From the NCBI GenBank assembly GCA_016787295.1, contig JAEUUX010000273.1, positions 1 through 32,217 of the forward strand: a DNA stretch of 32,217 bases, in the 5' to 3' direction. The stretch comes from Chitinophagales bacterium (GTDB lineage: Bacteria; Bacteroidota; Bacteroidia; Chitinophagales; UBA2359). The position numbers were made by a program, and so were the translations under genes. Numbering within the stretch: the stretch's first letter is position 1; every line of letters starts with the position of its first letter. The notes under the pieces are model-generated. The model had not been told where the DNA came from, ran no database searches, and saw only the letters and a program-made list of their open reading frames with translations. Positions 1-32,217 of this stretch are shown here, piece by piece.

Positions 1-23
1 TTCAGAAATTTTGTTTCTATGTT

Positions 24-60
24 TTAACCCTTCGGGGGTTTAAAACCCCCGAAGGGTTTG
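24..60. repeat. GC-rich palindrome (stem-loop)
   Basis: A near-perfect palindrome reads AACCCTTCGGGGG, then a TTTAAAA centre, then CCCCCGAAGGGTT. It could form a strong hairpin in RNA from either strand. It resembles other CCC/GGG stem-loops in the window in having a TTC-type turn and a TTTAAA centre. Nothing upstream is visible, so it may be the terminator of a gene outside the window. Confidence 0.6.
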
Positions 61-66
61 TTTTAA

Positions 67-120
67 CATCGTGTTTTTGTCGAAACCCATCGTGTTTTTG
101 TCGAAACCCATCGTGTTTTT
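67..120. repeat. 21-bp tandem repeat, about 2.5 copies
   Basis: The unit CATCGTGTTTTTGTCGAAACC occurs at 67-87 and 88-108, with a partial third copy from 109. An open frame crosses it on the minus strand as a 7-residue repeat, but that frame has no recognisable protein. The rest of 121-331 holds only the candidate promoter and a fragment of a palindromic repeat. Confidence 0.75.
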
Positions 121-208
121 GGAAGATGCAATAGGTATTCAGTCCGCTGTTGTGCCTTATAGCAGCAAAATAAGCTATCAATTAGGCAAGAAAAACAAAA
201 AAACTGCC

Positions 209-216
209 TATCTTTG
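209..216 (+). promoter_or_regulatory. Candidate -7 box for the LRR gene
   Basis: TATCTTTG matches the Bacteroidota -7 consensus TAnnTTTG exactly and is followed by C. It lies about 115 bases upstream of the LRR start codon. No clear TTG-type -33 box is visible at the usual spacing. Confidence 0.45.
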
Positions 217-331
217 CAACATAAATTAATGTTAAAGAATTTTCCATACAAAAACCTTTCCCCAAAACCGTTTTTTCCGTAGCCTCGGGTTTAAACCCTA
301 TGTTTATCACAAAAAACCAATATAATACGCC

Positions 332-1507
332 ATGAGCCAAACAGCCCGACAACTAATAGCCCAAGCGAAGGCAGAAAACTGGACACGCTTAGACCTCGGC
401 AACTGCGGTCTTACCGACCTTGCAACACAAGTACCTGAACTATTCACCCTCACCGATTTAGAGGAATTGGTGTTGAGTAATGTGTGGCAAGAATGGAACG
501 ATGCCACTCAAGCATGGGAATATAAAATAAGTTCCAACAAAGGAGAACTTAACAAAATAGACCAATTGCCCATGGCTTTGGGCAATTTGAAGAAACTACG
601 TGTGTTTATTTGTGGGGGAAGATGGAATAATCGTTGGGGCATTAGTAACATTAGCGCCTTGTCGGATTTAAGCGCTTTGACAACATTAAACCTGCCATAT
701 AGCCAACTCACAAACATAGCAGGTTTATCAGGTTTAAACGCTTTGACAACATTACACCTTAATAGTAATCAACTCAAAGACGTATCCTCCTTGTCAAGTT
801 TAACTGCCTTGACAACATTAGACCTCAACAATAACCAACTCACAGACATATCACCTTTGTCGAATTTAAGTGCTTTAACAACATTGCACCTTAACAATAA
901 TAAACTCGCGGACGTATCATCTTTGTCCGGTTTAAGCGCGTTAACGACATTGTTCCTTTGTTGTAATGAATACATTACGGACGCATCTCCCTTGTCAAGT
1001 TTAACTGCTTTGACGGCATTAGACCTTAGCGATAATCTACTTAGGGATATATCATCTTTGTCCAGTTTAAGTGCTTTAACACTATTAGTCCTATATGGTA
1101 ACCAACTCAAAGATGTATCACCCTTGTCAGCTTTAAACGCTTTGACAACATTAGATCTTAGCCGTAATTATATCACAGACATATCTCCCTTGTCAGGTTT
1201 AACAGCTTTGACGAAATTATACCTTCACTCCAATCTCCTCGCCGACATATCGCCCGTGTCAAGTCTAATGGCTTTGACAAGATTAGACCTTAGCTTTAAT
1301 CAACTCACAGATGTATCAGCTTTGCTCCCATTATTGCAGCGCGAAGACCCCATGGATTTCACAATAAAGACAGCTTATGGCACACCACAAGTAGGGTTAA
1401 TCAATGTAGGCACTAACCCCCTAAAAATTCCTCCCATGAAAGTGGTGCGAAAAGGACGAGAAGCCGTATTGCAGTATTTTGAAGTTTTTTTTTCAAACAA
1501 CTCATAG
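332..1507 (+). CDS. Roco-like leucine-rich-repeat protein lacking a GTPase domain
   Basis: The 391-residue protein has no signal peptide. It opens with a short helix followed by RLDLGNCGLTDL, the usual entry into LRR regions of bacterial Roco (LRR-Roc-COR) proteins. About ten 22-residue repeats of the form LSxLxALTTLxLxxNxLxD follow at roughly residues 105-330. They are also near-repeats in the DNA, with a 66-bp period. The C-terminus, NPLKIPPMKVVRKGREAVLQ, resembles the linker that joins LRRs to the Roc GTPase in Roco proteins, but the frame stops about ten residues later and no P-loop follows. What is seen is an LRR array plus linker. The inference is a truncated Roco or a stand-alone ligand-binding protein. 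A T9 run lies just before the stop. No function can be assigned beyond protein-protein interaction. Confidence 0.85.
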   Translation: MSQTARQLIAQAKAENWTRLDLGNCGLTDLATQVPELFTLTDLEELVLSNVWQEWNDATQAWEYKISSNKGELNKIDQLPMALGNLKKLRVFICGGRWNNRWGISNISALSDLSALTTLNLPYSQLTNIAGLSGLNALTTLHLNSNQLKDVSSLSSLTALTTLDLNNNQLTDISPLSNLSALTTLHLNNNKLADVSSLSGLSALTTLFLCCNEYITDASPLSSLTALTALDLSDNLLRDISSLSSLSALTLLVLYGNQLKDVSPLSALNALTTLDLSRNYITDISPLSGLTALTKLYLHSNLLADISPVSSLMALTRLDLSFNQLTDVSALLPLLQREDPMDFTIKTAYGTPQVGLINVGTNPLKIPPMKVVRKGREAVLQYFEVFFSNNS

Positions 1508-1539
1508 CATCGCCTTTTTTGCAAAACACAAGCAACACA

Positions 1540-1632
1540 CGACAAAACCGTTTCTCCGTAATGTAGGGTTTAAACCCTACGCTACGGAGAAACAAACACC
1601 TGACAGCATTAGCTCGAAGAACTACTAAAAAA
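1540..1632 (-). repeat. Palindromic MITE-like repeat R1, copy 1
   Basis: This copy carries a 44-bp palindrome at 1550-1593 centred on GGGTTTAAACCC, with arms GTTTCTCCGTA and TACGGAGAAAC. Beyond it, in reverse orientation, lies the family's conserved left flank, AAACACCTGACAG. Related copies are at 21082-21565 (split), 23885-23995 and 26032-26130, and there is a fragment at 264-306. It sits just downstream of the LRR gene and may act as its terminator. The remainder of 1633-1815 holds two small hairpins and no gene. Confidence 0.7.
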
Positions 1633-1653
1633 ATATCGATAAATGCAATGACA

Positions 1654-1720
1654 ATGGACTATATAGAAGTCCATAAGTTGCACTTACGGCTATTCATGTT
1701 CAACGCTTTCAGTGTTGGAA
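1654..1720. repeat. Two short intergenic hairpins
   Basis: ATGGACT (1654-1660) pairs with AGTCCAT (1668-1674). TTCAACGCT-TTC-AGTGTTGGAA (1699-1720) forms a second stem. They lie between the convergent LRR and TIR genes and could terminate either transcript. Neither is followed by a strong T run. Confidence 0.4.
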
Positions 1721-1815
1721 ATTAGTTTAATAATCTTACCATTTTTCTGTCAAAAAACCATAAAGTAGTATCAAATCGGGATTTATTTAATCATGATTCC
1801 TTAACAACAAAAAAC

Positions 1816-3351
1816 CTATGCTTCCACCAATATTATCTTTGCCAGCAAACGAAGCCGCTCGACAAAATCCGATTGGGTGCGATAGTTACCTGTCAGGTAT
1901 TCATTTTGTAACTGTTGCAACAATTGGTAGTGGGCGGTAGCGGTGCTATGGGGCAGCAGCCATTCAAAATAGGCAGCTATATTGCCTTGCTCTAATAACT
2001 GTAATATCTGTTTTAGTAGTACCTGATTATCGGTTGTTGGGGTAGCAGTATATTGTGGTCGCATAATAGTTACCTTTACCATTGGTGGGCTGTCTATATT
2101 AACGATTTCGGCAGGTGGCAAACCGTATTCTTTTAAAACCGTTTGGGCTTTATGGATACCTGTTGCTGCGCGCTCGACGTATTGGAATAAGTAGAAAATG
2201 GCAGATACGCTCGGATTTATCAATACCGAGGCTTCTATGTGGTTGGGATTGAGTTCGTGGGGCAGTTGTCCGGGGCTTTTAATCTCCAAGCGATCGTCGA
2301 ACAGTTCCACCTGAACAAGGCTGCGCGTTTGTGGGTCATAGTTTCGGTGTACAAATGCGTTGGCAACCAACTCTTTGACAGCAACCATCGGGATTTCGTA
2401 AATGTCGCTGCTCAAATGACGGTCTCTTCCCAAAGGGATATAACGGCGCAACAACAACATCATTTTTTCGTATTGCTGCAACACATTACCGTTAAGGCTT
2501 TCCATTGCCAGAATATGGTCGCGCGTTTTGCCTTTAAAAACAATAAACTTCGACTCGGTTGCCGACTCGCAAACGCCCCTAATTTGGTGTCGTTTGCCCA
2601 AACACAAAAAAGTGCCTTTCCAAAGATGTCCGTTTTCCGCCAATTCTAAGTGTCGCAAACGCTCTTGTTCGTTCCACTGCTGCCATTGTTCGCTTTCTTC
2701 ATTCAACAAAAGCTGCACGCGCTCCGCTTTCCACAGTGCCTCCAATTGTTGTTCGTTGAGGTCGTTGGTTGTTTTGTTCATCAGAACGTCCGATGTGCCA
2801 GACCCGCGATTGATCTTAGTTTTATTGGCAATTTGCTCGTAGGCAGCCACCGCTATTGCGTGTTGTTGGTGTTGATAAGTGGCAAAGTCTGGCGGCGTAA
2901 AATGGGGAGCTATGTGGTTAATAAGAAACAAAGTGATTTCATAAAAAGCAAGGTCTTGGTCGGCATATTGCGAAACAGCTTTGTTGGGAATACTCTGTAA
3001 ATGTTCCCAACTTTGGTGCTGCCACACACAAGGACGCAACAATATAGGCACTATTGTTTTGTGTAGGGCTAAGGCTTGTTTGGTATAAGCAATGTACCTG
3101 CTCGACTTAATAAAATCGACGCTTAACAACAATACTACCATATCGGCTTTTTGAAGTTGTTCATCTACCAATTGGTCAATATTGCTGCCCGCCAAGATAT
3201 TGCCTTCGTGGTAAAGACTGATTAAACCCTCACGTTGTAGCCATATTAAATGGTTTTGAAATTGCAGCAAATAGTCATTGTCTTCGGGGGCGTAAAGGAT
3301 ATAGAGTTGTTCTACTTTGAATGTAACTGTTGTATCGCCTTTGATGTTCAT
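1816..3351 (-). CDS. TIR domain - GHKL-type ATPase domain - helical C-terminal tail protein
   Basis: The 511-residue protein appears cytoplasmic. Residues 12-150 read as a bacterial TIR_2-type domain, with LYILYAPEDNDY, then MVVLLLSVDF, then VPILLRPCVW. Residues about 240-430 match the ATP-binding domain found C-terminal to AlbA/Schlafen-like domains (HATPase_c_4, RecG-related), with N-box KELVANAFVHRNY (326-338), IKSPGQLP (357-364) and ERAATGIHKA. The AlbA_2 domain that normally precedes this ATPase is not recognisable. Residues 445-510 are helical (QILQLLEQGNIAAYFEWLL) and resemble a Bacteroidota effector-associated domain, tentatively of EAD11 type. At the position of the TIR catalytic Glu (usual pattern CYxxEMxxAL) this protein has Tyr89, so NADase activity is doubtful. 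A biological-conflict or defence role is inferred. The gene has its own candidate promoter and is not in an operon. Confidence 0.8.
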   Translation of the reverse strand: MNIKGDTTVTFKVEQLYILYAPEDNDYLLQFQNHLIWLQREGLISLYHEGNILAGSNIDQLVDEQLQKADMVVLLLSVDFIKSSRYIAYTKQALALHKTIVPILLRPCVWQHQSWEHLQSIPNKAVSQYADQDLAFYEITLFLINHIAPHFTPPDFATYQHQQHAIAVAAYEQIANKTKINRGSGTSDVLMNKTTNDLNEQQLEALWKAERVQLLLNEESEQWQQWNEQERLRHLELAENGHLWKGTFLCLGKRHQIRGVCESATESKFIVFKGKTRDHILAMESLNGNVLQQYEKMMLLLRRYIPLGRDRHLSSDIYEIPMVAVKELVANAFVHRNYDPQTRSLVQVELFDDRLEIKSPGQLPHELNPNHIEASVLINPSVSAIFYLFQYVERAATGIHKAQTVLKEYGLPPAEIVNIDSPPMVKVTIMRPQYTATPTTDNQVLLKQILQLLEQGNIAAYFEWLLPHSTATAHYQLLQQLQNEYLTGNYRTQSDFVERLRLLAKIILVEA

Positions 3352-3383
3352 CTGTGTTTTTTATGGGTGTATTTAATTAGGGG

Positions 3384-3391
3384 CAAAGGTA
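3384..3391 (-). promoter_or_regulatory. Candidate -7 box for the TIR-ATPase gene
   Basis: CAAAGGTA on the plus strand is TACCTTTG on the minus strand, an exact TAnnTTTG match. It lies about 33 bases upstream of the start codon, giving a short leader. No -33 box is obvious. Confidence 0.55.
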
Positions 3392-3505
3392 AGCAAGTTT
3401 TGGGGATTGTTGTTATCAAAAGGATTCTTTTGCTAACCAGAAGGCTGAGAATCATAGGTCGGATATTTTAAAACCATCTGACATCTTAATCTTAAGAAGA
3501 AGATA

Positions 3506-3556
3506 AAACACCAAACCTTTCGGAGGTTTAAGACCTTCAACGGCTTAAAATATTGT
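3506..3556. repeat. Small intergenic hairpin
   Basis: AAACCTTTCGGAGGTTTAA forms a short stem (AACCT/AGGTT). It is followed by a degenerate GACCTTCAACGGCTTAAA copy. It lies in the 312-base gap between the TIR-ATPase and macroglobulin genes. The rest of that gap holds only the two divergent candidate promoters. Confidence 0.4.
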
Positions 3557-3597
3557 CTTTTCTCACCCCAATAAGAAGTTTACCGAAAAAAAATCCG

Positions 3598-3605
3598 TAC
3601 CTTTG
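3598..3605 (+). promoter_or_regulatory. Candidate -7 box for the macroglobulin gene
   Basis: TACCTTTG matches TAnnTTTG exactly and lies 59 bases upstream of the start codon. A weak TTTACC at 3579-3584 could be a poor -33 element. Confidence 0.55.
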
Positions 3606-3663
3606 TCAAACATTCAAACCCTTAACGCCTTTAAGAGTCTAAGCCCAGAAAAAACCAACCAAT

Positions 3664-6600
3664 ATGCAAAAAATATCTTGCTGCGTAGTGGCACTATTGT
3701 TATTCATCAATACATCGGTATTGTTTGCCGCTCCTGCTCCTCCCCTATCACAGGCATCAATAGCCCAAGCAATGCAACAGCGTTTGCTACAACCCGCTCC
3801 TGTTCATCTCTCTTATCAATTAAGACAACTTATGTGGAAACTATTCAAATCCGATGACTTTGAGTCATTATGGAAAAAACAACAAGAGTTTGAAGACAAA
3901 GGTTTGACCGAAGATGCCAAAAAAGTAGTGTCGCAAATTCGTCAAAAAGCCGAAGCCGAAAAAAATCACCCGCAACTTGTCAAAGCCTTATTGCACCAAT
4001 ACCGCTACCTACAATACAACGAGGAAAATAGCGCCCCAAAGATTGTGGCAGACCTCCAACAAACGATAGCAAGTGCCGATTTTCCGCTCAAAAACGTCTT
4101 GCAGTCTATCCTTGCCGATAACTATTGGAGTTATTTCAATAGCAACCGCTATAGCATCTTGTCGCGCACCAAAGTGGCAGACACACTCCAAGACTTCGAA
4201 ACGTGGGACGCACAACGTTTCGGCGAAACGGTCAACCAACTTTACCTCGAATCGCTCACATCTGCCAAATCGCTGCAAAGCATTCCTATTAAACAATACG
4301 AAGCTATCGTGCAACAAGGTGACACCGAAAGCCGCACTTTCCGACCCACTTTGTACGACTTTTTGGCGCAGCGTGCCATCGACTTTTTTAGCGACTCCCA
4401 AAGCAATTTGACCAAAGCCGCCGAACAATACCAAATCACCGACCCGCGCTATTTTGGCGATGCCAATACCTTCGTCCAACTTCCTTTGCCCACCGAAGCC
4501 ACGACCTTGGTACATGCCATTCGCCTCTACCAACAACTCACCCAATTCCACCTCACCGATGCAGCCCCCGATGCCTTGGTTGACCTCGAACTCAAACGGC
4601 TCGATTTTGTACATCAAAACACACAAATAGACAACAAAGACTATCTACAGTATGATGCTTTTGTGGCTTTGGAGAAAAAATACCCCAATACCAGCACAGC
4701 ACCACGCTTGATGTATCGTCGCGCCCAGTTCCACCAGAACAAAGGCAATGCGTTTCATGCCTATAATCAGCCCGAAAGCAAAGACGAACTGAAAAAAGCG
4801 GTCAGTATTTTGCAACAAATCATTCAAAAATATCCCAAAAGCAATGCAGCGGGCAATGCCAACTTGTTGATAGACCAAATTAAAACCAAAAACATCGCTG
4901 TGCGGTGCGAACATTCCAACCTGCCCAACCTGCCTTTTAGGGTGTTGGTAGATTACAAAAACACCGAACGTTTGTATGTCCGTGTGATAGAAATGAACGA
5001 GGCAGTCAAAAAAGCATTCACCGATGCAGAACAACGAACCGATGACTACCAACAGAAAAAATTGCGCAAATTCTTAAGCGAACAAAAGAGTATTTGGGAT
5101 ACTCAAGTTAATTTGCCCAATACAGATGACTACCAAAACCATAGCACCGAAATCAAAATCAATGCTCTGCCTATTGGCGAATATATTTTGTTGTGCAGCG
5201 CCGATTCCCGCTTTAGTATTGATGCCAATGCTTTGGGTTATGCTCGCTTGTCAGTCACCGAAATAGCTTTTATTAATGCTACAGACAAAAATACGGCTAA
5301 TGGTTATGTGGTGCATCGCCAAACAGGACAGCCTTTGCCCAATACCAACTACGAAATTTTTAAAATCCAATACGAATACAAAAACTACCGACAAAACATC
5401 ATTCGTACCAGCATACACAAAGGGACAAGCGATGCGGAGGGGTATTTTCAGTATGCTTTGCCCTATAATCCCAATGATTATGGCGGAAATGGATATGAAG
5501 TTGTTTTGACGCGTGGCAAAGATCAAATAACAACACCTCTCACAGCACAATATTACGAAGCCCAAACAACTACCCAACAACAAACTTTCTTTTTCACCGA
5601 CCGTAGCATCTACCGCCCCGGACAAACAGTCTTTTTCAAAGGTATTATGTTGCAGCGTGGCACCGACAACACCCTGCTCACCAATACCGAAACAAGCGTT
5701 ACGCTCTATGATGTTAATGGGCAAGAAATTGGCAACCAAACCCTCAAAACCAACGATTTTGGCAGTTTTAATGGCAAATTTGTATTGCCAACTAATCTGC
5801 TGAATGGACAAATGCACCTTTCTAATGATATAGGAGATGCCTATTTTTCGGTAGAAGAGTACAAACGCCCCAAGTTTGAAGCCAAAATGCAAGCTCTCGA
5901 AGGTAGTTTTCGCCTCAACGAAAGCATCACTGCCAAAGGTACGGCTACGGCTTATGCAGGCAACGCCATTAGCAACGCACAAGTGAGTTATCGTGTTATC
6001 CGAAAAGCAAGTTTTCCGTTCTGGTGGTGTTGGTGGCGACCTTTGCCAACCGTTCCTGATGTAGAAATAACCAACGGTAAAACAACCACCGATGCTAACG
6101 GAAATTTCAATATCACCTTCCAAGCCATTCCCGACTCCAAAGCCAATCCCAAAGACAAACCGCAATACAACTACGAAATTATTGCAGACGTAACCGACCT
6201 CAACGGCGAAACCCAAAGCACACAAACTACCGTTGCGGTGAGTTATACAGTTTTGTTAATACAGTTGGCAGTTCCCACGAACATAGACAAATCTGATTCG
6301 CACCAATATGCCCTCTCCACCACCAACCTTAGCGGACAAGACCTTGCAACCAAAGTGGAAGTGAGCATCAGCGAGTTGGAACAACCCAAATCTGTTTTGC
6401 GAAGCCGTTTGTGGGAACGTCCCGACCAGTTTGTAATGACCGAAAAAGAATACCATGCAGCTTTTCCCAACGACATCTATGACAACGAAGACGACATGGC
6501 AACGTGGAAAAGCAAAGAGGTCTACCGCCAAAATTTCAATACGCCCAAAGATTCTACCATTTCTTTGAACGAACTGAACAACTTGCCCGTCGGAAAATAT

Positions 6601-9600
6601 CTCATCAAAATGACGGCGAAAGACAAATTTGGCGAAACGGTGACTTGGCAAAGCTATGTAACTTTGTTTGACAGCAAAAGTAAAAACATTCCTGATAATA
6701 CAGCTTTTTGGACATTCCAAAAACCTAATATAGCCGAACCCGGTCAACAAGTTTATTTGTTGGCAGGTAGCCGTTTGCCCAATGCTCGAATGCTCTACAT
6801 TGTGGAACATCAAAACAAAATTGTCACCCGCAAATGGATAAATATCGCTGAACTGCAAACCCAAATCGCCGAAACCGTGCGCGAAGAGCATCGCGGGGGT
6901 TTTTTGATACGGGTAGCTCATGTAGGACTCAACCGCACCCAACTACAGCAATATAATGTTACCGTGCCTTGGAGCAACAAAGAATTGCAGGTGAGCCTTA
7001 GCACCTATCGCAATAAAATTTTGCCCGGCAGCGACGAAAAATGGCAAGTCAAAATCAGTGGTCATAAAGGCGAAAAAGTAGCCGCCGAACTGTTAGCCAA
7101 TATGTACGATGCCTCCTTAGATGCTTTTCGCGACCACCAATGGCAAACACCCGACCTTTATCCGTCTTACTATTATTCATACAATCAAATCAGTTTTGAC
7201 AACTATTTTGATGTCAGGCAGTTAAGTTTTTTTACCGATAATTGGAATAAATACGAGGGTTATCCCGGCTCTGACGGCTTAAACTATGACCAACTCAACA
7301 CCTTCGGCTTTGCACTATATTCCGAAAATCGAATTGGCAGACCTTATTATATGCAGCGCGGCAGAGGAGGCGTGGCTAAAAATGAAGGTGTGATGTATGA
7401 CATGGCTGTACCTACATCTGCCGTACCACCACCTGCTCCACAAGCCTTAATGGCTGCTGAAACAGTGCAAACAGAAACACTTGACGACAACGATGGAACA
7501 AAGAAAATGAAAAACGGAGATTTGTCGGGCAGCGGAGGTAAAACAGGCAATTCGGCTCCCAAATCTATCCAAATCCGCAAAAATTTGCAAGAAACAGCTT
7601 TCTTTTTGCCTGAACTGCGCACCAACGAAGCGGGCGAAATTCTATTGTCTTTCACCGCTCCCGAAGCCCTTACACGCTGGAACGTCATGCTGTTTGCCCA
7701 CACGCGCGACCTTAAGTTTGGACAACACCACGCCGAAGTGCAAACGCAAAAAGAATTGATGGTACAACCCAATCCGCCGCGCTTTTTGCGCGAAGGTGAC
7801 GAAATGTTTTTTGCAACCAAAATAGCTAACCTGAGCGACAAAAACCTGCAAGGCAAAGCCACTTTGCATCTATTTGATGCTATCACGGGTAAAGCTGTGG
7901 AAGCCGATTTTGGTTTACAAAAGAGTCAATCTTTTGCGGTTAATGCCAAACAAAGTACCGCCGTCAGTTGGAAAATCAAAGTACCTAACAACCTCCAAGC
8001 TATTACTTACCAAGTTATTGCCGATGCCAAAGACTTCAGTGATGGCGAGGAGAATGCTTTGCCTATTTTGACCAACCGAATGTTGGTGACAGAAAGTTTG
8101 CCTTTACCTATGCGTGGCGCGGGAACAAAAGATTTCACTTTTGCCAAATTGCAGCAAGCCGACCGTTCCAATACCCTACAGCACCAAAGTCTGACCTTGG
8201 AATACACCACGCAACCTGCTTGGTATGCCATTCAAGCTTTGCCCTATTTGATGGAATATCCACACGAGTGTTCGGAGCAAATCTTTAGTCGCTATTATGC
8301 CAACAGCATCGGTAGCCATATTGCCAATAGCGACCCACGTGTGAAGCAGGTGTTTGAACAATGGCAGGAAGCCGCAAAAATCCAAGACGCTTCCACCAAC
8401 ACCAACAAAGAAGGCGCTTTGTTCAGCAATTTGGAGAAAAACCAAGAACTCAAATACCTTTTGTTGCAGGAAACGCCTTGGGTGATAGATGCACAAAACG
8501 AAAAAGAACGCAAACGCCGTATTGCCGTTTTGTTTGATCTTTCGCGCATGATAGCCGAGCAAGAAAAAGCCGAACAAGAGTTGGTAGCACGCCAAAACGA
8601 AGACGGTTCGTTTGCATGGTTCAAAGGCATGTATCCCGATACCTATATCACACAACACATCGCCACAGGTTTTGGACATTTGGATAAATTGGGTGTCAAA
8701 TCGCTGCGCGACAATCCTGCTACGTGGCAGATGGTACAAAAAGCGGTGCAATATGTTGACTATCAATCCGACAAAAACTACCAATACCTCAAAGAACGCA
8801 ACTTAATTAAAAAGGATCAGGTAAACAATCCTTACCTCCAAATCCAATACCTATATATGCGTTCTTTCTTTACAGATATTCCTGTTGAGGAGCGCTATAA
8901 AGAAAGTTTTGCGTATTGGAAACAACAAGCCGAAAAACATTGGTTGCAACAAAGCCGCTATATGCAAGCCATGACCGCCATTGCATTGCATCGTTTGGAC
9001 AAAGCTAATTCAAAAACCGCCGCCAACATCATGGAATCGTTGCGCCAAAATGCTACGCAAAACGAAGAGTTAGGTATGTATTTCAAACGCAATAGCTACA
9101 GTTGGTATTGGTATGACGCGCCTATCGAGGAACAAGCCTTGATGATAGAAGCTTTTAATGAAGTGACCAAAGACGAAAAATCAGTGGAAGCACTAAAAGT
9201 TTGGTTGCTCAAACAAAAACAAACCAACGACTGGAAAACTACCCGAGCTACTGCCGAGGCCTGCTATGCCCTCTTGCTCACCGGTGACAACTGGCTGCAA
9301 CAAAGCGCCGATATAGACATTAACATCGGCACACAAAACCTTAATCCTGCTACCATGCCCGACCTAAAAGCCGAAGCAGGGACGGGTTATTTCAAAAAAT
9401 CGTGGCAGCCCGCCCAAATACAAAGCGAGATGGGCAATGTTCGTATCACGAAAAAAGACAAAGGCGTGAGTTGGGGCGCTTTATATTGGCAGTATTTTGA
9501 GCAATTAGACAAAATCACCTTTGCCGAAACACCTTTGCGCATCAAAAAGCAATTGTTCTTGCAAAAAAATACCAAAACAGGCGTAGAATTGCAAACTATC

Positions 9601-9954
9601 AACGAAAAAACGCGCTTGAAAGTGGGCGATTTGGTGACCGTGCGTGTGGAGATACGCGTAGACCGCGAAATGGAATACGTCCATTTGAAAGATATGCGAG
9701 CAGCAGGTTTTGAGCCAGTAAATGTCATATCCACCTATAAATACCAAGATGGCTTGGGCTACTACGAAACAACCAAAGATGCGGCTACCAACTTTTTTAT
9801 GAGTAGTCTTCCCAAAGGTACGTATGTTTTTGAGTATCCCCTCCGAGCTTCGCAAAAAGGTAATTTCTCCAACGGCATCACCACCATGCAATGTATGTAT
9901 GCACCCGAATTTACGAGTCACAGCGAAGGCATTCGCGTACAAATTGAGGAATAA
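3664..9954 (+). CDS. Alpha-2-macroglobulin family protein with thioester motif
   Basis: The 2096-residue exported protein starts with a type I signal peptide (hydrophobic run ending VLFAAPA, no lipobox). Residues about 40-420 are helical and repeat-like. Macroglobulin (MG) domains follow, including the MG2 hallmark TDRSIYRPGQTVFFKG near residue 646. The central A2M domain (KNLQETAFFLPELRTNEAGE) is near residue 1300. The thioester motif is ECSEQ, with Cys1536, Glu1538 and Gln1539. After it come alpha/alpha-toroid repeats (ARQNEDGSFAWFKG) and a C-terminal receptor-binding-like beta domain from about residue 1985. The known family role is to trap proteases covalently when the bait region is cut, and the intact CxEQ suggests this one can. 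Length is normal for Bacteroidota homologues. No penicillin-binding protein 1C partner is adjacent. The neighbours are proteases, and a terminator hairpin follows, so it is probably monocistronic. Confidence 0.95.
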   Translation: MQKISCCVVALLLFINTSVLFAAPAPPLSQASIAQAMQQRLLQPAPVHLSYQLRQLMWKLFKSDDFESLWKKQQEFEDKGLTEDAKKVVSQIRQKAEAEKNHPQLVKALLHQYRYLQYNEENSAPKIVADLQQTIASADFPLKNVLQSILADNYWSYFNSNRYSILSRTKVADTLQDFETWDAQRFGETVNQLYLESLTSAKSLQSIPIKQYEAIVQQGDTESRTFRPTLYDFLAQRAIDFFSDSQSNLTKAAEQYQITDPRYFGDANTFVQLPLPTEATTLVHAIRLYQQLTQFHLTDAAPDALVDLELKRLDFVHQNTQIDNKDYLQYDAFVALEKKYPNTSTAPRLMYRRAQFHQNKGNAFHAYNQPESKDELKKAVSILQQIIQKYPKSNAAGNANLLIDQIKTKNIAVRCEHSNLPNLPFRVLVDYKNTERLYVRVIEMNEAVKKAFTDAEQRTDDYQQKKLRKFLSEQKSIWDTQVNLPNTDDYQNHSTEIKINALPIGEYILLCSADSRFSIDANALGYARLSVTEIAFINATDKNTANGYVVHRQTGQPLPNTNYEIFKIQYEYKNYRQNIIRTSIHKGTSDAEGYFQYALPYNPNDYGGNGYEVVLTRGKDQITTPLTAQYYEAQTTTQQQTFFFTDRSIYRPGQTVFFKGIMLQRGTDNTLLTNTETSVTLYDVNGQEIGNQTLKTNDFGSFNGKFVLPTNLLNGQMHLSNDIGDAYFSVEEYKRPKFEAKMQALEGSFRLNESITAKGTATAYAGNAISNAQVSYRVIRKASFPFWWCWWRPLPTVPDVEITNGKTTTDANGNFNITFQAIPDSKANPKDKPQYNYEIIADVTDLNGETQSTQTTVAVSYTVLLIQLAVPTNIDKSDSHQYALSTTNLSGQDLATKVEVSISELEQPKSVLRSRLWERPDQFVMTEKEYHAAFPNDIYDNEDDMATWKSKEVYRQNFNTPKDSTISLNELNNLPVGKYLIKMTAKDKFGETVTWQSYVTLFDSKSKNIPDNTAFWTFQKPNIAEPGQQVYLLAGSRLPNARMLYIVEHQNKIVTRKWINIAELQTQIAETVREEHRGGFLIRVAHVGLNRTQLQQYNVTVPWSNKELQVSLSTYRNKILPGSDEKWQVKISGHKGEKVAAELLANMYDASLDAFRDHQWQTPDLYPSYYYSYNQISFDNYFDVRQLSFFTDNWNKYEGYPGSDGLNYDQLNTFGFALYSENRIGRPYYMQRGRGGVAKNEGVMYDMAVPTSAVPPPAPQALMAAETVQTETLDDNDGTKKMKNGDLSGSGGKTGNSAPKSIQIRKNLQETAFFLPELRTNEAGEILLSFTAPEALTRWNVMLFAHTRDLKFGQHHAEVQTQKELMVQPNPPRFLREGDEMFFATKIANLSDKNLQGKATLHLFDAITGKAVEADFGLQKSQSFAVNAKQSTAVSWKIKVPNNLQAITYQVIADAKDFSDGEENALPILTNRMLVTESLPLPMRGAGTKDFTFAKLQQADRSNTLQHQSLTLEYTTQPAWYAIQALPYLMEYPHECSEQIFSRYYANSIGSHIANSDPRVKQVFEQWQEAAKIQDASTNTNKEGALFSNLEKNQELKYLLLQETPWVIDAQNEKERKRRIAVLFDLSRMIAEQEKAEQELVARQNEDGSFAWFKGMYPDTYITQHIATGFGHLDKLGVKSLRDNPATWQMVQKAVQYVDYQSDKNYQYLKERNLIKKDQVNNPYLQIQYLYMRSFFTDIPVEERYKESFAYWKQQAEKHWLQQSRYMQAMTAIALHRLDKANSKTAANIMESLRQNATQNEELGMYFKRNSYSWYWYDAPIEEQALMIEAFNEVTKDEKSVEALKVWLLKQKQTNDWKTTRATAEACYALLLTGDNWLQQSADIDINIGTQNLNPATMPDLKAEAGTGYFKKSWQPAQIQSEMGNVRITKKDKGVSWGALYWQYFEQLDKITFAETPLRIKKQLFLQKNTKTGVELQTINEKTRLKVGDLVTVRVEIRVDREMEYVHLKDMRAAGFEPVNVISTYKYQDGLGYYETTKDAATNFFMSSLPKGTYVFEYPLRASQKGNFSNGITTMQCMYAPEFTSHSEGIRVQIEE

Positions 9955-10008
9955 TGACATTTTTGCATAAAATTGTCGCCAAAACTGTAAAAATTCCCTA
10001 TTAGCCCT

Positions 10009-10016
10009 TATCTTTG
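10009..10016 (+). promoter_or_regulatory. Candidate -7 box abutting a terminator
   Basis: TATCTTTG is an exact TAnnTTTG match, 90 bases upstream of the rhomboid start codon. It directly precedes the terminator hairpin at 10017-10058, so transcription would start inside the 5' arm of that hairpin. No strong -33 box is seen. Confidence 0.45.
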
Positions 10017-10058
10017 CAGCCCAAACGGTCAAGTAAGACTGTTTGGGCTGTTTTTTTT
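10017..10058 (+). terminator. Rho-independent terminator of the macroglobulin gene
   Basis: CAGCCCAAAC (10017-10026) pairs with GTTTGGGCTG (10041-10050). The loop-proximal GTC/GAC pairs extend the stem, and a run of eight T follows. It lies 62 bases after the macroglobulin stop codon. Confidence 0.85.
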
Positions 10059-10105
10059 CAAACCAACAAAAATACCTCTACCCATAAACAAACCCCATAC
10101 TAAAT

Positions 10106-10744
10106 ATGCAAGAATCTTTGTTTTCGCTCACCAACTTTATTTTGGTACTAACAGCTTATATTTCGTATCGCGCCTTTCAGAATCGCGGCGAATTGGAGAA
10201 ATGGATCTTTTCGCCTTATCTCATCAAAAAAAACCAAGAGTATTATCGTTTTTTGAGTTCAGGATTGATTCATGCCAATGGTATGCACTTAGTCCTCAAC
10301 CTTTTTGCGCTCTATATGTTTGGCAATATGGTGGAAATGTTTTTCTATGCACAATTTCCCAACGCAGGGCGAACGCTTTATATGTTGCTTTATTTTGGTG
10401 GCATGATAGCTGCCGATATAGTACCTTATCTGCGCAACGAAAACAACCCCGCTTACCGCAGTCTGGGCGCTTCGGGTGCGGTGTCGGCAGTCGTTTTTTC
10501 GTTCATATTGTTTGCTCCATTAGCGCCCATGTCTTTCATTTTTGTTCCTTTCGTCCAGTTTCCTGCCATTGCGTTGGGTGTTCTGTACTTGGCGTATAGT
10601 TATTATGCCTCGCGCAACATCAGCGACGGCATTGGTCACGAAGCACACCTTTTTGGTGGTTTGTTTGGTTTGGCATTCACGATCATTGCCGACCCAAGTG
10701 TATTTGCAAGTTTTTTGGAACAGATACGGACTTTGTTGCCGTAA
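10106..10744 (+). CDS. Rhomboid family intramembrane serine protease
   Basis: The 212-residue polytopic membrane protein carries the rhomboid signatures in order. HANGMHLVLN contains the HxxxN oxyanion pair (His61, Asn65). The membrane loop MFGNMVE follows. GASGAVS contains the nucleophile Ser123. EAHLFGGLFG in the last helix contains the catalytic His181. The remaining sequence is hydrophobic helices, and the length is typical of a minimal six-helix rhomboid. Rhomboids cleave substrates within or near transmembrane helices; the substrate here is unknown. The M43 protease starts 64 bases downstream with no terminator between, so the two may be co-transcribed from the candidate promoter at 10009. 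The local pairing of a membrane protease with exported proteases is suggestive but unproven. Confidence 0.93.
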   Translation: MQESLFSLTNFILVLTAYISYRAFQNRGELEKWIFSPYLIKKNQEYYRFLSSGLIHANGMHLVLNLFALYMFGNMVEMFFYAQFPNAGRTLYMLLYFGGMIAADIVPYLRNENNPAYRSLGASGAVSAVVFSFILFAPLAPMSFIFVPFVQFPAIALGVLYLAYSYYASRNISDGIGHEAHLFGGLFGLAFTIIADPSVFASFLEQIRTLLP

Positions 10745-10808
10745 TACTACGCTATTTATTCCATTTAAAGAATCACCCTAAAAAAACCATTATTAACCAT
10801 TAATAGTC

Positions 10809-13067
10809 ATGTCAAAACCATTCTATTTTCTCTTACTGTTATTTTTTTTGTGGGCAAACAGCCTTCAGGCACAAGAAGATTGCGGCACAATCATGCCTGA
10901 ATCGACTTTGGAGTGGATTCGTTCTCATCGGTTTTATGAAAATCCCAATACTGACCGCACCATTTATCGCGTACCTATCCAGTTCCACATTGTAGGCACT
11001 GATAGCGGAATTGGTTATTATCCTGCCAACGAAGTGTTTAGAATGTTGTGCCAATTGAATGAAAATTTTGAAGCTGTTGGTTTTCAGTTCTATGTCAATA
11101 CCGCTTTCAACTATATCAACAATACAACTTACTATGACCACGACTATGATGCAGGCTATGATATGATGTTTGAACACAATGTTCCCAACAAAGTGAACGT
11201 CTATATCGTTGAGTCTCCTGCGGGCAATTGTGGCTATTTTGCACCTTGGCCCGATGCTGTGGCGGTGGCTAAAAGTTGTTCAGGCAATAATTCGACCACA
11301 CTCACCCATGAGTTAGGGCATTTTTTCTCTCTGCCCCACACTTTTTCGGGTTGGGAAGGCGCTTATGACTCTAACAATAACCTCACCAACGAACCTCCTA
11401 ACAACCAACAAGAGCGCGTCAATGGTAGCAATTGTGCCAATGCAGGTGACGGTTTTTGCGACACGCCCGCCGATTATATTTCTTACCGTTGGCAATGTCC
11501 CTTGAGTTTCTTTTTGACTGACCCTTTGGGCGTGCAGTTCAAACCCGATGCCAGCTACTATATGTCCTACTCATCTGATGTGTGTCAAAACCAATTCAGC
11601 GAGGAGCAAATTAGTGCCATGCGAAGCTACCTCACCGAACAACATAGCGACCTTATTGGCAATCCTAATAACTTTGATGACACGGAGTTGCAAGAAACAG
11701 AGATATTTTATCCCGCGCCTAATTCTACTGCCCTCAACAACAACCAAGTTTTGTTGGCATGGAAAAACGTTGGCGCAGATAGATATTTTGTAGAAATTAC
11801 GCAATATGGCTCCGCAACGGCTACCAATATCAGTACTTTTGTAGAAGACACAAGCTATATAGCCAATTTAGATGCTAACTTGACCTATTATGCTTATGTG
11901 CGTCCGCTCAATAGCGGCAACACCTGTACAGCCTCAGCGGGTGTTGTGTTTGAGACAGGAGCTGGCACGGGTATCTATATCAACAACATCAGCGCACAAA
12001 TGCCTTTGTGTTATGGCGGTACTGATGCTAGTGTTAGTATTACTGCTGCGGGGGGGCAAGCGCCATATACTTATACGTGGCAAAATGGAACGGTGGCTAA
12101 TCAACTCAATAATGTGGTATCGGGTATTTATAATGTAACTATTACAGATAATGCGAACAATAGCAAAGCCTTATCCGTCTATATCCCACAACCCAACTTG
12201 ATAAGCGCAACACATACCCAAACAGCTAATTTCCAAGCTACTATTACTGCCAATGGCGGAACACCCAACTATACCTACAATTGGTCAAACGGAGAAAACA
12301 CCGCCTCGCCTACCAATTTGGCTGTTGGCACAAATACCGTTACTGTCACCGATGCCAATGGCTGTACGTTGGAGAAGAGTTTTACTATTTTGGGTGTGCA
12401 GGAAAACTTAACGCCTATCTACTGTACAGGCGACAAAGGTAGTATAGGTTTTGTCTTGACAGGTGGCGACGAACCTTATGAATATGAGTGGTCAACCGAT
12501 GACAATACGAATACTATCAACAACCTCGAAGCGGGCAACTATACAGTTACTATCACCGACCAAAGTAATGCCAAAGCCGTTTTGAGTTATACCTTAAGCG
12601 AACCCACACCTATCAATGCCACCATCAGCGTTAACCAAAACACAGCTACTGCCAACACGAACGGTGGAACACCTCCTTACAGTTATTATTGGCCCACAGG
12701 GCTTACAACGAGCAACTTCGCCACCGACCTACCACCTTTCACCTACGAAGTGATTATTTATGACAACAACAATTGTCAAAAATCGGTTAATTTTACCATT
12801 ACTACCCAAGTTGGTATTGACAACCCGAATGCTAACGCTACTGTTTATGTCGCGCCAACAGTTGTGCAACGTGGCAATGATATAACTATCGTAGCTCCGC
12901 AACAAAACATTGTCCAAATGCAAGTATATAGCATGGACGGCAAAGTGGTCGACACCATAACTCCTACTGCCAATACGTGGAACACACAAAATTTGGTAAA
13001 TGGAACTTATATCATCGGTATTTTGACGGATAAAAACTATTATACACAAAGATTAGTGGTCATGTAA
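10809..13067 (+). CDS. M43 (pappalysin-like) zinc metalloprotease with SprB repeats and T9SS type-A sorting domain
   Basis: The 752-residue exported protein begins with a signal peptide ending SLQAQ. The catalytic domain covers about residues 20-290. It has the zinc site HELGHFFSLPH (His167, Glu168, His171, His177), a conserved GDGFCDTPADY segment and a Met-turn, YMSYSSDVCQNQFS. A fibronectin-III-like domain follows (about 300-390), then three SprB/PKD-type repeats with GGxxPYxYxW and GxYxVTITD motifs (about 395-660). The final 75 residues form a T9SS type-A sorting domain ending in GTYIIGILTDKNYYTQRLVVM-like sequence. The known pathway is Sec export, outer-membrane passage by T9SS and surface attachment or release. 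Peptide-bond hydrolysis is likely, but the substrate is unknown. A G7 run lies at 12050-12056. Confidence 0.92.
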   Translation: MSKPFYFLLLLFFLWANSLQAQEDCGTIMPESTLEWIRSHRFYENPNTDRTIYRVPIQFHIVGTDSGIGYYPANEVFRMLCQLNENFEAVGFQFYVNTAFNYINNTTYYDHDYDAGYDMMFEHNVPNKVNVYIVESPAGNCGYFAPWPDAVAVAKSCSGNNSTTLTHELGHFFSLPHTFSGWEGAYDSNNNLTNEPPNNQQERVNGSNCANAGDGFCDTPADYISYRWQCPLSFFLTDPLGVQFKPDASYYMSYSSDVCQNQFSEEQISAMRSYLTEQHSDLIGNPNNFDDTELQETEIFYPAPNSTALNNNQVLLAWKNVGADRYFVEITQYGSATATNISTFVEDTSYIANLDANLTYYAYVRPLNSGNTCTASAGVVFETGAGTGIYINNISAQMPLCYGGTDASVSITAAGGQAPYTYTWQNGTVANQLNNVVSGIYNVTITDNANNSKALSVYIPQPNLISATHTQTANFQATITANGGTPNYTYNWSNGENTASPTNLAVGTNTVTVTDANGCTLEKSFTILGVQENLTPIYCTGDKGSIGFVLTGGDEPYEYEWSTDDNTNTINNLEAGNYTVTITDQSNAKAVLSYTLSEPTPINATISVNQNTATANTNGGTPPYSYYWPTGLTTSNFATDLPPFTYEVIIYDNNNCQKSVNFTITTQVGIDNPNANATVYVAPTVVQRGNDITIVAPQQNIVQMQVYSMDGKVVDTITPTANTWNTQNLVNGTYIIGILTDKNYYTQRLVVM

Positions 13068-13094
13068 ACATTTAGAACAGACCATATACCACCC

Positions 13095-13141
13095 AAAGCC
13101 GCCAATTAGTGCCTATATAGCCGCTAATTGGCGGCTTTTTT
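13095..13141 (+). terminator. Terminator of the M43 protease gene
   Basis: AAAGCCGCCAATTAG (13095-13109) pairs with CTAATTGGCGGCTTT (13124-13138) and is followed by a T run. It lies 28 bases after the stop codon. The flanking A and T tracts make it potentially bidirectional. Confidence 0.88.
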
Positions 13142-13195
13142 GTATGCGCAGAATAAAAATGTGTAGGTGAAAGATGCAGTTTGGTTAAAATGTAG

Positions 13196-13203
13196 TACTT
13201 TTG
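13196..13203 (+). promoter_or_regulatory. Candidate -7 box for the Ig-like adhesin
   Basis: TACTTTTG matches TAnnTTTG and lies 67 bases upstream of the start codon. A TTTGG at 13180-13184 is too close to be a normal -33 element. Confidence 0.45.
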
Positions 13204-13270
13204 TTTGACTATTTTATTTAACTTTGTCTATACAAACTGCATAGCTATTCTATAACTAAAATTATATCTC

Positions 13271-15796
13271 ATGAAAAGAAAAGTCTCAACTATTTCTTTG
13301 ATGGTATCCATCATTGTAGCATTGGTATTGGGTTATGCTCATGCCAACAACAGTAATAAGATTAACAACACCTCTGTTGCCTCTATTGTTGCTGCTTATG
13401 TTGCGCCTCAAATTGAGTGTGACACTATTGGCGTAAGCATCGCCAACAATTCGCCGCTATGTATAGGGCAAGCTGCCACGCTTACGGCTACTGCCAATGC
13501 CAACAATTATTTGTGGAGCAACGGTAGTACGCTGGCTACCATTGCTCCCACAGTGCAAGGTGTTTATACCGTTACGGTAACGAACAGTAGCACCGCTTGT
13601 ACAGGTTCGGCAAGTACTATTGTAAGTTTTAACAGCGTTCCTATCGTTAACATTACCCAAAGTTCGCCTATTTGTTTAGGTGGTTCTGTAACGGTCAGTG
13701 CTTCGGGCGGTGTGAGTTATATTTGGAGCGGTCCTGCGGGTATGAGCCTCTTGGGTACTTGGACTATTAGCCAAATGTCTCCCGACAAACAAGGCGTATA
13801 TTATGTGACCGTGACAGCGTCTAATGGTTGCACCGCAGTAGATAGTACTACTTTGAGCATTACTGCACCACCCACAGTAACCGCTACCAATACAGGACCC
13901 ATTTGTGCGGGGAATTCTGTTACGCTCAATGCCACAGGAGGCATTGCTTATGCGTGGGCTACACAAGCAGGTGGTGCTGTAGCCAATGGAGCAAGTGTCA
14001 CTATTTCGGCTTTAAATGCCACCACCACTTATTTTGTGACTGTCACAGGTGCGAATAGTTGCACCGCTACAGCTTCTACTACAGTCATTGCTAAAAAACC
14101 TTCTTTGTCCATTCAAGGTAATTCATTGATTTGCTCGGGTGGTAGCACGACTTTAACGGCTGTTAATCCCAATAGTAATATGAGCTATTTGTGGAATACA
14201 GGTGCTACTACCAATAGTATTACTGTTACAACTGTTGGTAGTTATATTGTTACGATTACCAGCGCGAGTGGTTGCACCAATGCACAAGGCACAACTGTAT
14301 CTTATTACAGCAATGCAAGTGCTTCTCTACAGGCTACCGATAATTCCATTTGTGTGGGCGATAATGTACTGCTGTTTGTCCAAAATGCTATACCTAATAG
14401 CGCTTTTGTGTGGTCAACAGGAGCTACTACGGAGGCTATCAATGTTACACCTATGCAGACAACAACCTATAGTGTGACTATCACTAATAGTTGTCAGCCA
14501 ACAGCAGTAGTAAAAACAACCAATATTGTAGTGAATGCTTGTGCCGCGATAGAACCTTCTCCCGATTGTGCTACACCTGTCTCGCTGTGTACCGAGCAAA
14601 CTACATTTTTTGCAAGTCCGATCAATGAAGGAATTGCTGAAGGGGGTAATAATTATGGGTGTTTGCAAACACAACCTAACCCTTCCTGGTTTTATTTGAG
14701 AATAGCAACGCCGGGAGCCATACACATACAAGAAACCAATAGTGCTAATACTGATGCAGATTTTGCTTTGTGGGGACCGTTCCCAAGTCTTATTAATGCC
14801 ATAGACCAGTGTGGAGATTTATTAGCCCCAATTGATTGTTCCTATTCGCCACAAGCTAATGAACAAATCGATATACCTACTGCCGCTACTACGGGCGATG
14901 TTTATTTGTTATTGATAACCAACTATGGTAATGCACTAACAGACATTACTCTGTCTGAAATATCTTCCAGCCCTGGCTCAGTAGATTGTACCGATATTGA
15001 AGATTGTTCGTCCTTTGTGGTGCAATTAAACGCGCAGAACGCTTTGTGTAACCAAGCAGGTAAGATCATCACAACTGGTTATGGTGGTTTGTTACCTTAT
15101 AGTTTTGCGTGGAGCAACGGAAGTACTACTGCTAGTTTAGACCCCATTGCTCCCGGTACTTATACCGTAACGGTCACGACCAGCAACGATTGTTCACAAG
15201 TCCATAGCGCTACGGTATTGGACGAAAATCTATTTGTGCCTCCTAATGCGACAACGGTTAACATTACTGCCAATTCCGCTAAACTGCAATGGGCGGCTGT
15301 TCCAAATGCAAGCAGTTATACCGTCAAAGGAAGGTTGTTGGGGACTACTACATGGCTAACTATACCGGGAATTACCAATACGTATCGCGATATTACTACA
15401 TTACCTGCCTGTACTGGTTATGAGTGGGCGGTGCGAGCGAATTGTGTGGGCGAAAGTAGTGCATATAGCTCCGTAGTTAGTTTTACTACTTTGGGTTGTG
15501 GGGCAGATGAGCGTACCAATACCTTGCCGTCCAACGAAACAGCAAGTAGTTTTAGCATTTATCCTAATCCTGCTACCGACCAAATAACGATAGAACTGAA
15601 TCGTTTTATGGCACATACTGCCTTGCTCACCATTACCGACTTAACAGGACGAACGGTATTGCAGCAAACCATAAGAGGAGATAATCCTGCCGAAACTTTG
15701 TTGGTTGATACACATACTTTAGTCAAAGGTTATTATTTGGTGACGCTGAATGATGGTATAGAATCTATGCAACAGCATTTGGCAATTGTTAGATAG
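13271..15796 (+). CDS. Secreted multi-domain Ig/PKD-like protein with T9SS type-A sorting domain
   Basis: The 841-residue protein has an N-terminal signal peptide (hydrophobic ISLMVSIIVALVLGYAHA). Five to six Ig/PKD-like repeats of about 75 residues follow, each with SPxCxGxxVTLxAxG, a central Trp and GxYxVTVTxxxGC motifs. The cysteine pairs probably form one disulfide per domain. A beta-sandwich domain (about residues 435-580) starts SPDCATPVSLC, a type common in Bacteroidota exported proteins. Then come one SprB-like repeat, one fibronectin-III domain (PPNATTVNITANSAKLQW) and a type-A T9SS sorting domain (SFSIYPNPATDQITIEL to the end). No enzymatic domain is recognised. An adhesive or matrix role at the cell surface is inferred. 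It is bounded by its own candidate promoter and a long hairpin, so it is probably monocistronic. Confidence 0.88.
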   Translation: MKRKVSTISLMVSIIVALVLGYAHANNSNKINNTSVASIVAAYVAPQIECDTIGVSIANNSPLCIGQAATLTATANANNYLWSNGSTLATIAPTVQGVYTVTVTNSSTACTGSASTIVSFNSVPIVNITQSSPICLGGSVTVSASGGVSYIWSGPAGMSLLGTWTISQMSPDKQGVYYVTVTASNGCTAVDSTTLSITAPPTVTATNTGPICAGNSVTLNATGGIAYAWATQAGGAVANGASVTISALNATTTYFVTVTGANSCTATASTTVIAKKPSLSIQGNSLICSGGSTTLTAVNPNSNMSYLWNTGATTNSITVTTVGSYIVTITSASGCTNAQGTTVSYYSNASASLQATDNSICVGDNVLLFVQNAIPNSAFVWSTGATTEAINVTPMQTTTYSVTITNSCQPTAVVKTTNIVVNACAAIEPSPDCATPVSLCTEQTTFFASPINEGIAEGGNNYGCLQTQPNPSWFYLRIATPGAIHIQETNSANTDADFALWGPFPSLINAIDQCGDLLAPIDCSYSPQANEQIDIPTAATTGDVYLLLITNYGNALTDITLSEISSSPGSVDCTDIEDCSSFVVQLNAQNALCNQAGKIITTGYGGLLPYSFAWSNGSTTASLDPIAPGTYTVTVTTSNDCSQVHSATVLDENLFVPPNATTVNITANSAKLQWAAVPNASSYTVKGRLLGTTTWLTIPGITNTYRDITTLPACTGYEWAVRANCVGESSAYSSVVSFTTLGCGADERTNTLPSNETASSFSIYPNPATDQITIELNRFMAHTALLTITDLTGRTVLQQTIRGDNPAETLLVDTHTLVKGYYLVTLNDGIESMQQHLAIVR

Positions 15797-15841
15797 GAAA
15801 CAATATGCCACTATTGGCTTACTGATATTGAAATTGCGATT

Positions 15842-15909
15842 AAAAAGAGTCTATGAACGAAAGCAGTTCGCATATTTGCGACAATGCTTTGTGTTCATAG
15901 ACTCTTTTA
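15842..15909. terminator. Long bidirectional hairpin between convergent genes
   Basis: AAAAGAGTCTATGAAC (15843-15858) pairs perfectly with GTTCATAGACTCTTTT (15893-15908). Inside, AAAGCA pairs with TGCTTT and TCGCA with TGCGA, giving an almost continuous 66-nt stem. A-rich and T-rich ends suit termination in both directions. It lies between the plus-strand adhesin and the minus-strand M43 protease fragment. Confidence 0.75.
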
Positions 15910-16030
15910 TTATGTATGTTTGTTAAGTATTTGCTCCAAAAAGCAAGGTAAATTTGATAGCGACCTTGTCTAATGGTATGAACAAAGCCTGATGGGGTGT
16001 AATGATTATAGAAAAATGAACGATGAATAG

Positions 16031-16247
16031 CAATAAAGCCCAAAGGAATAAAATAATGCGATGTTTTGTCGAACAATATCACCTCGTCGGGGTTTTGTGT
16101 TGATGGGTCTATTATTTTGAGGCTATAATCTTGTCACCCCGTTGGGGTTTTGTTAATGGATCTATTGTTTTGAGGCTGTAAACTTGTGGTTGTGTCAGGT
16201 TTGTTTTAATAATAAAAGTAGCATCTTTATAAGGTCGTTACCAAATT
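16031..16247. repeat. Hairpin repeat R2, copy 1 (two 55-bp units)
   Basis: About 215 bp are homologous to 21184-21392. The element contains two units with a 55-bp period. Each has a TCACC...GGGGTTT stem-loop (CCTCGTCGGGG, then CCCCGTTGGGG) followed by TCTATTATTTTGAGGCTATAA-like sequence. The gap 15797-16270 otherwise holds only the hairpin at 15842-15909. Confidence 0.7.
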
Positions 16248-16270
16248 ATGTATGTTTGCATTGTTACACC

Positions 16271-17419
16271 CTACTTAATTAAAGTGATATTTCCTTTCTG
16301 GAAGTAGGATTTATCAGGTTCGTTGAGGAAGCTGTAGGTCAGTAAATAGGCATATACTCCTATTTCTTGGCTTTGTCCTTTGTAGTTGCCGTCCCAAGTT
16401 TCGTTGATGTTTGTTGCTTCAAACACTTTTACTCCCCAGCGGTTGTAGATGGTAAGGTGCATATTTGCCATGCCCATTCCAGCAATTCCAAATAGGTCGT
16501 TAACGCCGTCCATGTTGGGCGAAAAAGCGTTAGGTATTTGGATTTTATAGGCAGGTGTGTATAGGCATTCGCAAGTGTTGGGGTCGTAGGTATCGATGGT
16601 AGCGGGGTTATTGTCGTCACACAAAGGTGTTTCTATGGCAATGTGTTCGCATTCGCACGTTTGCTCGTTGTAGGTGTCGGTGGTGTTGCACAAATTGTCG
16701 TCGCAATTAGGTGGAGTGAGGGGCGTGTGTTCGCATTCGCACGTTTGCTCGTTGTAGGTGTCGGTGGTGTTGCACAAATTGTCGTCGCAGTTGGGCGGAG
16801 TGAAAGGTTCTATGGTGAAAGTAATAGTCCCACTACAATTGTGTTCGTTGTTGACTGTGATGGTGTGTTCTCCTACTGCTAAGTCTGTAAAAATGCCATT
16901 GTTTTGCGCAATGCTATTATCTAAGTTGTATTGATAATAAAGATCGGTACTGTCTATGATGCCGACGCTCACACTTCCCAAATCGCTACAATTAGCAGCT
17001 TGGACGAGCCAGTTTATAACAAGTTCGATGGGTGTTGTATTGTCGGTGATGGTGATGGGTCTTTCTATGACACAACCGTTGGCATCGCGCGTTCGGACGA
17101 TATGGTTGCCTGCGGGCAAGTTATCAAAAACGCCTGTTGTCTGCCAAGCACCGTTGTTGAGTTGGTATTCGTAGTTGGGTTCGCCCTCTTGTCCAGTTAC
17201 TATTACTTTGCCTGCGCCCAAGCAATCAATGCCTTGTTGATAGATAAGGCTATCGGACATTACTTTGATGTGTGTGCTTAGGGTATCGGCGCAAACTTGG
17301 TGTAGGCTAATATCATCTAAGCCAAAGTCGTTGCCATAACTGTCAGTGGTTAGGTTGATGATTTGGATAGTGAGTTGTGAGTTGTGTGTTGTTGCCTGAA
17401 CTCCAATAGATGTTACCAT
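16271..17419 (-). CDS. 3' part of a frameshifted M43 protease gene, with CHU_C / T9SS type-B sorting domain
   Basis: This frame continues the gene at 17343-20924 after a frameshift, and the ATG at 17419 is probably not a real start. The frame resumes with LTIQIINLTTDSYGNDFGLDDISL, which completes the carbohydrate-binding-like domain left unfinished upstream. Two SprB-like repeats follow, then a cysteine-rich 28-residue repeat in two near-identical copies (CDDNLCNTTDTYNEQTCECEH). The last 95 residues are a gliding-motility-associated CHU_C domain (PNAFSPNMDGVNDLF, YNRWGVKVFE, WDGNYKG), which is a T9SS type-B sorting signal. Without reading through the frameshift this part would not be exported and the protease would lack its sorting signal. 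It could be translated only after slippage, recoding or deletion of one 7-bp unit. Confidence 0.85.
   Translation of the reverse strand: MVTSIGVQATTHNSQLTIQIINLTTDSYGNDFGLDDISLHQVCADTLSTHIKVMSDSLIYQQGIDCLGAGKVIVTGQEGEPNYEYQLNNGAWQTTGVFDNLPAGNHIVRTRDANGCVIERPITITDNTTPIELVINWLVQAANCSDLGSVSVGIIDSTDLYYQYNLDNSIAQNNGIFTDLAVGEHTITVNNEHNCSGTITFTIEPFTPPNCDDNLCNTTDTYNEQTCECEHTPLTPPNCDDNLCNTTDTYNEQTCECEHIAIETPLCDDNNPATIDTYDPNTCECLYTPAYKIQIPNAFSPNMDGVNDLFGIAGMGMANMHLTIYNRWGVKVFEATNINETWDGNYKGQSQEIGVYAYLLTYSFLNEPDKSYFQKGNITLIK
16643..16810 (-). repeat. 84-bp tandem duplication inside the gene (28 residues x 2)
   Basis: Two adjacent 84-bp units starting at 16643 and 16727 encode the same 28-residue cysteine-rich block. 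They differ by a few bases, for example caattaggtgg versus cagttgggcgg. The copy number is likely to vary in frame. Confidence 0.8.
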
Positions 17420-20400
17420 ATTCGTCCCATACCCAAAATTGTGTAAAGGTTTGTGTTTGTGTCTGGGTTGCCATTAGTGCATCGTTGTTGGCATTGTCAA
17501 TAAAATGAATTTCAAAGACGGGTGGATTAAAGTCACAGCGTGTTGCCCAAAATGAGAACTTATACAGTGTATTGGGTGTTATGTCGGTTATTGTTTGTTG
17601 CCAAAGTGTTGTTGGGGAGTTGGTGCAACCGTCTATGTGCATAAATATATTGTCGTCGGTCGGTGTGTGGTCGACGCATTCAGGGAATAAACTGCCAAAC
17701 CAAGGCGTACCTACATAATAGTTACAGGGGCTGTAAGTGGCGGAGTAGTTTTGTTGGCTGGTGAAAGCAAAGTTACCATAGCTGAAATCGCTGTTTACGA
17801 TTTTGTTTTCGCCCAATTTAGTAGCTATAACGGTATAGTCGGTAGTTTGAGTTGGTGTGGCGATAGGGTTTCTAATGTTGGGGTTGCTTAAGCCTGTGGT
17901 AGGCGACCATTGATAGGTTGTGAAGCCAATACTTGCTGCCAATTCGATACCTTGTCCTTGACAGAGCGTTGTATCAAGTGGGGATAGGCTCAAAGTGGGA
18001 CAGGGACAGTTTTCGTCTATTAGTCCATTGTTATTGTCGTCTATAAAATTGTCGCAAAGTTCCTCGCAAATAGTAGAGCATAAGGTGTCTGATTGTGTTA
18101 AAAGGACGGAGGTTATGGTGGCTTGTTGGTTGGCTTGTATATAGTTGTTGATATTGGAGACCGTCCAAGTGGTGGTGGTTTTTTGCATTTGGGAATTGAT
18201 GTCTTCTATCCCGATACTGTCGTTGTCACAACCGGGCGTAAGCAATTCGTTATTGACTTTGCCGAGATAAATATCGCGCTGTTGGGCTATGGTATGAAAA
18301 CCTGTCATCACATAACCGTCGTTGTTCACTTGGTCTAAGTGATAGATAGACCCATAACCCAAATAAGTGCTATTGAGTGTGCCGCCTGTGTTGGTGGTGC
18401 TGCCTATGCCAATAGCGCCGTCCATTATAGTGCCATTAATTAGGTTGGTGGCATCGTTAAAAGTGTAGACAATTTCTTGGTTAGTGGTATTATAGGTGCT
18501 TGAGGTGACAGCCGCTTGTTGGCTACCTTGTACCACAAAGTTTTTTTGCCAAATGATGTTGCCATTAGCGGGATTGAGGGTCATCAAGGTGGAACTTGCT
18601 GCTGAGGCTATGGTTGTCCAGTTTTGTAGGGCTTGTTGTGTGGTTGTCACTAAATAATTACCATTGATTATTGTGATACTTGTTACATTGTCGTTGGTGC
18701 CTGCAAAACCATTTTGTGAAAAGTATTCGCTGCTCCATATTTCGTTGCCGTTGGCATTGAGTTTCAGGACAAAAGCATTGTGGAAATTGTCGAAAGTATC
18801 GCCATGATAGGAACGGGTATAGCCAATAACCACAATATTATTGTTGTCCTCAACAAGGTCTATGCCCACGTCGGTGCTGCCGTTGGTGTTGGCAAATTGT
18901 TTGCACCAAAGTCCATTGCCATTGGCATCTACTTTCCCTATCATCATATCCACGACGGAGCAGCCATAGTTGGCAGCACCTATGAAGGCAAAACCGCCGT
19001 CAGTGGTTTCGATGGCTCGATAAGTCGTTTCGCCGTTGTCGGTATTGCCATTGATTTTGCTTACCCAAAGTGTGTTGCCCATGGCATCTAAACGCCACAA
19101 AAAGCCAAATTGTTGCGGACTGCCTTGACAAGTGGGCAAACCATTGGGATAGCTTATGCCAACGGCAAGATAGCCTCCGTCGGTGGTTTTCTTGACATCG
19201 TACAATGTCTCGTGGAGATTGTTGGTGCCTATCTTTTTGTTCCAAACAACGCTTCCTGTGGCAGATGTTTTGAACAATAGTCCGTCATTAAAGTTGGTGG
19301 GGCTAAAACTTTTGGTATAAGCTGCCACTATGTAGCCGCCGTCGCTGTCGGTGGCTACGCGTGTGCCAATGTCTTCGTTAGCCCCGCCATACGTTACCTG
19401 AAAGGTGCTGCCTGCACAGCCTACGGGTGCGCCAACGGGTGCAACGCCGATGATTTGGCAATCTGTTTTTTGACAAAAGCTGTTGGAAGCCGTGACACAG
19501 ACGTAATAGTTGCCTTCGTCATCGAATTGTTGGCTGTAGGTGGGATTTGTGCCGACGTTGGTGCCGTTGAGTGTCCATTGATAGGCAGTTGCGCCTGTGA
19601 TATTTGTTCCAAAGATGATGGTATTGCCTTCGTTGATGCTGGTGGCAGAGGCTATGATTTCGCCTGCGATGTTGCAGTTTACGTTTATTTGGATAGAATC
19701 AATGGCATCATAACAAAGCGGGCTGTTGCTGTATGCCTGTAGTTTGACCCAATAATTGCCAATGGCGTTGAAGGTATGCGAGGCGTTGGGTGTGTTGTTG
19801 GCAAAGGGGGCTTGGTTGTCAATGTTGTAGGTATAAACGTTGGTGTTGGTGACTGCGCCTGTAAAGTTGACGGTACTGCCAACGGTTATATTGGTGGCAT
19901 CGGCGGCGAGGTTGGCAGTCAGCGGAGCAGGACAAGGCGAAAGGCAGGCGAGAGAGTTGAGCAGACAATTTTGAGTGGTTTCGAGGGTGGCTATCATGCG
20001 CGTTTTTTGTCCAGCAGTAAATCGCCAGGGCGTACAAGCGCCATAGTCCATATAGTTGTTGGTATCGTCGGGAAGGTCGGGCGAATCGGTGTTGCAGGTG
20101 TTGGCATTGCAAGCACTAAAGGTTTCATTGTCGGGCGGGGTGTCGCACACATTGTCGCCGTCCACCAAACAGTCGTTAGCGGAAACATCGCAACCATTTT
20201 GGAAGGTGTGCCATAGCCCAAAGAAGTGTCCCATTTCGTGGGCAGTGACTTGGGTGCCGTTGAAGGTGTTCCAGTATTGACTTTCTTGTACCATAAACCC
20301 ACAAGAGGATCCGACGGTGGCATATCCTGCAACGCTACAGCCATAGCCTGCCCCTGTGATGTCGGTCACTAAATAGATATTGACGTATTGGCAGCAGTCC

Positions 20401-20924
20401 CAGAAGGCAATGTCCATCAATTGTTGTTCGTCGCCATAGTTAAAACTTGGACTGTTGCAGTCGTTTTGGTTTACAATATCGCTATAGTGTCGCAAAATAC
20501 CGTTTGTGGCTTGTCCGTCGGGTGTGCGTTGTGCCAAGCAAAACTGAATGTCGGTGTTGATACCCGTTGCAGACTGGAAGTTATTGGTGTTGGCAAATGC
20601 TTCGTTGAGCATATCCAAACCTGTTGCTACTTGTGCGTCGGTAAGGTTGTTGCCTGCTCCAATGGGCGTGCCAATGGGCGAAACAATATGGACAACTACA
20701 GGAATGGTGTAGAGGTCGCGCAAATTGGTGGCGTGGTGTAGCAAATCTACTACGCGCTGATGAATGGCTTGTTGCTGTTCGTCAAAGTTTTGTTGGTACA
20801 CTGCATCGCTATTGTAGCGTTGTTGGTGCAGTTGGTCGGTAAAACACCAAGGTTGTTGCGCCCAAAGGCTAACATTGGTGCAACAACATAGTACTAAGAT
20901 AGTAATGTAAAAGTTTAGGTTCAT
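17343..20924 (-). CDS. 5' part of a frameshifted M43 (pappalysin-like) metalloprotease gene
   Basis: The 1193-residue frame has a signal peptide (LVLCCCTNVSLWAQ) and an M43 catalytic domain. Its zinc site is HEMGHFFGLWH (His229, Glu230, His233, His239) with DNVCDTPPDNE and a Met-turn NNYMDYGACTPWRFT. Two PKD-like domains follow, then a long series of DGGY-type repeats (GTRVATDSDGGYIVAAYTKS) resembling a beta-propeller, then DDNNNGLIDENCPC, an Ig-like domain, and the start of a carbohydrate-binding-like beta-sandwich (ENKIVNSDFSYGNFAF). The frame goes wrong after SSGNNTQLT and ends 14 residues later. Excluding one copy of a 7-bp tandem duplication (17371-17385) joins it in frame to 16271-17419, giving 1548 residues with a T9SS type-B tail. 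It was probably one exported protease, now interrupted or phase-off. Confidence 0.9.
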   Translation of the reverse strand: MNLNFYITILVLCCCTNVSLWAQQPWCFTDQLHQQRYNSDAVYQQNFDEQQQAIHQRVVDLLHHATNLRDLYTIPVVVHIVSPIGTPIGAGNNLTDAQVATGLDMLNEAFANTNNFQSATGINTDIQFCLAQRTPDGQATNGILRHYSDIVNQNDCNSPSFNYGDEQQLMDIAFWDCCQYVNIYLVTDITGAGYGCSVAGYATVGSSCGFMVQESQYWNTFNGTQVTAHEMGHFFGLWHTFQNGCDVSANDCLVDGDNVCDTPPDNETFSACNANTCNTDSPDLPDDTNNYMDYGACTPWRFTAGQKTRMIATLETTQNCLLNSLACLSPCPAPLTANLAADATNITVGSTVNFTGAVTNTNVYTYNIDNQAPFANNTPNASHTFNAIGNYWVKLQAYSNSPLCYDAIDSIQINVNCNIAGEIIASATSINEGNTIIFGTNITGATAYQWTLNGTNVGTNPTYSQQFDDEGNYYVCVTASNSFCQKTDCQIIGVAPVGAPVGCAGSTFQVTYGGANEDIGTRVATDSDGGYIVAAYTKSFSPTNFNDGLLFKTSATGSVVWNKKIGTNNLHETLYDVKKTTDGGYLAVGISYPNGLPTCQGSPQQFGFLWRLDAMGNTLWVSKINGNTDNGETTYRAIETTDGGFAFIGAANYGCSVVDMMIGKVDANGNGLWCKQFANTNGSTDVGIDLVEDNNNIVVIGYTRSYHGDTFDNFHNAFVLKLNANGNEIWSSEYFSQNGFAGTNDNVTSITIINGNYLVTTTQQALQNWTTIASAASSTLMTLNPANGNIIWQKNFVVQGSQQAAVTSSTYNTTNQEIVYTFNDATNLINGTIMDGAIGIGSTTNTGGTLNSTYLGYGSIYHLDQVNNDGYVMTGFHTIAQQRDIYLGKVNNELLTPGCDNDSIGIEDINSQMQKTTTTWTVSNINNYIQANQQATITSVLLTQSDTLCSTICEELCDNFIDDNNNGLIDENCPCPTLSLSPLDTTLCQGQGIELAASIGFTTYQWSPTTGLSNPNIRNPIATPTQTTDYTVIATKLGENKIVNSDFSYGNFAFTSQQNYSATYSPCNYYVGTPWFGSLFPECVDHTPTDDNIFMHIDGCTNSPTTLWQQTITDITPNTLYKFSFWATRCDFNPPVFEIHFIDNANNDALMATQTQTQTFTQFWVWDEYGNIYWSSGNNTQLTTHYPNHQPNH
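17371..17385. repeat. 7-bp direct tandem duplication causing a frameshift
   Basis: The plus strand reads TGAGTTGTGAGTTGT, that is GAGTTGT twice (17372-17378 and 17379-17385); on the coding strand this is ACAACTC twice. With one copy the frame reads NNTQLTIQIINLTTD, and total length 16271-20924 minus 7 is 4647 nt, exactly 1549 codons. With two copies the frame shifts by +1 into a stop at 17343. Confidence 0.92.
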
Positions 20925-20999
20925 AAGGGATATTTTTGTAGATGAAGCAATAGAAAATAAAACTGTTGGTCAAATAACATGGCGGTATGAAAATACTTG

Positions 21000-21056
21000 C
21001 CCTCCAAAGCGTTAAGTAACTGATGGATTAGCAGTTATCTTTACTTCTTTGGAGGG
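21000..21056. repeat. Long stem-loop upstream of the large M43 gene
   Basis: CCCTCCAAAG (21000-21009) pairs with CTTTGGAGGG (21047-21056), and the inner TAACTG (21017-21022) pairs with CAGTTA (21032-21037). On the plus strand it is followed by TGTTGCTTTTTTGG. It lies 76 bases before the minus-strand start codon, so it could be a leader structure or a plus-strand terminator. Confidence 0.5.
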
Positions 21057-21081
21057 TGTTGCTTTTTTGGACATTTGGATT

Positions 21082-21565
21082 TATTAGTTCTTTAAGTTAA
21101 TACTGTCAGGTGTTTGTTTTTTCCGTAGCTTGATAACAACATTAGGTGGTATTGTAAAAAGGATAACGGTAAAAATGCTAAGGCAAATAAAGCCCGAAGG
21201 GGTGAAAGGAGGGCATGTTTTAGCGAACAATATATCACGTCGTCGGGGTTTATGTTAATTATTCTACTATTTTGAAGCTATAAACGTGTCACTTCGTCGG
21301 GATTTCTATTATTTTGAGCTTGTAATCTTGTTAGCTAAGGGGGTTTGTTTTAATAATAACAAATAACACCTTGATAGGGTTGTTATCAAATTGTCATTAT
21401 CAAAATATCATTTCACATTTGTCTTTTTTTTACAACAAGGCAAGTTAAAATCATTTTTTAAGGTCGTTATTAAACTATAGGGAGAAACGCTACGCGGCAA
21501 ATAGGATTTAAATTCCATTATGCGGAGAAATGCTACGCAACAAAATTAAACTGAAAGGCTACTTG
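21082..21565. repeat. Palindromic repeat R1, copy 2, split by an R2 element
   Basis: The left end of R1 (TTAGTTCTTTAAGTTAATAC, then TGTCAGGTGTTTG) lies at 21083-21130. A right-end-like segment (GCGGAGAAATGCTACGC...AAATTAAACTGAAAGGCTAC) lies at 21480-21565. About 350 bp in between contain R2 copy 2. No credible gene is seen in 20925-22090; the rest is AT-rich, with R3 at 21782-21903. Confidence 0.55.
21184..21392. repeat. Hairpin repeat R2, copy 2
   Basis: It is homologous along its length to 16031-16247: AATAAAGCCCGAAGG at the start, CGAACAATATATCAC, two CGTCGGGGTTT-type units about 54 bp apart, and TTTGTTTTAATAATAA near the end. It is inserted between the two halves of R1 copy 2. Confidence 0.65.
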
Positions 21566-21781
21566 TGGTGTTAAGGAGTGCGGGCGAGGTGTTGGTTTAA
21601 TAGGCTTTTTTTTGTGATTGTCGATGAGCAAAAATGGTAGTGGTTCGTTTTGTTTTGTTCGGTGCTATAAGGAGTGTCGGATTATTGAATAGTGGTGGTG
21701 TTGGTGCTTAGTAAAGCAGGGTGATTTGGGGTAATGACATTAGGTAGTGGTGTAGTGACAATAGCAATAAGGTGTTTGTAT

Positions 21782-21903
21782 TGTTCGAGTGGCGAAGCGC
21801 GTTAGGGATACGGAGGGTGGCGTTAGCCAGTGCGGAGAGCAACGCAGCACCAAGCGTAGCGAAGCCCGCAGCAGCCCGACCCGCATGGGAACGCCCAAAA
21901 AAT
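21782..21903. repeat. Structured intergenic repeat R3, copy 1
   Basis: It begins GGCGAAGCGCGTTAGGGAT and ends AGCCCGACCCGCATGGGAA then CGCCCAAAA. The ends can pair (GGCG/CGCC, GTTAGGG/CCCGAC). The core has its own stem, GGTGGCGTT...AACGC..CACC. The second copy at 23745-23855 shares both ends but has a different core. The minus-strand open frame across it is not a gene. Confidence 0.7.
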
Positions 21904-22090
21904 ATAACTGCTTTTAAGCATATTGAGTGCCGTTTGCCTGATTCGTAATGCCATTTTTATGGTGGCATATATCGGTTTGTTGGGTGTTAGTGGTGTTTTA
22001 GCATTATTTTGGGAGTTGTAAATACGCCCGTTTAATGCTTGTTTTGCTGCTGTTGTTGTTGATTTGAAATGGGTATTGTGCATTTTTTAT

Positions 22091-22834
22091 TCAAATTAAG
22101 TCGGCATAACGGCATACACTTATTAAATAGTGGGTGTAGGTGGTTTGGTCATGGTCGAGAATACCTTGGGCGGTGAGTGTGTTGTATTTGACATAACCAG
22201 CGGCGTGTAATATCTTTTGGTCGGGAGCTATGATGCCTACGTGGGTGATTTTTTCGCGGTCGGGTGTGCTGCTAAAGAAAGCGAGGTCGCCTATACGATG
22301 GCCTTCGAAGGCGATGGTTGTGCCACCGGTGGCTTGTTGGTGGGAGTCGCGGTTGAGTACGATTCCAATGGTGCGGTATAGTATTTGGGTTAAGCCCGAA
22401 CAGTCTATGCCCCACATTGTTCGTCCGCCCCAAAGGTAGGGGGTGTCTAAAAAATAGTTGTTGGCAAGGCTAAATAGGGTTTTGGTGTTGTAGCTGTCGT
22501 TATTGGTGGTGCAGTGTCCGGTGGGTGGCAGCAGGGGGCAGAGTTGTTGGTTAACAAAACTGCCGATGCTCAACATTTTGTTGGAAGGGCGGGCATAGAT
22601 GGGGACTTTGAGGCATTGTATTGGCTCGGTGATGATTTGTTGCTGTATTTGTCCGTTGGGGAGCCAGCCTTCATACAAATCATAATCGGTTTTGATGAAC
22701 GACCAGTGGTCTTGTTGTTCGATGATTTGGTAGGTCTCGCCAAAGAGTAACTCACTTAGCATTTCGGAACGGTGAGAGGGTTCTTTGCGGAGGGCTATGT
22801 GGGATAGGTGGCAACGATTTTGGTAAGAAAGCAT
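22091..22834 (-). CDS. SH3b - NlpC/P60 family cysteine peptidase
   Basis: The 247-residue protein has no signal peptide and is probably cytoplasmic. Residues 1-65 form a bacterial SH3-like domain (HIALRKEPSHRSEMLSELLFGE, GWLPNG) with a second SH3-like part to about 100. The NlpC/P60 domain follows from about 120, with PYLWGGRTMWGIDCSGLTQ (nucleophile Cys145), ITHVGI (His198) and a polar third residue, His210, in ILHAAG. The architecture matches gamma-D-glutamyl-L-diamino-acid endopeptidases of the YkfC type, which hydrolyse murein peptides during recycling. The PD-(D/E)XK-like gene lies 59 bases upstream on the same strand. Heptad repeats fill that gap immediately before the start codon. Confidence 0.92.
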   Translation of the reverse strand: MLSYQNRCHLSHIALRKEPSHRSEMLSELLFGETYQIIEQQDHWSFIKTDYDLYEGWLPNGQIQQQIITEPIQCLKVPIYARPSNKMLSIGSFVNQQLCPLLPPTGHCTTNNDSYNTKTLFSLANNYFLDTPYLWGGRTMWGIDCSGLTQILYRTIGIVLNRDSHQQATGGTTIAFEGHRIGDLAFFSSTPDREKITHVGIIAPDQKILHAAGYVKYNTLTAQGILDHDQTTYTHYLISVCRYADLI

Positions 22835-22836
22835 TG

Positions 22837-22870
22837 TAATGGTTAATTGTTAATGGTTAATTGTTAATGA
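22837..22870 (-). repeat. Heptad repeat ATTAACM before the NlpC/P60 start
   Basis: On the coding strand the leader reads ATTAACA, ATTAACC, ATTAACA, ATTAACC, ATTACA, then ATG. These are four 7-bp units ending three bases from the start codon. Confidence 0.75.
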
Positions 22871-22893
22871 TATTTTGCAAAATGCGGGTTGTT

Positions 22894-23565
22894 TTATTGT
22901 TGATTTGGGGTTTGTTCTTGTACGATTTGTTTGAGGGCTTTTAGCCAGCGAACAATATGGTGAATATCGTCTGTGGTGCCGTCAAATCCTCTGCTGATGC
23001 TGTAGTGTTGATGATGGAGTGCCATAAAATACCAATCTCTGCCCAAGACATAGCAACCATAAACCGTTTTTGTCTCTTGGTTGAGATGTTGTCCGACAAG
23101 CATAGCCGACAGTACTTGTCCTGCTGCATCGCCTTTAAAAGCTATTTCTTTTTTAAATTCATTAAAAGCGAAATAGGGTATTTCGGGTTCTCCATAACCA
23201 GAAGCTAATATCTCATCGGGTTTTCCCATCAGGGTGATATGGGTATTTTGGACAGTTGTTAAGGTTGTTTCTATCGAACGTTGTGCAAATAAGTTGAAAC
23301 GATAAGGTTCTGTAAAGTGTATTAGACTAAATATTGGACCAATAAAATGTAGGCTTAGGTCTTGTTCTTTCCAGTAAAAGGCATTGAGGTCTAATAAGTT
23401 GCGAAGATGGGTACAGGTCATTGTTTCATAGTCGGATAAAACGATGGGAGCGGCACGTTTTTCCCAGTTTTCCAAAGCAGGTAACGGACGTACCCATCGC
23501 AAACCGAAAAGTTTGTCTAATTGCGGAAGTGAGCAATCTACAAAGTTTAATACGGAAGTTTTCAT
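22894..23565 (-). CDS. Hypothetical protein, PD-(D/E)XK nuclease-like
   Basis: The 223-residue protein has no signal peptide or membrane segment. It resembles a widespread family of uncharacterised Bacteroidota proteins that begin with LDKLFGL and have WKEQDLSLHFIGPIFSLIHF in the middle. Residues 114-155 fit a PD-(D/E)XK nuclease core, with GKPD (Asp117), then the half-motif EFK (Glu136, Lys138), then Gln150 in GQVLSAMLVGQ. This fold assignment is an inference from motif spacing only. The end has YGCYVLGRDWYFMAL and a helix, IHHIVRWLKALKQIV. In other genomes the family often occurs alone. Here it precedes the NlpC/P60 gene on the same strand, perhaps sharing a transcript. Heptad repeats lie directly upstream of its start. 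Confidence 0.8.
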   Translation of the reverse strand: MKTSVLNFVDCSLPQLDKLFGLRWVRPLPALENWEKRAAPIVLSDYETMTCTHLRNLLDLNAFYWKEQDLSLHFIGPIFSLIHFTEPYRFNLFAQRSIETTLTTVQNTHITLMGKPDEILASGYGEPEIPYFAFNEFKKEIAFKGDAAGQVLSAMLVGQHLNQETKTVYGCYVLGRDWYFMALHHQHYSISRGFDGTTDDIHHIVRWLKALKQIVQEQTPNQQ

Positions 23566-23570
23566 ATAGA

Positions 23571-23607
23571 GTAATGGTTAATTGTTAATGGTTAATGGTT
23601 AATTACT
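23571..23607 (-). repeat. Heptad repeat ATTAACM before the PD-(D/E)XK-like gene
   Basis: On the coding strand: ATTAACC, ATTAACC, ATTAACA, ATTAACC, ATTAC. These four heptads end about five bases before the start codon. The rest of 23608-23744 is T/G-rich with no gene. Confidence 0.75.
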
Positions 23608-23744
23608 GTTTGTTAATGAGAGCGTGTTTGTTGGTTGGTTATTGGTTGTTGAGTGCAGGTTTTGGGGTTTTGTTTGTTGGTGTTGTGTTTTAGGTAGTTT
23701 TATTGGAATAGTAATGTTATTATGTTATAGCATCTCATAAAAAT

Positions 23745-23855
23745 GCTCGAAGGGCGAAGCGCGTTAGGGATTGTAAGGGCAGCCGTTAGGCTGGTGCTTG
23801 CACCGTAGCGGTAGCGAAGCCCTGTAAAGCCCGACCCGCAAGGAACGCCCAAAAG
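23745..23855. repeat. Structured intergenic repeat R3, copy 2
   Basis: It has the same ends as copy 1 (GGGCGAAGCGCGTTAGGGAT; AGCCCGACCCGCAAGGAACG then CCC). The core differs, with CAGCC-GTTA-GGCTG and GGTGC-TT-GCACC hairpins. It lies downstream of the beta-helix lipoprotein gene, as copy 1 lies downstream of the NlpC/P60 gene. Confidence 0.7.
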
Positions 23856-23884
23856 AATGTATTCGATAATAGAATCTAAATGGA

Positions 23885-23995
23885 CTTAGTAGTTCCTTAT
23901 TTAATACTGTTAGATGTTTGTTTCCCCGTAACGTAGGGTTTAAACGCTACGTTACGGGGAAACGTTAACGACAAGATTAAAGTAAGGCTACTTAG
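23885..23995. repeat. Palindromic MITE-like repeat R1, copy 3
   Basis: The terminal segments CTTAGTAGTTCCTTATTTAA and TTAAAGTAAGGCTACTTAG are inverted repeats. Inside, GTTTCCCCGTAACGTAG (23920-23936) pairs perfectly with CTACGTTACGGGGAAAC (23947-23963). It sits 17 bases past the lipoprotein stop codon and could act as its terminator. Confidence 0.78.
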
Positions 23996-24011
23996 TTGTC
24001 TGTTTGTTTTC

Positions 24012-25571
24012 CTAAAATTCACAAGCGCCTATGTCGGGTTGTGAGTCGCGTGCTTTGTTGGTGATGTCATAAAGGACGGGAGCGGGTGTGTTGGTAGAGC
24101 CTTTGTTGATGGCGGGAGAATTGTCGTTGAGGCGGAAGTCAAAGTCAAAATAACGTTGGAAAACGGTGTCTGTGGCAAGGGGATTGAAAAGGCAGTTGCT
24201 AAATAGGTTTTCGTCTATTTGTACAACATCGGTGCGGAAAAGGCAGTTATTAAAACCTATTTCGTAGGGCGTGGTGGCATCGGAGAAAGAGTTGCTTATT
24301 ACTTCTTCGCGGGTGGTTTCGCCAAAGATGATGCAGTTGTAGAAATTGGCTTTGAAGGGAGCTTCGGTGTCGGTGAGGTTTTGGGTTTCGCTAATGGCAA
24401 TGCCGTTTTCGAGCAAACAAATTGGGTCGCGGTGGTTGATGTGTTGGCTACTAAAATTGGCAAAAGTGTTGTGTGTGAATTGGTTGTTGCCCGACAGGGT
24501 GAGCTTGAGGTTATTGATTCCGCAAGCAAATATCATACTGTTGGTCATGGTGATGTCGGCGCCGAGGCTTTGTATGCCGTTCCAAGCCATGTCGCGAATG
24601 ACGGTGTTTTCTATGTTGATTTGTGGGGCTTGGCTGATGAAGATGGTATTGTTTTCGACAAATATTTTGCTGCCCAATATGCCTGTAATGCCGTTGCGGA
24701 GTTCGGCTCCTTTGATGTTGCCTGTGCTACCGGGAAAAAACAGTATGCCGTTCCATTGTCCGGGAATGTCGGTATAGTCACTTTCTTGTTGCCAGTCGGG
24801 TAGTACGCCGCCGAGGTAGTCGTTGGCTACGTATTCGGGTTGTCCATTTTCGGTTCTTACGCCTTGGAAGCGGACGATTTGTGTGGTGTCTGCCCAGCTA
24901 TCGCCATTGACCACCAAGTTGCCTTTGACAACGATGCTGCCATAGTTGTAGATATGGACACGCACGCCCTTGTCGATGGTAAGGGTGTGGAGGGAATCGA
25001 TGATAATGCCGTTGAAAATGACATACGGCTTGTCGTTTGTCCAAGTAGTGTCTTGTGTGACGGCAACGTGTTCGCCTTCGGGGGTGTTGCGACCAAGGAA
25101 ATGGGCATTTTGTCCCCAAGCGAGGAGGGTGAGGTATTGTTCATTGCCATTGGTGACAAAGACGATGGTGTCTTGCACCACAAAGGGGGTATTGCTGTCG
25201 TTGGGGTCTATATTGACATCAATAAACAGGTGGAGGCTATCCGACTTCCATAGTTCTATGTTTTGGAGGCTGTTGTCTTGGTTGCCATTGAGGGTTTGTC
25301 CGTTGATGTTGAGGCGAAAAAAGCGGCGGGTGTCGCCTTTGAAATATACTTGACTGACTTTAATGGCTTGGTCGTGTGGGTTGTAGAGGGTGATGCTTTT
25401 GGTGGCTGTGCCAATGGTGGTAAAAACGGTGTCGAAACTGAGGGTGTCGTTGGCAAAAGCTAATTTGGCGTCGGAGTCGGTGATAAAACCATCTTTTTGA
25501 CATTGACTAAAGAGTAGGACGGCGGCGGCGGTGAGGGTAAGGACATAAAAATGAAAACGGATATGAGACAT
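24012..25571 (-). CDS. Right-handed beta-helix lipoprotein (choice-of-anchor Q type)
   Basis: The 519-residue protein starts with a lipoprotein signal, LLFSQC, with the lipidated Cys24 followed by QKDG. Residues 30-150 form a beta-rich N-terminal domain (FDTVFTTIGTATKSITLYNP) typical of Bacteroidota surface lipoproteins. From about 185 to 480 there are parallel beta-helix rungs: FNGIIIDSLHTLTIDKGVRV, then GIQSLGADITMTNSMIF, then FYNCIIFGE and GFNNCLFRT. The end, SPAINKGSTNTPAPVLYDIT to PDIGACEF, is the choice-of-anchor Q signature. Outer-membrane attachment is likely. Beta-helix proteins often bind or cut polysaccharides, but no catalytic residues are recognised, so no enzymatic role is claimed. 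It has its own candidate promoter. Confidence 0.9.
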   Translation of the reverse strand: MSHIRFHFYVLTLTAAAVLLFSQCQKDGFITDSDAKLAFANDTLSFDTVFTTIGTATKSITLYNPHDQAIKVSQVYFKGDTRRFFRLNINGQTLNGNQDNSLQNIELWKSDSLHLFIDVNIDPNDSNTPFVVQDTIVFVTNGNEQYLTLLAWGQNAHFLGRNTPEGEHVAVTQDTTWTNDKPYVIFNGIIIDSLHTLTIDKGVRVHIYNYGSIVVKGNLVVNGDSWADTTQIVRFQGVRTENGQPEYVANDYLGGVLPDWQQESDYTDIPGQWNGILFFPGSTGNIKGAELRNGITGILGSKIFVENNTIFISQAPQINIENTVIRDMAWNGIQSLGADITMTNSMIFACGINNLKLTLSGNNQFTHNTFANFSSQHINHRDPICLLENGIAISETQNLTDTEAPFKANFYNCIIFGETTREEVISNSFSDATTPYEIGFNNCLFRTDVVQIDENLFSNCLFNPLATDTVFQRYFDFDFRLNDNSPAINKGSTNTPAPVLYDITNKARDSQPDIGACEF

Positions 25572-25830
25572 CGGTTATTTATTTTGGTTTTTTGAATAGA
25601 TGCTTTTTGCGGGCATTTGGTTGCAAGAAGCAAAATTTTTTTTGTATTTTTTTAATAAAAAAGTTGGTCGGTGTTCGTGTTTGCGATAGGTAATGAGTAG
25701 TGACCGATAATTGCTGACGATAGTTGGGTTTGTTTATTAGGGTTTGTTTCGTTTATTTTTTGTAAGAAGGTGTTGCGATGCCGTTGCAGTGAGTTGTTTT
25801 TTTGGGGGCGAATGATACGCTTATTTTTTG

Positions 25831-25838
25831 CAAAGGTA
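25831..25838 (-). promoter_or_regulatory. Candidate -7 box for the beta-helix lipoprotein
   Basis: CAAAGGTA on the plus strand is TACCTTTG on the minus strand, an exact TAnnTTTG match. It would give a leader of about 250 bases. The 25572-25974 stretch otherwise holds T-rich DNA and no gene. Confidence 0.45.
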
Positions 25839-25974
25839 TGCTTTTTTTTGTTTGGTTTTGTCTTTGGAAAAGTCTTTTTTTTATTTGCTCTAACTATTTT
25901 TTTGTTAATTGTTATGAAATGGGGTACTACAATTTATCAATAACAAGAATGATTTCCTTGAAAGTTAAATCGTT

Positions 25975-26024
25975 AAAAACTCACAAAGCTTAATGTAGGT
26001 TTGTAGGATTCATTAAGCTTTGTG
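25975..26024 (-). terminator. Terminator of the matrixin gene
   Basis: CACAAAGCTTAATG (25982-25995) pairs perfectly with CATTAAGCTTTGTG (26011-26024). On the minus strand the stem is followed by AGTTTTTAACG. It lies 130 bases past the matrixin stop codon, beyond R1 copy 4. Confidence 0.7.
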
Positions 26025-26031
26025 GGTTGGT

Positions 26032-26130
26032 TATATTAGTTCTTTAAGTTAATACTGTCAGGTGTTTGTTTATCGGTAGCGTATCTACGGATAAATGTTA
26101 AGGACAAGATTAAAGTGAAAGACTAATATA
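26032..26130. repeat. Palindromic MITE-like repeat R1, copy 4
   Basis: The ends TATATTAGT (26032-26040) and ACTAATATA (26122-26130) are perfect inverted repeats. Inside are the family blocks TACTGTCAGGTGTTTGTTT and GTTAAGGACAAGATTAAAG, around a short stem (ATCGGTAG/CTACGGAT). It lies between the matrixin stop codon and its terminator. Confidence 0.78.
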
Positions 26131-26153
26131 AAAGTTAGTTTGGTAGAGAATAG

Positions 26154-29100
26154 CTACATAATAACAATAGCTTTTGTTTTTGAGTTGCCGCATGTTCTTA
26201 GGCGAAGGTAATAGAGACCGTTGGGCAGGTTGGCAACGGAGTATGTTTGGGCTTCGTTGCTGGGGACGGGTAGGGTGCCGTTGTAGAGGGTGGCTACTTT
26301 GATGCCCATGCTGTTGTAGAGTTCAAGCAAAACTTGGGCGTTGCTATTGGGTGGAGTGTTGCTGCTGGTGCTGAGACGGGCGGTGGCGATGACTTGGTCG
26401 GTGACGGGGTTGCCTGCTATTAGCAAATCGCAGTTGCACAAGGCTTCGTGAATGCTGATAAGCCACGAGCCGTTGACGTTGGCAGTGGTGGTGGCTGTGC
26501 AACCGCCTGAGTCGGTGACGGTGACGGTGTAGGTGGCAGTGCCGCCGAGGGCAGTGCCGCAAAGCCCTGTTATGTGGGGAACGGTGGTAGTGCTGTTGTT
26601 GCTCCACTGATAGGTGTAGGGAGCGGTGCCGCCGAGGGCTGCTACGGAAATGGCACCATTGCAATTTCCGCTGGCAGCATAGTTAGCCGCAACTTCTGTT
26701 ACATCAACGCTTAGGGGATTGGCAGGTGGTAGGGCGAAGTGTTGTTCTATATAACAGCCTGTGGCGAGGTCGTTGAGGGTTACGGTGTAGTTGCCTGCTG
26801 TGAGGCTGTCGAGGGTGTAGATGTCTGAAGAGCCGTTGATTATTTGGTTGTAGATGACTGAGGAGTCTGTGATTGCTTGATTGTAGATAATTTGGTTGTT
26901 TCGGGAGACTATATAGTGGTAACAAAAACTGCCATTGTAAGGAATGGCTAAGGTGAGGCTGCCATTGTCCTCAACGCAATTGCTGGGAGGGCTAAAACTT
27001 TCGACGGCTTCGCCGGAGATTTGGCAGTTGCCTATTTGGTGTACGCCTATGACTTTTTGGCGGGTGGTGCAACTGTTGCCGTTGGAGATATTGAGGGAGA
27101 TTAGTTTTTCGCCGGGGTTAGTCCATTTGACGGTGAGTGTGCTGCTGGTGGTGGTGCCTGACAAGATGGTGGCTCCGTCTATAGACCATGTGAGGATGTA
27201 GCCGATGGGCAAGGAGGTGGTGAGGCTGAGGGTGACTTCTTGTTCGGTGGCAATGCCAAATAGGTCGGCGGTATAGGGCGAAAAAGTGGTGCAGTTGTTG
27301 GTGGCGGTGAAGTCTATGGGGGTGTTTAAGGTGGGTGTGGGGCAGAGGGAGGTGCAGCCGGGGAGAGGCGGGCGTTGTCCTGTGGGTAGGATTTGTATGG
27401 GAGCAAAAGAAGTATCGCAATTAGGGAGCGCAGCATCGCGCGTCAAAATGTAATTGACACCTGTTAAGGCAGGGTCGCCTATTAGTTGGGTGATATTGTT
27501 GAATGATTTTATGCCTGGTGACGAGTTCCAATACATCAGGGTGGAATCTATTACATGGTCTAATTGCAACAAATGTCCTAATTCGTGCAAAGCTGTTTTT
27601 TCAAAGTTATAGGCACCGCATTCTGTTGTTTGGTTGGCGAATGACCATTTGCAAATAGTATCATTAGTTCCACAAGGTTTGGAATAGCAATAAACGATAT
27701 CTGCAAAAATCATGGTCGGTTGTTTGATATAGAATTGTCCGCCACATTCTTGAACGTCTATGGTGGTTTTTGCGATTGCCTCGCCAGGATAAGTAAAACA
27801 AGCTTTTTTGAAACCAACTTTTATTCGCTTGTTGAGCAGTCCATCGTTGAGACACAGCGGTTGTCCTCCACATTCTTCTGTAAAACGCACACCTGTTTCG
27901 GTTCGCCAGGTGTTGAGGGCGCGCCGAAAAGCGGCAAGGGCTAATTTGTTGTTGTAGAAGGCGGTATCATATACAAAGGTAAAGTCGCTATTGTTGCCAC
28001 TACTGTCAGTGTCGTATAGGTGGACTTCGGAGTAATTAGGATAATCTACAAAATTGCTAATAGCATAAGGAATTCTTGTGTCTATTGTGTCAGTTACCCA
28101 AAATAGATAAATCGGAGATGGGAAAAATATTACAACAGGTCCTGTACCTGGTACTTTGTTTAATCCTGCATTCAAAGTGTTGCCATTATCGTAATTGTAC
28201 CCACGAGATGGTAATTGTATTGTAATTAAACTGGATGTCCATGTGACAAATTGTGGATCTATTGGGCACCAATCGTATGTTGTCAATCCATAACCACCTG
28301 TATTTGCATTTGCAAAACTAATTGCTCTTTTTTGATTTCCAAAGTTTGCACCTTGAATTACAAAAGTAGACAGACTACTATCTAGCATACCAGCAGGCAA
28401 TTCTGGTGTAAAATATGTAACAGAAGGTTCTGCCGTTGCTGAATCACTTCTTAAATTAGCATTATTGTGTTTTCTTTTTATTGTTTTGTATCGTTTTTTA
28501 GTAATGGTTTTGATATCTTTGAATGTTTGTTTTTCGATAGTTTCGTAACTAATTTTTTTTCCTCTATTTTCTTTTTTTAGTTGCCATTGATAAACTTGTG
28601 CTGTCATTGAATAAATCCCAACCCAGTCTTTTATGAACTCAAATACTGGATATCCATAGTTGCTGTAGTTATTTTCGTAATTTGCATTAATGAAAAATAA
28701 ACAATACTCTCCCATTAAAACAGTATTGTTGTCTTCATTATAGGGTTCTAGTCTATCAGGAAAATGTATATAGGATGTTGGTTTCCCAATTTTATAATTT
28801 TGTTCTTTGTATTTTTCATTGCCCAATACAATGATGTGTTTTTTTACGCCTTTTCCTTTAAAAAGTTTGTAGACTTCCACTTCCACAGCCACTCGGTAGT
28901 GTCCGTCGTGGGTGGGTACAAAAAAACGTTTGGTGATGCTGCCTTCTATTACTACTTCGGCTTGGCGGGTGCGTTCTTCAAGGGACATGTTTGGGATGTC
29001 TTCTTGGGGGGGGGTGATGATTTTTGGGGTTCTGCTTTTGATGGTGGTGTCGGCGGTAGCACTACTGTTTCTGTTGTTGGCAGTAGCGCCTGTGGTAGTG

Positions 29101-29213
29101 TTTGTGATGGTCGTTGTTTGTGCAAAGATCATTGAGAAAGGGGCAACTAAGTATTCTGCGAGGCTATTACATACCAAGTATGTAAGAACAGCCGTAAATA
29201 ATAGTTTTCTCAT
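26154..29213 (-). CDS. Matrixin-like zinc metalloprotease (metzincin) with SprB repeat and T9SS sorting domain
   Basis: The 1019-residue exported protein has a signal peptide ending SMIFAQ. Residues 75-130 form a beta-domain common at the N-terminus of Bacteroidota matrixins (SLEERTRQAEVVIEG, EVYKLFKGKGVKKHIIVLG). Residues about 265-400 hold an IPT/TIG-like segment (FVIQGANFG). The catalytic domain follows, with zinc site HELGHLLQLDH (His543, Glu544, His547, His553) and a Met-turn, STLMYW (Met560). Ig-like and SprB domains (about 630-930) and a type-A T9SS sorting domain (LYNSMGIKVATLYNGTL to the end) complete it. Protein hydrolysis at the cell surface is inferred. The coding strand carries a C9 run at residues 67-70. 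Its first 466 bp (including leader) and a later 245-bp stretch are nearly identical to the truncated gene just upstream, while the segment between is not. Confidence 0.9.
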   Translation of the reverse strand: MRKLLFTAVLTYLVCNSLAEYLVAPFSMIFAQTTTITNTTTGATANNRNSSATADTTIKSRTPKIITPPQEDIPNMSLEERTRQAEVVIEGSITKRFFVPTHDGHYRVAVEVEVYKLFKGKGVKKHIIVLGNEKYKEQNYKIGKPTSYIHFPDRLEPYNEDNNTVLMGEYCLFFINANYENNYSNYGYPVFEFIKDWVGIYSMTAQVYQWQLKKENRGKKISYETIEKQTFKDIKTITKKRYKTIKRKHNNANLRSDSATAEPSVTYFTPELPAGMLDSSLSTFVIQGANFGNQKRAISFANANTGGYGLTTYDWCPIDPQFVTWTSSLITIQLPSRGYNYDNGNTLNAGLNKVPGTGPVVIFFPSPIYLFWVTDTIDTRIPYAISNFVDYPNYSEVHLYDTDSSGNNSDFTFVYDTAFYNNKLALAAFRRALNTWRTETGVRFTEECGGQPLCLNDGLLNKRIKVGFKKACFTYPGEAIAKTTIDVQECGGQFYIKQPTMIFADIVYCYSKPCGTNDTICKWSFANQTTECGAYNFEKTALHELGHLLQLDHVIDSTLMYWNSSPGIKSFNNITQLIGDPALTGVNYILTRDAALPNCDTSFAPIQILPTGQRPPLPGCTSLCPTPTLNTPIDFTATNNCTTFSPYTADLFGIATEQEVTLSLTTSLPIGYILTWSIDGATILSGTTTSSTLTVKWTNPGEKLISLNISNGNSCTTRQKVIGVHQIGNCQISGEAVESFSPPSNCVEDNGSLTLAIPYNGSFCYHYIVSRNNQIIYNQAITDSSVIYNQIINGSSDIYTLDSLTAGNYTVTLNDLATGCYIEQHFALPPANPLSVDVTEVAANYAASGNCNGAISVAALGGTAPYTYQWSNNSTTTVPHITGLCGTALGGTATYTVTVTDSGGCTATTTANVNGSWLISIHEALCNCDLLIAGNPVTDQVIATARLSTSSNTPPNSNAQVLLELYNSMGIKVATLYNGTLPVPSNEAQTYSVANLPNGLYYLRLRTCGNSKTKAIVIM
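27787..28034 (-). repeat. Direct repeat arm B, copy 1 (partner 29298-29533)
   Basis: These roughly 245 bp encode YSEVHLYDTDSSGNNSDFTF through LLNKRIKVG to ACFTYP. The partner differs by about four bases in 218 and lacks nine bases (Phe-Lys-Lys). Identity ends abruptly at both sides. Confidence 0.88.
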
Positions 29214-29280
29214 AGTTCTACGAATAATTTTTGTTTATTTTATTTAGATGAGAGATTTTGTTTGGATAGTTGTTAAGGTA
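28815..29280 (-). repeat. Direct repeat arm A, copy 1 (partner 30368-30833)
   Basis: These 466 bp cover the 67-base leader and about the first 133 codons. They align without gaps to 30368-30833, with about 15 mismatches by hand count. The leader starts CTACCTTAAC on the minus strand, a partial match to the -7 box that both copies keep. Confidence 0.9.
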
Positions 29281-29290
29281 GGTTTGTCTA

Positions 29291-30766
29291 TTAGTTGGGA
29301 TAAGTAAAACAAGCTCCAACTTTTATTCGCTTGTTGAGCAGTCCATCGTTGAGACACAGCGGTTGTCCTCCACATTCTTCTGTAAAACGCACGCCTGTTT
29401 CGGTTCGCCAGGTGTTGAGGGCGCGCCGAAAAGCGGCAAGGGCTAATTTGTTATTGTAGAAGGCGGTATCATATACAAAGGTAAAGTCGCTATTGTTGCC
29501 ACTACTGTCAGTGTCATATAGGTGGAGTTCGGAATAGTCTACGAGGTTGGTATAGTTCGTGACGCTGTAGTTGATGACGGGGTCTTCTTGTTGGTTGGGG
29601 GTTTCTATAAATTCTACATAATAAGGTGCAGGGGCAGGAAAAGCAATTTGAAGTATTCCGCTGCCTGGTATCATGTTCTGTCCATTAATATTGTCATGGG
29701 CTGGGGTGGGGTCGGTGTAATATGAACCTCTTGAGGGTATTTTGATTACAATTGAAGTCGGTTCCCATGTAGTCACGAATTGAGGTGAAATAGGTACTAA
29801 ATCCTTGGTGCCATTGCTAAAAAAGCCGCCAGAATTAGCATTGATAAGAAAAATTTGTCTTTTGGTAGTTCCTAAATTTTGTCCATGTATCGTTAGCACA
29901 GACTCTTGGTCGTTAAGATGCCCTGATGCAATAATATCAGGAGATACACTTGTTATAACAGGTATTTGGCTTTCGCTGTAGGCAGACCTAATTGTTTTGG
30001 ATAGTTCGATGTATGTTTTTCTTCTTTTTAGTGTTTTAAATTTCTTGCCTGTATATTGTTGTAATTTTTTGTAATGTCTTTGATCAACGGTATCTAACTT
30101 TACCATAAATGGTACATTTCTTTCAGAAAATACAACCCCTATTGCTTCCATGTGAGATCCATATCTTCCACTATTATCGTCAATAAATTGGAAAATAGGG
30201 TAATGCTGTTTTTTTAATAGTACAGATGCCGTAGGTTGTTGTAAGAATAAGATAATAAAGCCTGAATGACAAGGTTCATCAGTAGGGCACGGCTTTAATG
30301 ACTTAATAAAGTCAGGTTTGATGGAATAGGGATTATCATCTTCTTTGTACTCGTCTGTGGCGTAATCTTCATTGCCCAATACAATGATGTGTTTTTTTAC
30401 GCCTTTTCCTTTAAAAAGTTTGTAGACTTCCACTTCCACAGCCACTCGGTAGTGTCCGTCGTGGGTGGGTACAAAAAAACGTTTGGTGATGCGCCCTTCT
30501 ATTACTACTTCGGCTTGGCGGGTGCGTTCTTCAAGGGACATTTTTGGGATGTCTTCTTGTGGGGTGGTGATGATTTTGGGGGTTTTGCTTTTGATGGTGG
30601 TGTCGGCGGTAGCACTACTGTTCCTGTTGTTGGCAGTAGCGCCTGTGGTAGTGTTTGTGATGGTCGTTGTTTGTGCAAAGACTGTTGAGAAAGGGGCAAC
30701 TAAGTATTCTGCGAGGCTATTACATACCAAGTATGTGAGAACAGCCGTAAATAATAGTTTTCTCAT
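29291..30766 (-). CDS. Truncated matrixin paralogue without catalytic site or sorting domain
   Basis: The 491-residue frame has the same signal peptide and N-terminal domain as the intact matrixin downstream, almost base for base. At LGNE it diverges: residues about 134-412 are only remotely similar (an IPT/TIG-like VLTIHGQNLG is recognisable). It returns to near-identity at YSELHLYDTDSS and ends at ACFTYPN, just before the region where the intact protein carries HELGH. It therefore lacks the zinc site, the SprB domain and the T9SS tail. The stop comes from fusion to a 17-bp filler followed by the intact gene's leader. Two readings are possible: a decaying tandem duplicate, or a donor cassette for the intact gene. 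As a protein it could be exported to the periplasm but not secreted by T9SS. Confidence 0.85.
   Translation of the reverse strand: MRKLLFTAVLTYLVCNSLAEYLVAPFSTVFAQTTTITNTTTGATANNRNSSATADTTIKSKTPKIITTPQEDIPKMSLEERTRQAEVVIEGRITKRFFVPTHDGHYRVAVEVEVYKLFKGKGVKKHIIVLGNEDYATDEYKEDDNPYSIKPDFIKSLKPCPTDEPCHSGFIILFLQQPTASVLLKKQHYPIFQFIDDNSGRYGSHMEAIGVVFSERNVPFMVKLDTVDQRHYKKLQQYTGKKFKTLKRRKTYIELSKTIRSAYSESQIPVITSVSPDIIASGHLNDQESVLTIHGQNLGTTKRQIFLINANSGGFFSNGTKDLVPISPQFVTTWEPTSIVIKIPSRGSYYTDPTPAHDNINGQNMIPGSGILQIAFPAPAPYYVEFIETPNQQEDPVINYSVTNYTNLVDYSELHLYDTDSSGNNSDFTFVYDTAFYNNKLALAAFRRALNTWRTETGVRFTEECGGQPLCLNDGLLNKRIKVGACFTYPN
29298..29533 (-). repeat. Direct repeat arm B, copy 2
   Basis: Partner of 27787-28034, near-identical apart from a nine-base deletion. 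Its lower end is the duplication junction, followed by 17 bp of unrelated sequence (29281-29297). Confidence 0.88.
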
Positions 30767-30833
30767 AGTTCTACGAATGATTTTTGTTTGTTTTATTTAG
30801 ATGAGAGATTTTGTTTGAATAGTTGTTAAGGTA
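30368..30833 (-). repeat. Direct repeat arm A, copy 2
   Basis: Partner of 28815-29280. It covers the leader and first 133 codons of the truncated paralogue. Its C run is interrupted (ACCACCCCA), unlike the C9 of copy 1. Confidence 0.9.
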
Positions 30834-30889
30834 GTATTAGGACAATTTTACGAAAAGAGTGTAGTGATGAAGTTTTTCAGGTACATATA

Positions 30890-31675
30890 CTATACAGTGG
30901 TAGTGGTGGTGTCGGTTGCACTGTCATCAGTGGTCGTGGTGGTGGTGGAGGAGGTAGTGGTGGTTGTTGTGGTGGTGGTAGTGGTGGTTTGGTGGTTGAG
31001 TCTTTTTAACATGCCTGCAAAAGAAAAGTTGCTTTTAGCGCTTTTGTCTATGTTGGCGCGTTGTGCAATGCTGTTGATGAAAATGATGTGGTCGTAGATG
31101 TCGTTAAGCGCAGCAACGTCTTGTTGTGTATACTGTTTGCTTTCGATTTTGGCTAACTCTTGCGTAACGTTGGCGTTTTTGAGGGTGTCGGCATATGTAA
31201 ATAGGCGGTTGATGAGGTTTTCATCAGTGCCTAATGCAATAAGTTCGGCTTTGAGGTCGGGAACAAGATTGGCTTTGATGCTGTTGAGCAGTTGGACAAC
31301 AGCCTCTTGGTCGCCTCTACGAATGCCGGGATAAAGACTGTTGAAGCTGAATAGCGCCAATACTTGTTGCAAACGTTGGGGACTTTTGCGGAGGTCGAAC
31401 TTAATCTGTTTGTAGAAATCTACAAGGTCGGTTCGGGCGGGTTTGGAAATACTGTGCAAAGCACTGGTGGCATTGATGAGGTGCTGCTTATTGTTGATAC
31501 CCAGAATGTTGATAAAGGCATCGCTAATCTTGCTTTGCAGTCCGTCTAAATACTCGTTAGTGATAGAACTTCGACGAGCGAATAGGGCATCTTGGTAGGT
31601 TTTTGCCCAAAGAACAGTAGTCTCTCCAATGGTAAGGAGGTCTACATTTTTACAACCATATTTACGTTCTTCCAT
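30890..31675 (-). CDS. Hypothetical helical protein with polythreonine tail
   Basis: The start at 31675 (MEERKYGCKNVD) is preferred over an ATG at 31717, because the candidate -7 box at 31715-31722 would place the transcription start downstream of that upstream ATG. The resulting 261-residue protein has no signal peptide. Residues 1-220 are mostly amphipathic helices (for example ITNEYLDGLQSKISDAFINI and DLRKSPQRLQQVLALFSF), without a recognised domain. The last 35 residues are low-complexity: 12 Thr, SS, 6 Thr, DDSATD, 5 Thr, Val, encoded largely by ACC and ACT triplets (30890-31000). Such a tract can change length in frame by slippage. The function is unknown; the tail may be a flexible linker. 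It lies upstream of, and on the same strand as, the matrixin pair. Confidence 0.75.
   Translation of the reverse strand: MEERKYGCKNVDLLTIGETTVLWAKTYQDALFARRSSITNEYLDGLQSKISDAFINILGINNKQHLINATSALHSISKPARTDLVDFYKQIKFDLRKSPQRLQQVLALFSFNSLYPGIRRGDQEAVVQLLNSIKANLVPDLKAELIALGTDENLINRLFTYADTLKNANVTQELAKIESKQYTQQDVAALNDIYDHIIFINSIAQRANIDKSAKSNFSFAGMLKRLNHQTTTTTTTTTTTTSSTTTTTTDDSATDTTTTTV
30893..31002 (-). repeat. ACC/ACT triplet microsatellite
   Basis: On the plus strand this is a GGT/GTG-rich tract with interruptions. On the minus strand it encodes the polythreonine tail of the hypothetical protein. Confidence 0.8.
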
Positions 31676-31714
31676 TTTGCATGGGTTTTTAAATAATGAA
31701 CAATATTTTTTGTG

Positions 31715-31722
31715 CAAAGTTA
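31715..31722 (-). promoter_or_regulatory. Candidate -7 box that decides the start of the polythreonine protein
   Basis: CAAAGTTA on the plus strand is TAACTTTG on the minus strand, matching TAnnTTTG. It overlaps the upstream ATG at 31717 and lies 40 bases before the ATG at 31675, which supports the shorter protein. Confidence 0.55.
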
Positions 31723-31861
31723 GTGTTTTTGTGATTGTTTTGTAGCATTAACGCCATTTCTTTAGTTTTATTTTGTTGTCGTTTATTTTTTTTAGTTTTT
31801 TTTGTAGTTTTTTATACAATTGGTGTTGCAAACGAAAAGATAGCCTTGTTTGATATTGCAT

Positions 31862-31990
31862 AACAACTCACATAAGGCAGATATGGATACATTAAGTTGT
31901 TAATGGGGAGGTGGGTAATTGTTAATTGTTAATGGTTAATTGTTAATGGGGAGGTGGGTAATTGTTAATTGTTAATGGTTAATTGTTAAT
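31862..31990. repeat. Heptad repeats in a 43-bp tandem duplication
   Basis: A unit starting GGGGAGGTGGG followed by TTAATTGTTAATGG-type heptads is present twice (31905 and 31948, period 43). Just before it lies CACATAAGGCAGATATGGAT-like sequence, which recurs near 32145. There is no gene in 31718-32217. Confidence 0.75.
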
Positions 31991-32039
31991 GCCGCATTTG
32001 TTAGGTTGTTTGTTTAGGGGATAATTTTTTTTGAAATAA

Positions 32040-32217
32040 AGAGTTTTTAACCCTGAAAGGGTGACACGTTTGTAGATAACAAACAATGCAAAATAATAAA
32101 TGAAACCCTGAAAGGGTGATATTGTATTTTGTATAACGAACCACATAAGGCACATAAGGACACATAAGTTGAAAATGCTTTTAAGGGAATTATTGAACCC
32201 TGAAAGGGTGACAAGTT
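32040..32217. repeat. Hairpin repeat R2-like, inverted, three stem-loops
   Basis: AACCCTGAAAGGGTGA occurs exactly at 32049-32064, 32104-32119 and 32196-32211. The first two are 55 bp apart, the same period as R2 copy 1. In reverse complement the context (CAATATCACCC...GGGTTT, CGTGTCACCC) matches R2, so this is an inverted member that runs off the window. Confidence 0.7.

Follow-up and report, generated by a model that had tools for sequence, protein, structure and literature searches.

How two adjacent genes can be nearly identical at their ends and deeply divergent in between, and whether such an arrangement serves to vary an exported protease, is the question that this locus raises. The window analyzed here is the entire contig C26 (32,217 bp), one of the 296 contigs in the draft genome of an uncultured Bacteroidota bacterium (5.42 Mb, with 98.3% completeness and 0.21% contamination), and the gene pair sits 1.4 kb from the contig end. 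The intact gene (26154..29213, minus strand) is an ORF of 1019 aa. Its product starts with a signal peptide and an N-terminal beta region; a linker then leads to an IPT/TIG-like region and the M10 matrixin domain, behind which come a SprB repeat and a T9SS-like C-terminal tail that ends in KTKAIVIM. The M10 domain (PF00413) scored 26.2 bits against a cut-off of 24, and the sequence HELGHLLQLDH (codons 543-553, 27555-27587) fits a zinc motif of the HExxHxxGxxH/D type except for a leucine where glycine is usual, before the third histidine region. Judged by this zinc motif within an M10 domain, the product qualifies as a matrixin (M10) metalloprotease. The SprB match (31.9 bits) is above the Pfam cut-off, and the tail is at the right place, with 21.9 bits for PF18962 (Por_Secre_tail; cut-off 27) and 18.2 for TIGR04183 (cut-off 23). 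A structure prediction made from two sequences reached a mean pLDDT of 29.

The truncated copy (29291..30766, minus strand; ORF of 491 aa) adjoins the intact gene, lying upstream of it in the direction of transcription on the same strand. It has the same start and N-terminal region, followed by a centre of its own, and breaks off where the catalytic domain starts. The leader, the ATG, and the signal peptide are retained and are 97% identical to those of the intact gene, whereas HELGHLLQLDH and the T9SS-like tail are missing; Pfam profiles gave no M10 match and a weak TIG match. If translated, this ORF would probably yield a Sec-exported, catalytically dead fragment.

The two genes share two arms, all on the minus strand. 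Arm A, i.e., 68 bp of leader and codons 1-133, aligns positions 28815..29281 of the intact gene to 30368..30834 of the truncated copy over 467 bp, with 15 mismatches and no gaps. Arm B, the start of the catalytic domain, aligns 27787..28034 to 29298..29536 (248 and 239 bp, respectively) with 5 mismatches and one 9-bp gap, being about 98% identical outside the gap. Between them lie the centres, at 28032..28814 in the intact gene (linker and TIG-like region) and at 29534..30367 in the truncated copy (both minus strand), which are of similar length, keep the same reading frame, and have exact matches of 125 and 77 bp at their borders. The earlier note had described these centres as only remotely similar. 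This calls for a correction, as they are co-linear homologues with 32% identity over 223 aa (E 2e-30).

The synonymous divergence along the pair, whose calculation had been suggested in the same note, was 0.06 (dS) in arm A, with 5.5 synonymous changes in 92.5 sites, and 0.12 in arm B, falling to ~0.07 after dropping the codons around and beyond the gap. The centre gave a pS of 0.73, a dS of ~2.8 (saturated), and a dN of 0.77. The contrast between arm A and the centre is extreme (Fisher test, p ~2e-28), whereas arms A and B do not differ (p 0.45 for mismatches, p 1.0 for synonymous changes), and both arms are equal in age. The near-identical arms of these adjacent same-strand genes and the divergence between them were thus confirmed, and chance is excluded. 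It was also correctly anticipated that uniform drift after a single duplication cannot yield low-divergence arms around a saturated centre. This pattern requires a recombination event, either the import of a centre or the conversion of the arms. Purifying selection alone was considered as a cause of the arm identity and rejected, since the arm A region shares 22-24% protein identity with its nearest homologue and includes a Thr/Asn-rich stretch.

The 3' end of the truncated copy retains a trace of its origin. Past arm B it reads AGCTTGTTTTACTTATCC, CAACTAATAGACAAACCTACCTTAACA, ACTATCC, etc., the final part of which belongs to the next gene's leader. In the segment at 29271..29299 (minus strand), what is left of the catalytic region runs directly into the intact gene's leader. 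This segment matches 27462..27490 (minus strand) of the intact gene, which contains the microhomology CTGCCTTAACA, at 25 of 29 positions; the next-best site in the window matches at 19 of 29, and a value of 25 was not attained in any of 1000 shuffles of the gene's 3' part. Excluding the leader bases, the remaining 18 match at 15 positions, a value attained by 3 of 1000 shuffles. The stretch 27491..27786 (minus strand) of the intact gene, which contains HELGHLLQLDH, is absent from the truncated copy. A tandem duplication plus a deletion of ~298 bp would be the simplest reading of this scar. The duplication would have spanned ~1.81 kb, from the leader to the late part of the catalytic domain, with an 11-bp microhomology, CT[A/G]CCTTAACA, at the junction, and the upstream copy would then have lost ~298 bp including the zinc site, the out-of-frame deletion creating the stop. 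The lack of the zinc site and of the T9SS tail had been taken as the mark of a silent donor; both are certainly missing, but the 3' end is explained by the deletion scar. The truncated copy is probably a decaying relic, presumably devoid of function.

The scar also bears on the age of the pair, because its remnant, although non-coding and not part of the arms, has survived, suggesting a young duplication rather than an old one in which only the arms have been homogenized. An old pair of tandem paralogues, whose ends were homogenized by gene conversion while the centres had become too different for conversion, would also show nearly identical arms around saturated yet co-linear centres, and the 125 bp of arm A beside the centre, which are free of mismatches (p ~0.01 if the 15 mismatches were evenly spread), resemble a recent conversion tract. 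However, two separate conversions would have to produce arms of the same age, and an old duplication is not expected to leave a non-coding scar that is still 83-86% alike outside the arms. The different composition of the two centres and the absence of the pair from the relatives searched argue in the same direction, and we consider this origin unlikely.

Composition gives an indication of which centre is the new one. The GC3 of the intact gene is 0.47-0.48 in the arms and drops within the centre, whose third positions are strongly AT-rich, to 0.22 in one half and 0.20 in the other, and a comparable dip was not found in the homologues of nine other genomes. The host composition was estimated from ~384 kb sampled of its own genome together with the window, a modest sample that comprises 62 host genes long enough to be tested, in 2231 overlapping windows. 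The raw dip of the intact centre was unmatched in any window of these 62 genes, and the amino-acid-corrected dip reached 0.26, whereas the background did not go beyond 0.127. The truncated copy's centre was also considered as an import: its raw GC3 dip is unusual, but the corrected dip (0.095) is equalled in 9 of the 62 genes, and this candidate was dropped, its composition being ordinary for the host after correction. Since the corrected dip is exceptional in the intact centre only, this centre is the better candidate for import; provided that the dip does reflect import, the intact gene probably carries the imported centre and the truncated copy the older one. Against an import, the intact centre shows no abnormality in its codon likelihood, and a divergent donor should have brought divergent arms, so that the crossovers would have depended on short stretches of conserved sequence or on arms in the donor that were similar. 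These data would reverse the roles of donor and recipient proposed in the earlier note, because by composition the centre of the intact gene looks like the newcomer, and the truncated copy looks like what remains of the earlier gene and not like a donor.

The comparison covered the genome itself, 61 relatives, 20 genomes of the family, and 398 genomes of the order. Homologues that share this arrangement of regions were found throughout the order, and 17 of the 20 family genomes have a match, mostly one each, two genomes having two on different contigs. None of the 61 relatives, the 20 family genomes, or the 398 genomes of the order has an adjacent pair. Apart from a 65-bp leader match on contig C151, no third arm or centre was found in the own genome, and neither a donor nor a third centre appeared in this genome, the 20 family genomes, or the 398 genomes of the order; the plasmids and viral contigs searched gave nothing. 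A scan of genome contigs with the whole protein returned mostly matches to the SprB/PKD part and the tail. With the nearest homologue, from genome G011, identity is 51% for arm B, 24% for the arm A region, and 25% for the TIG part, and none closer was found among the 398 genomes of the order. The two centres share 41% identity with each other in the TIG part and are, by these comparisons, each other's closest known relatives. The G011 homologue has an in-frame TAG early in its catalytic domain (L110:3787-3795, G011:C234) and may be broken, or the codon may be a sequencing error.

The draft state of the genome raises an explanation of another kind, namely that alleles of two strains were joined or mis-phased during assembly. 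With 296 contigs and the pair so near a contig end, and with exact runs of 125 and 77 bp that suffice to exchange centres at the k-mer sizes common for short reads, such an artefact has some plausibility. Assemblers, however, join sequences through shared words, and the junction here holds an unshared scar of duplication and deletion. Moreover, the contamination is low (0.21%), no allele of either gene was found on other contigs of the genome, and mis-phasing may exchange centres but cannot alone create a tandem with two of them. We regard such an artefact as quite unlikely, and the assignment of each centre to its copy is what mis-phasing could have altered.

With moderate confidence, we favor a history in which the gene was recently duplicated in tandem, the extra copy lost its catalytic site, and one centre, probably that of the intact gene, gave way to a divergent homologue. 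The ancestral state would have been a single gene for an exported TIG-matrixin protease, adjacent pairs being found nowhere in the family. Around or after the duplication, homologous recombination would have replaced one centre, most likely that of the intact downstream copy, and the incoming sequence would be an AT-rich divergent homologue from another lineage. An equivalent route would be the formation of the tandem by joining two alleles that already differed in their centres. Both the order of these events and the donor are what we infer from the pattern.

The earlier note had gone further and proposed an expression gene and a silent donor copy, between which recombination across the arms would swap the TIG-like, exposed centre. 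The geometry would allow it: arms of 467 and ~240 bp surround similar-length in-frame centres, a double crossover would give an intact protein, and the truncated copy lacks the catalytic site. The donors of silent-donor gene conversion systems are devoid of expression signals, but this putative donor has a leader, a start codon, and a signal peptide. Such systems also have several donor copies, and here there are two copies in all in the genome, i.e., one putative donor and no further centres. The variable parts, with saturated synonymous sites and 32% protein identity, are hardly fit for segmental mosaics. What truncated the copy was an out-of-frame deletion, by composition the newcomer would be the centre of the intact gene, and the arrangement is absent from the relatives searched. 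The proposal is therefore not supported, given the two copies, the preserved leader and start, and a scar that explains the 3' end, and no third arm or centre was encountered in the own genome and no third centre in the family and order genomes searched; we regard it as highly improbable. The arms are of a length at which recombination could move a centre in frame. That the TIG-containing centre is an exchangeable cassette between constant arms across strains, with the truncated copy as a possible reservoir, seems to us very unlikely.

The leader has a counterpart elsewhere in the genome. At C151:819-883 (L198), an unrelated small T9SS cargo gene is preceded by a stretch of 65 bp that comprises 44 bp of leader, the ATG, and the first codons and is 92% identical to both copies; a further copy was not found in the genome. 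Such sharing was rare among the 244 gene starts sampled, and no convincing copy of the leader was found in the family genomes. A widespread regulatory motif was considered and discarded, since near-matches in the genome are no commoner than those of a reversed control pattern, i.e., at chance level. Within the window, an AT-rich leader of 33 bp, built of TTAACCATTAACAATTAACC-like units, is common to two neighbouring genes that are unrelated to each other (22834-22870 and 23565-23600; 97% identical). The window holds other repeats as well. A dispersed element of ~122 bp (21781-21904), with GGGCG...CGCCC ends, is 94-97% identical at at least 40 sites of the genome and showed no Rfam match and no unusual fold; a second one of ~110 bp (23747-23858), with ends related to those of the first, occurs in many of the sampled stretches. 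One gene (593-1390) is built of 66-bp (22-codon) direct repeats, and the contig end (32046-32217) carries three times the palindromic unit AACCCTGAAAGGGTGA.

Among known exported proteases, the KLIKK proteases of Tannerella forsythia (karilysin, mirolysin, miropsins, and others) are T9SS-type exported proteases of Bacteroidota, karilysin being a matrixin, and their clustered genes have near-identical segments around unique ones and an AT-rich tract of ~50 bp before the start codon (PMC4404884). The pair described here resembles them in encoding an exported matrixin, in the near-identical segments around unique ones, and in the AT-rich tract before the start (PMC4404884), and this tract is the closest known parallel to the leader found here. 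However, the KLIKK proteases share a C-terminal domain and a 30-residue motif and end in KLIKK (PMC4404884), whereas our pair has in common the leader, 133 N-terminal codons, and the first part of the catalytic domain; the intact protein has no C-terminal domain ending in KLIKK and terminates in AIVIM.

A complete gene beside an incomplete homologue with common flanks also recalls Borrelia vlsE (PMC11499132) and Neisseria pilE-pilS (PMC4023411). These systems have several donors, and the vls cassettes are ~90% identical to the expressed cassette region (PMC11499132), whereas here a single copy, with its leader and start kept, shows 32% protein identity in the centre. The present evidence is that of one recombination history, a gene patchwork, and not of a mechanism or a working switch. 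Flagellins offer another likeness, having constant ends and an extremely divergent centre in an exposed protein, with the difference that many alleles are found there in many strains and two centres here in one genome (PMC7018530). If the centre of the intact gene was imported, this uncultured Bacteroidota lineage would exchange exposed modules of secreted proteases while their ends stay constant, a trait known from flagellins and surface antigens, and in the truncated copy the earlier module would survive as a dated record.
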